From the NCBI RefSeq assembly GCF_900100165.1, contig NZ_FNEO01000006.1, forward strand, positions 1-64,000: a DNA stretch of 64,000 nt, in the 5' to 3' direction. The notes under the pieces are model-generated. The model had not been told where the DNA came from, ran no database searches, and saw only the letters and a list, made by a program, of their open reading frames with translations. The position numbers and the translations under genes are program-made. Shown here one piece after another: positions 1 to 64,000 of the stretch; the stretch's first letter is position 1, and each line of letters starts with the position of its first letter. The DNA is from Flavobacterium glycines. GTDB lineage: Bacteria > Bacteroidota > Bacteroidia > Flavobacteriales > Flavobacteriaceae.

Positions 1-30
1 AGCCGAGTAGTACTAATAACCTGTAAGCTT
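1..30 (+). rRNA. 3' end of 23S rRNA (partial)
   Basis: The first bases carry the GCCGAGTAGTACTAATAA block that is found close to the 3' end of 23S rRNA in Bacteroidota. The body of the gene lies upstream of the window. The exact 3' end cannot be fixed by eye; position 30 is an estimate. A short hairpin (TGTCCCAG at 44-51 pairing with CTGGGACA at 58-65) follows and may belong to precursor processing. The order 23S then 5S is the usual one. Confidence 0.6.
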
Positions 31-201
31 ATGTACATCCGCTTGTCCCAGTGTAAGCTGGGACAGCAAACTTTCTAATACTAAAATACTTTTCTTTATC
101 TCAGTATGTTAAGATATTAGCTCGACGCGAGCAGTTATGGGTTGTGAGTTATCAGTTTAAAACAATAAACTAAAAACAACAAACCATTAACTAAAAACCT
201 T

Positions 202-308
202 AAGGTGGTTATTGCGGCGGGGCTCACCTCTTCCCATCCCGAACAGAGAAGTTAAGCCCGCCTGCGCAGATGGTACTGCAGTTTTGTGGGAGAGTATGTC
301 GTCGCCTT
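202..308 (+). rRNA. rrf: 5S ribosomal RNA
   Basis: The stretch has the conserved 5S core (CCCATCCCGAACAGAGAAGTTAAGC at about 233-257, described here rather than aligned) and the 3' loop GGGAGAGTATGTCG. The ends pair into helix I: AAGGTGG at the 5' end with CGCCTT at the 3' end, allowing a G-U pair. The length of about 107 nt is in the normal range. It lies about 170 nt after the 23S tail and is followed at once by a strong terminator, so it closes the rRNA operon. Confidence 0.9.
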
Positions 309-316
309 TCTTTATT

Positions 317-352
317 GAAGCCCAATCTTTTCAGGTTGGGCTTCTTTTTTTT
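317..352 (+). terminator. rRNA operon terminator
   Basis: A 9-bp perfect stem (GAAGCCCAA at 317-325 with TTGGGCTTC at 336-344) is followed by a run of T. It sits a few bases after the 5S rRNA and is a typical intrinsic terminator. Confidence 0.85.
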
Positions 353-435
353 CATTGGAACGACGTGTTCGGCTAAAGCCTCGGTTCGTCCCCTTTAGCT
401 TCGCTCCGTTCGGGCTAATGCCCTCGGGTCTTTGA

Positions 436-467
436 AAACCCTATCCAATTCGGATAGGGTTTTTTGT
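436..467 (+). terminator. second intrinsic terminator
   Basis: An 11-bp stem (AAACCCTATCC at 436-446 with GGATAGGGTTT at 452-462) is followed by a T run. It stands between the rRNA operon and the MATE gene and may be a back-up terminator for the rRNA operon. Confidence 0.75.
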
Positions 468-510
468 TTTATATGTATTTTTGGAACCTAATTTAAGAAT
501 TTATAAAACT

Positions 511-1848
511 ATGAGTAAAGAAAAATTAGTGGACATGACCCGCGGAGCGATTACTCCGAAGATTATTCATTATACTTTGCCCTTAATTATTGGTAATTTT
601 TTTGTGTTGTCTTACAACGCGACTGATTCAATAATTGTGGGAAGGTATATTGGTGCTAATGCTTTGGCTGCATTAGGTGCTGCGAGTCCAGTAATGAATA
701 TTTTACTTTTTTTAATTATAGGAATTTGCTTAGGCATGTCGGTATTGATGGGGCAAAGTTTTGGTAAACAGGATTATTCTAAATTGAAGAGGTTAATATC
801 GACTTCCTTTATTGCTGGTGGTACTTTTACCTTAGTATTAATCGCATTTGGATTTGTTTTTTCAAGATCGATACTCCTTTTTTTAAATACGCCTTTGGTT
901 ATTTTAGATGATGCCACTTCCTATTTACAAATCATTTTTATTGGTTTAGTTTTTTCTTTTATTTATCATATTTATGCTTCTACTTTGAGAAGTATGGGGA
1001 ATTCTAAAGCCTCGCTCTATTTTTTGATAGCTTCAGCTTTGTTGAATGTTGTAATGGATTATCTTTTTGTGGTGGAATGGCATAAAGGAATTGAAGGTGC
1101 TGCCTGGGCAACTGTAATGGCCGAGGCTATAGCTGCATTATTTTGTGTTCTTTATGTTCGATTTCGGATTCCAATTTTACGTTTTAAATCAAAGGATTTT
1201 GTTTTTGATAAAGATTTGTTGCGAACAATTGTTAGTTATAGTTCAGTGGCAGCTATGCAGCAAATTACGTTGCATTTAGGTAAGTTTTTCATACAAGGTG
1301 CGGTAAATCCATTAGGTGTGGTTGCTATTGCGGCCTTTAATGCAGTGACCCGAATTGATGATTTTGTGATGGTTGTCCAACAAAATATTGCGCATGGGAC
1401 TACAGGTTTTATAGCTCAAAATAATGGTAAAAGAAATTTTTCCCGAATAAGTAGAGGATTTCGCATAGGTTTCAAAATGGAAGTTGTTTATTCTGTTTTG
1501 GCAATGCTAGTAGTTTTGTTTTTTTCAAAAGAACTTATTTCGTTATTTGTAGGTGAAGGAGCTAACGATATCATTAGTGAAGGTGTAAAATATTTAAGAG
1601 TGATGGTGTTTCTTTATCTTCTTCCTGGAATTACTAATGTTATTCAGGGATATTTCAGAGGTTTAGGAATGATGAAAATTACTTTGAATGCTACCTTTTC
1701 ACAAATGTTAGGAAGAGTAATTGCGGCTTATTTTTGGGCTCCTTATTTTGGAATAAAAGGAATTGCATTAGCCTGTTTAGTGGGTTGGATTTGTATGTTG
1801 TCTTATGAATCTCCGTTGTTTTATAAGAGTTGGAAACAAGGTAAATAA
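511..1848 (+). CDS. MATE family efflux transporter
   Basis: This is an inner-membrane multidrug and toxin extrusion protein of about 445 residues, the usual family length, with about 12 hydrophobic segments. The N-terminal half has the MATE signature region (the stretch NFFVLSYNATDSIIVGRYIG is typical of helix 1-2 and its loop), and the two halves resemble each other as expected for two six-helix bundles. Family members exchange cations (Na+ or H+) for organic cations or drugs; the substrate cannot be read from sequence. The reading frame opens at a TTG at 481, but the ATG at 511 (MSKEKLV) is a more natural start; an ATG at 535 is also possible. It follows the rRNA operon on the same strand but is separated from it by two terminators. 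Confidence 0.88.
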   Translation: MSKEKLVDMTRGAITPKIIHYTLPLIIGNFFVLSYNATDSIIVGRYIGANALAALGAASPVMNILLFLIIGICLGMSVLMGQSFGKQDYSKLKRLISTSFIAGGTFTLVLIAFGFVFSRSILLFLNTPLVILDDATSYLQIIFIGLVFSFIYHIYASTLRSMGNSKASLYFLIASALLNVVMDYLFVVEWHKGIEGAAWATVMAEAIAALFCVLYVRFRIPILRFKSKDFVFDKDLLRTIVSYSSVAAMQQITLHLGKFFIQGAVNPLGVVAIAAFNAVTRIDDFVMVVQQNIAHGTTGFIAQNNGKRNFSRISRGFRIGFKMEVVYSVLAMLVVLFFSKELISLFVGEGANDIISEGVKYLRVMVFLYLLPGITNVIQGYFRGLGMMKITLNATFSQMLGRVIAAYFWAPYFGIKGIALACLVGWICMLSYESPLFYKSWKQGK

Positions 1849-1877
1849 TTCTTTAATATTATTTTGTCTAGGGGTTT

Positions 1878-2010
1878 GTGTTAGGGATTGAAGCGGATAG
1901 CCCGCAGTCCCGATTTTTTTATCGGGACGAGGACTTGTAGCGGAAAGCCCGACCTCGTTGCTGAACAAAATGGAATTTTTTATCCAAAAGTTCTGCAACG
2001 AGGGAACGCC
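1878..2010. repeat. dispersed structured intergenic repeat, copy A
   Basis: This gene-free element holds a strong hairpin (GTCCCGAT at 1907-1914 with ATCGGGAC at 1921-1928) flanked by AGGGATTGAAGCGGA and GTAGCGGAAAGCCCGACC. The same plan occurs at 59049-59146. Such elements recur in flavobacterial intergenic regions; no coding function is apparent. Confidence 0.6.
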
Positions 2011-2043
2011 ATAAAAAAAAGAGTTTAACTAAATGCTAAACTC
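2011..2043 (-). terminator. terminator of the yebC gene
   Basis: On the minus strand a 7-bp stem (GAGTTTA with TAAACTC, 2021-2027 and 2037-2043) is followed by a run of eight U, 30 nt after the yebC stop codon. Confidence 0.7.
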
Positions 2044-2071
2044 TCTCTGATAAAATATTTTGTTGAAGAAT

Positions 2072-2791
2072 TTATTCTTCGTTTTCTTCCATAGTGTGAT
2101 AAACGTTCATTACGTCATCGTCCTCTTCGATTTTCTCGATTAATTTTTCAACATCTGCAATTTGTTCTGCGTTTAGTTTTTTAGTAATCTGAGGAATTCT
2201 TTCAAAACCTGAAGAAAGAATATCGATACTTCTGTTTTCTAATTCTTTCTGGATAGTTCCAAAGCTGTTGAAAGGTGCGTAAATTAAGATTCCGTCTTCG
2301 TCTTCAAAAACTTCTTCGGCACCAAAATCGATGAATTCTAATTCTAATTCTTCGGCATCCAAACCTTCTTTTGGAATTCGGAAGTTGCAGGTATGATCAA
2401 ACATGAATTCTACCGAACCCTGAGTTCCCATAGTTCCGTTACATTTGTTGAAATAACTACGGATGTTAGCTACGGTTCTGTTGTTGTTATCAGAAGCCGT
2501 TTCAATCAGGATAGCGATTCCGTGAGGAGCGTATCCTTCAAATAAAATTTCTTTATAGTTAGCCGTATCCTTGTTAGATGCATTTTTAATGGCGCGTTCT
2601 ACGTTGTCCTTAGGCATGTTAGCAGCCTTAGCATTTTGAATTACAGCTCTCAGTCTGGAGTTGGTTTCAGGATTTGGACCTCCTTCTTTTACAGCCATTA
2701 CAATATCTTTACCAATTCTGGTAAATGTTTTGGCCATAGCAGCCCAACGTTTCATTTTTCTTCCTTTTCTAAATTCGAATGCTCTTCCCAT
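2072..2791 (-). CDS. yebC: YebC/PmpR (TACO1) family protein
   Basis: The protein has 239 residues, the normal length for YebC. It starts with the family signature MGRAFEFRKGRKMKRWAAMAK and continues with the conserved GPNPETNSRLRAVIQNAKAANMPKDNVERAI. The fold is three domains with an acidic C-terminal tail (EEDDDVMNVYHTMEENEE). Members were described as transcriptional regulators, and more recent work links the family to translation through the ribosome. A perfect Bacteroidota -7 box (TATTTTTG, minus strand, 2815-2822) lies 24 nt before the start, and a terminator follows, so it is probably a single-gene unit. Confidence 0.93.
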   Translation of the reverse strand: MGRAFEFRKGRKMKRWAAMAKTFTRIGKDIVMAVKEGGPNPETNSRLRAVIQNAKAANMPKDNVERAIKNASNKDTANYKEILFEGYAPHGIAILIETASDNNNRTVANIRSYFNKCNGTMGTQGSVEFMFDHTCNFRIPKEGLDAEELELEFIDFGAEEVFEDEDGILIYAPFNSFGTIQKELENRSIDILSSGFERIPQITKKLNAEQIADVEKLIEKIEEDDDVMNVYHTMEENEE

Positions 2792-2814
2792 TTCTGATTC
2801 TTTTTTTAACGGTG

Positions 2815-2822
2815 CAAAAATA
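2815..2822 (-). promoter_or_regulatory. -7 promoter box of yebC
   Basis: TATTTTTG on the minus strand matches the Bacteroidota primary-sigma -7 consensus TAnnTTTG and lies 24 nt upstream of the yebC start codon. Confidence 0.55.
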
Positions 2823-2847
2823 CAATTATTCTGTTTTTTTTAAAGTT

Positions 2848-3930
2848 TTAGTTTTTATAAAATGGCATTTTTACCACTTTGGCAGCTACATCTTTTTTTC
2901 TGATTCGAATAAAGATTTCACTGTCTACAGCGCTATTGTCCACAGTTACATATCCCATTCCGATACCTTTGTTCAATGAAGGCGACATAGTTCCTGAAGT
3001 TACAATTCCAATAGTATTTCCATTGGCATCAACAATCTCGTAATCGTGTCTTGGAATAGCGCGTTCCTGCATTTCAAAACCGATTAGTTTTTTAGTTACT
3101 CCGGCTTCCTTTTGTTTTGCTAAAGTATCTGAGTTTGTAAATTCTTTATTGAATTTTGTAATCCAACCCAATCCTGCTTCTATTGGCGAAGTAGTGTCGT
3201 TGATGTCGTTTCCGTAAAGACAGAATCCCATTTCAAGACGTAAAGTATCACGGGCTGCTAAACCAATTGGCTGAATACCAAAAGGAGCTCCAGCTTCGAA
3301 AACCTTGTTCCAGATTTGTTCTACTTCTTCATTTTTACAATAAATCTCAAAACCTCCGGCACCTGTATATCCTGTAGCCGAAATGATCACATTTTCGATT
3401 CCTGCAAAATCACCTACTTCAAAATGATAATATTTTATCGAAGATAAATCTACTGAAGTCAATGATTGTAAAGCTTCAACAGCTTTAGGTCCCTGAATAG
3501 CCAATAAAGAATAGTCGTCAGAAAGGTTTTTCATTTCAACCCCTAAATCATTATGAGCCGAAATCCAATCCCAGTCTTTATCAATATTGGAAGCATTTAC
3601 CACTAATAAATACTGCTCTTCTTTCATTTTGTAAACCAATAAATCATCTACAATTCCGCCTTCGTTGTTAGGTAAACAGGAATATTGTACTCTTCCTGTT
3701 GTCAAGGTAGCAGCATCATTAGAAGTTACTTTTTGAATCAAGGCTAAGGCATTTGGACCAGAAAGTAAAAATTCCCCCATGTGCGAGACATCAAAAACAC
3801 CAACAGCCGTTCGCACGGTTTCGTGTTCAGCGTTTATTCCTTCATAAGTTATAGGCATATTGTATCCTGCAAACGGTAGCATTTTTGCTCCCAAGGCTTC
3901 GTGTATGTGCGTTAGCGCAGTATTTTTCAT
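2848..3930 (-). CDS. gcvT: Glycine cleavage system aminomethyltransferase (T protein)
   Basis: GcvT takes the aminomethyl group from the lipoylated H protein to tetrahydrofolate, giving 5,10-methylene-THF and ammonia. The 360-residue length is standard. Visible family features are the N-terminal [30 protein letters not shown] near residue 46-55, the [13 protein letters not shown] segment, [19 protein letters not shown] (the folate-binding Asp region), and the C-terminal domain with [22 protein letters not shown]. No other glycine cleavage gene is adjacent, but lipA (51136) and lpd (59238), which serve the same complex, are in the window. The upstream region has a good promoter. Confidence 0.96.
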
Positions 3931-3958
3931 TATGATTTTTGTGTAAATTTTGATGGCG

Positions 3959-3989
3959 CTAATTTATTGCTTTTATTTTGAGTAACAAA
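3959..3989 (-). promoter_or_regulatory. gcvT promoter
   Basis: On the minus strand TTTG (3986-3989) is followed after exactly 19 nt by TAAATTAG (3959-3966). This matches the Bacteroidota TTTG / TAnnTTTG spacing with one mismatch in the -7 box. It is about 30 nt upstream of the gcvT start. Confidence 0.5.
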
Positions 3990-4102
3990 GGCGTGAGAGT
4001 CAAAGTTTATCGGTAATTGGTGGCAAAGAAAAATAGTTGAGAAATTTATTTTATTAACGGAAATAGAACTAAATTAGAGTATATTTTTAAAAAGTAACTT
4101 TT

Positions 4103-4948
4103 ATGTTGAAGTCAATTGCTATCGACCGAAATGAAGTCTTAAAGCATTACAAAACCATTGCTGTGGATACGCACAAAGGAATCCAGGGACATGCTTTGCT
4201 TATTGGCGGGAGTTATGGAAAAATGGGGGCTGTTTGCCTGTCTTCGAAAGCGGCGCTGAAAACAGGCTGCGGATTAGTGACTGCTTTTGTTCCTAAATGT
4301 GGCTATGAAATTCTTCAAATTGCGATTCCCGAGGTGATGGTTTTGACCGATGCGAAGAAACGCTGTATCTCCAATATCAATTTCGATTTTCAGCCCAATG
4401 CTATTGGAATTGGTCCCGGAATGGGGCAGGACGAAGTGACTCAGAAGACTTTTTTGAAACTGCTAAGAACCAATAAATCTCCTTTGGTAATTGATGCCGA
4501 TGCTTTGAATATTTTATCAAAAAACAAAGCATGGTTTCTTCTTTTACCAGCCAGAACGATACTTACGCCTCATCCGAAAGAACTGGAACGATTGATAGGG
4601 GAATGGAATTCGGAAGAAGAAAAATTCGAAAAAACCATTTCTTTTTCGTTGCAATATAATGTGATTGTGGTGATGAAAGGAGTTCCCACGCATATTGTTG
4701 ACGGCGAAACGATTTATAAAAACACCACAGGAAATCCAGCCTTGGCAACGGCCGGAAGTGGCGATGTACTGACCGGAATAATTACAAGTTTGTTGGCACA
4801 ATCTTATGAAGCTGTTCAAGCGGCTATTTTAGGAGTCTATCTACACGGATTAACGGCTGATATTGCTGTGCCTAAAACCGGATTTCAATCGTTTATAGCC
4901 TCGGATATTATTAGTCATATTGGTGAAGCTTTTTTGAGTTTGGAATGA
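4103..4948 (+). CDS. nnrD: ADP/ATP-dependent NAD(P)H-hydrate dehydratase
   Basis: This enzyme repairs hydrated (damaged) NADH and NADPH at the expense of a nucleotide. The 281-residue protein is the ribokinase-like C-terminal YjeF domain alone: the N-terminal epimerase domain (NnrE) that is often fused is absent. Visible motifs are [58 protein letters not shown], and the catalytic [17 protein letters not shown] (Asp of GSGDVL). It stands between oppositely oriented gcvT and the parDE pair, with no partner gene nearby, so the epimerase must be encoded elsewhere if present. Confidence 0.93.
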
Positions 4949-5012
4949 AATAGTTGGTGGTCTTTCAAGATTCCACACGAAAGAATTTATGCGGAAGCGT
5001 GAGTGATGTTGT

Positions 5013-5306
5013 TTATAGTTTGCTTTTTAAATCCATTCTTCCATGGAGAATTCTTATGATTTCTATTTCATTCTTTGCTATAATGGAATAAAAGATAATA
5101 TGCTCTCCTGATTTAAAACCTAATATTCCTTTGGTCACCATATCATAGTTTCTACCAAATTCCGGATTATTTGCTAAATCATCACAGGATGCTAAAAGTA
5201 AATAGTAATATTTTTCAGCTTGCAATTCAGACCAGGTTTCGATTGTATAGTCCCAAATGTCCGATAAGTCCTCAACAGCTTTATTTGTTAAATAATATTT
5301 AGCCAT
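5013..5306 (-). CDS. parE: Type II toxin, RelE/ParE family
   Basis: The 97-residue protein has the ParE layout: N-terminal MAKYYLTNKAVEDLSDIWDYTIETWSELQAEKYY, the middle SGEHIIFYSIIAKNEIEIIRILHGRMD, and a basic, short C-terminus. The conserved motif around GEHIIFY and the RILHGR segment are typical for ParE. ParE toxins usually act on DNA gyrase; that is a family expectation and is not shown here. The start codon overlaps the end of the antitoxin gene by 8 nt, which fits translational coupling with antitoxin first. Confidence 0.9.
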   Translation of the reverse strand: MAKYYLTNKAVEDLSDIWDYTIETWSELQAEKYYYLLLASCDDLANNPEFGRNYDMVTKGILGFKSGEHIIFYSIIAKNEIEIIRILHGRMDLKSKL

Positions 5307-5550
5307 TTGATTTCTTTTTTGCTTTTAAAACAGCAAGATGTTTTTTAGCATCAAAATCTACTGCACGTCCGCTTTCTATTCCATCATTGATCGCTTTTCT
5401 TAAAGCTATAATTTTATTTTCCTCCTCTTCTAAAAGACGAAGACCGGCTCTCACTACTTCACTGGCGTTGTTGAATCTTCCATCATTTACACTCTGTTCT
5501 ATAAAACTTTCAAAATGATGACCTAATGATATTGATGTGTTTTTTCCCAT
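5299..5550 (-). CDS. parD: Type II antitoxin, ParD family
   Basis: The 83-residue product begins MGKNTSISLGHHFESFIEQSV and continues GRFNNASEVVRAGLRLLEEEE, the ribbon-helix-helix DNA-binding fold of ParD. The C-terminal half is charged and would wrap the toxin. The frame is open further upstream (to 5634), but that extension is not ParD-like and would run through the palindrome at 5574-5590, so the ATG at 5550 is chosen. The gene comes first in the operon and overlaps parE by 8 nt. The palindrome just upstream is a likely autoregulatory operator. Confidence 0.9.
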   Translation of the reverse strand: MGKNTSISLGHHFESFIEQSVNDGRFNNASEVVRAGLRLLEEEENKIIALRKAINDGIESGRAVDFDAKKHLAVLKAKKKSNG

Positions 5551-5573
5551 AATTGCTACAATTTTAAGTAAAG

Positions 5574-5590
5574 TTACCAAATTTTGGTAA
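5574..5590. promoter_or_regulatory. Palindromic operator of parDE
   Basis: A perfect 8-bp inverted repeat with a 1-nt centre (TTACCAAA, T, TTTGGTAA) lies 24 nt upstream of the parD start. ParD-type ribbon-helix-helix proteins bind such sites to repress their own operon. A -7-like TAACTTTA overlaps its gene-proximal edge on the minus strand. Confidence 0.6.
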
Positions 5591-5726
5591 TTATGCCATC
5601 TTTGTAATGTAAAGGTTTTGACAAAATGTATCAAGAAGCTACAAGAAAGGATTGACTTCGTCGAATTTCATTTCGTGCGGCAGCGTGGGGGGACAGTTAC
5701 CGCTGTTATGTGTTCGCCTTTTATAA

Positions 5727-6836
5727 TTAGCTCATTTCACTAATTAGTTTGTTCCATTTTTCTTTGTGTTCAAATTTTAATGCATTATCGTTCTCAAGTA
5801 GATTTACATATTTATCAACAAATTCAAAAGTATTGTCAAGTAAGCGCAAATAATATTTTAATGATTGCATAATTCCATTTACAATTAACTGACAACCATG
5901 CACATTTTTAATGCGCTGTATTTCGTCTTGAATTTTACCCCATTCTTCTTCGTTAGGTTGTGGCGCAGTTGAAAGTATATAATAGCGATTTACGGGAGTT
6001 GTTTGAAATTTTGCATAAGCATCCAAGACTAGTTGTAAAGTTATAGTGATTCCATGCTTCACTTCAACTGCTTCAAAGGATCTTTCGTTTTCATCAATAA
6101 TATCAATATCTCCAATTCTACCACTTCTTGCATCAGCGGAGGTATGGCTTTCAATTGGAAGTAGTTGTTTGTTTTCAAAACGCTTAGCTTCGTTTATTAA
6201 ACATTCATAAATCGCATAAAATGCTAAAACAGGAAGGCGCGAAGCACCTTCTGCTTTATATGTAGCATTAAAATGATTTCCCAAAAGATATAAAATTGAA
6301 TTAATAGAGAGCGCTGTTGGTTTTGCTAAATCAATTGTATGTTGATTTCGTTTAATAATTAATCCTTGAAGCATAAAGCTTAAATATTCTTTGCAATCTG
6401 CTCCTTTTTGGATATTGTCAAGTAAAGTTAAAAATGCCCCTTTTAAATTGTCTGGTTTAATTGAACCTGTATAATTCAAGTCATAAGGAACTTTTTGTTC
6501 TAGGGAACGTGTAAGCCAACCACTTTCAGCCATGGCGGGAAATTTATGCTGTTTTAAAAATGGTGTAATATTTTTGTTATCAAAAGTTCTACCAGAATAT
6601 CCATTTTGAATTCCATCCTGATGATTTCTTATATCTTGTTGTGGATTCAATATTTTATAAACTACACTTGTAATAAAAACGGTGAGAACTCCTTTTGCTG
6701 ATTCTGAATATTGCAAAATGGTATTTATAAGAGCCTGTTCAGTTTCAGTTAATTTTGATGTAATTGTTTCTTTTGAGCCGACGATTGACATTGCGTCATT
6801 ATATTGTTCATTAAGAAATTCTGATGGTGTAGCCAT
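5727..6836 (-). CDS. Putative type II restriction endonuclease (SacI-like layout)
   Basis: The 369-residue protein follows the cytosine methyltransferase gene with only one base between them, which is the position expected for its partner nuclease. A PD-(D/E)XK-like core is visible at GRIGDIDIIDENERSFEAVEVKHG: Asp, then Glu-x-Lys separated by a short spacer. The N-terminal part has helical segments and SGRTFDNKNITPFL. From memory, the order of these blocks resembles the SacI endonuclease family, but this is not verified. The protein would cut DNA at an unknown site that the methyltransferase protects. No frameshift or early stop is seen, so the system looks intact. Confidence 0.65.
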   Translation of the reverse strand: MATPSEFLNEQYNDAMSIVGSKETITSKLTETEQALINTILQYSESAKGVLTVFITSVVYKILNPQQDIRNHQDGIQNGYSGRTFDNKNITPFLKQHKFPAMAESGWLTRSLEQKVPYDLNYTGSIKPDNLKGAFLTLLDNIQKGADCKEYLSFMLQGLIIKRNQHTIDLAKPTALSINSILYLLGNHFNATYKAEGASRLPVLAFYAIYECLINEAKRFENKQLLPIESHTSADARSGRIGDIDIIDENERSFEAVEVKHGITITLQLVLDAYAKFQTTPVNRYYILSTAPQPNEEEWGKIQDEIQRIKNVHGCQLIVNGIMQSLKYYLRLLDNTFEFVDKYVNLLENDNALKFEHKEKWNKLISEMS

Positions 6837-6837
6837 T

Positions 6838-8046
6838 TTATAGTAATTGTTTTTTTATTTCTTTCATTATTTCTTTGACCATAGGAACGCAAACACTATT
6901 GCCAACTTGCCTATATAATTCACTTAGATTATTTATTTTAATAAAATTTTCTGGAAATCCCATGATTTTATAACATTCATTAATGGTTAATTTCCGAACT
7001 TTTCCATTATCATAAATCCAAAATCGACCAGAACTTTCTTGTGATGGTAACGCAGGGTGCAAACCATCAGAAGAATAAATACGATTAGGTTGCTTATGAA
7101 CCCTTGATAGATTTTCAGTACCTGGTCTAACTCCAGCTTTTCTAATAGTTTTATTTCTATAGCCAATAAAGATTAACCCACTTGTTTGAGTTTTAGGATT
7201 TTCAATTAATGTATAAGGCTCGTTCAAATATTCAAATTCAACATCTTTATCTAAAAAACCTTTTAAAATTGGTTTAGGTATTGTTTTGATTTTTGAAAAA
7301 TCAAACTCTTTCTTTTTGTGTCCAACAATAATAATTCTTTCTCGATTTTGAGGAACCCCAAAATCCGACGAATTTAGTATCTCACAGGAAGTTTTATATC
7401 CTAGTTCTTCTAAATGTTTAAGTATAATCTTTAAGGTTCTGCCTTTATCGTGATGTACTAAGTGTTTTACATTTTCAAGTAATACAACTTTTGGTTCTCT
7501 CAACTCGATTATTTGTAAAACATTATAAATCAATGTACCTCTTGTATCCTCGAATCCTTTCATTTTACCCGAGATACTAAATGGTTGACAAGGAAAACCA
7601 GCCATTAAAATATCGTGTTTTGGAACAATATTTAAATCCAATTTAGTAATATCCCCAAATGGAACTTCTCCAAAATTAATTTCGTATGCCCGTTGTGCAT
7701 GATAATTAAATTCAGAAGTAAAGACACATTTACCATTTAGCTCTTGAGTAGGAATTCGGAAGCCTCCAATTCCAGCAAATAAATCAATAAATGTAAAATC
7801 GTAATTTTCAGGTGGTGGAAATGGAACATCAAATTGTATAGGTAATAATTGTTGCATTTGAGGCTCTTCAACCAAATTTAAATCTTCAGAAATTTTTTTT
7901 AAATATGATGTTGCAGGCTCAATATAATGCTGAGATACACCGTTGATATGATTCTGAAAATAATGAGTAAGATGAGCTACACCAATATTATTTTCGCGTT
8001 CAACTTCAATTTTCAACTTATCTTTTATTGCAGAATAACTAACCAT
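6838..8046 (-). CDS. DNA (cytosine-5) methyltransferase of a type II R-M system
   Basis: The 402-residue enzyme has all main C5-methyltransferase motifs in order: motif I FIDLFAGIGGF (87-97, AdoMet binding), motif IV GFPCQPFS with catalytic Cys153, motif VI LLENVKHL, motif VIII QNRERIIIVG, motif IX region RKLTINECYKIMGFP, and motif X YRQVGNSVCVPMV. The target recognition domain lies between VIII and IX. The first 80 residues precede motif I and form an extra N-terminal region of unknown role. The gene is upstream of the putative nuclease in one operon, so methylation would precede cutting. No separate controller (C) protein gene is seen. Confidence 0.93.
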   Translation of the reverse strand: MVSYSAIKDKLKIEVERENNIGVAHLTHYFQNHINGVSQHYIEPATSYLKKISEDLNLVEEPQMQQLLPIQFDVPFPPPENYDFTFIDLFAGIGGFRIPTQELNGKCVFTSEFNYHAQRAYEINFGEVPFGDITKLDLNIVPKHDILMAGFPCQPFSISGKMKGFEDTRGTLIYNVLQIIELREPKVVLLENVKHLVHHDKGRTLKIILKHLEELGYKTSCEILNSSDFGVPQNRERIIIVGHKKKEFDFSKIKTIPKPILKGFLDKDVEFEYLNEPYTLIENPKTQTSGLIFIGYRNKTIRKAGVRPGTENLSRVHKQPNRIYSSDGLHPALPSQESSGRFWIYDNGKVRKLTINECYKIMGFPENFIKINNLSELYRQVGNSVCVPMVKEIMKEIKKQLL

Positions 8047-8200
8047 TTATTACTAAAATTTAATTTCTCGCAATTTACAAAATTGGAAAGTTTTTTAAAG
8101 GGAGGAAATATTTTATTATTAACAAGATTATCTCGTGGCTTGTTTGTTGAAATCGTGTTACAGAGTTAAGCATAAATTATGTGTACTCGCTACAAAGTAG

Positions 8201-8266
8201 CGCTTATACAACCCAAATAGGGTAGATTGGCGAAATTTTATCTCGTTTTATACGTTCTTCAAATAT
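8201..8266. repeat. intergenic repeat upstream of the R-M operon, copy 1
   Basis: This stretch is clearly related to 58901-58965: both contain TAGATTGGCGAA in the middle and end with TCAAATATA. A small perfect hairpin (CGCTAC, AAA, GTAGCG) at 8188-8202 abuts it. Both copies lie upstream of a minus-strand accessory gene block. Confidence 0.55.
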
Positions 8267-8369
8267 AGAAATTAAATCTTATAAACTACGACTTTGATTA
8301 TTAAAGTGTTTTTTGTGTTCTGCCCAGTAAAATAGGGTTTCAGAAGCAAAAAGAATGCCCTGAAACGAG

Positions 8370-8500
8370 CTTCGGACTCCCTGTTGCATGCTTCGGACTT
8401 CTATTTATATACTTCGATGTCTTGATTCATTCTTCCGTCAGCCTGATGCGAGCTTCCGTGTCTTTAGTACAAGCTTCTGTTGTCGTGATGTTTGTTTCGT
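8370..8500. repeat. degenerate 21-bp periodic repeat
   Basis: CTTC(C/G)G-like heads recur at 8370, 8391, 8412, 8432, 8453, 8474 and 8495, spacing 21, 21, 20, 21, 21 and 21 bp. The tails are degenerate but often end in ATG or GAG and carry TC near position 9-10. The 20-bp unit breaks the frame and a stop occurs on the minus strand, so it is not a coding repeat. It lies in the 658-base gap between the methyltransferase and the beta-galactosidase. Confidence 0.6.
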
Positions 8501-8534
8501 ATAGGTTAGTTGATCTTCAGCAAGACCGTTGGCA

Positions 8535-8587
8535 TAAAAAAAGGCTTTAGCCTAATCTTGATCTAGATTTCGGCTAAAGCCTTTTGG
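8535..8587 (-). terminator. terminator of the beta-galactosidase gene
   Basis: On the minus strand a 14-bp stem (AAAAGGCTTTAGCC at 8539-8552 with GGCTAAAGCCTTTT at 8572-8585) ends in a run of U. It lies about 120 nt past the stop codon of the gene at 8705. Confidence 0.65.
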
Positions 8588-8704
8588 AAACTTTAATTTG
8601 TAAATCGGGCTAAAGCCCTACCCAATTCATACTTTAAAATAGGTATTAATGAAAAAAATCAGTGTTTATCTGTTTAAATCTGTTTCATCCATGTCCCAAA
8701 TTTT

Positions 8705-10801
8705 TTAGTATTTCCACACCAACACATCAGCTGTTTTCATGGCTTTTGTACCAATTATAATTTCGGCATTGGCAGGCAATTTCATTTCATAAACTTTATC
8801 CGAATAGTTTACAGCAATCCCAAAACCGTCGCGGTATTCTACCAATATTCCTTCCGGATAGTTTTCAATAGGGATATTTTGTTGTTGGTATAATTTGGTC
8901 AAAACCTGTTTTTCTAAATCTCCTTTTTTAGAATCAACGCCAATATAAGTCACCGTTCCTTTTCCTAATTTACGCGAAATCACAGCCGGAGTTCCCGCAT
9001 AGAAATCGCCCTGGAAAGTGCCCCAGATTTCGGTTCCTTTGTTTGGTTTTAATAAATCGCCCCAGCTTACCCAGTCAAAATCCTGATTGTTGAATTTGAT
9101 TTTGTCCGGTGATTGCGGCATCAATAAATCATAAGATTCTACTTCGGAACCAATTAATTTCCACATCGGTTCATAGAATTTAGCTTCCCATAAATGCCCT
9201 TTTCGGTTTTGAATTCCTGTACGGCAGCTCATTACTAAGTTTCCTCCGTTTTGAGCATAGGCAGCTAGTTTGTCAATCATTTGCTGGTCAATCATTTGAT
9301 AAGCAGGGACTAGCAACACCGGATATTTTGAAAAATCAGTTGTATCACGAACAAAATCCACCGGAGCTCCAAAAGATTTTGCAGCCTTATAATATTTTGT
9401 AAAATGATTAAATGTATTCCATTGGTTGGTTTGTTTGTTCAAATCAATTCCCATTACATTATCGGCATTGAACAGAATTCCGGTTTTGCGTTGCAAATAA
9501 TCTTTTGGTAATTGTGCTTTCGGATTGTATTTTTTTCTCAAAGCAGCAATGTCTTTGATGAATTGGCTGAATTCCTGTCCGCCGGGAGTAGGTGTAACTC
9601 CATCGGTGCCCACAATTCCGTAGTGGTATTGCTCATAACCGTACAAAGGCGCACGGAAACGATAGGTACAGGTAAATTTACTTCCGCCGGCAAAAACATG
9701 CCACAACCAAAGTCGCATAGCTCCCGGTAAGGGCTGCGGATTGATGCTTCCCCAGTTTACCTGTCCCGGTTGTAATTCCATTACACCGTAAGCCCCTTTC
9801 ATTGGACGGAAAAAATCATTCGACATTGCAATGCGTGAATATTCGCCCACACGATAACCTTTTGGTCCAATGCCTAAATCACCACCATAAACCATATAAC
9901 GGGTGTAAGAAACAAAGTCCAGTTCTTTACTGTCTCCCACATAACCCACATCATACATTGGAATGTAATTAGAAGTAACCCATTGATCCGGATTGGAATA
10001 TTTGCGGATTTCTTTGGCTTGTTCGTCAAGGAAAGTAGCTGTTTCGTCATCTGCAAAGCGATAATGATCCAGTTGGGAGTGTAAATTCATTCCCCAAATG
10101 CCGTGTTTAGGAATATTAATTTCGTCAAAACTACTGTAAGTTCCGCTCCAGAAATTGTTACCCCAGGCTTCGTTAAGTACATCGATGGTTTTGTATTTAT
10201 TTTTTAACCAATTGCGGAAACGTTCGTGTGCATCCTGTCCGTAATCCAGAAAACGACGCGGTTCATTATCCACTTGCCAACCAATTACATTTTTATCATT
10301 TCCATATCTTTTGGCTAATTCGGCAATCATTTTCATCGAATAGGAACGATAATAATTGCTTGAAAAAGTAGCATGCTGGCGTGTTCCATGATCCATTTTA
10401 GTGCCGTCTTCATTAGTTGCCAAAATATCCGGATGCTTGCGAACCAGCCAAACCGGAGGCGTGGCGGTTGAAGTACACATAATTACTTTAAGATGGTATT
10501 TTTTAGCCAGTTCTAAGGATTTATCGAGCCATTTGAAATCGTATTTGCCTTCTTCGGGTTCGAGTTGTGCCCAGGCAAATTCACCAAAATGAGTAAATTC
10601 AAATCCCATTTTCTCCATGTTTTGGAAATCGCGCTCCCACTGCGAAGGATTCCAATGTTCCGGATAATAATAAACTCCCACCGAAGTTAAATCTTTGGAA
10701 GGGAAGAATTTTTCTGTTTTTTGAGCAAAAGTAGCTGTACTAAACAGCAGTAACAGCGCCAGAAAGCATCGTTGATACAATGCAGTAGTTTTGTAATTCA
10801 T
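8705..10801 (-). CDS. Secreted GH42-type beta-galactosidase
   Basis: The 698-residue protein starts with a signal peptide (hydrophobic LALLLLFSTATFAQ) and would act outside the inner membrane. The family GH42 catalytic barrel begins at VGVYYYPEHWNPSQWERDF. The acid/base Glu is E180 in GWQVDNEP, and the nucleophile is E342 in VMELQPGQVNW. A trimerisation/glutamine amidotransferase-like domain follows (about 430-640) and a small beta domain ends the protein. GH42 enzymes release terminal beta-galactose from oligosaccharides. The secreted DUF1961 gene lies upstream on the same strand, but a separate -7 box precedes this gene. Confidence 0.92.
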   Translation of the reverse strand: MNYKTTALYQRCFLALLLLFSTATFAQKTEKFFPSKDLTSVGVYYYPEHWNPSQWERDFQNMEKMGFEFTHFGEFAWAQLEPEEGKYDFKWLDKSLELAKKYHLKVIMCTSTATPPVWLVRKHPDILATNEDGTKMDHGTRQHATFSSNYYRSYSMKMIAELAKRYGNDKNVIGWQVDNEPRRFLDYGQDAHERFRNWLKNKYKTIDVLNEAWGNNFWSGTYSSFDEINIPKHGIWGMNLHSQLDHYRFADDETATFLDEQAKEIRKYSNPDQWVTSNYIPMYDVGYVGDSKELDFVSYTRYMVYGGDLGIGPKGYRVGEYSRIAMSNDFFRPMKGAYGVMELQPGQVNWGSINPQPLPGAMRLWLWHVFAGGSKFTCTYRFRAPLYGYEQYHYGIVGTDGVTPTPGGQEFSQFIKDIAALRKKYNPKAQLPKDYLQRKTGILFNADNVMGIDLNKQTNQWNTFNHFTKYYKAAKSFGAPVDFVRDTTDFSKYPVLLVPAYQMIDQQMIDKLAAYAQNGGNLVMSCRTGIQNRKGHLWEAKFYEPMWKLIGSEVESYDLLMPQSPDKIKFNNQDFDWVSWGDLLKPNKGTEIWGTFQGDFYAGTPAVISRKLGKGTVTYIGVDSKKGDLEKQVLTKLYQQQNIPIENYPEGILVEYRDGFGIAVNYSDKVYEMKLPANAEIIIGTKAMKTADVLVWKY

Positions 10802-10830
10802 AATAAAACGGTTAGCTAAATAGTGAATTA

Positions 10831-10838
10831 CAAATCTA
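10831..10838 (-). promoter_or_regulatory. -7 promoter box of the GH42 gene
   Basis: TAGATTTG on the minus strand is a perfect TAnnTTTG box, 30 nt upstream of the start codon. It suggests that the GH42 gene can be transcribed apart from the DUF1961 gene. Confidence 0.5.
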
Positions 10839-10867
10839 AGTTTTTTTAGCTATAAAGTGTAATTTTC

Positions 10868-11668
10868 TCACTTATTTGTGTAAATGGAAAAATCGCTATA
10901 TAAAGCATTTCTTGTTGCCATTTGTCTTAAACCAATTCGTCCTTCAATAAGTTCTGGATGGTTTTTAAGATTCCAGGAGAATAATTTGGAACTGTTTTTT
11001 CCAACAACTTTAAAATAAAGTTTTTCATTGGTTTTAATCACTGTAATTTTATAGGTTTCATCCGTTTTGAACAATCCGGTTTCAAAATAAGGATTCGGAA
11101 TTTCGGTAGTAGTGTTGAAATTTTGTCCAGGAGCTACAGGATATTGGCGCACTCTGATATAATCTTTTTTACTGTCGGTATTGTCATTTTCAAAGGAAGC
11201 ATAACTAATATGCAAAGCTTTCATATTAGTAAAATAGGTTTTCATAGCCGGAATTTCTCTTAAGTGATTCCATTTCGAAATGTCTTCAACATAAGGAGCA
11301 ACGCCTGTACCGGTTGCCTGCAGGTATAAAATAATAGCCCATTTAGTTTCAGTATCTTTTCTTGTGAAATTGTATTCTAATTTCACATTTCCCTTAAAGG
11401 ATTCCTTTGTCCATAAAACAGCATGACCGGCATCAGTCCCAGCGGTAGTTCCTGTGCTGAATAACATTCCTGCTTTGGTATTTTTGATATTTGCCTGAAG
11501 TCCGTCTAAGAACCATTTGGATTGCCAGTCTTTTGTTCCGCTATCCTGAAATTGCAATTGCCATTGTTTAGGCTGATTGAGAATGTCAAATTCTTTAGTT
11601 TCCGTATTTTGGGCATGTATTGAAAAGGAAAGAAAGTATATTGGAATTAGAAGTTGTTTATAATTCAT
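10868..11668 (-). CDS. Secreted DUF1961 (YesU-like) protein
   Basis: The 266-residue protein has an N-terminal signal peptide (LLIPIYFLSFSIHAQ) and a beta-rich body with the DUF1961 pattern: AGMLFSTGTTAGTDAGHAVLWTKESFKGNVKLEYNF, then WAIILYLQATG and SKWNHLREIPAMKTYF. The fold expected is a concanavalin-like beta sandwich. The family includes B. subtilis YesU, encoded in the rhamnogalacturonan cluster. No catalytic activity can be assigned. It is followed 66 nt downstream by the GH42 gene, and its start is one base from the stop of the upstream membrane-protein gene, which suggests co-transcription. Confidence 0.8.
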   Translation of the reverse strand: MNYKQLLIPIYFLSFSIHAQNTETKEFDILNQPKQWQLQFQDSGTKDWQSKWFLDGLQANIKNTKAGMLFSTGTTAGTDAGHAVLWTKESFKGNVKLEYNFTRKDTETKWAIILYLQATGTGVAPYVEDISKWNHLREIPAMKTYFTNMKALHISYASFENDNTDSKKDYIRVRQYPVAPGQNFNTTTEIPNPYFETGLFKTDETYKITVIKTNEKLYFKVVGKNSSKLFSWNLKNHPELIEGRIGLRQMATRNALYSDFSIYTNK

Positions 11669-11669
11669 T

Positions 11670-12434
11670 TTAAAGAGAGGTATGTTGTTTCAAATGTTTT
11701 TTATGTGATAGAAATATTAATAAAGACATCAGTGTAATTGAAACAATAGAAGCGTTTAAAGTTCCTAAATCCAGACCGCCTTTAATCAGAGGTTTAGTTA
11801 AAAAATCACCAAAAGTCGCCCCAAAAGGTCTGGTGAAAATAAAAGCAATCCAAAAGAGGGCATTGTGATTGATTTTAGTTGAATAATGTAAAATAACCAC
11901 AATCAAAATTATTGCTGCGGTGAATAAAGCACCATTGAGGTAACTTAGTCCAATTTCATCGCTTAAATAATCGCCGAATGCAGTGCCTAAACTGTTTGAA
12001 AATAATATTGCAATCCAGTAATAAATTTCATTGTTTTTTTCGAAAATTGGATAAACACTTAATGAGTGGAATTTTTTGTGCCAAAAAAATAAAGTTAGGA
12101 GTAATCCAATGAACAGAATAATGCTGCCCATGGTGTATCCTAAATGTAAACTTCTATCCATAAAATCAGAGATTTCAGTTCCCAATGTAGTCGTGGCAAT
12201 AATTACTAACCAAAAAAATACAGGGATGTATTTTTTTGATACTAATTGAAAACTAAGAACAACCAAAAAGAAAAGTAACGTAATAAAAATTCCGGTTAGA
12301 TAGCCAAGATTTAATGTCATCGATAAATAATCTCCCAAAGTTTCACCTAAGGTTGTTGCCACGATTTTCATTAACCAGAATAGCAGGCTAATTTGTGCTA
12401 CTTTATTTAATTTTTCCATTGTTTTAGGGTTCAA
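11670..12434 (-). CDS. DUF347 repeat membrane protein (COG4705)
   Basis: The 254-residue protein has four internal repeats, each with a conserved loop followed by a membrane span: ATTLGETLGDYLS, ATTTLGTEISDFM, SNSLGTAFGDYLS and TRPFGATFGDFLT. About eight transmembrane segments are visible. This matches the DUF347 four-repeat family of inner-membrane proteins, whose function is not established. Conserved Thr/Glu/Asp in each repeat could line a path for an ion; that is only inference. A second ATG (12419) would remove five residues. The stop codon lies one base before the DUF1961 start. Confidence 0.8.
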   Translation of the reverse strand: MNPKTMEKLNKVAQISLLFWLMKIVATTLGETLGDYLSMTLNLGYLTGIFITLLFFLVVLSFQLVSKKYIPVFFWLVIIATTTLGTEISDFMDRSLHLGYTMGSIILFIGLLLTLFFWHKKFHSLSVYPIFEKNNEIYYWIAILFSNSLGTAFGDYLSDEIGLSYLNGALFTAAIILIVVILHYSTKINHNALFWIAFIFTRPFGATFGDFLTKPLIKGGLDLGTLNASIVSITLMSLLIFLSHKKHLKQHTSL

Positions 12435-12486
12435 TTATTAGTTTCAAACTTAAACTAAAGTAGTCACTAAAAGTGTTAAATGATTT

Positions 12487-13044
12487 TTAAATTCTTAATG
12501 AGCCTCGAAAGCCTCTGGCGGCATAATAAGATTCAGCGCCATTGTGATAGATAAAGACATTTCCGTAACGGAAATCAGCAAAAATAGCTCCGCCCAGTTT
12601 TCTGATTTCGGCAGGAGTTTGAATCCAACTCGAAGTTTTGCTGTCAAATTTTCCTAATTTTTGCAATTCCCGATATTCGGCTTCTGATAAAAGCGTAATT
12701 CCCATGGCAGCAGCCATATCCTCCACACTATTTTTAGGTTTGTTTTCTTTTCTGGAATCCAGTGCCTGACGGTCATAACAAAGACTTCTACGCTCTTTAG
12801 GACTCTCGGCAGAACAATCATAAAACATGTATTCTCCGGTGTTTTTATCATAATCAACAACATCCGGTTCGCCGCCTGTTCTTTCCATTTCGTTTAGCGA
12901 CCAGAGTTTCTCAGGATTGGCTTCGAGTTTGGCTTGAACTTTATTCCATTCCAAACCTTCATGACGCTGGCTGTTTTTTTCAAAACGCTCTTTCAGTATT
13001 TTTAATAAGGTTTCCAATTCTGTTGCTGCTAATTTCTTTCCCAT
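12487..13044 (-). CDS. DUF4256 domain-containing protein
   Basis: The 185-residue soluble protein shows the DUF4256 pattern: LLKILKERFEKNSQRHEGLEW, SLNEMERTGGEPDVVDYD, YMFYDCSAESPKERRSLCYD, and at the C-terminus GGAIFADFRYGNVFIYHNGAESYYAARGFRG. The function of the family is not known. The frame is open to 13113, but the ATG at 13044 (MGKKLAATEL) is the natural start, because the extension overlaps the upstream gene and is not conserved in character. It follows the YdeI-like gene by 19 nt and may be co-transcribed with it. Confidence 0.85.
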   Translation of the reverse strand: MGKKLAATELETLLKILKERFEKNSQRHEGLEWNKVQAKLEANPEKLWSLNEMERTGGEPDVVDYDKNTGEYMFYDCSAESPKERRSLCYDRQALDSRKENKPKNSVEDMAAAMGITLLSEAEYRELQKLGKFDSKTSSWIQTPAEIRKLGGAIFADFRYGNVFIYHNGAESYYAARGFRGSLRI

Positions 13045-13063
13045 AATTGTATTTTTTTGTTTG

Positions 13064-13633
13064 CTACTGTCTTGTTTTACAATTTTGCTCACACAAATCG
13101 ATAATTTGAGCAATTCTGTTCTGTCTAGTTGTTGACCGTTTGGCTTGATTTAACCAATGTAAATAGCCTTTTTTATACGATTTAGCAAAATTTTGATAAT
13201 GAGTAAAGGCAACAGGATTTTGATTAAAGGCCAATTGTAAATCATCCGGGATTTCCAGGTTTTCAACAGCATCCAGACTTTCCCAGGAACCATTTTTCTG
13301 AGCGATTTCAATTTTTTGCAAGCCGCTTTCGTGCATTAAATTGGACGCAATCAATTCTTCTATGTAGGTTTTGTTGAGTTTGCTCCAAACGCTTTTGTCT
13401 TTTCGGGGCGTAAAAAGTTGCAGTCTTCGGTCTTCATCCAGTTTTTTAACTGTAGAATCTATCCAGCCATAGCAAATAGCGACTTTTACAGCTTCTTCCC
13501 AACGCATACTTTCGGCTTCGTGTGCTACTTTGTAAAAAATCAAATATACTGCCTTGTGCGTACTATGATTTTCATGTAGCCAGGCTCTCCACTCGGAATC
13601 GTTTTTAAAGTATAAGGTTGGTTTTTCGTGCAT
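13064..13633 (-). CDS. YdeI/OmpD-associated family protein
   Basis: The 189-residue protein fits the family often called bacteriocin-protection or YdeI-like: FKNDSEWRAWLHENHSTHKAVYLIFYK, WEEAVKVAICYGWIDSTVKKLDEDRRLQLFTPRK, SVWSKLNK, and the C-terminal helix with ANSYKKGYLHWLNQAKRSTTRQNRIAQII (compare FAKSYKKGYLHWL here). It is cytoplasmic, with no signal peptide. The molecular role of the family is not settled. The gene starts 7 nt downstream of the small secreted protein gene and ends just ahead of the DUF4256 gene. Confidence 0.87.
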   Translation of the reverse strand: MHEKPTLYFKNDSEWRAWLHENHSTHKAVYLIFYKVAHEAESMRWEEAVKVAICYGWIDSTVKKLDEDRRLQLFTPRKDKSVWSKLNKTYIEELIASNLMHESGLQKIEIAQKNGSWESLDAVENLEIPDDLQLAFNQNPVAFTHYQNFAKSYKKGYLHWLNQAKRSTTRQNRIAQIIDLCEQNCKTRQ

Positions 13634-13640
13634 GGTTCTT

Positions 13641-14042
13641 TTATTTTCTTTTGAATATCCATCTTATTTTTGAATCCGCTGTTGGATAACTGTTTGTACA
13701 CGTTGATCCTTCACAAAATCTAATTGACCAACCTGAAGTTAATTTATAAAAATAGCCCCAACCCGGATATCTGATTAAGTTTTGTTGAATTGTAATAGGT
13801 AATTCTGTGAATAGTGTTCCTACATGATATCCTTCTTTAGTTATAAATTTAGGCTCCATTGTTTGAAGATAAATTGTATCGTGATTGCTATTCTGGACTA
13901 AATCAAAATTGATATCGTTAATTTTAACGGTTTTATATTCTGAAAGTTGGCCACTTGTTATTAAAATGAGTTTTCCGGGTTGATTTTGTCCCATTAATGT
14001 TGTAGCAAAAAAGCTAGTTAGAAGTACTAATAGTATCTTCAT
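13641..14042 (-). CDS. Hypothetical secreted protein
   Basis: The 133-residue protein is not recognised. It has a clear signal peptide (ILLVLLTSFFATTLMGQ) and a mature part of about 115 residues rich in beta-strand-like segments. Two cysteines (RFCEGSTCTNS) near the C-terminus could form a disulphide. There is no lipobox, so it is probably periplasmic or secreted. It lies in a run of minus-strand small genes, 14 nt after the membrane-protein gene at 14057 and 7 nt before the YdeI-like gene, so the three may share a transcript. Confidence 0.65.
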   Translation of the reverse strand: MKILLVLLTSFFATTLMGQNQPGKLILITSGQLSEYKTVKINDINFDLVQNSNHDTIYLQTMEPKFITKEGYHVGTLFTELPITIQQNLIRYPGWGYFYKLTSGWSIRFCEGSTCTNSYPTADSKIRWIFKRK

Positions 14043-14056
14043 AGGTCTTTTTATGT

Positions 14057-14386
14057 TTAATTGTTATGGACTTTTTTTTTCGATTTCTTCTTGCGATATA
14101 GTATGTATAGTTGTGTGAGAATGACGATTAATAACACAAATCCAAAAAAGTATTCCATCATTAAAAGAGCCAACCAAGGCATGCCACATTTATAGGTTGC
14201 ATGTTTTAAAGATTCACTCATTAGTTCAAGATTTATAATCGCAAAAACGATGTGTCCAAGCGAACTTATCAAAATTACTTCCAAAAAACTGAAAGAAGTA
14301 CTGTCTTTAATCACTTTGTTCCCAAAGATAAACTGGAATAGCAATGGCGAAAATAAAAGAAGAAACCAAAATATTATATATACCAT
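14057..14386 (-). CDS. Hypothetical small membrane protein
   Basis: The 109-residue protein is not recognised. It has three hydrophobic segments (about residues 2-20, 32-52 and 72-95) and a strongly basic, lysine-rich C-terminus (YRKKKSKKKVHNN), which places the C-terminus in the cytoplasm. It is the first gene of a closely spaced minus-strand run. Confidence 0.6.
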   Translation of the reverse strand: MVYIIFWFLLLFSPLLFQFIFGNKVIKDSTSFSFLEVILISSLGHIVFAIINLELMSESLKHATYKCGMPWLALLMMEYFFGFVLLIVILTQLYILYRKKKSKKKVHNN

Positions 14387-14485
14387 ATTGTTTTTTTTTA
14401 TTAGTTATCTATTAAGTAAGCTTGTCATTTCTGTAAAAGTTGTTTATCGTTAAGGGTACGGAAAACATTTAGACGCTATCAGGGG

Positions 14486-14791
14486 TTATTCAGTCATTAG
14501 ATCTCTAATTTCTTCAAATAAATCTTTACATGTAGGATTGATAGATTGAATCAATTTGTTTTTGGAAGCTCTTGAACCTGCTTTTATTTGTTTTTCACGA
14601 GCTATAGCGTCTCCAATCCATTGAAATTGCTCATAGTAAACTAATGTGCTTATATCGTATCTGGCTGAAAAGGATGTTGGGTATTTCTTGTTTTTATGTT
14701 CTAAAATTCTTTGCGGAAGATTTGATGTAACTCCAACATAAACTACCGTTTGGTATTTATTGGTAATGATATACACAAATCCTGGTTTCAT
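14486..14791 (-). CDS. GIY-YIG nuclease family protein
   Basis: The 101-residue protein is a single GIY-YIG domain of the UvrC-like/YhbQ type. The motif VYIITN followed by YVGVTSNLPQRILEHK gives the two Tyr-bearing strands and the catalytic Arg; YEQFQWIGDAIAREKQIKAG provides the conserved Glu. These stand-alone domains are common in flavobacteria, and their substrate is not known. The gene sits alone between two intergenic stretches rich in repeats. Confidence 0.9.
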   Translation of the reverse strand: MKPGFVYIITNKYQTVVYVGVTSNLPQRILEHKNKKYPTSFSARYDISTLVYYEQFQWIGDAIAREKQIKAGSRASKNKLIQSINPTCKDLFEEIRDLMTE

Positions 14792-14836
14792 CTTTTTTTT
14801 AGTTTTATTGAGCGACTAGCGATGTAATTCGATTTT

Positions 14837-14910
14837 TGAGACTTGATTTACTCTTTTTTGTGCGATTCAATCTGTTTTTTTGTGAGACTTAATTTACTCT
14901 TGTTAGTGAG
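14837..14910. repeat. two-copy degenerate direct repeat
   Basis: TGAGACTTGATTTACTC at 14837 recurs as TGAGACTTAATTTACTC at 14883, a spacing of 46 bp, with similar T-rich flanks. It lies in the intergenic gap upstream of the GIY-YIG gene. Confidence 0.4.
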
Positions 14911-14991
14911 ATTGCTTCGCTATCGCTCGCAATGACTTTGCGCCCAGTGTGTCATTGCGAGTTCCGATAGCTATCGGAACGAAGCAATCTC
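14908..14991. repeat. inverted pair of a dispersed repeat (GATTGCTTCG...CGCAATGAC)
   Basis: GAGATTGCTTCG...CGCAATGAC at 14908-14936 is followed by the reverse order GTCATTGCG...CGAAGCAATCTC at 14951-14991. Inside the second copy is the palindrome TTCCGATAGCTATCGGAA. Single direct copies occur at 59000-59025 and 59211-59236. The element could form a long hairpin. Related sequences are scattered in many bacterial genomes. Confidence 0.6.
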
Positions 14992-15055
14992 ATCCAGTAC
15001 TCGACAAAGTTGCTTATTGTTGTAAATAAGAATAATATTTACTCGCTATTAAATT

Positions 15056-15553
15056 TTATTTTAGTAAAAAGGGGCAAATCTCTGATTGTTTTATGTTTAA
15101 TTTATAATCTTTAAAATTGTCTAAATTTTCTTTTGGCTTGTCTAAAAAATATTCACAAGTAAAGTCTTTTAAAATTTTGTATTTTACTAATGCGGTTGAT
15201 AATTTTAATTTCATTCTTTCGGCATCAATTTTTTCTAAAAATTTGATTAAAATATCTGTTTCTTGATCCGATTGGAGATTTTGATAATTCGGAATTGAAA
15301 TGATATAAAATTCTGTGCATTCAAGTTTATGATTATTCCAACAGTTTTTTATTTCGGTTTCTATTTTTTTTAGATTAGAAAGATCACAAGTTAAAACTTT
15401 GAATAGTTTTAATCCACTTGATTTTCCGTAACTTAAATGACGTATTTCATAAATTTTTTTATCAATTTTCAACGAATCAGATTTGATATAATCTTGAGAG
15501 TAAATAGATGTTTGAATCAGAAAAATTGATATTATAAAAAAGTATTTTTTCAT
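15056..15553 (-). CDS. Hypothetical secreted protein
   Basis: The 165-residue protein is not recognised. It has a short signal peptide (KKYFFIISIFLIQTSIYSQ) and a lysine-rich mature part that looks alpha/beta. Four cysteines (VLTCDLS, KNCWNNHKLECTEF, DFTCEYF, SEICPF) could form disulphides. It stands alone on the minus strand between the repeat-rich gap at 14792-15055 and the htpG terminator. Its low-complexity, AT-rich coding sequence resembles that of the other small secreted genes here. Confidence 0.6.
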   Translation of the reverse strand: MKKYFFIISIFLIQTSIYSQDYIKSDSLKIDKKIYEIRHLSYGKSSGLKLFKVLTCDLSNLKKIETEIKNCWNNHKLECTEFYIISIPNYQNLQSDQETDILIKFLEKIDAERMKLKLSTALVKYKILKDFTCEYFLDKPKENLDNFKDYKLNIKQSEICPFLLK

Positions 15554-15622
15554 TCGATTATTTTTGTTAAGTCAAATATATTAAAATATTCTTACAAAAT
15601 TATTTTGATTTACTCCTAAAAC

Positions 15623-15656
15623 AAAAAAGACCCGCAAGTTTTCACTCACAGGTCTT
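15623..15656 (-). terminator. htpG terminator
   Basis: On the minus strand AAGACC at 15651-15656 pairs with GGTCTT at 15627-15632, with further partial pairing inside, followed by a U run. It lies 27 nt after the htpG stop. Confidence 0.7.
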
Positions 15657-15682
15657 AATACTTAATTCTATGTTACTTGAGA

Positions 15683-17569
15683 CTATTTAATCATCTCAAA
15701 ACTACGTTTTACAAAAGTAGTCAAAGCTTCACCTTTAAGCAGGTTTTGCGATAGTTTAGCTAAATCCAAAGCCTGTTTTACCAGGTGTTCCTGATTAGCT
15801 TTGTCTTCGGTATTTAAAATGGTAGATGCCAGAGGAGAGTTGGTGTTAATAACCAAATTGTACATTTCCGGCATGTTGCCCATTCCAAACATTCCGCCGC
15901 CACCAGTTTGGCTCATTTCTTTCATTCTACGCATAAATTCCGGTTGCGTAATCATAAAAGGTGCTGCCTGACTGTCCAGAGCTTCCAATTGTACTTTGTA
16001 AGTTTGTTTAGAAACTACTGCTTCAACTGCTGTTTTTAAGTTGTTTTGTTCGTCTTCAGATAGTTTAGAAATAACCGTATCGTCTTTCTTGATTAGGTTG
16101 TCGATATGATCTGAATCCACACGAACGAAAGTTACGTTTTGGTTATCGTTTTCTAATTTCTGAATTAAATGTGAGATAATTGGCGAGTCTAAAAGTAATA
16201 CTTCATATCCTTTTTCTTCAGCAATTTCAATGTAAGAATGTTGTGCTTCTTTGTTTCCTGCGTATAAAACAACCAGTTTTCCGTTTTTATCCGTTTGCTT
16301 GTCTTTCAGGTTTTCTTTTAATTCCTCAAGTGTATAGTATTTGTTGTTCACCGTTGGATACAATACAAAAGCACCCGCTTTTTCGTAGAATTTATCTTCC
16401 GATAGCATTCCGTATTCCAAAACGATTTTGATGTCGTTCCATTTTGATTCGAAATCCTCACGGTTTTCGTTGAAAAGTGATTTTAATTTATCGGCAACTT
16501 TACGAGTGATGTAGTTAGAAATTTTCTTAACCGCAGCATCGGATTGTAAACCCGAACGGGAAACGTTCAACGGAATATCCGGTGAATCGATAACCCCTTT
16601 CAACATTGTTAAGAATTCAGGAACAATTCCTTCTACGTTATCCGTTACAAAAACCTGATTTTGGTACAATTGGATTTTATCCTTTTGAATTTGTAAATCA
16701 GAACCTAATTTAGGGAAATACAGGATTCCTGTTAAGTTGAACGGATAATCTACATTCAGGTGAATGTTGAATAATGGCTCTTCAAATTGCATTGGGTACA
16801 ATTCGTGGTAGAAAGTTTTGTAATCTTCGTCCGTTAAATCAGCAGGTTGTTTAGTCCATGCCGGATTAGGATTATTAATGATGTTGTCCAGTTCAACAGT
16901 TTCATTTACGTAATCTTCCGGAGCGTCTTCCGGTTTAGGTAATGTTTCTGTTCTTGTTCCAAATTTAATTGGAATAGGCATGAACTTATTGTATTTGTTC
17001 AATAATCCGCTGATTTTTGAATCTTCTAAAAACTCTAATGAATCTTCGGCAATATGCAGGATGATTTCAGTTCCGCGTTCGGTTTTGTCAGCCGGTTCTA
17101 AAGAGAATTCAGGACTTCCGTCGCAAGTCCAGTGTGCTGCCGGTTCGTCTTTGTAGGATTTAGTGATGATTTCTACCTTAGAAGCTACCATGAAAGCAGA
17201 GTAGAATCCAAGACCAAAATGACCAATAATTCCGGAATCTTTAGCAGTGTCTTTGTATTTTTCTAAAAATTCTTCGGCGCCTGAAAAAGCCAGTTGGTTG
17301 ATGTATTTTTCAACTTCGTCGGCTGTCATACCGATACCCTGGTCAATAATGTGCAGTTTTTTACCTTCTTTGTCAATTTTTACCTCAATAATAGGATTAC
17401 CATATTCTACTTTGGCTTCACCTATATTAGTCAGGTGTTTTAATTTTAATGTAGCATCGGTTCCATTCGAAATTAACTCACGTAAAAAGATTTCGTGATC
17501 ACTGTATAAGAACTTTTTGATTAATGGAAAGATATTTTCCACCGAAACATTAATTTTTCCAGTTGTCAT
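15683..17569 (-). CDS. htpG: Molecular chaperone HtpG (Hsp90)
   Basis: HtpG is the cytosolic bacterial Hsp90, an ATP-driven dimeric chaperone. The 628-residue length is standard. The N-terminal GHKL ATPase domain has FLRELISNGTDATLKLKHL (usually NASDA), IIDQGIGMTADEV, and GHFGLGFYSAFMVA. The middle domain has the NPNPAWTK region and GVIDSPDIPLNVSRSGLQ with the catalytic-loop Arg. The C-terminal dimerisation domain ends in KRSFEMIK without the eukaryotic MEEVD. Start and stop are clear. A likely promoter lies at 17618-17648 and a terminator follows, so it is a single-gene unit. Confidence 0.97.
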   Translation of the reverse strand: MTTGKINVSVENIFPLIKKFLYSDHEIFLRELISNGTDATLKLKHLTNIGEAKVEYGNPIIEVKIDKEGKKLHIIDQGIGMTADEVEKYINQLAFSGAEEFLEKYKDTAKDSGIIGHFGLGFYSAFMVASKVEIITKSYKDEPAAHWTCDGSPEFSLEPADKTERGTEIILHIAEDSLEFLEDSKISGLLNKYNKFMPIPIKFGTRTETLPKPEDAPEDYVNETVELDNIINNPNPAWTKQPADLTDEDYKTFYHELYPMQFEEPLFNIHLNVDYPFNLTGILYFPKLGSDLQIQKDKIQLYQNQVFVTDNVEGIVPEFLTMLKGVIDSPDIPLNVSRSGLQSDAAVKKISNYITRKVADKLKSLFNENREDFESKWNDIKIVLEYGMLSEDKFYEKAGAFVLYPTVNNKYYTLEELKENLKDKQTDKNGKLVVLYAGNKEAQHSYIEIAEEKGYEVLLLDSPIISHLIQKLENDNQNVTFVRVDSDHIDNLIKKDDTVISKLSEDEQNNLKTAVEAVVSKQTYKVQLEALDSQAAPFMITQPEFMRRMKEMSQTGGGGMFGMGNMPEMYNLVINTNSPLASTILNTEDKANQEHLVKQALDLAKLSQNLLKGEALTTFVKRSFEMIK

Positions 17570-17617
17570 ATTTAAAAATTTTTATAGTGTTTTACAATCA
17601 GTTAGGCTTTTGTTCAA

Positions 17618-17648
17618 ATAAAGTACCAATTTTATTGGAGGTGACAAA
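17618..17648 (-). promoter_or_regulatory. Possible htpG promoter
   Basis: On the minus strand TTTG (17645-17648) is followed after 19 nt by TACTTTAT (17618-17625), a near match to the Bacteroidota TTTG / TAnnTTTG pair. It lies about 50 nt upstream of htpG. Confidence 0.4.
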
Positions 17649-17714
17649 TTGTCTTAGTTGTGAATTTTGTAATAAAATAATAGCATTTTGAAATAAAATC
17701 TGTAAGTTAGATTG

Positions 17715-17722
17715 TATCTTTG
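17715..17722 (+). promoter_or_regulatory. -7 promoter box of the lipocalin-like lipoprotein gene
   Basis: TATCTTTG is a perfect TAnnTTTG box, 29 nt upstream of the ATG at 17752. Confidence 0.55.
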
Positions 17723-17751
17723 TCTTAGTTTAATCATTAAAACGAGAAACG

Positions 17752-18228
17752 ATGAAAAAAATATTTTTTGTTACAGCATTTGCATTAGCGCTATTTTCCT
17801 GCAAAACATCTTCGGTAACAGCAACCAAATTAGACAGAGGAATTCAAACCGGAATTAAAGGAAATTGGGTTATTAGCTCGGTTACTTATCCGGGTTCAGA
17901 ATACATTAAGGTGAATTCTTTTCAATTAGCTGATTCAAAATGTTTTGAAGGAAGTACCTGGAAATTTGTTTCTAATAACAATAAAGGGAATATGGCTTTA
18001 ACTAAATACGATTGTCCGGTTTTTAGTTCGCCAATTACGTGGTTTGTCAATTCAAACGGAGAGTTCATATTGAAAATTTTAGATGCCGGTGAAAAAGCCA
18101 GAAAAGTGAGAGATGGTTATGTATTACACGTAGCCAATCAAACAGAAAGTTCTTTTCAGTTAATTGACAAAATTAATGTTGGAGGAAAATTAACAGATGT
18201 AGTGTACCAATTTCAACGTGTAAACTAA
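17752..18228 (+). CDS. Lipocalin-like lipoprotein
   Basis: The 158-residue protein begins with a lipoprotein signal peptide ending in the lipobox LFSCK, so Cys17 would be lipidated. The mature part has the pattern of small lipocalin-like domain proteins of Bacteroidota: GNWVISSVTYPG near the start, a WKFVSNNNKGNMAL strand, then ESSFQLIDKI and VVYQFQRVN at the end. The ligand is unknown. It precedes the OmpA-family gene by 30 nt on the same strand and both encode envelope proteins, so they probably form one operon from the -7 box at 17715. Confidence 0.75.
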   Translation: MKKIFFVTAFALALFSCKTSSVTATKLDRGIQTGIKGNWVISSVTYPGSEYIKVNSFQLADSKCFEGSTWKFVSNNNKGNMALTKYDCPVFSSPITWFVNSNGEFILKILDAGEKARKVRDGYVLHVANQTESSFQLIDKINVGGKLTDVVYQFQRVN

Positions 18229-18258
18229 TTAGTAAGTACAATTTTTAAAGAGATAATT

Positions 18259-18954
18259 ATGAAAAAGATATCGGTATTAGCATTAGCTTTAATCATGACA
18301 ATGAGCACAGTTTTTACAAGTTGTGAGGCTGTAAAAAATACGAACAAAACGCAAAGAGGAGCTGCTATTGGAGCTGCTGGTGGAGCAATCATAGGAGGAA
18401 TCCTTGGAAATAACCTTGGAAAAGGTGGAAAAGGCGCTATGGGAGCTGTAATTGGTGGTGTTGTAGGTGGTGTTGCCGGAGGTGTTATTGGTAATAAAAT
18501 GGACAAACAGGCCAGAGAAATTGATCAGGCTATTCCAGGTGCTGAGGTAAAAAGAGTAGGTGAAGGAATTCAATTGGTTTTAAACGAAAATGCAATTCGT
18601 TTTGATACAAATAAATCTACTTTAACTGCTGCTGCAAAAGCAAACTTAGACAAATTAGTTGCTGTTTTCAATGAATATCCGGATACTGATATCACTATTT
18701 TTGGATATACTGACAGCACAGGACCGGCTGATTACAACTTGAAACTTTCAGGTGAGCGCGCTAACTCTGTTAAAAATTATTTAGCAAGTAAAGGTCTTTC
18801 AGCCAGCAGATTTACCATTCAGGGAATGGGAATTGCTGATCCAATCGCTACTAATGATACAGCAGAAGGAAGAAGCCAAAACCGTCGTGTAGAATTTGCA
18901 ATTGTTGCCAATGCTAAAATGAAAGCTGACGCAGAAAAAGAAGCAGCGAAGTAA
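18259..18954 (+). CDS. OmpA family lipoprotein with glycine-zipper segment
   Basis: The 231-residue protein has a signal peptide with lipobox FTSCE, followed by a glycine-zipper hydrophobic region (about residues 36-80, AAIGAAGGAIIGGILG and VVGGVAGGVIG) and a C-terminal OmpA peptidoglycan-binding domain. The OmpA signature is GYTDSTGPADYNLKLSGERA and the binding residues Asp and Arg (NDTAEGRSQNRRVEF) are present. It would anchor the outer membrane to peptidoglycan. It is followed by a strong terminator and preceded by the lipocalin-like gene in the same operon. Confidence 0.93.
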   Translation: MKKISVLALALIMTMSTVFTSCEAVKNTNKTQRGAAIGAAGGAIIGGILGNNLGKGGKGAMGAVIGGVVGGVAGGVIGNKMDKQAREIDQAIPGAEVKRVGEGIQLVLNENAIRFDTNKSTLTAAAKANLDKLVAVFNEYPDTDITIFGYTDSTGPADYNLKLSGERANSVKNYLASKGLSASRFTIQGMGIADPIATNDTAEGRSQNRRVEFAIVANAKMKADAEKEAAK

Positions 18955-18979
18955 TTAGTTGACTTTTTGAATATAATAG

Positions 18980-19016
18980 AAGTCGTTCCTTATTTAGGAG
19001 CGACTTTTTTTTTTTA
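18980..19016 (+). terminator. terminator of the OmpA-family operon
   Basis: A 10-bp stem (AAGTCGTTCC with GGAGCGACTT) is followed by 12 T. It lies 25 nt after the stop codon. The rest of the 321-base gap to 19276 holds a small hairpin (CACAGAT 19018-19024 with ATCTGTG 19037-19043) and AT-rich sequence with no gene. Confidence 0.85.
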
Positions 19017-19238
19017 CCACAGATGATTATAAAGAAATCTGTGAATCTGCGGTGTTTTTTTATAAAAACTTATAGGAGCTAATTGTCTTTTTTCTAACAT
19101 GAAAAAAACTTCAATGACTTATATGGTTATTTATTCGTCATAGATTAAAAACGATTTTTTTTGAAAATCTGTGCAATTTGCGGTTAATATTTTGAGCTAT
19201 CTTTTTAAAGATATTTATTTTTTTATACCAAAGAAATC

Positions 19239-19246
19239 TATCTTTG
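19239..19246 (+). promoter_or_regulatory. -7 promoter box of the ABC ATPase gene
   Basis: TATCTTTG is a perfect TAnnTTTG box, 29 nt upstream of the ATG at 19276. Confidence 0.55.
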
Positions 19247-19275
19247 CAATCCAAGAAAAATAACAATTCATACTA

Positions 19276-20223
19276 ATGCTTCAAGTTCAAAATATCTCCT
19301 TTGGTTACACCGAAAAACCAGTAGTTCAAAATATTCATTTCTCTGTAGAAAAAGGACAAAATATAGCAGTAATTGGCGAAAGCGGTTGCGGTAAAAGTAC
19401 TTTGTTGAAGTTGATTTATGGTTTGTACGATTTAGATCAGGGACGTATTTTTTGGAATGGAGAAGAAGTTTTAGGGCCTAGTTTTCATTTGGTTCCGGGA
19501 ATGCCTTATATGAAGTATTTGTCTCAGGATTTTGATTTGATGCCTTATACTACTGTGGCTGAGAATGTGGGTAAATTTTTATCGAATATTTATCCTGAAC
19601 AAAAAAAAGCCCGTGTTAAAGAACTTCTTGAAATTGTTGAGATGACAGAGTTTGCCGATGTTAAGGCTAAATACCTGAGCGGCGGTCAGCAACAACGTGT
19701 GGCTTTGGCAAGGGTTTTGGCTTTAGAACCTGAAGTTTTGTTGCTGGATGAACCTTTTAGTCATATTGATAATTTTAGGAAAAATGCCCTCAGACGCAAT
19801 TTATTTGCTTATCTTAAAACAAGAGGGATTAGCTGTATTGTGGCTACTCATGACAGTACCGATGCACTTTCATTTGCCGATGAAACCATTGTTTTACAGA
19901 ACGGAAAAATAGTCGATAAGGCTGATTCTTATAGTTTGTATAACAATCCTATTAATAAATATGTTGCTTCTCTTTTTGGAGAAGTTAACGAATTGAAATT
20001 ATCTCAACTAATCAATGTAAGTGAAGAAGATGACGAATTACTTTTATTGTACCCACATCAATTAAAAGTGGATGAAAAAGGAATTATGAATGTTCTTGTA
20101 AAACAATCTTATTTTAAAGGTGGTTATTATTTGATTAAAGCAGTTTTTGACAGAAAAGTGATTTTCTTCGAACATGAATCTTCTTTAGAATTTAATCAGG
20201 AAGTGAATTTGAAAATATGTTGA
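19276..20223 (+). CDS. ABC transporter ATP-binding protein
   Basis: The 315-residue protein has a complete ABC ATPase: Walker A GESGCGKST (about 37-45), Q-loop LSQDFDLMPYTTV, signature LSGGQQQ, Walker B VLLLDEP and switch His in VATHDSTD. About 80 residues after the nucleotide-binding domain form a small C-terminal beta-rich region (LLLLYPHQLKVDEKGIM..., ending in NQEVNLKIC) that looks like a TOBE-type domain, as in PotA/CysA/ModC-like importer ATPases. No permease or binding protein gene is next to it, so the transported substrate is unknown. A good -7 box precedes it, and no terminator is seen before the KAS III gene 120 nt downstream. Confidence 0.88.
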   Translation: MLQVQNISFGYTEKPVVQNIHFSVEKGQNIAVIGESGCGKSTLLKLIYGLYDLDQGRIFWNGEEVLGPSFHLVPGMPYMKYLSQDFDLMPYTTVAENVGKFLSNIYPEQKKARVKELLEIVEMTEFADVKAKYLSGGQQQRVALARVLALEPEVLLLDEPFSHIDNFRKNALRRNLFAYLKTRGISCIVATHDSTDALSFADETIVLQNGKIVDKADSYSLYNNPINKYVASLFGEVNELKLSQLINVSEEDDELLLLYPHQLKVDEKGIMNVLVKQSYFKGGYYLIKAVFDRKVIFFEHESSLEFNQEVNLKIC

Positions 20224-20343
20224 TTTTTCATTTTTTTCTTTGCTATTAAATTGTAAAAAATCTTTTTATTTATTGAAAAAGTAGTAATTTGTAGGTTAGA
20301 ATGCAGGACGCATTCTTTGTTATTCTAATCTAAAAATACTGCT

Positions 20344-21351
20344 ATGTATCATTCAAAAATTTCGGGTTTAGGTTTTTATGTGCCTTCCAATGTGGTCACT
20401 AATGATGATTTGTCAAAAATCATGGATACTAATGACGAATGGATTCAGGAACGAACCGGAATTAAAGAACGCAGACATATTGTTAAAGGAGAAGACACTA
20501 CAACTTCTATGGGTGTCAAAGCTGCCAAAATTGCTATAGAGCGCGCCGGAATTGACAAGGACGACATTGATTTTATCGTTTTTGCTACCTTAAGTCCGGA
20601 TTACTATTTTCCGGGACCGGGCGTTTTAGTACAACGGGATTTGGGATTAAGAACCGTGGGAGCTCTGGATGTTCGCAATCAGTGTTCGGGTTTTGTGTAT
20701 GCGCTTTCAGTTGCCGATCAGTATATTAAAACCGGAATGTATAAAAATATTTTGGTGATTGGTTCCGAAGTGCAGTCTTCAGGATTAGACATGACGACTC
20801 GCGGACGGGGAGTTTCCGTAATTTTTGGTGATGGAGCAGGAGCGGCTATCCTGAGTCGGGAAGAAGATTTGACAAAAGGAATTCTTTCAACCCATTTGCA
20901 TTCAGAAGGAATCCATGCCGAGGAATTAGTCCTGACCGCTCCGGGAATGGGAGGACGCTGGGTTAATGATATTTTAGTTGATAATAATCCCGATGACGAA
21001 AGTTATTTTCCACATATGAACGGACAATTTGTATTTAAAAACGCCGTTGTTCGTTTTGCAGAAGTAATCAATGAAGCTTTGGAAGCTAATGATTTACAGG
21101 TTTCGGATATTGATATGTTGATTCCACATCAGGCGAATCTGCGAATTTCACAGTACATTCAGAATAAATTCAAGTTGAATGACGATCAGGTTTATAATAA
21201 TGTGCAAAAATATGGTAATACCACTGCGGCTTCTATCCCAATTGCATTGACTGAAGCCTGGGAACAGGGAAAAATAAAATCAGGAGATATAGTCGTTTTA
21301 GCGGCCTTTGGTAGCGGTTTTACCTGGGCAAGTGCAATTATCAGATGGTAA
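20344..21351 (+). CDS. fabH: 3-oxoacyl-ACP synthase III (KAS III / FabH family)
   Basis: KAS III condenses an acyl-CoA, classically acetyl-CoA, with malonyl-ACP to start fatty acid synthesis. The 335-residue protein carries the catalytic triad: Cys114 in RNQCSGFVYAL, His in LIPHQANLRI and Asn in KYGNTTAASIP. The N-terminal VVTNDDLSKIMDTNDEWIQERTGIKERR is the family's hallmark. Flavobacteria usually carry several FabH paralogs; the absence of neighbouring fatty-acid genes makes a specialised starter-unit role possible. A bidirectional terminator follows. Confidence 0.88.
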   Translation: MYHSKISGLGFYVPSNVVTNDDLSKIMDTNDEWIQERTGIKERRHIVKGEDTTTSMGVKAAKIAIERAGIDKDDIDFIVFATLSPDYYFPGPGVLVQRDLGLRTVGALDVRNQCSGFVYALSVADQYIKTGMYKNILVIGSEVQSSGLDMTTRGRGVSVIFGDGAGAAILSREEDLTKGILSTHLHSEGIHAEELVLTAPGMGGRWVNDILVDNNPDDESYFPHMNGQFVFKNAVVRFAEVINEALEANDLQVSDIDMLIPHQANLRISQYIQNKFKLNDDQVYNNVQKYGNTTAASIPIALTEAWEQGKIKSGDIVVLAAFGSGFTWASAIIRW

Positions 21352-21362
21352 TTTTTTAAATC

Positions 21363-21400
21363 GAAAAGCCCGAAGTTGGCATACTTCGGGCTTTTCTTTC
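21363..21400. terminator. bidirectional terminator
   Basis: A 14-bp perfect stem (GAAAAGCCCGAAGT at 21363-21376 with ACTTCGGGCTTTTC at 21383-21396) separates the convergent KAS III and receptor genes. T runs flank it on both strands. Confidence 0.85.
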
Positions 21401-21425
21401 ACTACATAACTATCTAAAACTATTT

Positions 21426-23792
21426 TTATAAAACGCCACCACCCTGGCTTTCGTTTTGATCTCTTGTTTTTCGTTGGACTGCCTTGTTTTTACCGCTTCC
21501 AAATCGGTAATTGAAACCTATGTAGACTGAGCGGCTTTCCCAGTTGAATTGTCCGTATTGTTCTTTAGGATATTCTGATGTAAAGCGATAGCGCATCGTT
21601 TTAAAAATATCACTGTATCTGACAGTGAATGTTCCGGCTCCTTTCAGAACGTTGAGACTCGAACCTAAATCCATTTTCCACATGGGTTTACCCAGCATTT
21701 GCAGGGTTAAATCTTTTCCCTGATACATGGCAGAAAATTGAAAACGTAAATTTTTAGATGCTTTGAAAGTGTTGTTCATTCGTGCATTAAAAGCAGTTAC
21801 ATTGGCTTCGAGGAATTTACCAGAAACGACACCTCTAATCGTTTTGTTATAAGCATCTACACTCATATTGCTGCTGAACCATTTTGTAAAATCTAAATTA
21901 GCCGAAGATTCGAATCCATAAGCATTGTTGCCATTCAGATTGGCGTAAGATAATGTTTGCTTGGAAGGATCGTTAGGATTTTCGACTAAAGTTCGGGTGA
22001 TTTCATTGTTGATTCGTCTGTAGAAAATCCCAGAGGTTACGGAACCTATTTTTGTTTTTCGGGTGTAATTTAGTTCGAAAGAATTAGTAAACTGCGGACG
22101 CAAATTAGGGTTTCCTTCTGAGTCTATTTGCGGAGTACTCCAATCTCTGATAGGATTTAGTTGGTTAATGCTGGGTCTGTCCACTCTTCTTGAAAAACTT
22201 AAGTTGAACGAGTTTTTTTCAGAAGGAGTATAGTTTAAAAATCCCGAAGGATACAAGGTTAAAATGTCGTTATTAAATTTAGCAGGGGTTTCATCAACTT
22301 TGTTGAAATCAGCATTAGCTTCGTATTTTTCTATTCTTGTTCCCAGTTGTGAGCTCCATTTTTTCCATTGTTTACCAATAGTAGCGTATCCTGAATAAAT
22401 ATTTCGGGAGAATTTAAAATTAGAGTTGTAGTTGTTGTTCAATAAAAAATTATTACGCGCATTTTCGATTCGGCTTTCCAAACCTAATTCTAATTTTAAG
22501 GTTTCTGACAGCGGATTAACGTAATCTAAATTGATTAAAGTGTTGTTTCTTTTGTTGGTGATATAATTAGTTCTGGGATCGCTGTAAAAAGCATCTTCTT
22601 TATTGTCTCCATCAGAATAATTAGCTTCCAGTTCTATGTTGTGTCCTTCTTTTTTAAAATTCTTTTTATAATCTATATTATAGGTTTGGGAAAAATTGTC
22701 AACCTTGTTGTTGAATGTTTGGTTAATATCAGTTTTTGAAGGATCTACAAAATCAATTTTGGATAAGGAACCTGATTTTCCTTTGAATAGGTTTTGATTA
22801 GTGTAGAATGACAAGGTGTTTTTTTCATTGATGTAGATGTCAAAACCTATTTTGGCTAGATGTGAAGTGTTGTTTCTGGTGAAAGTATAATCTTGAAAAT
22901 CTTCCAATCCGGTTTCGGTGGTGTTTATAAAGCCATAATTGGTACGTTTTCCGGTGTTTAAACCGTAATTAGCAAACCAGTTGATTTTTCCGTTGCGGTA
23001 ATTCATGTCAACTGACGAGTTTAATTTTGGTGTGATTCCAAAGGTTACACCGTTATTAATACTTCCGTTTAAGCCTATTTTAGTGTTTTTGTTTAAAACA
23101 ATGTTTATTATTCCGCTCATTCCTTCCGGATTATATTTCGCAGAAGGATTTGTAATTAATTCAATTTGTTTAATGGATGAAGACGGGATTTGCTGTAATA
23201 ATTGGGCCGTTTCTATGGTTGTAGGTTTTCCGTCAATTAATACCCTTACATTTGGATTTCCTCTTAGACTAATGGCATTGGTTTGTTGATCAATGCTAAC
23301 AGAGGGAATGTTGTTCATTATTTCGGCAGCAGTTGAACCTGCTGAAATTAAATCTTTACCAATGTTGATTACTTTTCGATCGATTTTTTGTTCTATAGTC
23401 GATTTTTCGCTGACAATTTCTACGCCTTTTAGCTCAATGGCATCTTCCTCAATGGCAATGGTGTTGAGGTTTGCATTTGTGTTATTTACAGAGAGCGTTA
23501 TAGATTTACTCACGGTTTTGTAACCCATGTACTGAATTTCGACATTGTATTTTTTTAATTCAAGATTCTTGATTCGGAATAATCCTTTTTCAGAAGTGAT
23601 TCCTCCACTTACCACTTTTCCATTATCCTGAACAATAATGTTGACAAAGGGAATAGGCTGGTTAGTTTTTTTATCAACTACCTTTCCTGAAATGCTGCCT
23701 GATGCCTCGGTTAAATTTACCGGTATCGAATTTTGTGCTGCTAAGGAAATAAGATTTCCAAAGAGACAGAGTAAGATTAGTTTTATTCTCAT
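21426..23792 (-). CDS. TonB-dependent receptor-like outer-membrane protein (OMP_b-brl type)
   Basis: The 788-residue protein has a signal peptide (IKLILLCLFGNLISLAAQ), a carboxypeptidase-regulatory-like domain (about 30-115, SGKVVDKKTNQPIPFVNIIVQDNG), a plug domain (EIMNNIPSVSIDQQTNAISLRGNPNVRVLIDGKP), and a long barrel. The barrel has the pattern of the outer-membrane beta-barrel family OMP_b-brl_3. The substrate is unknown. The frame is open to 23867, but MRIKL at 23792 is the start before a proper signal peptide. Upstream are a perfect -7 box (23831-23838) and a palindromic site (23851-23873) shared with the regulator operon at 39901. Confidence 0.88.
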   Translation of the reverse strand: MRIKLILLCLFGNLISLAAQNSIPVNLTEASGSISGKVVDKKTNQPIPFVNIIVQDNGKVVSGGITSEKGLFRIKNLELKKYNVEIQYMGYKTVSKSITLSVNNTNANLNTIAIEEDAIELKGVEIVSEKSTIEQKIDRKVINIGKDLISAGSTAAEIMNNIPSVSIDQQTNAISLRGNPNVRVLIDGKPTTIETAQLLQQIPSSSIKQIELITNPSAKYNPEGMSGIINIVLNKNTKIGLNGSINNGVTFGITPKLNSSVDMNYRNGKINWFANYGLNTGKRTNYGFINTTETGLEDFQDYTFTRNNTSHLAKIGFDIYINEKNTLSFYTNQNLFKGKSGSLSKIDFVDPSKTDINQTFNNKVDNFSQTYNIDYKKNFKKEGHNIELEANYSDGDNKEDAFYSDPRTNYITNKRNNTLINLDYVNPLSETLKLELGLESRIENARNNFLLNNNYNSNFKFSRNIYSGYATIGKQWKKWSSQLGTRIEKYEANADFNKVDETPAKFNNDILTLYPSGFLNYTPSEKNSFNLSFSRRVDRPSINQLNPIRDWSTPQIDSEGNPNLRPQFTNSFELNYTRKTKIGSVTSGIFYRRINNEITRTLVENPNDPSKQTLSYANLNGNNAYGFESSANLDFTKWFSSNMSVDAYNKTIRGVVSGKFLEANVTAFNARMNNTFKASKNLRFQFSAMYQGKDLTLQMLGKPMWKMDLGSSLNVLKGAGTFTVRYSDIFKTMRYRFTSEYPKEQYGQFNWESRSVYIGFNYRFGSGKNKAVQRKTRDQNESQGGGVL

Positions 23793-23830
23793 GACTATAT
23801 TTTTTTGATTGATTTTAATAGTTGATAATG

Positions 23831-23838
23831 CAAATATA
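23831..23838 (-). promoter_or_regulatory. -7 promoter box of the receptor gene
   Basis: TATATTTG on the minus strand is a perfect TAnnTTTG box, 39 nt upstream of the start codon. The operator-like site at 23851-23873 overlaps the expected -33 position. Confidence 0.55.
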
Positions 23839-23850
23839 TATCTTTTAGAT

Positions 23851-23873
23851 AATACTATGCAATGCAAAGTACT
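23851..23873. promoter_or_regulatory. Operator-like palindrome, site 1 (receptor gene)
   Basis: Left arm AATACTATG, 5-nt centre, right arm CAAAGTACT. The right arm and the 9-5-9 spacing are identical to sites at 39872 and 40834. The arms are related as an imperfect inverted repeat around AGTACTTTG/CAAAGTACT. Confidence 0.6.
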
Positions 23874-24023
23874 GTTTTTTGAAAAAAAGTACTTTTTTGT
23901 AATTATTTTCTTTTTATATGACTTGAAAAAGAAAATGTTCTACATCTTTAGACGTTTAACTTAGACAAATAGTTGTATGGGAAATTATCTTAGTTTCCAA
24001 TTTTCAAATCAGTACATAATGAC

Positions 24024-24031
24024 TATCTTTG
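24024..24031 (+). promoter_or_regulatory. -7 promoter box of argS
   Basis: TATCTTTG is a perfect TAnnTTTG box, 25 nt upstream of the argS start codon. Confidence 0.55.
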
Positions 24032-24056
24032 CGCACTTTATAAATTCAAAGACAAA

Positions 24057-25835
24057 ATGACATTATCACAAACACTTACTCCCTCTATACAAAAAGCAAT
24101 TCAGGATTTATTTGATGTAACAGTCGAAAAAATAGAATTTCAGGCGACCCGAAAAGAATTTGAAGGTGATATTACAATGGTGATTTTTCCTTTGTTGAAA
24201 ATCATAAAAAGTAATCCTGTAGAATTAGGAAATAAAATAGGGAATTATTTGGTTGAAAATGTTGCTGAGGTTAGTAAGTTTAATGTAGTTTCCGGCTTCT
24301 TAAATATTGTGATTTCAGATGCTCATTATTTGAATTTCTTCAACTCAATTAAAGATAATGCAAAATATGGTTTTGTAACTCCAAGTCCTGAGGATAAGGC
24401 TGTGATGGTAGAGTATTCTTCGCCAAATACCAATAAACCGTTGCATTTAGGTCACGTTCGTAATAATTTATTAGGGTATTCGGTAGCTGAGATTATCAAA
24501 GCTTCAGGAAAAAAAGTGTATAAAACTCAAATTATCAACGACAGAGGAATCCATATTTGCAAGTCGATGTTGGCCTGGCAAAAATTTGGAAAAGACCAAA
24601 CTCCCGAATCTACAGGATTAAAAGGAGATAAGTTAGTTGGTAATTTTTATGTGGCTTTTGATAAAGCTTATAAAGACGAAATCAACCAATTGATGGCGGA
24701 AGGTAAAACCGAAGACGAAGCAAAAAAACAAGCTCCAATTATTTTGGAAGCTCAGGATATGCTTCGTAAATGGGAAGCGGGAGATGAGGAAGTGGTTGCA
24801 CTTTGGAAAACGATGAACCAATGGGTTTATGATGGATTTGCGACAACTTATAAAAATTTAGGAGTTGATTTTGATAGTTATTACTACGAAAGTAATACTT
24901 ATTTATTAGGAAAAGATGTAGTTCAAATTGGCTTAGAAAAAGGAATTTTTGAAAAAGACCCAGATGGTTCGGTTTGGATTGATTTGACTGCTGAAGGTTT
25001 AGACCGTAAAATTGTATTGCGTTCTGACGGAACTGCGGTATATATGACTCAGGATATCGGAACTGCTATTCAACGAGTAAAAGATATGCCGGATGTAGGC
25101 GGAATGGTTTACACAGTAGGGAATGAGCAGGATTATCACTTTAAAGTATTGTTTTTGATTCTTAAAAAATTAGGATTCGACTGGGCTGATAATTTATACC
25201 ACCTTTCTTATGGAATGGTAGATTTACCTTCCGGAAAAATGAAATCCCGTGAAGGAACTGTGGTTGATGCCGATGATTTGATGCAGGATATGCAGGATAC
25301 GGCTCAGCAAATTTCGGAAGAGTTAGGGAAATTAGATGGTTATTCAGAAGAAGAAAAAGCCAGATTGTATAAAATTATTGGTATGGGAGCTTTGAAATAT
25401 TATATTTTAAAAGTAGATCCTAAAAAACGTATTTTGTTTAATCCGGAGGAATCAGTTGATTTTGCAGGAAATACAGGTCCTTTTATTCAATATACTTACG
25501 CAAGAATTCAGTCAATTATAAGAAAAGCTGATTTTGATTTTTCAAATGATGCTAAAGTGGATAGTTTACACGAAAAAGAAAAAGAGCTAATCAAACAATT
25601 AGAGTTGTTCCCTGAAGTAATTCAAAATGCGGCTCAAAATCACAGTCCGGCTTTGATTGCTAATTATACCTATGATTTAGTAAAAGAATACAATTCGTTC
25701 TATCAGGCAGTGCCTATTCTTGGGGAAGCCGAATTAGAAATTAAGAAATTCCGTGTGCAGTTATCTAAAAGAGTCGCTGATACCATTGCCGATGCTTTTA
25801 GTTTGTTAGGAATTAATGTTCCTGAGAGAATGTAA
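24057..25835 (+). CDS. argS: Arginyl-tRNA synthetase
   Basis: ArgS charges tRNA(Arg) with arginine at the cost of ATP. The 592-residue protein is a full-length class I synthetase. It has the N-terminal Add-1 domain that binds the tRNA D-loop (about 1-100), the catalytic signature YSSPNTNKPLHLGHVRNN with HLGH as the HIGH motif, the QIINDRGIHICKSM segment, the KMSKS-equivalent GKMKSREGT (near residue 393), and the C-terminal DALR anticodon domain ending in INVPERM. It is a single-gene unit with its own -7 box and terminator. Confidence 0.97.
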   Translation: MTLSQTLTPSIQKAIQDLFDVTVEKIEFQATRKEFEGDITMVIFPLLKIIKSNPVELGNKIGNYLVENVAEVSKFNVVSGFLNIVISDAHYLNFFNSIKDNAKYGFVTPSPEDKAVMVEYSSPNTNKPLHLGHVRNNLLGYSVAEIIKASGKKVYKTQIINDRGIHICKSMLAWQKFGKDQTPESTGLKGDKLVGNFYVAFDKAYKDEINQLMAEGKTEDEAKKQAPIILEAQDMLRKWEAGDEEVVALWKTMNQWVYDGFATTYKNLGVDFDSYYYESNTYLLGKDVVQIGLEKGIFEKDPDGSVWIDLTAEGLDRKIVLRSDGTAVYMTQDIGTAIQRVKDMPDVGGMVYTVGNEQDYHFKVLFLILKKLGFDWADNLYHLSYGMVDLPSGKMKSREGTVVDADDLMQDMQDTAQQISEELGKLDGYSEEEKARLYKIIGMGALKYYILKVDPKKRILFNPEESVDFAGNTGPFIQYTYARIQSIIRKADFDFSNDAKVDSLHEKEKELIKQLELFPEVIQNAAQNHSPALIANYTYDLVKEYNSFYQAVPILGEAELEIKKFRVQLSKRVADTIADAFSLLGINVPERM

Positions 25836-25860
25836 TCAAATTGAAATAAATAAATATCAA

Positions 25861-25893
25861 AAAGACTCCTTTTCGGGAGTCTTCTGTTTTTTT
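25861..25893 (+). terminator. argS terminator
   Basis: An 8-bp stem (AAGACTCC at 25862-25869 with GGAGTCTT at 25876-25883) is followed by a T run. It also separates argS from the convergent YceI gene. Confidence 0.8.
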
Positions 25894-25903
25894 AAGAAAA
25901 AAA

Positions 25904-26449
25904 TTATTGTGGTTCCAGGATAAAATTGATGATGGTATTTACATTTTTTGCAATTTTATCTTTGACTAAATTTGGGATTTCAATGTTGTAATCCTGTGGA
26001 TGAATATCAAAGTTTGATGTAGCGGTAATTTTTCCTGAATTCAAAACCAGATTAATTTTGGTGTTGATTTTTTTGGTTACACCGTGAATCGTTAAATCAC
26101 CCTGTAAGTCATAAGTTGATTTTGTTGCTGATAATTTTTTGGCATCAAAATTTTGAATTTTTCCTTTGAATGTTGCTTTGGGAAAAGTGTTGGATTCCAT
26201 ATAATTTTCATTAAAATGTTCTTCCATTAAAGGTGCTTTGAATTTGAAAGATTTAATTAATACCAAAGCAACAAAATCTCCGGTTGATTCGTCCAGAATA
26301 CAGGAGGCACTATTATTAGTGGCTTTGATTTCTTCGAAACTGGGCATGGATGCTTCAAAAGTAATTTTTCCGGTACGGGTAATCATTTTTTGGGAAAAAC
26401 AATAGTTTCCGATTAGGAATAGCAGTAGTAGAAGGCTTATTTTTTTCAT
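25904..26449 (-). CDS. YceI family periplasmic protein
   Basis: The 181-residue protein starts with a signal peptide (KKISLLLLLFLIGNYCFSQ) and has the YceI lipocalin-like pattern: TRTGKITFEASMPSFEEIKATNNSASCILDESTGDFVALVLIKSF, then MEEHFNENYMESNTFPKATFKGKI, and GDLTIHGVTKKINTKINL. YceI proteins bind isoprenoid-type lipids in a hydrophobic channel. The ATG at 26449 is chosen because the longer frame start (26482) lies inside the upstream gene. It is the last of five minus-strand genes (Rieske, OB-fold, DUF5777, cytochrome-like, YceI), beginning 5 nt after the cytochrome-like gene. Confidence 0.88.
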   Translation of the reverse strand: MKKISLLLLLFLIGNYCFSQKMITRTGKITFEASMPSFEEIKATNNSASCILDESTGDFVALVLIKSFKFKAPLMEEHFNENYMESNTFPKATFKGKIQNFDAKKLSATKSTYDLQGDLTIHGVTKKINTKINLVLNSGKITATSNFDIHPQDYNIEIPNLVKDKIAKNVNTIINFILEPQ

Positions 26450-26454
26450 CTTGT

Positions 26455-26892
26455 TTATTGTATATAACCTTGGGTTTTCCAAAGTAAGATTAAGTTAATA
26501 TTGGCTTGAGACATTTTACCGCTTGGGGGCATGGTTCTGCATCCTTGTGCCTGTATAGTACATAAAAGTTTACCGGCACTTGCGGCATTTTTTACCTGTG
26601 TATAGGTGCCTAATGCCGGAGATTCGCCCCCGCTAAAATGGCAGGCAATACAGTTGTTAGTGATAATCGGTTTTACATCTGTTGTATAGGTTACATTAGG
26701 AGTGGTTGTTGTGGTGCCGCTAGTTGAGCCTGTGGTACTGCCGGAAGTACTGCCGGAGGTATTATCTGTAGAACCAGAATTGTTCTGTGTTGTCGCAGCA
26801 GGATCTTGTTCAATATCCTGAAAAGTGCTTGTTTCGCATGAAAAAAGTATTGCGAAAAAAGTAAAAATTAATAGAAGGGTGATTTTTTTCAT
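26455..26892 (-). CDS. Lipoprotein with a single c-type haem motif
   Basis: The 145-residue protein has a lipoprotein signal peptide with lipobox LFSCE, a long flexible Ser/Gly/Thr-rich linker (about residues 38-67), and a C-terminal cytochrome-like domain. The haem-binding motif CIACH follows the typical TDVKPIITNN, and a candidate distal Met is in RTMPPSGKMS. An extra pair of cysteines (LLCTIQAQGC) could make a disulphide. It would be tethered to the envelope and carry electrons. It lies 11 nt after the DUF5777 gene and 5 nt before the YceI gene, so it is part of the redox operon. Confidence 0.82.
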   Translation of the reverse strand: MKKITLLLIFTFFAILFSCETSTFQDIEQDPAATTQNNSGSTDNTSGSTSGSTTGSTSGTTTTTPNVTYTTDVKPIITNNCIACHFSGGESPALGTYTQVKNAASAGKLLCTIQAQGCRTMPPSGKMSQANINLILLWKTQGYIQ

Positions 26893-26903
26893 TTTTATTT
26901 TTT

Positions 26904-27761
26904 TTAGAAAACTCGGTACATATTAAATCCAAAGAAGATTCCTTTGCTGCCATTTCCGGTTGAATTATTAAAAACAGTAACATCGTTCATAGCCTGGCTA
27001 TTTGAGAATACCAATTGAAAAATGTGTCCTCCGGTTTCAATGTCTAATCCCAGAGTTATTGGATTTTGATAAGGATTATCTTCTTTAGCATTGAGACGGG
27101 TATCGTATTCTAAATTCAGACTTAATCTTTTTGATAATTTATAGCGTCCGCCAAAACCTAACAACATTAAATTAGCATTTTCGCTAACGTTATTATATAA
27201 ATTTTTATGCGTAAAAATGGGAGCTAATTCTAAAGACAATGATTCAGACATTTTTCTCGAAATCAGTAATTGAGCTGAGTAAGCCAAACGATTGGAGAAT
27301 TGTAAAGAAGGATAATCATCTTTACTTAATTCAGTGTTTACATCAAAAGTATTGTAGCCTACGATTGTAACCGGAAATCCTCCTTCAAGTTGATTGGCTA
27401 ATCGGTATTTTAGAGCGGTTTCATAATTCTTTTGAAAAGTATGACGGGATAAACCTACCGATAACCAGTCTGCAATTCCATAGATTCCTCCAATTTTTGT
27501 GTTGGCATTATCCAAACCAAAAAAGTTTTGAAGTCCTTCTGTTAAATCGCCAAATCGATGTGAAATTAATAAGTAAAATTCACCTTTGGCCGGTAATTTT
27601 GTCGATTGGAGGTTAGCAATTTGCAAGGCTTTGAAAGTAGCTGTTACGGCTTCTTTTTTTACAGGTTTTGTATCTAATTGTCCCAATAAATCGTCTTGGG
27701 CCATTGCAGTTTGTAAACTGAATAGAAAAAGAGTGCAAATAATTATTTTATGGATTTTCAT
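26904..27761 (-). CDS. DUF5777 family beta-barrel protein
   Basis: The 285-residue protein has a signal peptide (IIICTLFLFSLQTAMAQ) and a body of alternating strands that ends in aromatic MYRVF, as in outer-membrane barrels. Family-like segments are LPAKGEFYLLISHRFG, FFGLDNANTKIGGIYGIADWLSVGLSRH and LSLNLEYDTRLNA. DUF5777 proteins often sit with YceI and cytochrome genes in Bacteroidota. The function is unknown; it may be an outer-membrane channel or anchor for the redox proteins. It precedes the cytochrome-like gene by 11 nt. Confidence 0.85.
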   Translation of the reverse strand: MKIHKIIICTLFLFSLQTAMAQDDLLGQLDTKPVKKEAVTATFKALQIANLQSTKLPAKGEFYLLISHRFGDLTEGLQNFFGLDNANTKIGGIYGIADWLSVGLSRHTFQKNYETALKYRLANQLEGGFPVTIVGYNTFDVNTELSKDDYPSLQFSNRLAYSAQLLISRKMSESLSLELAPIFTHKNLYNNVSENANLMLLGFGGRYKLSKRLSLNLEYDTRLNAKEDNPYQNPITLGLDIETGGHIFQLVFSNSQAMNDVTVFNNSTGNGSKGIFFGFNMYRVF

Positions 27762-27808
27762 ATAAGTGAAATTTATTTTTTAGCAGTTATAGTTGCTTTT
27801 TTTGTGTG

Positions 27809-27848
27809 TGCAAATTTGTTATCGCTGGCGATTTCATTTTGATTATTT
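27809..27848. repeat. Short repeat in the redox operon, copy 2
   Basis: GCGATTTCATTTT with flanking CAAAT..GTT and GATTA repeats the sequence at 28291-28330. It overlaps the stop codon of the OB-fold gene (27843). The minus strand holds ATCGCCAGCGAT, a small palindrome. Confidence 0.4.
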
Positions 27849-28226
27849 AGAAATAAAACATTGGTCTAATTTCAATTCTCCTAACAAATCATCATAACCT
27901 ACTACACGACCTTTGATGACTACAGTTTGATTTTTTTTGATTTGAGAATCGGGATTTTTCAAAACACAAATGATTGAGTGATCCAGAGTTACTAATGAAT
28001 CCTGGAGTTTTGTTATGGTTCCGGTTATGGCAACCGCTTTTTCTAAATATTTTTTATTCGAATTGTCAAGATTGGCTGTGAATTCAGAAGCAATATCAGA
28101 AGATGAGACACAATAGCTGGCTGTTTCTGATTTTAGGTCTCTGGCGCCGCCATGCATAACATAATAATAACTGCCAAGTCCAACAAAACTTATAGCTAAT
28201 AGTGGGATGATAAGTATTTTTTTCAT
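27843..28226 (-). CDS. OB-fold (tRNA_anti-like) exported protein
   Basis: The 127-residue protein has an N-terminal membrane/signal segment (ILIIPLLAISFVGLGSYYYV) and a C-terminal OB-fold domain: LEKAVAITGTITKLQDSLVTLDHSIICVLKN, then KNQTVVIKGRVVGYDDLLGELKLDQCFI. This matches the tRNA_anti-like family of small Bacteroidota envelope proteins; no nucleic acid role is implied. The function is unknown. Its position between the Rieske and DUF5777 genes suggests a role in the redox operon. The gap to the Rieske gene is 129 nt, so an internal promoter cannot be excluded. Confidence 0.75.
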   Translation of the reverse strand: MKKILIIPLLAISFVGLGSYYYVMHGGARDLKSETASYCVSSSDIASEFTANLDNSNKKYLEKAVAITGTITKLQDSLVTLDHSIICVLKNPDSQIKKNQTVVIKGRVVGYDDLLGELKLDQCFISK

Positions 28227-28290
28227 AGATATGGAATTTATTTTTATAGCGTTTATTTGTTATTCCTTTTTAGTAATTACTATTTCAAAA

Positions 28291-28330
28291 CACAAATGGG
28301 TTGCCAATAGCGATTTCATTTTTGGATTAG
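28291..28330. repeat. Short repeat in the redox operon, copy 1
   Basis: The segment GCGATTTCATTTT and its flanks recur at 27809-27848. Both copies lie in gaps upstream of consecutive operon genes. They may be a regulatory or RNA-processing element. Confidence 0.4.
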
Positions 28331-28355
28331 ATTAAAAAGTAAATAGAAGTTGTTT

Positions 28356-28778
28356 TTATGAATAAATACGTAATGTGTTTCCTGTAAGTGTTACATTGTA
28401 TTGTTTTAGATTTGCTGATCCGGGGCCGTTTAGGTGGGTTCCGGTACTGCTGTAATTGGCACCATGATTGGGACAATGAAAACTATTTGAAGAACCTACA
28501 TAATTTACAGTAGTACCTTCGTGGGTGCAGGCGGCAGAAACAGCTAAAAAAGTACTGGCGTTTTCTCTGGCTATTATAATACCGTTTTTTACTAAATAGC
28601 CTTTGTCGGTAGCTAAAGCACCTGATGAAATGTCTAATGTAAAATCGACTCCGGTAGGAGCTGTTGGTACGCTGCCCTCATCACTACTACAACTTGTGGC
28701 TAAGCCTGAAATACATGCTGGGACTAATAAGGAGGCAGCTCCAAAACCTACTCTTGCAAAAAATTCTTTTCTGTTCAT
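28356..28778 (-). CDS. Rieske [2Fe-2S] lipoprotein
   Basis: The 140-residue protein has an N-terminal export signal (NRKEFFARVGFGAASLLVPACISG) with a possible lipobox LATSCSS. The Rieske cluster ligands are CTH in AACTHEGTTV and CPNH in FHCPNHGANY (C-x-H, 16 residues, C-x2-H). The extra Cys pair found in bc1-type Rieske proteins is missing: CTHEGT and CPNHGA replace CTHLGC and CPCHGS. Such a cluster is more like Rieske ferredoxins. It is the first gene of the five-gene redox operon, preceded 23 nt upstream by ECF-type promoter site A (28801-28836). Confidence 0.85.
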   Translation of the reverse strand: MNRKEFFARVGFGAASLLVPACISGLATSCSSDEGSVPTAPTGVDFTLDISSGALATDKGYLVKNGIIIARENASTFLAVSAACTHEGTTVNYVGSSNSFHCPNHGANYSSTGTHLNGPGSANLKQYNVTLTGNTLRIYS

Positions 28779-28800
28779 AAATTGATTTTTTAGGGATTCA

Positions 28801-28836
28801 ATTATAGAACAGTTATGAGTTTTCTTACCCTACTTT
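28801..28836 (-). promoter_or_regulatory. ECF-type promoter, site A (redox operon)
   Basis: On the minus strand AAAGTAGGGTAA (28825-28836) is followed after 13 nt by TGTTCTATAAT (28801-28811). Sites B and C have the same two blocks at the same spacing. The -10-like block begins 33 nt before the Rieske start codon. Confidence 0.75.
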
Positions 28837-28906
28837 ATTTTTTTGTTTTTAAGAAAAAATTAAGAAGTGTAGTTTTTAAGTTGTTGTAGATTAGTGTTTT
28901 GAGTTT

Positions 28907-31441
28907 TTAGAAGTTAATCCTGAAACTGATGTTAGGAGTTCTTTGTAATGAGAAAGTTTTAACTTCTTCAATTCCGTTAGTCAGATTACTTATTCTGTAA
29001 TATTCACTAATTTCATTTTTCCTGTTTAATACATTCATTATTGAAAGACCAAGTTTGTATTGGATATTTTTAGCGCTTTCCCATTTGTAAGTGGATGAAA
29101 AATTGACTTGAAAAAATGAGGGCAATCTTTTATTATTTGGTGAATTGTATTCGATAACAGGATTATTTGGATCAGCGGTTTTGTTAATAGGAGTTGTTTC
29201 AGGTCTTCCAGTTGCCCACTTAGTTCCTAAAGCAATTTTAAAATTGTTTTTTTCAAATATTGCAGCACCTGAAATCATATGACTTATCAAGAAATTGTTT
29301 GAAAAAGTAGGCGGATTAAAGCTATCGAAGTTATAATTGTTTTTATTGTAGGTATAACTCAACCAGCTTAAAAAGTGGTTGATTTTTTTTTGAAACAGCA
29401 TTTCGGTACCAATTACTCTGTAATTTCCTGTGATTTTTAGAAACTCTAATTGGTTTTGAAATCCTTGACTTGAGCTGGTTATTCCATCGACTTTTTTGTA
29501 AAAATTCTCAAGGTTGATCAGCCAATTATTTTTTTTGAATGAAAAATTCAAGGCAATTTGTTTACTCTGTTGAATAGGTATTGTCGAATTATTAGATAAA
29601 ACCCATCGTCTTTTTTCGATGCCTAAATAGTCTTTTTGTAAATCAATAATCTGTTGGGTATTTTGACTTTTATACTCCGCTAAAACTTCTACATTGAAAT
29701 GCTTAGCAATTCCATAATTAAATTGTAAGCGGGGTTCAATAATAAATTTATTGAAATTTTCAATAAAATTGAATCGTACTCCTGTGTTGAAACTAATTCT
29801 TGAAATAGAATCATTGAATTTACTTTCGAGGATTGCAGCATGGGTTCTTAACACAGATTTACTTTTTCTGTAAAATTGAGGGCTATTGACTGTATCTAGG
29901 TTGGTTACGCCAATTTCATTGAATTGATATCCGTCATTAACAGAGAATTTAGAACTCAAAAAATGATGGTTTTCAATTTTTAGAGCATTATCTAAAACAT
30001 TATTTTTTTGAAATACAATCTGACTTCCTATTGAAGTTTTTTTATTGGCTATAATCTCATAAGATGAAAACGAGGCATTTATAATGGTCTGGTTGTTTTT
30101 ATTCCAATTGCGTTCAAATACTAAATTTCCGCCAAAATTTTCTTGTTCTAATTCATCGTTTTGAGACTGAAAGCTATTATTGACAGCAGCCTTTTGAAAA
30201 ACATTTAAATTGTCATTTATTGAAATCAAATCCAATATAAGCGTGTTTTTACGACCCAATTTTTTGAATAATTTGAATGTTAAATCATAGAAATCAAATT
30301 TTTTGTCGCTGGAATAATTTACTTTTTGGTTTTGTGAAAAATCAGTAATACTGGTGTTTTGAAAAGCCTTGTCAAAGTATTTTGTATAGGTAGGCGTTTC
30401 AAGATAATCCGTAATTGATTTACGTCCGGCAATTTCTATATAAGCAGTTTTTGAGATTGCTTTTTTGAAGTAAAAATCGGCATTAATCATGTTAATTCCG
30501 GCACTGATTTCATTTTTTTCAAAATTTTCAGCTGTTGAAGATATAGTTACCACACTGGAAACACTTTCTCCATAAAAAGCAGAATTTCCATTTTTATAAA
30601 TAGAAATGTTATGAGGTAGATTAGGATTAAATGCTGAAATTAATCCAAAGAAATGTCCTGTTTGATACATTCGGATTCCGTTCCAAAGAAATAAATTTTG
30701 ATCGTGTGTACCACCTCTGATATTAATGTTTGCAACACTTTCGTCATGGCTGTTAACGCCCGGAATTTGCTGCATGGTTTGTAAAATATCGGCTTCTATT
30801 AATCCGGGAAGAATACTAAACTTTTTAGGTTTTATAATAAAGGAACCATCACTATTTTTTGTAATCCCGGTTGCTAAAACAGAATTGGTGATAATTTCCT
30901 GAAGATTAGTTAATTCGGATTCCAGAACTATTTTAATACAGTCATTGTCTTTTATTTCGTTCTGATTTATTTTTTTTGTTGTAAATCCAATATGACTGAT
31001 GGTAATTTCCGATTTTACAGCTTTTTTTATTTCAAAATAGCCTTCGGTATTTGAGGTAATGTGTTTATTATCAGATGTTTTTATATTCGCATTTTCTATA
31101 GGTTTATTATCTATAGATGAGTAAATATAACCGCAGAGTGTAGTGGATTTTTTTTTGGTTTTTAAAGAGATATTAATGAATTTATTGTCAATATTTTCAA
31201 AGTAAAAATCGGTTTGTTTTTCCAGATAAATTAATTGTTGTTCCAAAGACAGAAATTCTTCAGGCGCAATTAAATGTGTTTCATTAATATTCACGCTGTA
31301 ATTAAAGGTTACATGATGTCTGTTTTCAATGGAAGCAATGATTTCTTTTAGGGCAATAGTTGGCTTTTTGTTTTGAGCTGAGATGCTTAAAACAGTCATA
31401 AAACAAGCAAATAAGAAATGCAATTGTTTATGTAACAGCAT
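28907..31441 (-). CDS. TonB-dependent receptor with N-terminal signalling (STN) domain
   Basis: The 844-residue protein has a signal peptide (LHFLFACFMTVLSISAQ), a secretin/TonB short N-terminal domain (about 30-90, IASIENRHHVTFNYSVNI), a carboxypeptidase-regulatory-like domain (about 100-185), a plug (IPGVNSHDESVANINIRGGTHDQNLFLWNGI) and a 22-strand-type barrel ending SFRINF. The STN domain is the part that contacts FecR-type anti-sigma factors, so the receptor is both transporter and sensor. No SusD partner is encoded. The substrate is not known. Its start codon directly follows the fecR stop, so the two are co-transcribed from site B. Confidence 0.92.
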   Translation of the reverse strand: MLLHKQLHFLFACFMTVLSISAQNKKPTIALKEIIASIENRHHVTFNYSVNINETHLIAPEEFLSLEQQLIYLEKQTDFYFENIDNKFINISLKTKKKSTTLCGYIYSSIDNKPIENANIKTSDNKHITSNTEGYFEIKKAVKSEITISHIGFTTKKINQNEIKDNDCIKIVLESELTNLQEIITNSVLATGITKNSDGSFIIKPKKFSILPGLIEADILQTMQQIPGVNSHDESVANINIRGGTHDQNLFLWNGIRMYQTGHFFGLISAFNPNLPHNISIYKNGNSAFYGESVSSVVTISSTAENFEKNEISAGINMINADFYFKKAISKTAYIEIAGRKSITDYLETPTYTKYFDKAFQNTSITDFSQNQKVNYSSDKKFDFYDLTFKLFKKLGRKNTLILDLISINDNLNVFQKAAVNNSFQSQNDELEQENFGGNLVFERNWNKNNQTIINASFSSYEIIANKKTSIGSQIVFQKNNVLDNALKIENHHFLSSKFSVNDGYQFNEIGVTNLDTVNSPQFYRKSKSVLRTHAAILESKFNDSISRISFNTGVRFNFIENFNKFIIEPRLQFNYGIAKHFNVEVLAEYKSQNTQQIIDLQKDYLGIEKRRWVLSNNSTIPIQQSKQIALNFSFKKNNWLINLENFYKKVDGITSSSQGFQNQLEFLKITGNYRVIGTEMLFQKKINHFLSWLSYTYNKNNYNFDSFNPPTFSNNFLISHMISGAAIFEKNNFKIALGTKWATGRPETTPINKTADPNNPVIEYNSPNNKRLPSFFQVNFSSTYKWESAKNIQYKLGLSIMNVLNRKNEISEYYRISNLTNGIEEVKTFSLQRTPNISFRINF

Positions 31442-32341
31442 TTATTTCTCTTCAAAAATTATTGTAGTTGAATTTATTTTTCTTGCTTTTAAATTATAAG
31501 TTGTACTAATAATTCTTGTTGCAACTTCTAAATTATTAGAGGGTAATTTTCCTGTAAATAAAGAATTAGAAGTATTGGATTTTAATTGGATAGTAATGTC
31601 GTATTGTCTTTGAAGTTCATCTAAAATGTTTTGGATGTTTTCATTTTTAAATGCTATAATACCATCAATCCATTCCGGTTTTAAAGAGGTTGTTGTGGTA
31701 TTTATTTGTTTGTTATTTTCAAAAGTTACGCTTTGACCATGTGTCAAAATAATTTGGCTGTTTTTATAATTTACTTTTACCCGTCCTTCGTAGCAGGTTA
31801 CATCAAATTTGTTTTTTCTTGCTTTAACATCAAATTGTGTACCGAGTACAGTAACTTTTCCTAAATTAGTGATTACTTCAAATCGACGTCCTTTAGCGAC
31901 TTTAAAATAAGCTTCGCCATCAAGTTCTAATTTTCTGTGGCTTTTCCATTTCCATTTTTTGAATTCTATTTTTGAACCTGAATTCAAAACAACCTGAGAA
32001 TCGTCTGGTAAATAAAAGCTTGTTTTTTGGGCATAATTAGCAACCTGGCTTTGCGGAATGAAATTTTGCATTGCAAAAGTTAATCCTATTCCCAGAATAA
32101 ATATGGCCGCAATTCTTAAAATCCATTTTTTAGAGATGGAGATTACTTTTGGTGTTTCTTTTTTATGTTGAAGAATAGTTGCCAACATCGTATCTTCATC
32201 TAATGCTCCAACTTCAAGATGTTCCGAATATTTTTTGATTTTTTGATATTTTTCAAAATCCGGACTGGCTTCAAATTCGGCTAATTCTTGAGCTGATAAT
32301 TCGTTGTTAAGCCATTTGGCTAAAAGGTAATTCTTTTTCAT
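31442..32341 (-). CDS. fecR: FecR family anti-sigma factor
   Basis: The 299-residue inner-membrane protein has an N-terminal cytoplasmic domain that binds sigma (about 1-70), one membrane helix (ILRIAAIFILGIGLTFA, about 85-103), and the periplasmic FecR domain: FYLPDDSQVVLNSGSKIEFKKWKWKSHRKLELDGEAYFKVAKGRRFEV, then TVLGTQFDVKA and VTCYEGRVKV. The C-terminal DUF4974-like part follows (EWIDGIIAFKNENIQNILDELQRQYD). It would hold the ECF sigma factor until the receptor signals. It lies 57 nt after the sigma gene, and that gap contains promoter site B. Confidence 0.94.
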   Translation of the reverse strand: MKKNYLLAKWLNNELSAQELAEFEASPDFEKYQKIKKYSEHLEVGALDEDTMLATILQHKKETPKVISISKKWILRIAAIFILGIGLTFAMQNFIPQSQVANYAQKTSFYLPDDSQVVLNSGSKIEFKKWKWKSHRKLELDGEAYFKVAKGRRFEVITNLGKVTVLGTQFDVKARKNKFDVTCYEGRVKVNYKNSQIILTHGQSVTFENNKQINTTTTSLKPEWIDGIIAFKNENIQNILDELQRQYDITIQLKSNTSNSLFTGKLPSNNLEVATRIISTTYNLKARKINSTTIIFEEK

Positions 32342-32358
32342 AATATCATTTCTTGTTA

Positions 32359-32393
32359 TATAAGAACAATTTTGTTGTTTTTTACCCTACTTT
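32359..32393 (-). promoter_or_regulatory. ECF-type promoter, site B (fecR-receptor)
   Basis: On the minus strand AAAGTAGGGTAA (32382-32393) is followed after 13 nt by TGTTCTTATA (32359-32368). The -10-like block begins 27 nt before the fecR start codon. Its place after the sigma gene means that fecR and the receptor, but not the sigma gene, would be induced. Confidence 0.78.
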
Positions 32394-32398
32394 TTTAT

Positions 32399-32914
32399 TT
32401 ATAAATCAATGTTTTCGCGCAATGTTACCAGTGCCAGATGGATTCTTTTTTCGACAGCTTTTACAGTAATTCCTAGTTCCTGAGCAATTTCGCTGTATTT
32501 TTTTCCATCAATTCTATGCATTAAGAAAGCTTGTCTGTGTTTGACGTTCAGGTTTTCTATTGCTTTTAATAATTTTGTTTGAAATTGTTGTTCTTCCAAA
32601 AGATATTCAGGGTTTTCATTTGTTTGATCAATACCATTAAAATTTTTTTCATATTTCAAAACCACTTTTTTGTGAGCTATTTCGTTTATCGAACTGTTAT
32701 TGGCAATAGTATAAACAAATGATTTTGCTTTTTCGATAGGTACGGAGGCGCAGTTTTGCCATAGTTTAATGAAAGCTTCCTGTGCTAAATCCTGAGCCAT
32801 TTCTTCGTTCCCAAACTTGTAAAAAAGAAAATTCCGAAGTGCTTTTATATTTTTTTTAAAAAATGATGAAAAAATAATTTCGTTGCAAGTGTTTGATTTG
32901 TAGTCTTCTGTCAT
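32399..32914 (-). CDS. ECF sigma factor, FecI-like
   Basis: The 171-residue protein has sigma region 2 (LRNFLFYKFGNEEMAQDLAQEAFIKLWQN, about 26-55) and region 4 (HRQAFLMHRIDGKKYSEIAQELGITVKAVEKRIHLAL, about 122-160), joined by a short linker. This is the usual size for Bacteroidota FecI-like sigma factors. It would direct RNA polymerase to a small set of promoters on release from FecR. The sites A, B and C nearby are the best candidates. No such site precedes the sigma gene itself on its own strand. Confidence 0.95.
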   Translation of the reverse strand: MTEDYKSNTCNEIIFSSFFKKNIKALRNFLFYKFGNEEMAQDLAQEAFIKLWQNCASVPIEKAKSFVYTIANNSSINEIAHKKVVLKYEKNFNGIDQTNENPEYLLEEQQFQTKLLKAIENLNVKHRQAFLMHRIDGKKYSEIAQELGITVKAVEKRIHLALVTLRENIDL

Positions 32915-32961
32915 TTTTTGTTTGGGTTTCGACTTAACTGATTTAAAATTAATTCTAATTT

Positions 32962-32997
32962 AAAGTAGGGTATATCAGAAGTTAAATGTTTTATATA
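32962..32997 (+). promoter_or_regulatory. ECF-type promoter, site C (lipoprotein pair)
   Basis: On the plus strand AAAGTAGGGTAT (32962-32973) is followed after 13 nt by TGTTTTATAT (32987-32996). It faces the two lipoprotein genes at 33138 and 34222 and lies between the divergent sigma gene and this pair. Confidence 0.7.
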
Positions 32998-33137
32998 CGA
33001 AGTAACATATTTTTTAATCTAGTTGTTCTCAATTATAACTTTTTTTTTGAAAAATTATTTTGAGAGTTTTTGAATTAATGAAGGAAGTTTTAGATGTTGA
33101 AAAATTAAAAACTATTACATTTGAAAAAAAAAATACT

Positions 33138-34181
33138 ATGCTGATTTTAAATAAAAACATAAGTAAGTTGTTGATTTTTAGTTTTTTAATTTTTGTTTCT
33201 TGTCAGGGCGAAATTGAAGAGCAAAAAACAAATAATCAGGTATCTATTGCTAAAGATTCGCCATTTACCTCCTATTTACAAAGAGTAGTAATGGTGAAAA
33301 CAGCTGATGATAATATAATAGATAAGTCGAGTTATTGTACTGTAAAATTTCCATATACAGTAACCGTTAATGATGTAACTATTGCAATTAATTCGGCTGA
33401 TGATTATGCAAAAGTTGTTAGTAATATCAATGCAAATACAACAGATGATGATATTGTAAAAATAATTTTTCCGGTTACCATGATTTATTATAATTATGAA
33501 GAAGAATTAATTCAAAATGAACTTCAATTTAATGCTTTACTGGACTATTGGGAATCTTTACCGGATTTATTGGCTAAAATAAATTGTTTGAATATTAGTT
33601 ATCCTATTGTTCTTAATGTTTATAATAGTTCAAATCAAAGTGCTAATTCGGTTGTAATTGCTAATGATGAAGCCTTTTATAATTTTATAAATAATTTAAG
33701 TAGCGGTAAGTTATTCGCTATTAATTATCCAATATCATTAAAAGACAATAATAATCATACTAAAATCATAAATAATAATTCACAATTTGATGATGCAATT
33801 GAAGACGCCATTGAGCACTGTAGTTCAAATCTTAATACGTCTTTGAATTTTCTTGAAACGATTATATCTGGTAGTTGGAAAGTAGCTTACTATTATGATG
33901 AATCAGATAAAACATTTTTGTATAAAGATTATCAATTAGTGTTCAAGAATGACTTTACAGTTAAAGCTGTAAAATCATCAACAGTTTTAAATGGTACTTG
34001 GGAAACAAAAGTAGAAAATGGAGTCAGGGAGTTTAAAATTCATTTTGATTCTGATAATCCTTTACATGAATTAGATGAAGGATGGAAACTTTTTGAATTC
34101 AACAATTCACAAATTAGATTTAGGGGAAATACAAGCGACAGTGGTACACAAACAGAATATTTCTATTTGATTAAGATATAA
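33138..34181 (+). CDS. Lipoprotein with four internal repeats and a lipocalin-like C-terminus
   Basis: The 347-residue protein is not a named family. The start at 33138 is chosen because it gives a lipoprotein signal peptide (LNKNISKLLIFSFLIFVSCQ); longer forms from 33060 or 33078 have a charged extension. Four repeated modules follow, each with a strand pair and a helix: VKFPYTVTV, IIFPVTMIY, ISYPIVLNV and INYPISLKD, each about 30-45 residues before a short helix ending in residues like FNALLDYWESL or FYNFINNL. The last 105 residues (SGSWKVAYYYDESDKTFLY... onward) look like a lipocalin-type domain. It would be surface or periplasmic. Site C is about 140 nt upstream of the start. Confidence 0.7.
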   Translation: MLILNKNISKLLIFSFLIFVSCQGEIEEQKTNNQVSIAKDSPFTSYLQRVVMVKTADDNIIDKSSYCTVKFPYTVTVNDVTIAINSADDYAKVVSNINANTTDDDIVKIIFPVTMIYYNYEEELIQNELQFNALLDYWESLPDLLAKINCLNISYPIVLNVYNSSNQSANSVVIANDEAFYNFINNLSSGKLFAINYPISLKDNNNHTKIINNNSQFDDAIEDAIEHCSSNLNTSLNFLETIISGSWKVAYYYDESDKTFLYKDYQLVFKNDFTVKAVKSSTVLNGTWETKVENGVREFKIHFDSDNPLHELDEGWKLFEFNNSQIRFRGNTSDSGTQTEYFYLIKI

Positions 34182-34221
34182 ATACATAGAAAAAATAAAT
34201 AACCCTCAAATAATAGTAATC

Positions 34222-34929
34222 ATGAAGAAAACAGCAATTTTAGCAATAATCGCTTTGACGACCTTGTCTTGCACACAAGACAATACAACTGATGGTAATG
34301 TTACCCTGAAAGCTTCGGCAGTAGTCAGTAATACTAATTTAACAGCACGTACAACTACAGATCCGGTGGTGGTTCTTACCGATTTTAAAGTAAATATTGG
34401 TAGTATTAAATTTGAAATTGATGTGGAAGATGAGCGACACAGTGAAGATCCTACTCATGAAGATGTAAAATTAAATGGGCCATTTATGCTGGATTTATTA
34501 GATCCAAATACCACTTTGTCTCAGATAATTACTTCGTTAAGTGTTCCTGATGCTCAGTATGAAGAGGTAAAGTTTAAATTTACACCAAGTCTTGTTGATG
34601 GTGAGATGTTAGGAAAAAGCTTTTTGATAAAAGGGACTGTTGATGGAAAAAACTTCTTAATTTCAAGTAGTAGAGAATCCGAAGTTGAGGTTGATTTTGA
34701 AGATGCCTCGAAAGATTTTACAATTAATTCCAATGATTTGACGATTAATTTAAAAATGAGTTTAAACGGAATAATTACAAGAATTAAAACTTTGGCTGGG
34801 CAGGGATTGCTTACAGATACAGATAATGATGGTGTAATCGAAATTACAACAAATTCTGATGATAATCATCATGATATGGGGGAAGGAATGAGAGATTTGT
34901 TGGAACATGAAACACATTTAGAAGATTAA
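34222..34929 (+). CDS. DUF4382-like lipoprotein with acidic/His-rich segments
   Basis: The 235-residue protein has a lipoprotein signal (ILAIIALTTLSCTQ) and a central part with a DUF4382-like pattern: a GSIKFEI strand, GPFMLDLLDP, then VPDAQYEEVKFKF. Two stretches are rich in His, Asp and Glu (EDERHSEDPTHEDV at about 75-88 and NHHDMGEGMRDLLEHETHLED at the end), and DTDNDGVIEI resembles a calcium-binding loop. Metal or calcium binding is possible but not shown. The gene follows the repeat lipoprotein by 40 nt and is followed by a terminator, so the pair forms one operon under site C. Confidence 0.72.
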   Translation: MKKTAILAIIALTTLSCTQDNTTDGNVTLKASAVVSNTNLTARTTTDPVVVLTDFKVNIGSIKFEIDVEDERHSEDPTHEDVKLNGPFMLDLLDPNTTLSQIITSLSVPDAQYEEVKFKFTPSLVDGEMLGKSFLIKGTVDGKNFLISSSRESEVEVDFEDASKDFTINSNDLTINLKMSLNGIITRIKTLAGQGLLTDTDNDGVIEITTNSDDNHHDMGEGMRDLLEHETHLED

Positions 34930-34950
34930 TTTTGGTATAAATAAATTGGA

Positions 34951-34982
34951 AAGAGGCTATTCGTTAAGAATAGTCTTTTTTT
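34951..34982 (+). terminator. terminator of the lipoprotein pair
   Basis: A stem of GAGGCTATTC with GAATAGTCTT (one G-U pair) is followed by 9 or more T. It lies about 25 nt after the stop codon. Confidence 0.65.
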
Positions 34983-35094
34983 TTATGGATCTTTTAAAAT
35001 TAAATTTTCACAAGACTAAAAGTTTTATGTTGAAGCTGAAAAATAAATAATAGATTATATGAATAATACTTTTTTAAGTTAGAAACCAAATGCT

Positions 35095-35102
35095 TAAATT
35101 TG
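35095..35102 (+). promoter_or_regulatory. -7 promoter box of ffh
   Basis: TAAATTTG is a perfect TAnnTTTG box, 24 nt upstream of the ATG at 35127. It overlaps the TTG that would otherwise extend the reading frame to 35100, so the internal ATG is the likely start. Confidence 0.6.
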
Positions 35103-35126
35103 CACTTCCTAAAAAATAACAATATC

Positions 35127-36494
35127 ATGTTCGATAATTTAAGCGAAAAATTAGACAAAGCTTTTCATATATTAAAAGGTCACGGTAAAATTACCGAAGT
35201 AAATGTTGCTGATACCTTAAAAGAAGTACGTCGTGCGTTACTGGATGCCGACGTGAATTTTAAAATTGCCAAAGATTTTACTGCCAGAGTAAAAGACAAA
35301 GCGATAGGTCAGGACGTATTAACTACTTTACAACCAGGACAATTATTGGTGAAGTTAGTTAAGGATGAGCTGACTGAATTAATGGGAGGTGATGTAGCCG
35401 GAGTTAATTTGCAGGGAACACCTTCTGTGATTTTGATGTCAGGTTTGCAAGGTTCCGGAAAGACTACTTTTTCAGGAAAATTAGCTAATTATCTTAAAAC
35501 TAAAAAGAATAAAAAGCCACTTTTGGTTGCCTGTGATATTTACCGTCCTGCAGCTATCAATCAGTTGCATGTAGTGGGAGATCAAATTGGTGTTGAAGTA
35601 TATTCAGAACCGGAAAATAAAAATCCTGTTGCAATTGCGCAAAATGCGATTGCTCATGCAAAAGCTAACGGATTTAATGTAGTGATTGTCGATACTGCCG
35701 GACGTTTGGCTGTAGATCAGGAAATGATGGACGAAATTGCACGTGTTCATGCTGCTATTAAACCACAGGAAACTTTATTTGTGGTGGATTCGATGACAGG
35801 ACAGGATGCGGTAAATACAGCTAAGGCTTTCAACGATATTTTGAATTTTGACGGGGTTATCTTAACTAAATTAGATGGAGATACTCGTGGAGGAGCTGCG
35901 TTATCAATCAAATCTGTTGTAAATAAACCAATCAAGTTTGTAGGTACGGGAGAGAAGATGGAAGCAATTGATGTTTTCTATCCGGATCGTATGGCGGAGC
36001 GTATCCTTGGAATGGGAGACGTTGTTTCGTTAGTTGAAAGAGCACAAGAGCAATTCAATGAGGAAGAAGCCCGAAAACTGCAAAAGAAAATTGCGAAGAA
36101 TGAATTTGGTTTCGATGACTTCCTGGCTCAAATCCAACAAGTAAAGAAAATGGGTAATATGAAGGATTTGGTAGGGATGATACCGGGTGCTTCTAAAGCC
36201 ATGAAAGATGTTCAGATTGAAGATGATGCTTTCAAACATATCGAAGCAATTATCTATTCGATGACACCTTTAGAAAGAAAAAAACCTGCTTTGATTGATG
36301 TAAAAAGAAAAGCAAGAATTGCTAAGGGTTCAGGAACTAAGGTGGAGCAGGTAAATCAGTTGATGAAGCAATTTGATCAAATGAGCAAGATGATGAAGAT
36401 GATGCAGGGACCAGGTGGAAAAAACCTGATGAAAATGATGGGAAATATGAAAGGTGGTATGCCGGGAATGCCAGGTATGCCGGGAATGAAATAA
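35127..36494 (+). CDS. ffh: Signal recognition particle protein
   Basis: Ffh binds 4.5S RNA and signal sequences and delivers ribosomes to FtsY at the membrane. The 455-residue protein has the N-domain, then the G-domain with GLQGSGKTTFSGKLA (P-loop), CDIYRPAAINQL, DTAGRLAVD and TKLDGDTRGGAALS, and the Met-rich M-domain (KMGNMKDLVGMIPGASKAM, then QMSKMMKMM). It ends in MPGMPGMPGMK, a short proline-glycine repeat. The start ATG at 35127 (MFDNLSEKL) matches the family start. The -7 box at 35095 supports this. Confidence 0.97.
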   Translation: MFDNLSEKLDKAFHILKGHGKITEVNVADTLKEVRRALLDADVNFKIAKDFTARVKDKAIGQDVLTTLQPGQLLVKLVKDELTELMGGDVAGVNLQGTPSVILMSGLQGSGKTTFSGKLANYLKTKKNKKPLLVACDIYRPAAINQLHVVGDQIGVEVYSEPENKNPVAIAQNAIAHAKANGFNVVIVDTAGRLAVDQEMMDEIARVHAAIKPQETLFVVDSMTGQDAVNTAKAFNDILNFDGVILTKLDGDTRGGAALSIKSVVNKPIKFVGTGEKMEAIDVFYPDRMAERILGMGDVVSLVERAQEQFNEEEARKLQKKIAKNEFGFDDFLAQIQQVKKMGNMKDLVGMIPGASKAMKDVQIEDDAFKHIEAIIYSMTPLERKKPALIDVKRKARIAKGSGTKVEQVNQLMKQFDQMSKMMKMMQGPGGKNLMKMMGNMKGGMPGMPGMPGMK

Positions 36495-36566
36495 TTATAA
36501 ATTGTAAGTTATGAATGATGAGTTTTTATACAACTCATAACTCATAACCCATAACTAAAGATAAAA

Positions 36567-37448
36567 ATGCAAATACTAGACGGAAAAAAAACTTCGGAAG
36601 ATATTAAAAAAGAAATAGCGGCTGAGGTACAACAAATGAAAGCCAATGGAGAAAAAGTACCTCATTTGGCAGCAGTAATTGTTGGTAACAACGGAGCAAG
36701 TTTAACTTATGTAGGAAGTAAAGTGCGCTCTTGTGAGCAAATTGGTTTCGATTCAACTTTAGTTGCTTTGCCGGAAACCATTACTGAAGCTGAATTATTA
36801 GATAAAATCAAAGAATTGAATGAGAATGAGGACTTAGATGGTTATATCGTTCAATTGCCTTTGCCAAAACATATCGATGAGGAAAAAATCCTTTTAGCTA
36901 TTGATCCGCAAAAAGATGTTGATGGTTTTCATCCAACCAACTTTGGGCGTATGGCTTTAGAAATGGAAACTTTCTTGCCGGCAACACCATTTGGAATTAT
37001 GGAGTTGTTAGAGCGTTACAAAGTCGAAACTTCAGGAAAACATACTGTGGTGATTGGTCGTAGTCATATCGTAGGTCGTCCAATGAGTATTTTGATGAGC
37101 CGTAAAGGAAATCCAGGTGATTCAACTGTAACTTTGACACACAGTCGTACTAAAAACTTAGCAGAATTCACTAAAAATGCTGATATCATTATTACTGCTT
37201 TAGGAGTGCCTGAATTTTTAAAGGCTGATATGGTTAAGGATGGCGTAGTGATTATCGACGTGGGAATTACCCGTGTGGAAGATGCTACAAATTCGAAAGG
37301 ATATGTAATTAAAGGAGATGTAGATTTTGATGGTGTAAGCAAAAAATCATCATTTATCACTCCGGTTCCGGGAGGTGTAGGACCAATGACTATTGCAATG
37401 TTATTGAAAAATACACTTTTGGCTCGAAAAATCAGAAGCAGAAAGTAG
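36567..37448 (+). CDS. folD: Bifunctional methylene-THF dehydrogenase/cyclohydrolase
   Basis: FolD interconverts 5,10-methylene-THF and 10-formyl-THF through two steps. The 293-residue length is standard. Visible motifs are [27 protein letters not shown] with the catalytic Lys, [34 protein letters not shown], the Rossmann [10 protein letters not shown] (NADP binding), and [20 protein letters not shown]. It is linked in pathway to gcvT at 2848. It lies 72 nt after ffh; the gap holds TAACTCATAAC-type repeats common in flavobacterial intergenic regions. Confidence 0.97.
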
Positions 37449-37471
37449 TTTTAAAAAATATTTTACAGCAG

Positions 37472-37502
37472 AAACCCAGGATGAAAGTCCTGGGTTTTAT
37501 TT
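37472..37502. terminator. bidirectional terminator
   Basis: A 10-bp stem (AAACCCAGGA at 37472-37481 with TCCTGGGTTT at 37488-37497) lies between the convergent folD and histidine kinase genes, with T runs on the plus strand. Confidence 0.75.
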
Positions 37503-39740
37503 TTATAAAGCAATTTGTTGTTCTGTTTGTTTGGCTATGGTTTCTTCGAGATTTTTCATCACAATGGGTTTGCTGATAAAATCATCCATTCCGCTTGCAA
37601 TGGCTTTATTTTTATCTTCTTCAAAAGCACTGGCAGTCACCGCAATAATTGGAATGTTTTTTAATTTGTATTTTTTTAACGAATGAATTTTTTTGGTGGC
37701 TTCAAATCCATCCATTTCCGGCATATGTAAATCCATAAAAATAATGTCGTAGTCATTTTTTTCAAAAAGATTCACAGCCTCAAGTCCATTATTAGCAATA
37801 GTGCTGGGGATGTTTAACTTATCGAGTAATTTCTTTAGTACTTTTTGATTGATAATATTGTCTTCTACAATCAACGCTTTTTGAATATCCTTATTGGATT
37901 TGTTGTTTACTAATTCATTCTGATTTTCAAAATGGAATAAATTTGTATTCAATTGAAAAGGAATGTCAAAACTAAAACTGGAACCGCCTTCTTCTAAGGC
38001 AATGATATTTAATTTGGAACCTCCCATTAAATTAATTAACTGATTTGAAATAGTTAAGCCAAGTCCTGTTCCGCCGTATTTTCTCGTGGTAGTCAAATCG
38101 GCTTGTTCAAAGGCTAAGAGCAGCTGTTCGGTTTTATTAACGTCGATACCTATTCCCGAATCCATAACCCGGAAATTGATTTTTTGAATGTTATCCTGCT
38201 GTTCCAGATAGCGTACTTCCAGTTTAACGTCTCCCGCGGTTGTAAATTTGATTGCATTGTCTAAAAGATTGATTAAAACCTGTTGTAACCTTAAATTGTC
38301 ACAAAGGATATTACTTTCAATACTATTATCAAAATTAAAGTGTAAGGCTATGTTTTTGTCTTTTATGCGGTATTCGAAAAGTCGGATTAATTTAGAAAGT
38401 TCTTTTTTCAGATGGATAGGATATTGTTCCAGTTTCATTTTGCCCGCTTCCATTTTGGAATGATCCAGAATCATATTGACAATGCCCAAAAGATGATTGG
38501 CACTGTGTTCGGCAATTTCAATATATTCGGATTGGTCGCTGTTTAGCGGACTGGTTTTTAGAATATTCAGCATTCCTATTACTCCATTTAAAGGAGAACG
38601 AATTTCGTGACTCATATTAGCCAGAAATTGAGTTTTGAATTTGGCAGTATTGTTGGCGGCTTCGTTGTTTTTTTCCAGTGAAACCAGATTTTCGTTTAGT
38701 TTTTCTTTCAGTATTTTATAACTGTTTAGTAAAAAATCAACTTCTTTGATGGAAGATTGCTGAGGTAAATTAGAATTGGTGTTTTTGAAATTGGAAATAA
38801 TAAAATTGGAAATATCCAATGAAAGTAATTTAATGTCTTTGGTGAAATATTTTGAAATATACACACATAAAAACAACGCAATAGCAATCATTAAAAGGGT
38901 TTGTCCTATTTGGAAATAAAATAAATTTGTTTTTAACTCATTAATTCGGGTTTCATTATAAGCAATAATTTGGGTAAAAAGCTTTTCGATTTCTTCGTTG
39001 GATTGATTTATTTTGCCGTTCAAACCAAGATTTTGGGCCTGACCTAATTGATTGGTCAACATTACTAGCGTATCAAAATAGTGTTTGTATGCCTGAAGTA
39101 TTTGTTTTGAATCAGCATTGATTTCTTTAGAAAGAATAGTTGCATTGTATAAATTTTGAAATTTTTGGAGATAAGTTTTTTCGGATCGTATTAGGTAGTC
39201 TTTTTCGTGACGACGGAATTGTAATATGGTATAAGGCTTGAGATGTTTTTTTTCTTCTAAAAAATGGGCTTCGTTGCGCATTTTACCTTCAACACCATAA
39301 TCTTTGAATCCTCTGATTAAAGCTATTTTTTTGTATTGATTGACATAAGTAATAAGCCTGTCAATGGTGTTGAAAAGTTGAAGCATGTACTTTTCGTTAA
39401 TTTCGATATTGAGTTCTTTGGACTCTTTATAGATCAAATTAATTTCTTCCCTTTGTTTTTTTAAATTAGAAATATACTGACTTAAGTCTTTCTGATTGTG
39501 ATTGATATAAAAGTCTTTTTCTTTATATCCATACAAGAGAAAAGTTTGAAATCGCTTGATATTGGTACTAAAGTCCTGAGAAACCTGATAAGATTTATAA
39601 CTAAAATTATTTAGATGGTCTATTTTACGGTCTATAGTGAGGTAGGTAAGAAACCAGATAATGATTAAAAAAATCATTATTGAAAAAGATAAAAAGATTT
39701 GGGTTCTAAAATTGCGAATGTTTGGGAATGAAAATTTCAA
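37503..39740 (-). CDS. Hybrid sensor histidine kinase/response regulator
   Basis: The 745-residue protein has a membrane segment at about 14-34, a long mostly helical sensor region (about 35-270), a second membrane segment (IGQTLLMIAIALFLCVYIS), then HisKA with the phosphoacceptor His in ANMSHEIRSPLNGVIGML, the HATPase domain (LLDNAIKF, GSGIGIDVNKTEQ, YGGTGLGLTIS) and a C-terminal receiver domain with phosphoacceptor Asp in IIFMDLHMPEMDGF. It has no DNA-binding output, so signal goes through the receiver to another protein. The sensor domain shows no known ligand pattern. It stands alone on the minus strand. Confidence 0.93.
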   Translation of the reverse strand: MKFSFPNIRNFRTQIFLSFSIMIFLIIIWFLTYLTIDRKIDHLNNFSYKSYQVSQDFSTNIKRFQTFLLYGYKEKDFYINHNQKDLSQYISNLKKQREEINLIYKESKELNIEINEKYMLQLFNTIDRLITYVNQYKKIALIRGFKDYGVEGKMRNEAHFLEEKKHLKPYTILQFRRHEKDYLIRSEKTYLQKFQNLYNATILSKEINADSKQILQAYKHYFDTLVMLTNQLGQAQNLGLNGKINQSNEEIEKLFTQIIAYNETRINELKTNLFYFQIGQTLLMIAIALFLCVYISKYFTKDIKLLSLDISNFIISNFKNTNSNLPQQSSIKEVDFLLNSYKILKEKLNENLVSLEKNNEAANNTAKFKTQFLANMSHEIRSPLNGVIGMLNILKTSPLNSDQSEYIEIAEHSANHLLGIVNMILDHSKMEAGKMKLEQYPIHLKKELSKLIRLFEYRIKDKNIALHFNFDNSIESNILCDNLRLQQVLINLLDNAIKFTTAGDVKLEVRYLEQQDNIQKINFRVMDSGIGIDVNKTEQLLLAFEQADLTTTRKYGGTGLGLTISNQLINLMGGSKLNIIALEEGGSSFSFDIPFQLNTNLFHFENQNELVNNKSNKDIQKALIVEDNIINQKVLKKLLDKLNIPSTIANNGLEAVNLFEKNDYDIIFMDLHMPEMDGFEATKKIHSLKKYKLKNIPIIAVTASAFEEDKNKAIASGMDDFISKPIVMKNLEETIAKQTEQQIAL

Positions 39741-39871
39741 TGGTATTATTTTGATTATGGGGTAAAAATATCCTCTTAGTTTAAAGTGTAGATTAATTCA
39801 GTTCGAAGAAAAGGTTAACTTTTTTTCTTTGAAAAAAATACAATTTTAATAGTGTCATTTAAAAATTAAAT

Positions 39872-39894
39872 ATAACTTTGTATTTCAAAGTACT
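39872..39894. promoter_or_regulatory. Operator-like palindrome, site 2 (operon start)
   Basis: Left arm ATAACTTTG, 5-nt centre TATTT, right arm CAAAGTACT. It overlaps a perfect -7 box (TAACTTTG at 39873-39880) that serves the gene at 39901, so a bound protein should block it. Its centre, CTTTGTATTTCAAAG, is the exact reverse complement of the centre of site 3. Confidence 0.65.
39873..39880 (+). promoter_or_regulatory. -7 promoter box of the regulator operon
   Basis: TAACTTTG matches TAnnTTTG, 20 nt upstream of the ATG at 39901. Confidence 0.55.
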
Positions 39895-39900
39895 TTAATT

Positions 39901-40515
39901 ATGAATCAAAAGCATCAAGAAGACTTATCACACATTCGCTCTATGATGGAGCGTTCTTCACGATTTATTTCTTTAAGTGGACTCTCAGGAGTATTTGCCG
40001 GCCTTTCAGCATTGATAGGGGGATTGTATGTGTGCCAATTGTTAGAACAAAATGGAATTAATTATTTTGAAGCCAGCAGTAAAGAGTTTTCATTAAGTTT
40101 GATTTATGAATTAATTACCACAGGTGTAGTCATTTTTGTCTTTGCATTCTTTTTTGGAATTGTATTTACGGTTAGAAAAAGTAGAAAAGATAATTTACCC
40201 ATCTGGACTTCTTCTACAAAAAATATGTTGATTCATCTTGCTATACCATTAGTGGTAGGTGGTGTTTTTTGTTTGGCTCTTTTGTATCATCAGATGGCTG
40301 TTTTAATTGCACCCACTACTTTGTTGTTTTATGGTTTAGCACTTGTAAATGCTGAGAAATATACTTTTTCGGATATTAAATATTTGGGTTTCTGTGAAAT
40401 TATTTTAGGATGTGTTTCACTATTTTATCTGGGCTATGGTTTGATTTTTTGGATAATTGGATTTGGAGTATTGCATATTTTATATGGACTAATCGTTTTC
40501 AAAAAATATAAATAA
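39901..40515 (+). CDS. Hypothetical integral membrane protein
   Basis: The 204-residue protein is not recognised as a named family. It has about five or six membrane segments and an N-terminal cytoplasmic stretch (MNQKHQEDLSHIRSMMERSSRF) of the kind found in small Bacteroidota membrane proteins paired with winged-helix regulators. It is the first gene of a three-gene operon (membrane protein, winged-helix regulator, DUF4173 protein), 8 nt ahead of the regulator. Confidence 0.75.
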   Translation: MNQKHQEDLSHIRSMMERSSRFISLSGLSGVFAGLSALIGGLYVCQLLEQNGINYFEASSKEFSLSLIYELITTGVVIFVFAFFFGIVFTVRKSRKDNLPIWTSSTKNMLIHLAIPLVVGGVFCLALLYHQMAVLIAPTTLLFYGLALVNAEKYTFSDIKYLGFCEIILGCVSLFYLGYGLIFWIIGFGVLHILYGLIVFKKYK

Positions 40516-40523
40516 GTCTAATA

Positions 40524-40820
40524 ATGGGAATGATCGATCAATTAAATAAGGATTTTGAAAGTCGCGTCAGATTAGGAATTATGTCTGTTTTGATGGTGAA
40601 TGATTGGGTAGATTTTACCGAGATGAAATCGTTATTGAATATTACTGATGGCAATTTAGCCAGTCATTCTACCGCTTTGGAAAAAGCGCAATATATAGAA
40701 GTCAAGAAAGAATTTGTGGGTAAGAAGCCTAAAACTTCTTATCGGGTGACTAATTTAGGTAGAGTTACTTTCAATTCGCATCTAAACGCTCTTGAAAAGT
40801 TGTTTAAAGCTAAGAATTAA
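40524..40820 (+). CDS. Winged-helix transcriptional regulator (HTH_34 type)
   Basis: The 98-residue protein is a single winged helix-turn-helix: MSVLMVNDWVDFTEMKSLLNITDGNLASHSTALEKAQYIEVKKEFVGKKPKTSYRVTNLGRVTF. The wing KKPKTSYRVT and the helix NLASHSTALE are typical of MarR/PadR-like regulators of the winged-helix family PF13601. It probably binds as a dimer to the 9-5-9 sites at 39872, 40834 and 23851. The genes on either side in this operon encode membrane proteins that it likely controls. ATG at 40524 is chosen; an alternative at 40530 would drop two residues. Confidence 0.85.
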   Translation: MGMIDQLNKDFESRVRLGIMSVLMVNDWVDFTEMKSLLNITDGNLASHSTALEKAQYIEVKKEFVGKKPKTSYRVTNLGRVTFNSHLNALEKLFKAKN

Positions 40821-40833
40821 ATTTTTTTATCAA

Positions 40834-40856
40834 TAAACTTTGAAATACAAAGTACT
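40834..40856. promoter_or_regulatory. Operator-like palindrome, site 3 (before DUF4173 gene)
   Basis: Left arm TAAACTTTG, 5-nt centre AAATA, right arm CAAAGTACT. It lies 17 nt before the ATG at 40873. The right arm matches sites 1 and 2 exactly. The site suggests an internal promoter and operator between the regulator gene and the downstream gene. Confidence 0.6.
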
Positions 40857-40872
40857 TTTAAATTAGTAAATT

Positions 40873-42246
40873 ATGAAAAAAATCCATTTTATTTTGTGCA
40901 GCAGTTTGGTTTTCACCCTGCTTTTTTACAACGAAGATTTAGGTCTGAATTGGTCCCTATTCGGATTACTGCAAATCGGTTTTATTTGTTATTTCTTTCA
41001 GGAGAAACTTAGTAGTAGGTTGCATTTGCTCTTGGTTGCCGCTTCGGTAGTTTCTTGTTTTGCGTTTGCCTGGTATAGAGATTTTGCCTCTTTTTTTGCG
41101 ATGGCTTTTTCCATTGTTTTTCTGCAATTTAAAACTCATGAGCCTAATCTTAAACTGCTGCAAGTGTTCCCGCTTGTAATCTTAAATGGGATTACCACTT
41201 TAGGGCGCGTTTTTATGTTTGGTCAATATATTCCCCAACGAAAAGTGAAGAGTGGTTTAGCCAAAAAAATGATTGCATATGTGGTGATACCTGTCGTTTT
41301 TTTGAGTCTGTTTTATTTTGTTTATTCTTTTGGGAGTAATCATTTTTCGTCTTTGTTTACCGATTATTATTTGGATATCGATGCGTGGCAAATCTTCGTG
41401 CTTACTGCTTTAGGATTTTATATTTCATTTACTTTTTGGAATTATTGGATCCCTGAGGTATGCTATGAAAAAAATCAGTTATTGGATAATGAATTTAGTG
41501 AGGAAGCCAAGACAGTAAATAAAAATACATTTTCGTTTTTGGATATTGATTTCGAAAGAAAAAGTGGTGCCATTACGTTGGTTTTATTAAATATATTGTT
41601 GTTGGTTTTTATAGTGACCTATAATTATGAGCAGTTTTTTGAAGTAGTTCAAAAGTCTAATTTGAGTTCGGATACTCACGAACGTGTAAATGCGGTTATT
41701 TTCTCTATTGTAATGGCTGTAGGAATGCTTTTATTCTATTTCAAGGGCGGATTTAATTTTGATAAAAAAGCAAAATCGCTTAAAAATTTAGCTAAAGTTT
41801 GGATTGTTTTAAACGGAGTTTTGATTGTTAGTGCATTAATCAAAAATTCAGAATATGTTTCATATTATGGTTTAACTTATAAAAGGTTAGGGGTATATAC
41901 TTTTTTGATTTTAGCTTTAATTGGTTTGATTTTTTCTTTTATAAAGATAGTAAGGCAAAAAACAAATGCTTTCTTGTTTAATCAAATGGTTTGGTATTGT
42001 TATGGAATAATTTTGTTATGTAGTTATGTGAACTGGGGGAATTTAATTACCCAATATAATATCGCAGTCAATAAAGGAGTAGAAGTACGGTTTTTAAGAA
42101 GTTTAGAGTATAATCATAAAGCATTTCATGAATATTTGAAATTACATCCCAAACAAGGAGAGGATAAGAGCTCTGAAATTGAAAATCATCGAAATGATTC
42201 TTTTTTGTCTAAAGCGCTCTATTATGAGTTTGTAGAAGTAAAATAA
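40873..42246 (+). CDS. DUF4173 domain-containing membrane protein
   Basis: The 457-residue inner-membrane protein has many membrane helices and a DUF4173/DUF4153-like arrangement. Features include the central loop with NYWIPEVCYEKNQLLDNEFSEE, FLDIDFERKSGAITLVLLNILLLVFIVTYNYEQFFE, and a cytoplasmic or periplasmic C-terminus with an EYNHKAFHEYLKLHPKQGED stretch. The function of the family is not known. It follows the winged-helix regulator gene by 52 nt, a gap that holds operator-like site 3, so it may be separately controlled. Confidence 0.82.
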   Translation: MKKIHFILCSSLVFTLLFYNEDLGLNWSLFGLLQIGFICYFFQEKLSSRLHLLLVAASVVSCFAFAWYRDFASFFAMAFSIVFLQFKTHEPNLKLLQVFPLVILNGITTLGRVFMFGQYIPQRKVKSGLAKKMIAYVVIPVVFLSLFYFVYSFGSNHFSSLFTDYYLDIDAWQIFVLTALGFYISFTFWNYWIPEVCYEKNQLLDNEFSEEAKTVNKNTFSFLDIDFERKSGAITLVLLNILLLVFIVTYNYEQFFEVVQKSNLSSDTHERVNAVIFSIVMAVGMLLFYFKGGFNFDKKAKSLKNLAKVWIVLNGVLIVSALIKNSEYVSYYGLTYKRLGVYTFLILALIGLIFSFIKIVRQKTNAFLFNQMVWYCYGIILLCSYVNWGNLITQYNIAVNKGVEVRFLRSLEYNHKAFHEYLKLHPKQGEDKSSEIENHRNDSFLSKALYYEFVEVK

Positions 42247-42257
42247 GTTTAAAAAAA

Positions 42258-42292
42258 TTCCATCTGTTGTTTTAAAACGAGATGGGATTTTT
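42258..42292. terminator. bidirectional terminator
   Basis: TTCCATCT (42258-42265) pairs with AGATGGGA (42280-42287), with A and T runs on both sides. It separates the convergent DUF4173 and rluF genes. Confidence 0.55.
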
Positions 42293-42296
42293 ATAT

Positions 42297-43109
42297 TTAT
42301 TGCTCTTTTCTTCTTCGAAACCTTGGATCATCCTTTTTGATGAATTCCGTTCGGCGTTTTGGTGCTTCTGTTTTAGGTAAGCTGGCTTCTTCTGTTTTGC
42401 TCGAAGGTTCGATAAGCGTATTTAATTCTTTAATTTCAGCATCGGTCAGTTCACGATAGCGACCTACCGGAACGTCCAGTGAAATATTGATAATACGGAT
42501 ACGTTTCAAAGCGGTAACTTCATAGCCAAGATATTCACACATTCTGCGAATCTGACGATTTAAACCTTGTGTCAAAATAATTTTGAAGATGTATTTGCTT
42601 ATCTGTTCAACCTTACATTTTCGGGTTACGGTGTCTAAAATAGGTACGCCATTACCCATTCTTTGAATAAAACGATCGGTGATAGGTTTGTTTACTGTAA
42701 CGGTATATTCTTTTTCGTGATTGTTTCGGGCGCGCAAAATTTTATTGACAATATCGCCGTCATTAGTCATAAAAATCAATCCTTCTGAAGCCTTGTCCAA
42801 ACGGCCAATAGGAAAAATTCGTTTAGGATAATTGATATAATCCACAATGTTGTTACGAACTTCCAGATTGGTAGTACATTCAATTCCGACAGGTTTGTTG
42901 AAAGCCAAATAAATTGGTTTTTCGTTTTTTTCATGAATGAGTTTGCCATCAATGCGCACTTCATCATTTGGACCTACTTTAGTTCCCAGTTCAGGAACAA
43001 CACCGTTTATGGTAACACGTGCTTCTTCTATGTATTTATCAGCTTCACGGCGTGAACAAAAACCTGTTTCGGCAATGAATTTATTAAGACGTTTTAGATT
43101 TTCTTCCAT
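42297..43109 (-). CDS. rluF: 23S rRNA pseudouridine synthase RluF
   Basis: The 270-residue enzyme has an N-terminal S4 RNA-binding domain (LNKFIAETGFCSRREADKYIEEARVTING) and a RsuA/RluB/E/F-type catalytic domain: AFNKPVGIECTT, FPIGRLDKASEGLIFMTNDGDIVNKILR (catalytic Asp in GRLD), KEYTVTV, and LTQGLNRQIRRMCEYLGYEV. The RIRIINISLD and GRYRELTDAEI parts fit RluF, which makes a pseudouridine in the 23S rRNA peptidyl-transferase region. Its C-terminus has a basic tail (KRRTEFIKKDDPRFRRRKEQ). Confidence 0.9.
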   Translation of the reverse strand: MEENLKRLNKFIAETGFCSRREADKYIEEARVTINGVVPELGTKVGPNDEVRIDGKLIHEKNEKPIYLAFNKPVGIECTTNLEVRNNIVDYINYPKRIFPIGRLDKASEGLIFMTNDGDIVNKILRARNNHEKEYTVTVNKPITDRFIQRMGNGVPILDTVTRKCKVEQISKYIFKIILTQGLNRQIRRMCEYLGYEVTALKRIRIINISLDVPVGRYRELTDAEIKELNTLIEPSSKTEEASLPKTEAPKRRTEFIKKDDPRFRRRKEQ

Positions 43110-43234
43110 TGTGCAAAAATAAACAATTTCAATGTCAATTTCAATAGCAATAGGAATAAGTAATTATAATTACAAAGTCTAAATTAGTGCTGTTTTGCAA
43201 TTGCTATTGTAATTGATTTTTTGACATTGGATAG

Positions 43235-44077
43235 TTATTCAAAAAGGAACTGATATACTTTCTGGTATAACTCTTCTCCGTGAAGACTGTGTCCCAAACC
43301 TTTGGTTTCAATAAAAACGGCATCTTGCCAGGAACTGGCTATTTTTTTTGCTTCTTCAAATAATACGATGGTGTCTTCGGTGTCATGGGCAATGAGTCCT
43401 TTGGTTTTTATTTTGGAAGCAAATAGTTTTCCTGAAAAATGTTCTAATTCGAGATTAAAAACTTTGAGGTAATGATTTTCTAGTTCTTTCGATATTTTAG
43501 CGTTCAAACTTAATAGACTGATGTAATTGTTAAGAATGATTTTGAAATCACTTGGAGAACCTAAAATAACGATTTTCTCAATGTTGTTGTTTTGGTAAGT
43601 AGATTGATAATAAAGGCAGGTTTTTCCCCCTAAAGAATGACCAATAAGGTATTTAGGATTGAATTTCTGGACAATAATGTCAATAAAAGCGGCATATTGC
43701 GGAATATTGAATTCTTTGCCGCTGGATAATCCATGAGCGGGAGCATCGATTGCAATAATGGTACTGCCGGATTTTTTTAAGTGAATTAAAAGTTTTTCCC
43801 AACGCGAAGCATTGCTTTCCCAACCGTGTACTAATAAAATAACGTTTTCATTTCCCTGCCAGGTATAACTCTGGAATTGTTGTCCCTGATAGTGGTAGGT
43901 CTCTTTTTGAGTATCACGAAGGATTTCAGGGAGCTTGTCTTTGTCTAATCTCCCATCTCGCGGTTCACTAAAAATAGCATAAGCGAGTTGGCTGGCTTTA
44001 TCAGGTAAGATATAGCTTAGAATATTTATGTAAAAACCAATGGTTTTGGTAAAAAGAAAATAAAGTGCTTTTTTCAT
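43235..44077 (-). CDS. Alpha/beta hydrolase
   Basis: The 280-residue protein has the alpha/beta hydrolase pattern: VILLVHGWESNASRW (oxyanion/HG motif), IAIDAPAHGLSSG, nucleophile elbow LIGHSLGGKTC with Ser at the centre, acid region LIAHDTEDTIV, and catalytic His in KGLGHSLHGEEL. The N-terminus has a hydrophobic stretch (LYFLFTKTIGFYINILSYI) that may anchor it to the membrane. The substrate cannot be guessed. It is the next gene after the coiled-coil protein gene on the minus strand, separated by a terminator. Confidence 0.88.
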   Translation of the reverse strand: MKKALYFLFTKTIGFYINILSYILPDKASQLAYAIFSEPRDGRLDKDKLPEILRDTQKETYHYQGQQFQSYTWQGNENVILLVHGWESNASRWEKLLIHLKKSGSTIIAIDAPAHGLSSGKEFNIPQYAAFIDIIVQKFNPKYLIGHSLGGKTCLYYQSTYQNNNIEKIVILGSPSDFKIILNNYISLLSLNAKISKELENHYLKVFNLELEHFSGKLFASKIKTKGLIAHDTEDTIVLFEEAKKIASSWQDAVFIETKGLGHSLHGEELYQKVYQFLFE

Positions 44078-44080
44078 AAT

Positions 44081-44109
44081 AAAAAAGTCCCGATGGTTAA
44101 TCGGGACTT
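44081..44109 (-). terminator. terminator of the coiled-coil protein gene
   Basis: On the minus strand a 10-bp stem (AAGTCCCGAT with ATCGGGACTT, 44085-44094 and 44100-44109) is followed by a U run. It lies 9 nt after the stop codon of the gene at 44118. Confidence 0.8.
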
Positions 44110-44117
44110 AAATATAA

Positions 44118-44897
44118 TTAAATACTTGCGAATAAGTTTTCCATTTTTTCTTTTTCTTCTTCAGCTAAGCTACTGTCAACTAAAATTCTTCCTGAATGCT
44201 CATCGATGATGATTTTTTTTCTGGAAGCAATCTCCACCTGAGTTTGTGGAGGAATAGTGAAGAAAGAACCTGCAGAAGCTCCTCTTTCGATAGATACTAC
44301 TGCTAATCCGTTACGAACACTTGAACGAATTCTTTTGTAAGCAGCTAATAATCTTTCTTCGATTTGCTCTTGGAATTCTGCTGACTTTTGAGTTAGGTAT
44401 TCTTCTTCCTTAGCAGTTTCTGCCATGATATCATCTAATTCTAATTTTTTATGTTTTAGATGATTTGACTTTAATTCTAATTTCTCTTTAGATTGAGCAA
44501 TAATCTCTTTTTTGTGTTCGATTGAAGCTTTCATTTCTTTCATTTGCTTTTCAGCTAATTGAATTTCAAGCTCTTGGAATTCGATTTCTTTAGTTAAAGA
44601 GTTGAATTCTCTGTTGTTACGAACGCTTTCCTGTTGTTTAGTATATTTTTTGATAGCCTCTTTGTGCTCGTCGATGCTATTCTTTTTAGCTTTAATTTGC
44701 TCTTCAATTACTTCAAGCTCCGCTTTTAGTTTTTCAGAACGAGTGCTTAAACCAGCAACTTCATCTTCTAAATCTTCCACTTCAAGAGGAAGTTCTCCTC
44801 TTACATTTCTAATTTCGTCAATTCTAGAGTCGATCAATTGTAAATCGTAGATGGCTCTTAACTTGTCCTCAACACTTAATTCTTTCGTATTAGTCAT
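44118..44897 (-). CDS. Zinc-ribbon family coiled-coil protein lacking its zinc-binding cysteines
   Basis: The 259-residue protein begins LSVEDKLRAIYDLQLIDSRIDEIRNVRGELPLEVEDLEDEV, the start of the CT398/zf-RING_7-like family, followed by a long coiled coil (about 40-190) and a C-terminal ribbon region GASAGSFFTIPPQTQVEIASRKKIIIDEHSGRILVD. In zinc-binding members the ribbon has two CxxC pairs; here they read ASAG and DEHS, and the protein contains no cysteine at all. The family is poorly understood. It lies directly downstream of the Nif3-like gene, 9 nt apart, as is common in Bacteroidota. Confidence 0.88.
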   Translation of the reverse strand: MTNTKELSVEDKLRAIYDLQLIDSRIDEIRNVRGELPLEVEDLEDEVAGLSTRSEKLKAELEVIEEQIKAKKNSIDEHKEAIKKYTKQQESVRNNREFNSLTKEIEFQELEIQLAEKQMKEMKASIEHKKEIIAQSKEKLELKSNHLKHKKLELDDIMAETAKEEEYLTQKSAEFQEQIEERLLAAYKRIRSSVRNGLAVVSIERGASAGSFFTIPPQTQVEIASRKKIIIDEHSGRILVDSSLAEEEKEKMENLFASI

Positions 44898-44906
44898 ATT
44901 TATATT

Positions 44907-46001
44907 CTATAAGTACTTAACTGGATTTGTATTTTCTTCTGATAAAATGATGGCAAAATTAAGGATTTTTTTCCTAAGAAAATCAACAATATAATTTTTT
45001 GTATAGCGTTCACTTTCAAAATGTCCAATATCTGCTAAAATTAATTGATTTTCGGCCTCATAAAACTGATGGTATTTTAAATCGGCAGTCAAAAATGCAT
45101 CGGCTCCGGCCTGAATAGCGTTTTTTATGGCAAAACTTCCTGAACCTCCCAACACAGCTACTTTTTGGATTTTTTTGCCCAAAAATGTAGAATGACGAAT
45201 ACCATCTGCCTGCATTTTTTCTTGTACCATGAGCAAAAAGTCTTTTTCATCCATAGGATTTTCCAGTTCGCCTATCATTCCTAAACCAATATTTTGATGT
45301 GCATTTTGCAAATCATAAATTTCATAAGCCACTTCTTCGTAAACGTGGTTTTTAAAAAGTGCTTTTAGAATTTTGGATTGCAAATATTTTTCGAAAGTGA
45401 CTTCGATTTTGATTTCATCGCTTTCTACAAATTCAAAGCGTTCGCCAATTTCGGGATTGCTGTCTTCGTTGCCCATATAAGTCCCAATTCCTTTAGAATT
45501 AAAACTGCAATCTTCATAATTACCTATTTTTCCTGCTCCGGCATCAAATAAAGCATTGCGTAATTTTTCCGCATTTTCAGGAATCGTATAAGTGATTAAT
45601 TTTCGAATAAAATTCTGCTTCGGAATCAATATTCTGGTTTTTGTCAATCCGAGTGCATCACAAACTATTTTGTTCACCCCTTCTTTATGATTGTCCAGAG
45701 CAGTGTGAACGGCATAAATGGCAATATCGTTTTTGATGGCCTTAAGTAGTGAGCGTTCCACATAATTTTTGCCTGTAATTTTCTTTAAACCCGAAAATAA
45801 AATAGGATGGAAGCAAACCACCAGATTGCATTTTTTTGCAATAGCTTCGTCAATAACATTTTCTAAAGCATCATGACAAACTAAAACGCCAGTGGCTTCG
45901 GTATTTTGGTCGCCAACTAATAAACCAACGTTGTCAAAATCCTCAGCATAGGCAAGCGGAGCCATTTCTTCGAGAACAGAAAGAATTTCTTTTATTTTCA
46001 T
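44907..46001 (-). CDS. Nif3-like dinuclear metal centre protein
   Basis: The 364-residue protein has the Nif3 fold with an inserted central domain (about 130-240). Metal-ligand motifs are visible: HPILFSGLKKITGKNYVE, AVHTALDNHKEGVN (His and Asp), and LADIGHFESERYTK (His and Glu) near the C-terminus. The N-terminal LEEMAPLAYAEDFDNVGLLVGD is typical. Members form toroidal hexamers. They have been annotated as GTP cyclohydrolase I type 2, but the true substrate is uncertain. It is followed by the coiled-coil gene in the same orientation. Confidence 0.92.
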   Translation of the reverse strand: MKIKEILSVLEEMAPLAYAEDFDNVGLLVGDQNTEATGVLVCHDALENVIDEAIAKKCNLVVCFHPILFSGLKKITGKNYVERSLLKAIKNDIAIYAVHTALDNHKEGVNKIVCDALGLTKTRILIPKQNFIRKLITYTIPENAEKLRNALFDAGAGKIGNYEDCSFNSKGIGTYMGNEDSNPEIGERFEFVESDEIKIEVTFEKYLQSKILKALFKNHVYEEVAYEIYDLQNAHQNIGLGMIGELENPMDEKDFLLMVQEKMQADGIRHSTFLGKKIQKVAVLGGSGSFAIKNAIQAGADAFLTADLKYHQFYEAENQLILADIGHFESERYTKNYIVDFLRKKILNFAIILSEENTNPVKYL

Positions 46002-46076
46002 GATTTTGGTTTTTTAGCTTAAACAAATTAACGAATAAACAAATCAACTTTAAAATAAAAAATATACTTTCGTAAT

Positions 46077-47102
46077 ATGAATTTACTTCGAAAAATACTT
46101 TTTCCTTTCGCTATTTTATATGGATTGGTAACAGCCATCCGGAATTTTCTTTTTGATAAAGGAATTTTAAAATCCTATGCTTTTGATTTACCAATAATTG
46201 CGGTTGGAAATTTATCGGTAGGAGGAACAGGAAAAACGCCTCAAATAGAATATTTAATTCGTTTACTTTCTACAAAATACAAAGTAGCTACTTTAAGTCG
46301 TGGTTATAAACGAAAATCAGAAGGTTTTGTTTTGGCTGATGCCAATGTAAATGCCGAAATTTTAGGTGATGAACCGTTTCAGTTTTTTCAAAAATTCCCA
46401 AATATTCAGGTTGCTGTAGATGCCAATAGAAAGAATGGTATTGAGCAATTACTTTCGAAAAATCCAAAACCGGAAGTGATTTTGCTAGATGATGCGTACC
46501 AGCACCGAAAAGTAAAAGCGGGATTTTATATTTTGCTGACCGCTTATGGTGATATCTATGCCGATGATTTTATTTTGCCAACGGGAAATTTGAGAGAAAG
46601 CAGAAGCGGAGCTCGTAGAGCTGATGTAGTTGTGGTTACTAAATGTCCGCCAAATCTTTCGGAAGCTGAGCAACTTTTGATAAAAAACAAATTAAAATTG
46701 GCTGTAAATCAGCAGTTGTACTTTAGTTGTATAGCCTATGATGATTGTATTTATTCAGAAAACAGCAAGATTGAGCTAAGCGAAATAAGGGAAGAACAAA
46801 AACTGCTTTTGGCAGGAATTGCTAAGCCCGAACCTTTTTTTGCTCATTTAAAAAATGCGAATGATCCCTGTTTGACTTTTCCGGATCATCATCATTTTTC
46901 TGAGAATGATATTCAGGAAATTATAGTTAAGGCTCAGGATGCAATTATTATTACTACCGAAAAAGATTATGTTCGACTGAAGGGAAGTTTGCCTGTTGAA
47001 CAGCTTTTTTATTTGCCAATCCAAAGTAAGTTTCTTTCAGGAAAAGCAACATTTGATAAAAAAATTAAAGATTATGTGGGAGCTAGTACAAGAGACCGTT
47101 AG
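46077..47102 (+). CDS. lpxK: Tetraacyldisaccharide 4'-kinase
   Basis: LpxK adds the 4'-phosphate to lipid A precursor at the inner membrane, using ATP. The 341-residue protein has an N-terminal membrane-associated helix (LFPFAILYGLVTAIRNFLF), the P-loop NLSVGGTGKTPQIEYL, SRGYKRKSEGF, GDEPFQFFQKFP, VILLDDAYQHRKVK and GNLRESRSGARRADVVVVTKCP. The C-terminal domain carries TFPDHHHFSENDI. Its last 29 bases overlap the start of the purine nucleoside phosphorylase gene, so the two are probably translated in a coupled way. Confidence 0.95.
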   Translation: MNLLRKILFPFAILYGLVTAIRNFLFDKGILKSYAFDLPIIAVGNLSVGGTGKTPQIEYLIRLLSTKYKVATLSRGYKRKSEGFVLADANVNAEILGDEPFQFFQKFPNIQVAVDANRKNGIEQLLSKNPKPEVILLDDAYQHRKVKAGFYILLTAYGDIYADDFILPTGNLRESRSGARRADVVVVTKCPPNLSEAEQLLIKNKLKLAVNQQLYFSCIAYDDCIYSENSKIELSEIREEQKLLLAGIAKPEPFFAHLKNANDPCLTFPDHHHFSENDIQEIIVKAQDAIIITTEKDYVRLKGSLPVEQLFYLPIQSKFLSGKATFDKKIKDYVGASTRDR

Positions 47103-47886
47103 TTATATCAAAGAGAAAACTCGTTTTACTCCGGAATTCGGTGTAATATTAGGCTCGGGCTTGGGTAATTTTACCGAAGATATTCAGATTGAATATGTAT
47201 TGCCTTATAGTGAAATTCCAAATTTTCCTGTATCTACTGTTCAGGGACATAAAGGCGCTTTGGTTTTTGGAACTATTGGAGAGAAAAAAGTGGTGGCCAT
47301 GCAAGGTCGCTTTCATTATTATGAAGGTTATTCGATGCAGGAAGTTACTTTTCCGGTGCGTGTAATGAAATATTTGGGAATTAGTAAATTGATTGTTTCC
47401 AATGCTTCGGGCGGTGTGAATCCTAAATATAAAGTAGGGGATATTGTTCTTATTAACGATCATATTAATTTGGTTCCGGAGCATCCTTTGCGCGGAAAAA
47501 ATGACGAGCGTTTTGGACCAAGATTCGTAAACATGAGCGAACCTTATTCTAAAAAAATGATTGCTCTTGCGAAAGAATTGGCACAAAAAAATAACATAGA
47601 AGTTAAAGACGGAATTTATTTGGGTTTACAAGGCCCAACTTTTGAAACCTTAGCCGAATACAGAATGGTAAAAATTCTGGGAGCGGATTGTGTAGGAATG
47701 TCTACTGTTCCTGAAGTTATCGTGGCACGTCATATGGATTTGGAAACTTTTGGAATTTCTGTAATTACAGATATGGGAGACGAAGGAAGTATCGAGGCTA
47801 TTTCGCACGATGAGGTTTTAGAAGCAGCCAGAAAAGCAGAACCTAAGGTGAGAATGTTGATTAAAGATTTGATATTGAACGTTTAG
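47074..47886 (+). CDS. Purine-nucleoside phosphorylase
   Basis: This enzyme splits inosine or guanosine with phosphate to the base and ribose-1-phosphate. The 270-residue protein shows the trimeric PNP family: FGVILGSGLGNFTEDI, IPNFPVSTVQGHKGALVFG, GRFHYYEGYSMQEVTFPVRVMKYLGI, VSNASGGVNPKYKVGDIVLINDHINLV, and GLQGPTFETLAEYRMVKILGADCVGMSTVPEVIVA. ATG at 47074 (MWELVQETV) is chosen, since the longer frame lies inside lpxK. The gene overlaps lpxK by 29 nt and its stop codon overlaps that of the convergent kinase gene by four bases. Confidence 0.94.
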   Translation: MWELVQETVSYIKEKTRFTPEFGVILGSGLGNFTEDIQIEYVLPYSEIPNFPVSTVQGHKGALVFGTIGEKKVVAMQGRFHYYEGYSMQEVTFPVRVMKYLGISKLIVSNASGGVNPKYKVGDIVLINDHINLVPEHPLRGKNDERFGPRFVNMSEPYSKKMIALAKELAQKNNIEVKDGIYLGLQGPTFETLAEYRMVKILGADCVGMSTVPEVIVARHMDLETFGISVITDMGDEGSIEAISHDEVLEAARKAEPKVRMLIKDLILNV

Positions 47887-50066
47887 TTAGCTAAATGCTT
47901 GGATAAAATTAGATAGAAGTCGTTCGGTATAAAAGGTTTGGTAATAACGTCATTCATCCCAAAAGACAGTAGCATTTCTCTATTTTCGTTTAAAGAAATA
48001 GCTGTCATTGCAATGATAGGGGTAGTGGTATCAAATTTTCGAATTTCCTGAGTAGCAATAGTTCCGTTGATACCTGGTAGATGAACATCCATAAGGACTA
48101 AATCGAATTTATTGTTTTTAATAACTTCAATGGCTTCTTCACCGTTGTCAATTACTTCACAGTGAATCTCTCTGTTTTCAAGCATTCGTTTAGTAATCAT
48201 TTGGTTGATTTTGTTGTCTTCAACCACTAAGATGTTTTTGCCTTTTATTTTAGAGAGATCAAAAGTAATTTCATTTTGAGGCTTTAATTCAATTTGGTCT
48301 TTAGCTGTTGTTAATTTCAAATCAAAGGAGAAAGCAGAGCCTTCGCCAACATTACTTTTTAAATGGATTTCGCTGCCTAATAGGTTTATGAGTTTTTTTA
48401 CGATTGTTAATCCTAAACCGGTACCTCCGTATTTTCGGTTGATTTCGGTTGAACCCTGAGAGAAACTCTCAAAAACACTTTCTAATTTTTCTTCCGGAAT
48501 TCCAATTCCTGTGTCTTTGATTTCGAAAGATACAATAGCGGCTTGGTCTTCCAAAGATTTTAGTTTTGCTACAATGCTTACTTTTCCATTCTTGGTAAAT
48601 TTAAGCGCATTGTTGATTAGATTCATGAAAATTTGCGATAATCGAATTGGGTCTCCAATTAAATTATTTGGAATTTGGGAATCAAAATCCAGAATGAATT
48701 CATTTTTGTTTTTGGTTGCAATTTCAATTAAGGAGTTTCTGATATCCTCTAATAGCTTTTTAAGATTAAAATGGATGTGTTCTAACTCAATTTTATTCGA
48801 ATCAATTTTATTGATTTCAAGGATATCATTGATAAAAGCGGTCAGATAATTCCCGGAATATTGTAACGAACTAAGATAGTGTAATTGGGATTTTTTGGGT
48901 TTTTCTTCTAATAAGAGATGTGTGATTCCATTGATGGCGTTCAGCGGAGTTCGTAATTCGTGACTTACGGTAGAAAGAAATTCAGCTCTGGCATTAGAGG
49001 CTTTTTCTGCTTTTTCTTTGGCAATTATAAGTTCGTTATTTTTTTCCTGTAAAAGTAGATTTGTTTTCTTTTTAATATTATTGTTTTTGTACAGGGAAAA
49101 GCTTAATAATGAAAGAATTGCAATGAGTGCAATGGATAAATAATTGATTAATCGGGAGAATTTGTCTGTTCGTTCCTGATCTTTTTTCTTTTTTTCTGTG
49201 CGGGCTAAAGTAAGTTTTCTTTGGTTTTCTTTAAAAGTTTCATAGTCGTTTATCCCTAACTTTTCATTGTTAGAAATTGCAATATTTTCTTTTAAATTCA
49301 GGTGTAGTTTTAAATAGGAATAAGCATTGCTCTTGTCCAGCATTTTTTCATATGTACGACTGATGGCAAGTAAAATATTGGATTTTTGTTCTAAATTTTG
49401 ATTTTTAGCGTTTAAATTTAAGGCTTTGTTAAAATAACTCAGCGCTAAGTTGTTGAGGTTTTTTTGTTCTTCAATGAGTCCCATTTGAAACAAAGCTTCG
49501 GCTTTAGTATCAAGAAAATTTGGAGTGTCCGGTTTAGAAATAATACTGTTTAAACGAACAGAAGCTAAGTCTGGTTTTTTTGTAACCCGATCAATAATTG
49601 CCTTTTGAAGAATAATTAAATCGTCATTATCTTTAATTTGTAATGCTTTTGAAATTTCAGCCGATTTATAAATACTGATTTTAGCTGCTGTAAAATTAGA
49701 GTCTTTTATATGACTTAGTCCCAGATAATAAAAAGCTTTAGCATATTCTGCAGTTGGGCTTATTGATTTGAAAAGATTGATGCTTTCGGTTAATTTTTCG
49801 ATAGCATCATCATATTTTTTTAGGTTATAGTAGAGCTTACCTAATTTAGCTGTTTGAATGGCCTGATCTGTTGTATTTGAATGTTCTTGGGCATAATCAA
49901 TAGCTTTTTGGGTAAACAAAAAAGCATCTTTGTACTTATTTGTTTTAATATTCGCATTAGCCAGATTATTGTAATGGCTAATGCTGTCTGTTTCTGCTAT
50001 TTGAGAGTACAGAACTGAATTAAATAAAAAAACTAAAATCAGAAAAAAATTGATTTGTAATTTCAT
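47883..50066 (-). CDS. TPR-containing hybrid histidine kinase
   Basis: The 727-residue protein has a signal peptide, a periplasmic TPR-like helical region (about 30-290), one membrane helix (LSIALIAILSLLSFSLY), a coiled linker, HisKA with phosphoacceptor His in STVSHELRTPLNAINGI, HATPase with LMNLINNALKF, DTGIGIPEEK and YGGTGLGLTIV, and a receiver domain with Asp in LVLMDVHLPGINGT. No DNA-binding output is present. The stop codon overlaps the PNP stop by 4 bases on the other strand. It is close behind the GAPDH gene on the minus strand, 4 nt apart. Confidence 0.93.
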   Translation of the reverse strand: MKLQINFFLILVFLFNSVLYSQIAETDSISHYNNLANANIKTNKYKDAFLFTQKAIDYAQEHSNTTDQAIQTAKLGKLYYNLKKYDDAIEKLTESINLFKSISPTAEYAKAFYYLGLSHIKDSNFTAAKISIYKSAEISKALQIKDNDDLIILQKAIIDRVTKKPDLASVRLNSIISKPDTPNFLDTKAEALFQMGLIEEQKNLNNLALSYFNKALNLNAKNQNLEQKSNILLAISRTYEKMLDKSNAYSYLKLHLNLKENIAISNNEKLGINDYETFKENQRKLTLARTEKKKKDQERTDKFSRLINYLSIALIAILSLLSFSLYKNNNIKKKTNLLLQEKNNELIIAKEKAEKASNARAEFLSTVSHELRTPLNAINGITHLLLEEKPKKSQLHYLSSLQYSGNYLTAFINDILEINKIDSNKIELEHIHFNLKKLLEDIRNSLIEIATKNKNEFILDFDSQIPNNLIGDPIRLSQIFMNLINNALKFTKNGKVSIVAKLKSLEDQAAIVSFEIKDTGIGIPEEKLESVFESFSQGSTEINRKYGGTGLGLTIVKKLINLLGSEIHLKSNVGEGSAFSFDLKLTTAKDQIELKPQNEITFDLSKIKGKNILVVEDNKINQMITKRMLENREIHCEVIDNGEEAIEVIKNNKFDLVLMDVHLPGINGTIATQEIRKFDTTTPIIAMTAISLNENREMLLSFGMNDVITKPFIPNDFYLILSKHLAN

Positions 50067-50070
50067 TCAG

Positions 50071-51069
50071 TTAATTAGGTTTGGTCAAAAGTATTAAATC
50101 TATTAAACGGGATGAATAACCAATTTCGTTGTCATACCATCCTACTACTTTTACCATTTTATCAATAACTGAAGTAAGTTGGGCATCAAATAAGCAGGAA
50201 TTTCTGTTTCCTACAATATCAACTGATACGATTGGGTCTTCGGTGTAATCGAGTATTCCTTTTAGTTCATTTTGCGAAGCTAATTTAAAAGCTTCATTAA
50301 TTTCTTCAATAGATACTGCTTTTTTAACATTAAAAGTAATGTCGGTAAGCGAGCCATCCGGAACAGGAACACGGATTCCACATCCGCCAATTTTGCCCTC
50401 TAATATAGGAAAAATTTTTGTTAGTGCTTTAGCCGCTCCTGTAGTTGTAGGAACAATAGACTGGCTGGCACCTCTGGCTCTTCGTAAATCCTTATGTGGC
50501 TGGTCGTGTAAACTTTGGTCAGTAGTAAAGGAATGGATAGTAGTGATATATGCTTGTTCAATTCCGCAAAGTTCATCGATTATTTTAATCATTGGAGCGG
50601 AATTGTTAGTGGTACAACTCGCATTAGAAATGATTTTTTCAGTACCGTCAAGAATATGTTCGTTGACACCTAAAACAACTGTTTTTATTGTGTCAACTTC
50701 TGATGGTGCCGAAAGAATTACTTTTTTAGCACCGGCAATAATGTGTTTGTTTAAGTCTTCGTAAGTTTTGAATTTTCCTGTGGATTCAATTACAAAATCG
50801 ATATTTAAATCTTTCCAGTTCAGGTCGGAAATATTTTTTTCGTGGAAAAATGCAAAATGCGTTCCATCAATTGAAAATCCTTTTTCATCTGCACTTACCG
50901 TTTGCGGTAAAACACCGTGAATACTGTCGTATTTGATTAGATGTGCCATCGTTTTAGTGTCGGCAATATCATTAATAGCAACAACTTCTATTTCAGGATG
51001 ATTTAAAAGTAGGCGAAACAGGTTTCGGCCAATTCGACCAAAACCATTGATGGCAATTCTTATTTTCAA
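50071..51069 (-). CDS. gap: Glyceraldehyde-3-phosphate dehydrogenase, type I
   Basis: GAPDH oxidises glyceraldehyde-3-phosphate with NAD+ and phosphate in glycolysis. The 332-residue protein has the nucleotide-binding start IRIAINGFGRIGRNLFR, the active-site Cys in ISNASCTTNNSAPMIK, the His in TTIHSFTTDQ, and the C-terminal KVVGWYDNEIGYSSRLIDL. In many GAPDHs the active-site loop reads CTTNCLAP; here it is CTTNNSAP, so the second Cys is replaced. Flavobacteria often have two GAPDH genes. An erythrose-4-phosphate or gluconeogenic role cannot be excluded. Confidence 0.93.
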   Translation of the reverse strand: MKIRIAINGFGRIGRNLFRLLLNHPEIEVVAINDIADTKTMAHLIKYDSIHGVLPQTVSADEKGFSIDGTHFAFFHEKNISDLNWKDLNIDFVIESTGKFKTYEDLNKHIIAGAKKVILSAPSEVDTIKTVVLGVNEHILDGTEKIISNASCTTNNSAPMIKIIDELCGIEQAYITTIHSFTTDQSLHDQPHKDLRRARGASQSIVPTTTGAAKALTKIFPILEGKIGGCGIRVPVPDGSLTDITFNVKKAVSIEEINEAFKLASQNELKGILDYTEDPIVSVDIVGNRNSCLFDAQLTSVIDKMVKVVGWYDNEIGYSSRLIDLILLTKPN

Positions 51070-51135
51070 GTTTCTTGTTTATTTGTTTAACTGTTTAATC
51101 GGTTAAGCAAATAAACGATTAACCGAATCAACTTT

Positions 51136-52035
51136 TTATAATATGTGTTTTTGTGCTTTGTATGAAGAACGAACTAAGGGTCCGCTTTCAACATGACGGA
51201 AACCTAATTCTAAACCAAATTGTTCATATCGGGCAAATTGTTCCGGTGTGATGAATTCCTTAACGGGTAAATGTTTTTTACTGGGCTGTAAGTATTGACC
51301 AATAGTGACTACATCTACATTAGCAGCACGTAAGTCTCTCATGGTTTGGAAAACTTCTTCTTCTTCTTCGCCCAGACCTAACATGATTCCTGATTTGGTT
51401 CTGTTGATTCCTTTTTCTTTTAAATAGCGTAATACTTCTAAACTTCGGTCGTATTTAGCCTGAATACGTACTTCACGAGTCAAACGGCGTACCGTTTCCA
51501 TGTTATGAGAAACCACTTCAGGATTTGCTTCCACAATACGATCAATATTTCTTTCGATTCCCTGAAAGTCCGGAATTAAAGTTTCAAGAGTTGTATTTGG
51601 GTTCATTCTGCGAATAGCTCTTACAGTTTCCATCCAAATGATAGAACCACCGTCTTTTAAATCGTCACGGTCAACACTGGTAATAACTGCATGTTTGATG
51701 TTCATGATTTTAATAGAACGGGCTACTTTTTCTGGTTCATCCCAGTCTACTGTTTCCGGACGACCTGTTTTTACACCGCAAAAGCCACAAGAACGCGTAC
51801 AAGTATTTCCTAAAATCATAAAGGTAGCGGTTCCTTCGCCCCAACATTCTCCCATATTAGGACAACTTCCCGAGGTACAAATAGTGTTTAGGCTGTATTT
51901 ATCAACCAGACCACGAAGTTCAGTATATTTTTTCCCGATAGGAAGTTTTACTTTTAACCATTTTGGTTTAGCGATGTTTGTTTCGGATAAGCCTTGGGTT
52001 CCAACTGCTGTGGTAGTATCTAAAGTAGTCTCCAT
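51136..52035 (-). CDS. lipA: Lipoyl synthase
   Basis: LipA is a radical SAM enzyme that inserts two sulphurs into octanoyl groups on lipoyl domains. The 299-residue protein has both iron-sulphur cluster motifs: the auxiliary [13 protein letters not shown] and the radical [11 protein letters not shown]. Also visible are [57 protein letters not shown] and the C-terminal RSSYKAQ. It would serve the lipoate-dependent enzymes of the glycine cleavage system and dehydrogenase complexes, for which gcvT and lpd are in the window. A perfect -7 box lies at 52054-52061. Confidence 0.97.
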
Positions 52036-52053
52036 AAATCAATTTTAAGGCTA

Positions 52054-52061
52054 CAAATATA
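52054..52061 (-). promoter_or_regulatory. -7 promoter box of lipA
   Basis: TATATTTG on the minus strand is a perfect TAnnTTTG box, 19 nt upstream of the lipA start codon. Confidence 0.55.
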
Positions 52062-52173
52062 CGGAATGTTGATTTAAAAAGAGCTGTTTTAAATGCAGTA
52101 GCTTATGGAGAGTTTTGTTAAAAAAAATAAAATGATTTTTAAAGTTGGTTTTGTAAGTGAATCCCCGTAAAAT

Positions 52174-52210
52174 AAAAAAAGCATTCGAATTAATGAATGC
52201 TTTTTTGTTT
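52174..52210 (-). terminator. tonB terminator
   Basis: GCATTC (52181-52186) pairs with GAATGC (52195-52200), flanked by A and T runs on both strands. It lies just beyond the tonB stop codon. Confidence 0.7.
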
Positions 52211-52226
52211 TTTATCAAAATCCATT

Positions 52227-53081
52227 TTATTCAATTTGTACTACAATAGGCAAGTTGTAAGCTGTTCTTACAGGTTTAGCGTTGTAAATACCTGGAGACC
52301 ATTTGGCTTTGATAGATTTTAGCACTCGAACAGCTTCTCTTTCTAAAGCTGCTCCGGGATGATTTAACACTTTGATATCAGTCATACTGCCGTCTTTTTC
52401 TACTACAAAAGAAACCGTAATACGCACATTTCTGCTTTCTTCCATAGTAGGGCTTACAAAATGATTCCCTACATAGCGATAAAATTTTTCGATACCTCCG
52501 GGAAACTCCGGTTTTCTGTCTAATACACCCGAATTAATAATTTCGGTTCCGTTAGTGTCTCCATTTCCGGTTCCAACACCAGTTCCGTTAATTGTTCCGC
52601 CTTCAACGCCACCGATTACACCTCCTTCAGAACCAGAAGTAGTCATTCCGTTGGATGGATTTTCTACAGGATTTGTTCGGTCTAAGGTATATGTTGTCGC
52701 AGGAGTAGCTTGTGTAGCGCTTACTACTGTAGGATTGATAAGCTGTTTTGTGTCAATGACGTCTGTGGTAGACTGAGATTGAGCAGGAGGTGGGGCAGGT
52801 GCGGCAGCCTTAGCTTGTTTTTCAGCCTGATAAATTTCATCTAACTGTATCACCGTTTTACTCCAGTCTACATCGACGGGAATACTGATTTCTTTACCAT
52901 TAAAGACATGCAATAAATTAGGGATTACAATTAATGCAGTGCATAATAAAATACCCAGAGTAAGTGCCTTAAAAGATGTTTTTGTGGTTTCCTGACGCAA
53001 TTGAAAAGCGCCGTACTCTTTGTTTCTGTTTTCGAAAACTAGGTTAATCCATTTGCTTTCATAAAGACTGTGATTTGACAT
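52227..53081 (-). CDS. tonB: Energy transducer TonB
   Basis: TonB passes energy from the inner-membrane ExbB/ExbD complex to outer-membrane receptors. The 284-residue protein has the Bacteroidota-type cytoplasmic N-terminal segment ESKWINLVFENRNKEYGAFQLRQET, one membrane helix (LTLGILLCTALIVIPNLLHVF), a periplasmic Ala/Pro-rich and Gly-rich linker (about 100-180), and the C-terminal TonB domain with PEFPGGIEKFYRYVGNHF and RVLKSIKAKWSPGIYNAKPVRTAYNLPIVVQ. It may serve the TonB-dependent receptors of this window. exbB/exbD are not adjacent. Confidence 0.92.
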   Translation of the reverse strand: MSNHSLYESKWINLVFENRNKEYGAFQLRQETTKTSFKALTLGILLCTALIVIPNLLHVFNGKEISIPVDVDWSKTVIQLDEIYQAEKQAKAAAPAPPPAQSQSTTDVIDTKQLINPTVVSATQATPATTYTLDRTNPVENPSNGMTTSGSEGGVIGGVEGGTINGTGVGTGNGDTNGTEIINSGVLDRKPEFPGGIEKFYRYVGNHFVSPTMEESRNVRITVSFVVEKDGSMTDIKVLNHPGAALEREAVRVLKSIKAKWSPGIYNAKPVRTAYNLPIVVQIE

Positions 53082-53448
53082 AAGATATAGATTTAATGGT
53101 TAAAGATTCAGTTAAATCGTATGCGAATGTGGTATTTTGTTTGTAACGGTTAAATTATGAAATTAGTATGTAAAATCCTAGCTATTGTTTAGAATAATTT
53201 TAATTAAAAATAATAAGATACCTAAAAGTGAGGCTTGTGCTGCTTTTTTAGTTTCAAACAGATGTTCTGTTTTTATTAAAAAATAAACCTTGCCTAAAAG
53301 ATTTCAACAAGGTTCTTTATTTTATTAATTGGTTGAATATTTACAGCAAAAGTCAGTTTTTGTAATTGCTACAGATTTTCATTGATATTGATATCAGGGA
53401 TTTGTATAAACCATTTTTTCAGGTAATTAGCTGAGAGGGTTTAATTGT
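53082..53448. other. 367-base gap between trHb and tonB
   Basis: This AT-rich gap has no open reading frame of note. The only structure I see is the hairpin AACCTTG (53286-53292) with CAAGGTT (53308-53314), followed on the minus strand by a U-rich stretch. It lies about 135 nt beyond the trHb stop codon and may be the terminator of that minus-strand operon. Confidence 0.5.
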
Positions 53449-53829
53449 TTAAACATGCAGCATGCTTGCTTTGAGTGAATAGGCAATGTACAAAACATCT
53501 TTTTGGGTTTGTTCATCGATATTATTCTTATTAAGAGCTTTCATAATGTCATCTATTGCATCCATATATTCGCCATTACTAATGTTCATTCCTTTGTGAG
53601 CCGTTGTCATGTCTTTTCCTGTATATGCTTCGGGACCACCACTACCTGCAGCTAAAAAATGGATTAAATGCTTGCGAACTTCCGAAAAATGCTGGGGATT
53701 ATCCTTTAAAGGAAGAAATCTTGCTTTTATATGTGGATTAATCATGTGTAGTTCCACAATGTCATCTGCGATGGCTTCTATTCCTTTGATGCCACCTAAT
53801 CTTTCATAAAGACTTGTATTGTTTTCCAT
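53449..53829 (-). CDS. Group I truncated haemoglobin
   Basis: The 126-residue protein has the 2-on-2 globin pattern: NTSLYERLGGIKGIEAIADDIVELHMINPHIKARFLPL, HFSEVRKHLIHFLAAGSGGPEAYTGKDMTTAHKGMNIS, where the proximal His is in TTAHKGM. Family members bind oxygen or NO and may help in NO detoxification or oxygen delivery; the role here is not known. It is the last gene of a minus-strand run (MFS, two small alpha/beta-barrel proteins, trHb). Confidence 0.92.
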   Translation of the reverse strand: MENNTSLYERLGGIKGIEAIADDIVELHMINPHIKARFLPLKDNPQHFSEVRKHLIHFLAAGSGGPEAYTGKDMTTAHKGMNISNGEYMDAIDDIMKALNKNNIDEQTQKDVLYIAYSLKASMLHV

Positions 53830-53859
53830 AATGTTGTGTTTTGAATATTACTATTTGTT

Positions 53860-54153
53860 TTACCAAACATGGTAAATTTCTCTACTTCCGCTATAATACA
53901 TTTCATGGTAACCTTTCATTTTTTCCTTCATCTTTTTAACTTCTTCACTGTTTTGCATATATTCCTTATAAGATTGTTCGTAGGCCGAAATGCTCTCGTA
54001 TTGGCTAAGCATAATCACTTTGTTAAATTCGCCGGTAAGATCAGTTAAAATATGGATGAGTTCAGTTCTGTCAGTCATTATTTCTTTAAAAAGATTGGCT
54101 AATTTAGAAGCGTTCCCGGGCTTACAAATAAAAGTTTCTTGAACGATAATCAT
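53860..54153 (-). CDS. Small dimeric alpha/beta-barrel protein (ABM-like)
   Basis: The 97-residue protein looks like an antibiotic-biosynthesis-monooxygenase/NIPSNAP-type domain: MIIVQETFICKPGNASKLANLFKEIM, LTGEFNKVIMLSQYESISAYEQSYKEYM, then a helix and REIYHVW. The ATG at 54153 is chosen, because a longer frame (to 54210) adds an unrelated hydrophobic-basic stretch. Such domains dimerise and can act in oxygen-dependent chemistry or haem handling; the function here is unknown. It stands 30 nt upstream of the trHb gene. Confidence 0.65.
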   Translation of the reverse strand: MIIVQETFICKPGNASKLANLFKEIMTDRTELIHILTDLTGEFNKVIMLSQYESISAYEQSYKEYMQNSEEVKKMKEKMKGYHEMYYSGSREIYHVW

Positions 54154-54243
54154 AATTAATTTTTTTAAGGTTAATAATTTTTTCATGATGTAATTGTATG
54201 TAGTATACAATAGCTAAATAATTGGTATTGGCTGTGGATTTGT

Positions 54244-54522
54244 TTAGTATCCTTTTATAATTCCGAATATATTTTGGATATCAGGAACACCTAGTTTTAC
54301 CTCCATAGAATTTAGGATAGGAATCAATATTTCACCAAAAGCTTCAAAATCTTCCATACTTTCCCATACATCCAGAATGTCTACTTCATTATTGTTTCCA
54401 TAGCATACATGGTAACTTCTGCCTTTTGGATTCCCTTGTCCGGCATCCTGAAGCTTTTTGATTGCTTCGAGATATTTGGTTTCGGTAAAGTTGCTGTGTT
54501 TAAATTTGATTACAATAGCCAT
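54244..54522 (-). CDS. Small alpha/beta-barrel-like protein
   Basis: The 92-residue protein is not recognised exactly. It has the short alpha/beta pattern of dimeric ferredoxin-like domains: MAIVIKFKHSNFTETKYLEAIKKLQD, YHVCYGNNNEVDILDVWESMEDFEAFG, and a C-terminal strand IQNIFGIIKGY. These features are often seen in stress-linked small proteins. It lies 90 nt upstream of the ABM-like gene and after the MFS gene on the same strand. Confidence 0.6.
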   Translation of the reverse strand: MAIVIKFKHSNFTETKYLEAIKKLQDAGQGNPKGRSYHVCYGNNNEVDILDVWESMEDFEAFGEILIPILNSMEVKLGVPDIQNIFGIIKGY

Positions 54523-54950
54523 GATTTTTGGTTTATATTGTCTGTAACGTCAGGTTTAAGTAGTAACCGTTTTTAATAAAGACAATGCGTCAGGTAACAA
54601 ATCAAAATTCCGGTTTAAAAAATCAACTGAATTTGATGCGCAATCGTGGGGCTACAGGTGATGCTGTTATACTGAAAATGACTATAACAGCTTGTTTGTG
54701 TTTATTTTATAGTAAATATAAATGTATGAAAAAATACGATACAATGCTTTAAATGAGAGGGTTATTTATACTGAGGTTGCTATGTGTAATAAAAAAAAAA
54801 GAAACCTACTTTAAATTGCTTTAAAAGGGGGGGCTGGTCTTTTTGTAAAATGTTTAAAGCATCCGGGATAGGTAACTGTTTGGAGTCTTCTGTCAGTGAT
54901 TTGTTTTTTTGTGGTGGTTTTGAGAGCTTGTTTTCCTTAATTAACTTCAA
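54523..54950. other. 428-base intergenic region
   Basis: No gene is supported here. It holds AT-rich sequence, two GTCAGGT(A/T) boxes near 54548 and 54587, a poly-A run near 54788 and a G run near 54828. No clear hairpin terminator for the MFS gene is seen. Confidence 0.5.
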
Positions 54951-56174
54951 TCAACCGTTAGTTATTTTGATTTGTTCGGGCATACGGAATTTGATAATTA
55001 GTGAAGAAATAATAGTTAGTCCTCCAATTAGAAAAATTGCATATTTAACCCCAAAAATATCGGCTGTAATACCTGATATAATAGCGCCAAATGCATAGCC
55101 CAGGTCTCTCCAAAGTCGGAATGTGCCAATACTCTCAGCTCGTTGTTTAGGACTTGTTGCTTGCGCAATGGTTGATAAAAATGTAGGATAAACCAAGGCG
55201 GTTCCTAAGCCTAAAATTGCAGAAATAGAAGCCAAAATGTAAAAGTCCCGACTGAAAGGAATAAGTAAAATGGCCAATCCCTGAAGAAGCATTCCCCAAA
55301 AGAGCATTGCTTTTTTTGAGAAATGGTCTGACATTTTTCCGGTGAATAGTTGCCCTATCCCCCAAATGGTTGGATAAATGGCGGTAATTATTCCTGTGTT
55401 TTCGTTGTTGTAGTTTAGTGAAACCAGAACAATAGGAAGCAAGCCCCAAATCATTCCGTCATTCAAATTATTTATAAGTCCTGCTTGTGTTACAGAACTT
55501 AATGTTTTGTTGTTGAAAGTGGTTTCTAAAAATACATTTTCAAGATGTGCAGTAGTGTCGGTTGCGCTTTCTTTATGAACAAAAATTCGGGTGTCTTTTA
55601 TCCATAAGGCTGTAAAAATAAAACCAACAATGGAAATACCAATTCCAATATAAAAAGGATAGGGTGTAATGCCATATTTGTTGGCAATATACCCTGTTAA
55701 GAATGCAATTATTCCCACTGCAAAATAGCCTGAAAATTCGTTTAATCCCATGGCAAAGCCACGATCTTTTTCGCCAACAAGGTCAATTTTCATCACCACT
55801 GTACTACTCCAGGTAAGTCCCTGGCTTGCTCCAAGAAGAATGTTGGCAAAAATTACCCAATTCCAACCGGGTGCATAAATAAGTAGAAAAGGAATAGGAA
55901 TAGCAATTAGCCATCCTAATAAAAGTAAATTTCTCCGTCCGAATTGATTAGCAAGACGTCCTGTATAATAATTGGTGATTGCTTTTGTAATTCCAAAAGC
56001 TGTAATAAATGAAAGTATCGCTGTTTTAGAAGCTACACCAAATTCTAACTCGGCAAATTGTGGAAAAATAGTTCTTTCCATCCCGATCATCCCACCAACA
56101 AAGGCGTTCACGATTACCAACAAGCTAAACTGTTTCCAGTTTTCTTTGAGTCCGAGTTGAATGTTGTTTGTCAT
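54951..56174 (-). CDS. MFS transporter
   Basis: The 407-residue inner-membrane protein has about 12 membrane helices and the major-facilitator features: FGITKAITNYYTGRLANQFGRRNLLLLGW after helix 2, VGEKDRGFAMGLNEFSGYFAVG, a charged central loop (about 190-215), and the second-half loop FTGKMSDHFSKKAML. It lies within the general set of drug or metabolite efflux MFS proteins; substrate unknown. It is the first gene in the run towards trHb. Confidence 0.9.
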   Translation of the reverse strand: MTNNIQLGLKENWKQFSLLVIVNAFVGGMIGMERTIFPQFAELEFGVASKTAILSFITAFGITKAITNYYTGRLANQFGRRNLLLLGWLIAIPIPFLLIYAPGWNWVIFANILLGASQGLTWSSTVVMKIDLVGEKDRGFAMGLNEFSGYFAVGIIAFLTGYIANKYGITPYPFYIGIGISIVGFIFTALWIKDTRIFVHKESATDTTAHLENVFLETTFNNKTLSSVTQAGLINNLNDGMIWGLLPIVLVSLNYNNENTGIITAIYPTIWGIGQLFTGKMSDHFSKKAMLFWGMLLQGLAILLIPFSRDFYILASISAILGLGTALVYPTFLSTIAQATSPKQRAESIGTFRLWRDLGYAFGAIISGITADIFGVKYAIFLIGGLTIISSLIIKFRMPEQIKITNG

Positions 56175-56299
56175 TATTTTTTTCTGCGAATTTCGGTTTA
56201 AACTTTTTTTTCATTTGGGACAAAAGTCACAGTTTCTGTAAAAATAAATGACGAAATGTATTTAAGAATAATTTCGTGTAATTAATTATGAAATAATCG

Positions 56300-56500
56300 T
56301 TAATCAAAAATTATAATAGCCGCAGCAGTCCCAACCGATACATTGAAGAATGATTTGATAAAACAATAGGTCAAAATCACTACCAAAATACCACCAAAAT
56401 AAGGTCTTATCAATTGATCGTTTACAAACAAAGCAATTAACGTTTCTGCCAGAAATAACAGAACCGTGAATGCAAAATAAGTTTTGTTGAAGTGTAGCAA
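56300..56500 (-). pseudogene. Truncated DUF2809-like membrane protein
   Basis: The 66-residue reading frame resembles the N-terminal half of DUF2809 membrane proteins: FNKTYFAFTVLLFLAETLIALFVNDQLIRPYFGGILVVILTYCFIKSFF. Full-length members have about 130 residues, so the C-terminal half is missing. The stop comes straight after VSVGTAAAIIIFD, and no other half is seen downstream. The start is a TTG (56500) and lies 22 bases from the attC-like element at 56522. It may be a decayed gene, or a short gene made by recombination at that element. Confidence 0.6.
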
Positions 56501-56521
56501 TTGGTTGGTTTGATGGTTTGA

Positions 56522-56655
56522 ATATAACGTTTGGCTAGTAGGTGATGGTCGGGGTTAAGTAAGCGTAATATTTCGGTTAATCACTATTTTTCCAAGTACA
56601 AAACTATTTTAAATTAAGCCAAATTCCCGACTATCGCTTACTAGCGGTTAGCTGT
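56522..56655. other. attC-like element (possible cassette 3' end)
   Basis: The arms GCTAGTAGGTGATGGTCGGG (56534-56553) and CCCGACTATCGCTTACTAGC (56626-56645) pair over 20 positions, with three G-T wobbles and no other mismatch. On the minus strand the element starts with ACAGCTAAC (56647-56655) and ends with GTTATAT (56522-56528). A site G-TTAGCTGT, the exact complement of ACAGCTAAC, lies at 58868-58876 at the other end of the three-gene block. This is the arrangement of a gene cassette with its R'' and R' sites. Confidence 0.55.
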
Positions 56656-57457
56656 GGTTTTTTTCTATTTCGGATGGGTTTATTTTAAATTCTGTTTTAA
56701 ATGTCCGAGAAAAATGAGCAAAACTTACAAAGCCAACGTCATAATAAACTTCTACTGGTTTTTTGTTTTGTTTAGTAATTAAAAAATGTGCCAAGTCAAG
56801 TCGCTTTTTAATTAGCCACTTACTTGGTGTTTCTTTAAATATTTCCTGAAAATCTCTTTTGAATGTTGAAATACTTCTTCCTGTTAGTTTTGCAAATTGT
56901 TCTAACGGAATATTGTGCGTAAAATTTCTATTCATATAAGCTTCTAAATCAATTTTAAAATCATCTTGAAAATTGAATAGAAGATTTTGCATTTGTGTTT
57001 TTTTAATCAAAAGCTCTATGATTTCGTTGGTTTTTATTGTTGCCAAATTTTCGGTTAACGCATCTGGATTTTCAAAATAAGGGACAATAGAGTCAAAAAA
57101 ACCTTTTAAAAATGGGTCGTGAGGAAATATAAAATTTGGTTTGCCTGTATACTGTCCTTTTGGTAAAATGTTATGTTCTTTAGAGAAATTATAAAGTGTT
57201 TCTTTAGGTAAAAAAATACTAATTCCCATAAATGGTTTATTGTCTTGGGGCAGTTTTTGCGTTTTTACTAATTGATTTTTTGATATAAAACCAATCTCGC
57301 CAGCATTGTATTCGGTAGTTTCTGTTCCGTTATTTATTATCATTTTTCCTGTTAAGATGAATGACAAAGCAAAGTCTTGAACAAACGGCTCAAAATCTTT
57401 TTTTGGTTCGCCTGTGCAAGAGAAAAGTATATTTATTTGTGTTCTATCTTGTAACAT
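56648..57457 (-). CDS. AraC family transcriptional regulator
   Basis: The 269-residue protein has an N-terminal cupin-like ligand domain (FEPFVQDFALSFILTGKMIINNGTETTEYNAGEIGFISKNQLVKTQKLP) and a C-terminal double helix-turn-helix: LEQFAKLTGRSISTFKRDFQEIFKETPSKWLIKKRLDLAHFLI and VYYDVGFVSFAHFSRTFKTEFKINPSEI. It regulates transcription on binding an unknown small molecule. It is the last of three minus-strand genes, directly after the 4-TM gene (no gap). The attC-like element begins at its stop codon. Confidence 0.9.
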   Translation of the reverse strand: MLQDRTQINILFSCTGEPKKDFEPFVQDFALSFILTGKMIINNGTETTEYNAGEIGFISKNQLVKTQKLPQDNKPFMGISIFLPKETLYNFSKEHNILPKGQYTGKPNFIFPHDPFLKGFFDSIVPYFENPDALTENLATIKTNEIIELLIKKTQMQNLLFNFQDDFKIDLEAYMNRNFTHNIPLEQFAKLTGRSISTFKRDFQEIFKETPSKWLIKKRLDLAHFLITKQNKKPVEVYYDVGFVSFAHFSRTFKTEFKINPSEIEKNHS

Positions 57458-57949
57458 TTAGGATTTGAAATGTGTTAATTTTTCATAATAAATTGTCGCT
57501 CTTTCTTTTGAAAAGTAGTCAATTATAGCAAAAGCAGAACCAAATAAAATCAAAGCAATGGCAATTGCTTGCCAATGAATATTTTTTACAAAATATAACA
57601 ATCCAAGTGCAACAGCAAAACAAAACAAACTAATTCCAATTGACATTGGATAAAGATATTGAAAATCTTCAACTCGTTTAATTTCTGTTTGTATGAATTG
57701 TTCTTGATTTTCATTGAATTTTAGTTCGACTTGTGCCACTTTTTTGCTGTTAGAATAAATGCTACCTACACCAATTGCTGTAAAAAAGATTCCAATAACC
57801 AATAAAGGAAAAAGCAACACTTTGGCAGATGGTAAATTTCCGTATAAATAAAACAGAAATGCAATTGCAATTAGAAATAGCCCAAAACCTAATATAAATT
57901 TGCCTTCAAAAATTTCTCCGTTGTACCAATCAAAAGTATTTTTTATCAT
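57458..57949 (-). CDS. Hypothetical four-helix membrane protein
   Basis: The 163-residue protein is not recognised. It has four hydrophobic segments (about 18-34, 44-64, 98-118, 124-142) and a central loop SNSKKVAQVELKFNENQEQFIQTEIKRVEDFQYLYP. It lies between the SDR and AraC genes, and the AraC start follows its stop with no gap. Confidence 0.65.
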   Translation of the reverse strand: MIKNTFDWYNGEIFEGKFILGFGLFLIAIAFLFYLYGNLPSAKVLLFPLLVIGIFFTAIGVGSIYSNSKKVAQVELKFNENQEQFIQTEIKRVEDFQYLYPMSIGISLFCFAVALGLLYFVKNIHWQAIAIALILFGSAFAIIDYFSKERATIYYEKLTHFKS

Positions 57950-58000
57950 AATTTCATTTTTTTAATTAATAAACAAATATTCTATTTATTTTTAATATGA

Positions 58001-58747
58001 TTATTTTGCATTATAACCGCCATCTATGTTTAAAATAGTTCCTGTCATAAATGTATTTTCGTCAGATGCTAAAAAGTAAATTGCTTTTGCAATATCTTCA
58101 ACTTCACCTAATCTATTCATTGGATGAATTGCTTCAATGCTTGAAACATCATATGTTCCTGAAGCAATAGCGTTTTTCAAAATATCTGTTTTAATTGCTC
58201 CTGGTGCAACTGCATTAACTCGAATTCCTTGTTGTGCATAATCAATAGATGCGCCTTTTGTTAAACCTACAACTGCGTGTTTTGATGCATTGTATTGTGC
58301 GGTTGCATACAAACCATTTAATCCTGCTATGGAAGCTAAATTTACAATTGTTCCACCACCTGTTTTCAGCATTTCTATGATTGCATATTTCATTCCATAA
58401 TAAACGCCCATTACATTTGTTTCAAGCATTTGTTTTAAGTCGTTAGATTCTGTTTCTGCTAATACTGCATTTCCTAATGAAATTCCCGAGTTGTTTACAA
58501 TAGAATCTAATTTACCAAACTTTTTAACTGTCGTTTCAATAACTGATTTTACTTGTTCTTCGTTTGTTACGTCTAAAGGTAGAAATGTAATGTCTGCACC
58601 ATTTTGTTTAAAGTCTGCAATTACAGATGCTTCTTTGTCAGCATTTCTACTAGTTATTACTACATTGTAACCATTTTTTGCAAAATGTAAAGCTGTTGCT
58701 TTTCCAATACCTGTTGTTCCGCCTGTGATAATTACTGTTTTTTTCAT
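58001..58747 (-). CDS. SDR family oxidoreductase
   Basis: The 248-residue NAD(P)-dependent enzyme has the short-chain dehydrogenase signatures: TGGTTGIGKATALHFA (cofactor binding), LDVTNEEQVKSV, NNSGISLG (NNAG-type), and the catalytic Ser in NLASIAGL with YNASKHAV (Tyr and Lys). The C-terminus FLASDENTFMTGTILNIDGGYNAK is typical of 3-oxoacyl-reductase-like and glucose-dehydrogenase-like forms. The substrate is unknown. It is the first gene of the three-gene minus-strand block. Confidence 0.92.
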   Translation of the reverse strand: MKKTVIITGGTTGIGKATALHFAKNGYNVVITSRNADKEASVIADFKQNGADITFLPLDVTNEEQVKSVIETTVKKFGKLDSIVNNSGISLGNAVLAETESNDLKQMLETNVMGVYYGMKYAIIEMLKTGGGTIVNLASIAGLNGLYATAQYNASKHAVVGLTKGASIDYAQQGIRVNAVAPGAIKTDILKNAIASGTYDVSSIEAIHPMNRLGEVEDIAKAIYFLASDENTFMTGTILNIDGGYNAK

Positions 58748-58867
58748 TTTCTTTTATTTTTAATGATTTATACAGCAAAGGTAAGTCGGTGTTAAATAAT
58801 AAATTTGTCTGTGAGGTTCAATATTTTTGTCTGTAAAGTTCGTTTGGTGTCGTCGTTCGGTAAAATT

Positions 58868-58876
58868 ACAGCTAAC
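58868..58876 (-). other. cassette-start-like site
   Basis: GTTAGCTGT on the minus strand is the exact complement of ACAGCTAAC at 56647-56655. It stands just outside the 5' side of the SDR gene and next to the hairpin at 58888-58945. Confidence 0.5.
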
Positions 58877-58887
58877 TAGTTTATAGG

Positions 58888-58945
58888 CGAAACAAACCTT
58901 CGCAAATACACCCAAAATCGAGTAGATTGGCGAAGGTTTGTTTCG
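58888..58945. repeat. long hairpin and repeat copy 2
   Basis: A perfect 16-bp inverted repeat, CGAAACAAACCTTCGC (58888-58903) with GCGAAGGTTTGTTTCG (58930-58945), has a 26-nt loop. The segment 58901-58965 is related to 8201-8266. It adjoins the cassette-start-like site. Confidence 0.65.
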
Positions 58946-58999
58946 TTTTTATCAGTTTCAAATATATTTAAATATTCTTACAATTTGTTAATTTATTAT

Positions 59000-59236
59000 G
59001 TGATTGCTTCGTCCCTCGCAATGACTCGTTGTTATGGAAATTGTGCTGCGTGAGGGATGGCAGCGGAACTCTCCCGATTTTTTATCGGGAAGCGGGAGTG
59101 TACAGCCCGACCCTGGTGGAACGGAGTGGAAGCAGGGGCACGCCCCAATAAATAGCCATAAAAAAATCCGACTGGCTTGCACCAATCGGATTTCTATAAT
59201 TATAAGGATGAGATTGCTTCGTCCCTCGCAATGACT
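59000..59236. repeat. direct repeats of GATTGCTTCGTCCCTCGCAA flanking element copy B
   Basis: The 26-bp sequence (GATTGCTTCGTCCCTCGCAATGAC with two more bases) occurs at 59000-59025 and 59211-59236, nearly identical. Between them is a copy (59049-59146) of the structured repeat of 1878-2010, with hairpin TCCCGAT (59072-59078) and ATCGGGA (59084-59090). The 490-base gap 58748-59237 is otherwise gene-free. Confidence 0.6.
59161..59194 (-). terminator. lpd terminator
   Basis: On the minus strand an 8-bp stem (AAATCCGA with TCGGATTT, 59165-59172 and 59187-59194) ends in a U run. It follows the lpd stop codon by about 44 nt. Confidence 0.65.
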
Positions 59237-59237
59237 A

Positions 59238-60626
59238 CTAGATGTGAATTACTTCACCATAAGCAGCAGCAACAGCTTCCATAACCGCCTCACTCATGGT
59301 TGGGTGTGGGTGGATTGATTTCAAGATTTCGTGACCTGTAGTTTCTAGTTTACGGGCTACAACTGCCTCAGCAATCATATCAGTAACTCCGGCACCAATC
59401 ATGTGACATCCTAACCACTCACCGTATTTAGCATCAAAGATTACTTTTACAAATCCGTCAGCATTTCCGGAAGCTTTTGCTTTTCCAGAAGCTACGAATG
59501 GGAATTTTCCAATTTTTAAATCGTATCCTTTTTCTCTGGCTGCTTTTTCAGTTAAACCTACAGAAGCAATCTCAGGAGTAGCATAAGTACAACCCGGTAC
59601 GTTTCCGTAATCGATAGCTTCTACGTGCATACCTGCAATTTTCTCCACACAGTTGATTCCTTCAGCAGAAGCTACGTGAGCCAAAGCCTGTCCAGGAGTT
59701 ACATCACCAATAGCGTAGTAACCTGGGATATTTGTTGCGTTGTAAGCGTTTACTAAGATTTTATCTCTGTCAGTAGCGATACCTACTTCTTCTAATCCGA
59801 TGTTTTCAATGTTAGTTTTGATACCAACAGCTGATAATAAAATATCTGCTTCAAGAATTTCTTCTCCTTTTGCCGTTTTAACGAATGCTTTTACTCCTTT
59901 TCCTGTTGTGTCAATTTTCTCAACAGAAGAATTAGTCATTACAGTAATTCCGGATTTTTTCAAAGCTTTTTCAAATTCTTTAGAAATATCCTCGTCTTCT
60001 ACAGGAACTACATTTGGCATAAATTCAACGATAGTAACCTCAGTTCCCATTGAGTTATAGAAGTGAGCAAATTCCACTCCGATAGCTCCAGAACCTACGA
60101 TAATCATCTTTTTTGGTTGTTCCGGTAAAGTCATTGCCTGACGGTAACCAATTACTTTTACACCATCTTGTGGTAAGTTTGGCAACTCACGAGAACGAGC
60201 ACCAGTAGCAATGATAATATGATCCGCACTGTATTCAGTAACTTTTCCGTCTTGAGCAGTAACGTCTAATTTTTTACCTGGTTTTAATTTACCAAAACCA
60301 TTAATAACGTCGATTTTGTTTTTCTTCATCAGGAAAGTAATTCCTTTGCTCATTCCATCAGCAACATTACGGCTACGTTGAATTACAGCAGGGAAATCCT
60401 TGTCAAATTCAGAAACTTTCAATCCGTAATCGGAAGCGTGTTTTAGATAATCAAAAACCTGAGCCGATTTCAATAATGCTTTTGTTGGGATACAACCCCA
60501 GTTCAAACAAACTCCACCTAAGTTTTCTTTTTCAACTACGGCTACTTTAAAGCCTAATTGTGATGCTCTAATGGCAGTTACATATCCGCCGGGACCACTT
60601 CCTAAAACAATAACGTCGTATTTCAT
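59238..60626 (-). CDS. lpd: Dihydrolipoyl dehydrogenase
   Basis: Lpd (E3) reoxidises the lipoyl groups of 2-oxoacid dehydrogenase complexes and the glycine cleavage system, using FAD and NAD+. The 462-residue protein has the FAD-binding start YDVIVLGSGPGGYVTAIRASQLG, the redox disulphide GGVCLNWGCIPTKALLKSA, the NAD-binding GSGAIGVEFA, the YYAIGDVTPGQALAHVASAEG motif, and the C-terminal His-Glu pair HPHPTMSEAVMEAVAAAYGE. It fits functionally with gcvT and lipA in the window. It is a single-gene unit. Confidence 0.97.
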   Translation of the reverse strand: MKYDVIVLGSGPGGYVTAIRASQLGFKVAVVEKENLGGVCLNWGCIPTKALLKSAQVFDYLKHASDYGLKVSEFDKDFPAVIQRSRNVADGMSKGITFLMKKNKIDVINGFGKLKPGKKLDVTAQDGKVTEYSADHIIIATGARSRELPNLPQDGVKVIGYRQAMTLPEQPKKMIIVGSGAIGVEFAHFYNSMGTEVTIVEFMPNVVPVEDEDISKEFEKALKKSGITVMTNSSVEKIDTTGKGVKAFVKTAKGEEILEADILLSAVGIKTNIENIGLEEVGIATDRDKILVNAYNATNIPGYYAIGDVTPGQALAHVASAEGINCVEKIAGMHVEAIDYGNVPGCTYATPEIASVGLTEKAAREKGYDLKIGKFPFVASGKAKASGNADGFVKVIFDAKYGEWLGCHMIGAGVTDMIAEAVVARKLETTGHEILKSIHPHPTMSEAVMEAVAAAYGEVIHI

Positions 60627-61037
60627 TTCTATTTATTTTACTTGTTTTTATTGGTGAAATGCGATGAGCAAACTCACATCATTTCTATATATTTTATTTG
60701 TTTTTTAGTTGTAAAAAATGAAGTTTGTCCATGCGGTCTTCATCTTCTGCAGATTACTAAATTGATTGAGACTGCGAATTTAATGATTTATTCTGTTTTT
60801 GAAACTCACAAAAGCACAAACTTTTAACAGAATGCTGTTTATAAACGATGATTTTTCGAAATCTAACAAAATAGGCTCTGTTTCTTATATATTTTTAGGA
60901 ATCTGTTAATGCTGTTGCGGACTTTTAACCATTAAGATTACAAGGTATTGCGCAAAGGGCACAAAGCTTTCTATTCTTTGTGTTTTTAAAGATAAAGAAT
61001 GATTTTTTCTTGCGCTCTTTGCGGTGGAAATTTATAA
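60627..61037. other. 411-base intergenic region
   Basis: No gene is supported. At 60934-61030 the stretch GCGCAAAGGGCACAAAG recurs in inverted sense as CTTGCGCTCTTTGCGGT, a weak pairing seen in many flavobacterial intergenic regions. No clear promoter of the lpd gene is recognised. Confidence 0.4.
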
Positions 61038-62069
61038 TTATCCAATCATTTTTTGTTTTCTTAGCAACAACCAAATCACAATTGGTGCTCCAAAAATAGA
61101 AGTTACCGCATTAATAGGTAAAGTAATTTCACCACCGGGAACCTGCGAAATGGTATCGCAAATCAGCATGATAATAGCGCCAAAAAGTAATGTGCTCCAG
61201 AATAAAACAGTATGATTGCTGGTGTGAAAAACCAATTTGGCTATATGCGGAACTGCAAGTCCAATGAAAGCAATAGGACCTGCAAAAGCCGTGATGCTTC
61301 CTGCCAGAATACTGGTCGCCAAAATGATTATCAATCGAGCTTTGTTGTAATTTAAGCCAAGACTCCGGGCGTAGTTTTCGCCAAGAAGTAAAGCGTTTAA
61401 TGGTTTAATACTCCAAAGGCTCAACAATAAACCAATGGACACGCAAACCAATAAAATAACAATGGAGGACCACGAAAGGTTTCCTAAATTTCCTAAAGAC
61501 CAAAAGGTAAATTTTTGCAATTGTTCGGCAGTGCTAAAAAAGCTTAACGTTCCCACAATGGCGCTACTTAAACTCCCAAACATCAGTCCTACAATCAAAA
61601 TAGTCATGGTGTCCCGCAAGCGAATAGAAACCAATAAGACTGCCAATAATACAAGAGAACTCCCAATGGTTGAAGCTAAGACAATTCCATAGGGTGAAAG
61701 TACTATTTCCTGTAAAAAAGGAGGAAGTAAGCCTGCGCCTAAAATGGTAAAGGCCACTCCTAAACTCGCTCCCGAACTCAATCCTAAAACATAAGGCCCG
61801 GCTAATGGATTTCTAAACAGGGTTTGCATTAATAGACCACTTATCGAAAGTCCGATTCCTACCAAGATAACCGTGATGGATTTGGGTAAACGGTAATTCA
61901 TGATGATGTATTCCCAGGTTGATTTACTGGCATGACCACCACTTAAACTATGGTAAACTTCTTTAAAAGGAATGGTTATCGACCCTAAACTGATATTGGT
62001 TAAAAATAAAAACAGCAGTCCTAAAACAAGGTAGGTGAATAGAATCGTATTTCGTTTTTGGTTTTTCAA
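61038..62069 (-). CDS. FecCD/BtuC-type ABC transporter permease
   Basis: The 343-residue inner-membrane protein has the FecCD/BtuC pattern of about ten helices: LPKSITVILVGIGLSISGLLMQTLFRNPLAGPYVLGLSSGASLGVA, the middle LRDTMTILIVGLMFGSLSSA, and AGPIAFIGLAVPHIAKLV with GGEITLPINAVTSIFGAPIVIWLLLRK at the end. It would import a siderophore or cobalamin. The upstream binding-protein gene and the nearby cobU favour cobalamin or cobinamide. No ATPase gene is found beside it. Confidence 0.92.
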   Translation of the reverse strand: MKNQKRNTILFTYLVLGLLFLFLTNISLGSITIPFKEVYHSLSGGHASKSTWEYIIMNYRLPKSITVILVGIGLSISGLLMQTLFRNPLAGPYVLGLSSGASLGVAFTILGAGLLPPFLQEIVLSPYGIVLASTIGSSLVLLAVLLVSIRLRDTMTILIVGLMFGSLSSAIVGTLSFFSTAEQLQKFTFWSLGNLGNLSWSSIVILLVCVSIGLLLSLWSIKPLNALLLGENYARSLGLNYNKARLIIILATSILAGSITAFAGPIAFIGLAVPHIAKLVFHTSNHTVLFWSTLLFGAIIMLICDTISQVPGGEITLPINAVTSIFGAPIVIWLLLRKQKMIG

Positions 62070-62075
62070 TGGAGC

Positions 62076-63218
62076 TTAATTTAGTTTTGTTGCAAAAGTA
62101 AATGCGTAGTCATTTAGCAATTCGGGGTGGAAGATTTTAATGTAATCTTTTAAAACCAAATCAGGTCGGCTTGGGGCTAATTCATAATAAATTGTTCCTC
62201 CGGTAGCACCAAACCTGCTCTCAAAAGTATAAATATTTTTGTTGTTAAAAGCAGCAAACTGGCTGTAATGTGGATTGCTGTCGGCCAAATCTTTTAAATC
62301 TTTAAACGAGCCGGTAGCAATCCAGACATCAGCGTTTTTAGCTTTGTCCAATATGTTTTCAAAAGCTAACCCCAGGCTGCCGCTGCCTTCAACATCAGCC
62401 CATAAATAATTCGATTTGGCGTCTTTCATAAATTGGGCAACCCAACTTTTTCCTTTGGCTACAAACCATTGATTTTGGTACATCGAACCATATAAAACAG
62501 TCGATGCTGCTTTTTGATTGGCTACTAGTTTTAGTGCTTCGTTGTAGTTTTTTACAATGTTGTCAAAAAGTTTTTTTCCTTCTTTTTCTTTGCCAAATAA
62601 GGCTGCGTACAATTTAATCCATTCGGCTTTTCCCAGCGGGGATTGTTCCATCCAGTCGGCCTGTATAATCACGTTTAAACCACTTTTTTCTAAGTTGGCA
62701 ATCATCGGATTGTTGTTGTCAATTCCAAAAGTTACGATAGCTTCCGGAGCTAAGTCAATTAGTTTTTCGATATTTAAACGTTCGTTTTGACCAACATTTT
62801 TCACTATTCCGGCATCAATCAATTTTCGGGTTTTTTCAGAGGAAATATAGTCCGTGTGTGGAAATCCGGTCAGGGATTTTTCAACATGAAGCATTTCTAA
62901 AAAAGGAACATTCGTAGTCGAAGTCACTACGATTGATTGTAACGGAACGGATAGTTGGGGGTATTTTTGTAAGCTGTCCGGAACGGAAGCATTTTTCTCT
63001 TTTAAGATATAAGTGAAATTTTTATTGGCATCCGGCCAGGGATTTAAAACCTTCACAATAGAGTAGCCATCGTATTTGTAAATAGCCAGATTGCTCGAAT
63101 ATTCAATTTCGTTTTTTACAGTTGCAATTGTTTTAGTGTTAGTGTTTTCGGTTTTTTTACAGCTAATAAAAAAGCAAATACTTAAAACTGAAAAAAATGT
63201 ATAAAGAGAGTTTTTCAT
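62076..63218 (-). CDS. ABC transporter substrate-binding lipoprotein (BtuF/FepB type)
   Basis: The 380-residue protein has a lipoprotein signal (LYTFFSVLSICFFISCKK) and the two-lobed TroA/BtuF-like pattern: LQSIVVTSTTNVPFLEMLHVEKSLTGFPHTDYISSEKTRKLIDAGIVKNVG, NIEKLIDLAPEAIVTFGI, NVIIQADWMEQSPLGKAEWIKLYAALFG, and AKNADVWIATGSFKDL. It would hand the ligand to the permease, whose gene follows 6 nt downstream. The neighbouring cobU suggests a cobalamin-type ligand, but a siderophore is also possible. There is no cobalamin riboswitch in the 98-base divergent gap. Confidence 0.9.
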   Translation of the reverse strand: MKNSLYTFFSVLSICFFISCKKTENTNTKTIATVKNEIEYSSNLAIYKYDGYSIVKVLNPWPDANKNFTYILKEKNASVPDSLQKYPQLSVPLQSIVVTSTTNVPFLEMLHVEKSLTGFPHTDYISSEKTRKLIDAGIVKNVGQNERLNIEKLIDLAPEAIVTFGIDNNNPMIANLEKSGLNVIIQADWMEQSPLGKAEWIKLYAALFGKEKEGKKLFDNIVKNYNEALKLVANQKAASTVLYGSMYQNQWFVAKGKSWVAQFMKDAKSNYLWADVEGSGSLGLAFENILDKAKNADVWIATGSFKDLKDLADSNPHYSQFAAFNNKNIYTFESRFGATGGTIYYELAPSRPDLVLKDYIKIFHPELLNDYAFTFATKLN

Positions 63219-63316
63219 TGTAAATCATAAAAATCAACGCAAAGGTATAAGAAAATCCACAAAATATCTTGTTTGTTTTTTAGGATAAAAAAATCAACAA
63301 ACACTATCTTTACCTC

Positions 63317-63679
63317 ATGAATGCTATAAAAGTAAAACAATGTTCCAATTGCGGGACACACTTTAATTGTGGTGATAGTGCTCCCAAAAAGAAATGCTGG
63401 TGCAATGATTTTCCGCCTATTTTTAATTTATCGGAAGGAGGGGATTGTCTTTGTCCGGCTTGTTTTAAAAATAGTTGTTCAATAAAAATAGAAGAATACG
63501 TTGCTACTATAACACCCGAAACCGCTTTGGATAATAAAGCCAAAGATTTACCCAAAACAACGAATCTAATTGAAGGAATCGATTATTATTTAGAAAACGG
63601 AAATTATGTTTTTAAAGCCTGGTTTCATCTCAAAAGAGGGAATTGTTGTGGAAATGGTTGCCGACATTGTCCGTATTAA
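63317..63679 (+). CDS. Cysteine-rich CWC and DUF5522 fusion protein
   Basis: The 120-residue protein has two parts. The N-terminal CWC domain has CSNCGTHFNCG, KKKCWCND and GDCLCPACF. The C-terminal DUF5522 part has LIEGIDYYLENGNYVFKAWFHLKRGNCCGNGCRHCPY. The cysteine pattern suggests two metal-binding sites (zinc or iron). In other genomes I recall these domains encoded separately. It is divergent from the substrate-binding gene, with 98 bases between them, and precedes cobU by about 107 bases. Confidence 0.82.
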   Translation: MNAIKVKQCSNCGTHFNCGDSAPKKKCWCNDFPPIFNLSEGGDCLCPACFKNSCSIKIEEYVATITPETALDNKAKDLPKTTNLIEGIDYYLENGNYVFKAWFHLKRGNCCGNGCRHCPY

Positions 63680-63786
63680 AAAAGTTGTGAGTTATGAGTT
63701 ATGAGTTATGCGAAGAGAAACATACGTTAGAAAAAACAATTAGAAATTAAAATTTATAATTAACAATTTACAATCAATAATTAAAA

Positions 63787-64000
63787 ATGATTTATTTCAT
63801 AACAGGAGGGGAGCGCTCCGGGAAAAGCAGTTATGCTGAAAATATTGCTAAAGATTTATCGTCAAGGCCGATGTATGTGGCTACGGCCAGAAAATGGGAT
63901 GATGATTTTCAAAAGCGAATTGATCGTCATCAAAAAGACCGTGACGAACGCTGGATTAATATTGAAAAAGAAAAGTTTTTAAGCGAAATTGATTTTTCAG
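63787..64000 (+). CDS. cobU: Adenosylcobinamide kinase/guanylyltransferase (partial)
   Basis: Only the first 71 codons are in the window; the gene runs off the right edge. The start MIYFITGGERSGKSSYAENIA gives the P-loop GGERSGKS and is followed by RPMYVATARKWDDDFQKRIDRHQKDRDERW, the hallmark of CobU/CobP. The enzyme phosphorylates adenosylcobinamide and transfers GMP, as part of the cobalamin nucleotide loop assembly and salvage. It lies downstream of the BtuF/BtuC-type genes on the other strand, and it links this end of the window to cobalamin. The intergenic sequence before it has GAGTTATGAGTTATGAGTTATG-like repeats. Confidence 0.92.
   Translation, partial: MIYFITGGERSGKSSYAENIAKDLSSRPMYVATARKWDDDFQKRIDRHQKDRDERWINIEKEKFLSEIDFS

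Follow-up and report, generated by a model that had tools for sequence, protein, structure and literature searches.

Porin-cytochrome conduits of the MtrCAB type hold a multihaem cytochrome inside a large barrel, and in FecI-FecR-FecA systems cell-surface signalling proceeds through an ECF sigma factor, FecR and a TonB receptor. Among YceI lipocalins, BcnA of Burkholderia acts with the cytochrome b561 LcoA in an experimentally supported defence against lipid peroxyl radicals, and relatives of YceI bind isoprenoids or quinones, according to the excerpts of PMC9113575. In Cellvibrio japonicus, Cbp2D and Cbp2E carry YceI-like X158 and cytochrome c X183 domains outside the cytoplasm (excerpts of PMC12542752 and PMC10154616), and flavinylation clusters of ApbE, DUF3570, DUF4266 and thioredoxin genes are described in the excerpts of PMC8238504. 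Here we compare with these systems a redox operon from Flavobacterium glycines, located in a window that comprises positions 1 to 64,000 of contig NZ_FNEO01000006.1 (64,000 nucleotides in all). No published description of its gene set was found in the open-licence literature, where it may stand under other names, and the name DUF5777 appeared in no paper found there. On balance, we slightly favour the reading that the locus encodes an outer-membrane electron-transfer module with its own cell-surface switch and an exchangeable partner.

Five genes run in one direction on the minus strand behind an ECF-type site, in the order given by the preliminary description. The first encodes a Rieske [2Fe-2S] envelope protein (28356..28778; PF00355, 1.6e-10) and occupies what we call the exchangeable slot. 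It is followed by the four genes of the core: an OB-fold protein with an N-terminal membrane helix (27843..28226; PF12869, 2.7e-10), a DUF5777 protein modelled as an outer-membrane beta barrel (26904..27761; PF19089, 2.8e-84, 282.6 bits against a family cut-off of 23.1), a predicted mono-haem c-type cytochrome lipoprotein with a lipobox-like Cys, the motif CIACH and a downstream Met (26455..26892), and a YceI lipocalin (25904..26449; PF04264, 1.2e-14, 55.4 bits against a cut-off of 23.7, scanned as the protein minus its first Met). The gaps between consecutive genes, from Rieske to YceI, measure 129, 81, 11 and 5 nt. Independent promoters in the two longer gaps had been named as evidence that would speak against a shared unit; only two sigma-70-like matches were found in them, no commoner than in shuffled sequence. 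A terminator-like hairpin (25860..25885, minus strand), with a 10-pair stem and a T run, lies 3' of YceI and also faces the converging gene, and a weak terminator-like hairpin within the cytochrome gene (26587-26571) counts against a single unit. The preliminary description needs correction for the OB-fold protein, for which an N-terminal membrane helix is predicted and which has no lipobox cysteine.

Within 3.5 kb of 109 sampled DUF5777 genes we found the cytochrome gene 95 times, YceI 95 times, the OB protein gene 68 times and all three together 63 times, whereas none of 435 distal genes belongs to these three families; the clustering is therefore not due to chance. The sample comprises 100 neighbourhoods hand-picked mostly from the best matches among the matches listed, in which the families not covered by the Pfam scans were assigned with profiles derived from these same loci, and one of which (L095) has no DUF5777 gene in the ORF set used. 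Twenty further loci, chosen partly for their Rieske genes, and 33 Rieske loci do not enter the 109-gene counts but were included in the tree, in counting sites and cytochromes and in scanning for type IX tails; the same DNA is represented twice in two cases (L158 = L107 and L163 = L116). DUF5777 occurs in 153 of 395 sampled genomes of the phylum, about two in five, and no fusions among core and slot families were present in the loci. The four-gene core is present three times in this genome and its two further copies have no Rieske gene, which makes the Rieske protein an add-on. For all four window core proteins locus L159 ranks within the top eight matches, and L107 is the first, second or third best match for three, with same-genome paralogues ranking 35th to 65th. 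The same operon is found in F. cellulosilyticum (L106) and F. muglaense (L107). In relatives the genes are clustered and not scattered, and what stands of the proposed five-gene unit is the conserved four-gene core, the Rieske gene being one of several interchangeable partners.

The CxxCH motif and the downstream Met are invariant in all 14 cytochromes of a hand-picked alignment, and the genome has a gene for cytochrome c assembly; the protein is predicted to be a c-type cytochrome (class I, His/Met) with covalent haem. The window protein itself matches Cytochrome_CBB3 at 5e-4, below the family cut-off. One CxxCH is found in 115 of 131 profile-labelled cytochromes, none in 12, two in 3 and six in 1. 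The best PDB match of the cytochrome profile, 4rlr, covers only about 30 profile residues and no reading was made from it. A lipobox-like motif is present in 81 of 116 short cytochromes, and 68 of those 81 have at least two acidic residues in the next eight, a run that resembles the surface signal described in the excerpts of PMC5080379; in the window cytochrome this acidic signal is weaker than in many relatives. The YceI family profile matches PDB 1y0g at 6.4e-11. With eight YceI copies over the cut-off in this genome, YceI alone is no pointer to electron transfer.

The model of the OB protein (mean pLDDT 83.5) consists of a helix at residues 6-26 and an OB fold, which CcmE structures match at Z 8.8, 8.7, 8.3 and 7.6 among other OB folds. 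In CcmE the haem-binding His sits in a tail that follows the fold at the C-terminus, whereas the last strand of the OB model ends at residue 126 of 127, leaving no such tail; a CcmE-like haem chaperone, which fold and anchor would fit, was rejected on these grounds. The DUF5777 model has 12 strands (mean pLDDT 67.1) and superimposes on KdgM with Z 17.3 over 166 residues at 2.3 A, so that the outer-membrane barrel of the preliminary description is also what the model predicts. As in the MtrCAB type, an outer-membrane barrel accompanies c-type cytochromes; here, in contrast, the cytochrome has one CxxCH, the modelled barrel has 12 strands and there is no decahaem wire. The modelled barrel looks too narrow for a multihaem wire, and an MtrB-like conduit was discarded because the strands in the model are too few.

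The barrel model is similar to OMPLA as well (Z 11.8), which would fit the main rival explanation, an antioxidant defence of the outer membrane, which we consider unlikely. In such a defence the reduced isoprenoid of YceI would quench lipid peroxyl radicals, the cytochrome, Rieske or DOMON proteins would re-reduce it or detoxify peroxides, and the receptor would sense the damaging agent. Ankyrin proteins, a type associated with catalase in other settings, are encoded within 3.5 kb of 14 of the 109 DUF5777 genes and point the same way, as does the BcnA-LcoA precedent, where a YceI lipocalin likewise has a haem protein as its envelope partner. The haem protein there is, however, an inner-membrane b-type cytochrome, and the excerpts of PMC9113575 mention neither a barrel in the outer membrane nor a c-type cytochrome, a slot protein or control by a receptor. 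Conversely, no gene for cytochrome b561, by which a BcnA-LcoA system would be recognised, nor for catalase or aldehyde reductase, is among the operon genes here, and the exported haem and copper proteins of relatives would be more in keeping with redox chemistry at the surface than with repair of the membrane. One cassette clade, moreover, is respiratory in setting, which also speaks for the electron-transfer module. In its ten cassettes NrfD and 4Fe-4S genes replace YceI and OB (NrfD lies within 5 kb in 7 of the ten), and among its multihaem neighbours are MtrC/MtrF-like proteins, with two neighbours scoring above the MtrC/MtrF cut-off. Since the change from YceI to NrfD is confined to this clade, we count it as one event. 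A small Fisher value for mutual exclusion of NrfD and YceI was not used, because it reflects a single clade and because L072, one of the ten, does carry a YceI gene that the custom profile missed.

The Rieske protein shares with the bc1/b6f Rieske proteins found as PDB matches the [2Fe-2S] sequence family and the ligand motif, its loops reading CTHEGT and CPNHGA. All four cluster ligands (CxH and CxxH) are invariant in 15 of 15 Rieske proteins in a hand-picked alignment, which, together with the conserved cytochrome motifs, agrees with the two redox centres, haem and 2Fe-2S, proposed earlier. The bc1 motif has a disulfide cysteine in each cluster loop; the window family, in contrast, lacks both, with Thr at one position and Asn or a different non-Cys residue at the other in the 15 aligned sequences. 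Unlike in bc1/b6f, no cytochrome b gene is present among the scanned operon and regulator genes. The same Rieske family heads flavinylation clusters of the type in PMC8238504 in L111 (by Pfam) and in L153 and L155 (by gene sizes), which gives it a second electron-transfer setting; those clusters are flavin-based, and L111 has no YceI, mono-haem cytochrome or DUF5777.

From the sequence comparisons, the Rieske protein is an exchangeable accessory and not part of the core. In the 109 cassettes the slot holds a DOMON gene 14 times, a PF03640 lipoprotein gene 10 times, a cupredoxin 7 times, EB_dh 5 times (Pfam-confirmed in L050 only, the other four assigned by custom profile) and Rieske 5 times. 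Against the favoured reading, PF03640 has no known function, no recognised partner was found in 68 of the 109 cassettes, and 48 unlabelled neighbours of such partnerless cassettes include few redox families. A quick tree built from 128 DUF5777 proteins calls for at least 15 changes of slot state over the 57 occupied cassettes, against a least possible number of 5 for six states and a mean of 34.8 (lowest 31) in 100 shuffles. The type IX secretion tail PF18962 is present on all 30 DOMON and cupredoxin proteins scanned, and a Pfam scan found none on the window Rieske protein. Since in relatives this tail marks both kinds of slot protein for export through the outer membrane, the end point of electron transfer is probably at or outside the outer membrane.

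Fungal cellobiose dehydrogenase has a cytochrome of the DOMON type, and two cassettes with both Rieske and DOMON genes (L108 and L109) lie downstream of genes that look by eye like glycoside hydrolase genes. Both would suit a supply of electrons to extracellular oxidative enzymes for polymer breakdown, as proposed for Cbp2D and Cbp2E, an explanation that we regard as very improbable. Cbp2D does fuse a YceI-like domain to a c-type cytochrome (excerpts of PMC12542752 and PMC10154616), a fusion that also speaks for the favoured module, but the Cellvibrio proteins are fused and secreted with a cellulose-binding module, and these excerpts name no barrel, OB or Rieske protein. Glycosidase-like neighbours occur at two loci only, and no monooxygenase of this oxidative type turned up among the neighbours scanned.

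The ECF-type site of the redox operon (28805..28833, minus strand; site A of the preliminary description) is an exact pattern match 26 nt before the Rieske ATG. Upstream of it, on the same strand, adjoin the genes of a TonB-dependent receptor (28907..31441; Plug PF07715, 4e-9; CarbopepD_reg_2, 5e-9), a FecR anti-sigma factor (31442..32341; PF04773, 1.2e-16) and an ECF sigma factor (32399..32914; Pfam sigma-70 regions 2 and 4; TIGR02985 at 117.5 bits, under its cut-off of 126.4), as in signalling of the FecI/FecR/FecA type. A second site, with one mismatch, precedes FecR (32362..32390, minus strand), and a third, an exact match (32965..32993, plus strand), precedes a divergent gene for an exported lipoprotein (33060..34181, plus strand; start uncertain, TTG as listed). 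The latter has no Pfam match of note, its homologues adjoin an ECF gene in relatives, and it probably belongs to the same regulon. The 3.94 Mb genome contains just two exact sites, one ahead of the Rieske gene and one ahead of the divergent lipoprotein gene, and copies with one mismatch stand before FecR here and in a paralogous system. Allowing up to two mismatches, the window holds 3 sites against a mean of 0.48 over 100 shuffles, one of which reached three; genome-wide, two-mismatch matches were dismissed as noise, a reversed control pattern giving 57 against 28 for the real one. In 23 related loci with sigma, FecR and DUF5777 genes, the first gene of the redox operon, whichever it is, is preceded by the site in 16, and a site with at most one mismatch is missing there in 7. 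The link to the receptor system proposed earlier is thus borne out at the level of DNA by a site common to operon and FecR, which would be read by the adjacent sigma factor. As in FecI-FecR-FecA, sigma, FecR and receptor genes stand together and a common site precedes the target genes; the output differs in extending beyond the transporter to a redox operon and a lipoprotein. A PDB sequence search for the substrate of the receptor returned one irrelevant weak match.

The common site of FecR, receptor and redox operon would also suit metal acquisition by surface reduction, in which the receptor imports chelated ferric iron or copper and the redox proteins induced along with it release the metal by reduction at the outer membrane; we hold this to be quite unlikely. 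PepSY_TM genes, linked to iron reduction in the excerpts of PMC8238504, lie near the regulon in four loci of the genus (L007, L010, L011 and L014), but PepSY is not concentrated at the cassette (2 near against 4 distal). No iron-uptake gene besides the receptor was seen in the operon, and iron-rich proteins would be a strange output for iron starvation. FecR and sigma genes, moreover, lie within 7 kb of 23 of 128 cassettes and are absent from that distance in 105, among them two of the three cassettes of this genome. Over the full sample, DUF5777 genes show no enrichment of sigma, FecR or receptor genes in their close surroundings, so receptor control concerns a minority of cassettes. An iron-limitation study in Riemerella lists, in its excerpted part, a YceI gene along with reduced transcript levels for cytochrome c (PMC5429918); these could not be tied to this cassette.

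For the outer-membrane electron-transfer module that we favour, we infer the electron flow, its direction and the carriage of quinone by YceI as follows. A ligand bound at the TonB receptor would free the ECF sigma factor, which would read the site before the redox operon. YceI would ferry a prenylated quinone across the periplasm, menaquinone being the quinone of the Bacteroidetes phylum. Electrons would pass between the YceI quinone and the cytochrome c, which would be anchored next to the barrel at the outer membrane, and between the cytochrome and the slot protein, which would set the final partner; the barrel may organise the complex or let a small redox substrate in. More tentatively, it is possible that such cassettes represent a distinct electron-transfer machine common in Bacteroidetes, which dispenses with multihaem wires and combines a lipocalin quinone ferry, a mono-haem cytochrome, a small barrel and an interchangeable Rieske, cupredoxin or haem DOMON protein. 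In many relatives the latter would be sent to the surface and set the extracellular partner, and in the genus the machine would often be switched by a TonB receptor. The receptor and the sigma site make the module testable, and the ligand of the receptor could lead to the redox partner. If surface electron transfer is its task, this would assign a function to the large DUF5777 barrel family, give YceI of the phylum a part in the envelope and explain why haem and copper proteins carry type IX secretion tails.

Five genes on the minus strand form a single run, as the preliminary description of an envelope electron-transfer operon had proposed, in the order Rieske (28356-28778), OB-fold protein (27843-28226), DUF5777 (26904-27761), cytochrome c lipoprotein (26455-26892) and YceI (25904-26449), with intergenic gaps of 129, 81, 11 and 5 nt. 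Four of the five proteins pass the curated Pfam cut-off, the exception being the cytochrome (5e-4), which has both CIACH and a Met further along the protein. Beyond the 3' end of YceI lies a hairpin of 10 pairs with T runs (25860-25885), and the cytochrome gene contains a weak 5-pair hairpin. Two sigma-70-like matches on the operon strand (28307-28279 and 27770-27742) fall inside the gaps or on their margins; with 26 such matches against 34.2 expected from shuffled sequence, they are not enriched.

At genus level, 141 of 199 genomes contain DUF5777, 137 of them with a score above the cut-off; at family level it is 96 of 199, and at phylum level 153 of 395, of which 152 score above it. These three samples share members. 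No DUF5777 was found in 14 control genomes. The neighbourhood sample comprised 109 DUF5777 genes, from 100 hand-chosen neighbourhoods (mostly from list tops), two further cassettes of F. glycines and the window. Within 3.5 kb of these genes a cytochrome was present in 95 cases, YceI in 95, OB in 68 and all three in 63, whereas the 435 genes lying 4.5 kb or more away included no member of the three families. The alternative that the genes are scattered in relatives therefore fails, and the unit is real, with a gene order that differs among cassettes. Sigma, FecR and receptor genes displayed no comparable enrichment near DUF5777 in this sample. One locus, L159, appears in the top eight for each of the four window core proteins; L107 ranks between first and third for DUF5777, cytochrome and YceI and outside the top eight for OB, and the same-genome paralogues rank 35th to 65th. 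As to those paralogues, the cassette on contig C4 (L004, 3949-14022) is flanked by genes that by eye resemble ferrochelatase and early haem-synthesis genes, and the third (L005) has a second YceI gene (8361-8900, minus strand) facing DUF5777 on the opposite strand.

Of the three F. glycines cassettes, solely that of the window contains a Rieske gene; in other cassettes, different proteins can lie among the core genes or next to them. Among the 109 cassettes, this slot is occupied by DOMON (14), a PF03640 lipoprotein (10, for which we claim no redox activity), a plastocyanin/azurin-type cupredoxin (7), EB_dh (5) or Rieske (5), examples being confirmed by Pfam names, and 68 have no recognised partner. 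Two kinds never occurred together in the 109; Rieske and DOMON do coexist in six further cassettes not in that sample, so exclusion is not absolute. A quick tree built from 128 DUF5777 proteins requires a minimum of 15 changes of slot state across its 57 occupied cassettes, against a theoretical floor of 5 for six states and a mean of 34.8 (lowest 31) in 100 shuffles. Slot state is clustered on the tree, yet has switched repeatedly. The window DUF5777 groups (SH-aLRT 98) with those of two further cassettes that likewise have Rieske and are receptor-linked. In L108 and L109, genes resembling glycoside hydrolases by eye lie upstream of an ankyrin, Rieske, DOMON, OB, DUF5777, cytochrome and YceI run.

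The redox residues are conserved in author-chosen subsets of relatives, the cytochrome CxxCH motif and downstream Met being invariant in 14/14 aligned sequences and the Rieske ligands in 15/15. Rieske proteins of the bc1 type have a motif with two disulfide cysteines; because the window family lacks these, it likely has a lower potential. Close relatives of the window Rieske (E at most 3e-30) occur in 19 of 199 genus genomes, or 26 counting weaker ones; by listed positions, it is no more than 3 kb from DUF5777 in ten of the 19, and one more (L152) has the two 6 kb apart in a single locus. For Rieske loci from named genomes, DUF5777 lies inside the fetched stretch in 8 of 33, some of the stretches being short. 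The same family, by Pfam, heads a thioredoxin-ApbE-DUF4266-DUF3570 cluster in L111 (10001-13504), and, judged from gene sizes only, a cluster of this kind in L153 and L155 too; passages of PMC8238504 tie clusters of this type to flavin-based electron transfer. Bacteroidetes-type Rieske genes on contigs titled Bifidobacterium (L116), Phycisphaerales (L120) and Akkermansiaceae (L126) are probably binning errors in metagenome assemblies.

Structure prediction places DUF5777 as a putative 12-strand barrel (mean pLDDT 67.1; nine sequences). KdgM is among its best structural matches (Z 17.3, 166 residues, 2.3 A) and many unrelated barrels score close to it, so the match indicates a barrel and not a function. 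For the OB protein, the model from eight sequences (mean pLDDT 83.5) shows an OB fold and a helix spanning 6-26, with lipoprotein 3f1z as the best structural match (Z 11.7) and CcmE lower. Among 116 proteins labelled as cytochromes and shorter than 240 aa, a simple pattern finds a lipobox-like motif in 81, followed in 68 of the 81 by at least two acidic residues in eight (raw counts); this stretch resembles the lipoprotein export signal described in passages of PMC5080379. A type IX secretion tail was matched by all 30 DOMON and cupredoxin proteins scanned, in which DOMON itself was matched in 21 and Copper-bind in 7 (E 0.01). A gene for cytochrome c assembly is present in the genome.

YceI is missing by our profile in 14 of the 109 cassettes, ten of which form one side of a tree branch, a group picked by its EB_dh, NrfD or similar setting; NrfD lies within 5 kb in seven of the ten. 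A Pfam scan of their 38 unlabelled neighbours gave nine further cytochrome c proteins and one YceI (L072). Six-CxxCH proteins occur in L037 and L050; the MtrC/MtrF domain cut-off is passed by L037 and an L063 protein, and L050 falls short. In this clade, which counts as a single event, one version of the barrel and cytochrome stands in a quinol-to-outer-membrane context.

A 29-base ECF-type site lies 26 nt ahead of the Rieske gene and 66 nt ahead of the divergent lipoprotein gene; a one-mismatch site precedes FecR at 20 nt. Genome-wide, there are two exact copies, both in the window, and two one-mismatch copies, before the window FecR and the FecR of a paralogous lipoprotein-ECF-FecR-TonB receptor system on contig C9 (L151, 6536-11819), beside which no redox operon was found. 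Of 25 ECF and FecR loci, 24 contain DUF5777, or 23 once a duplicate is removed. With at most one mismatch, the site stands ahead of a redox-operon gene in 16 of the 23: OB in L006, L007, L010, L013, L014, L015, L021 and L152 (overlapping the listed start), Rieske in L106, L107, L159, L160 and the window, PF03640 in L011 and L017 (the latter with a second site before OB), and the cytochrome in L044. It is missing there in seven; L042, L045, L049 and L057 have no copy, and in L161, L162 and L168 it is solely ahead of genes outside the redox operon. Since the site moves with the first gene, whichever that is, there is good evidence at sequence level that it would control the operon. Of 128 cassettes, 23 have FecR and sigma genes no more than 7 kb from DUF5777, and receptor control is thus not general. 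Metal reduction for uptake, a reading based on the type of regulator, we consider improbable. The divergent lipoprotein (33060-34181, plus strand), with no Pfam family of note, has relatives that likewise adjoin the ECF gene in other loci, and perhaps it acts with the receptor as a ligand-binding partner. Near the cassette there is also a receptor-like gene of the carboxypeptidase-regulatory, outer-membrane-barrel type (21426-23867, minus strand), with relatives close to the cassette in L106, L107 and L084.

Pairing of YceI with a cytochrome is supported by Cbp2D in passages of PMC12542752 and PMC10154616, and by quinone found in YceI structures (PMC9113575). The BcnA-LcoA system (PMC9113575) suggests an antioxidant role, which we regard as unlikely. 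For the electron-transfer reading, we infer both a flow of electrons through the module and its direction; YceI would carry quinone, the DUF5777 barrel has a presumed role and the operon would depend on the sigma factor. With the parts, their conservation, the common site and the export tails in relatives established from sequence, we lean towards an outer-membrane electron-transfer module with an exchangeable partner, which in the window would be receptor-controlled.
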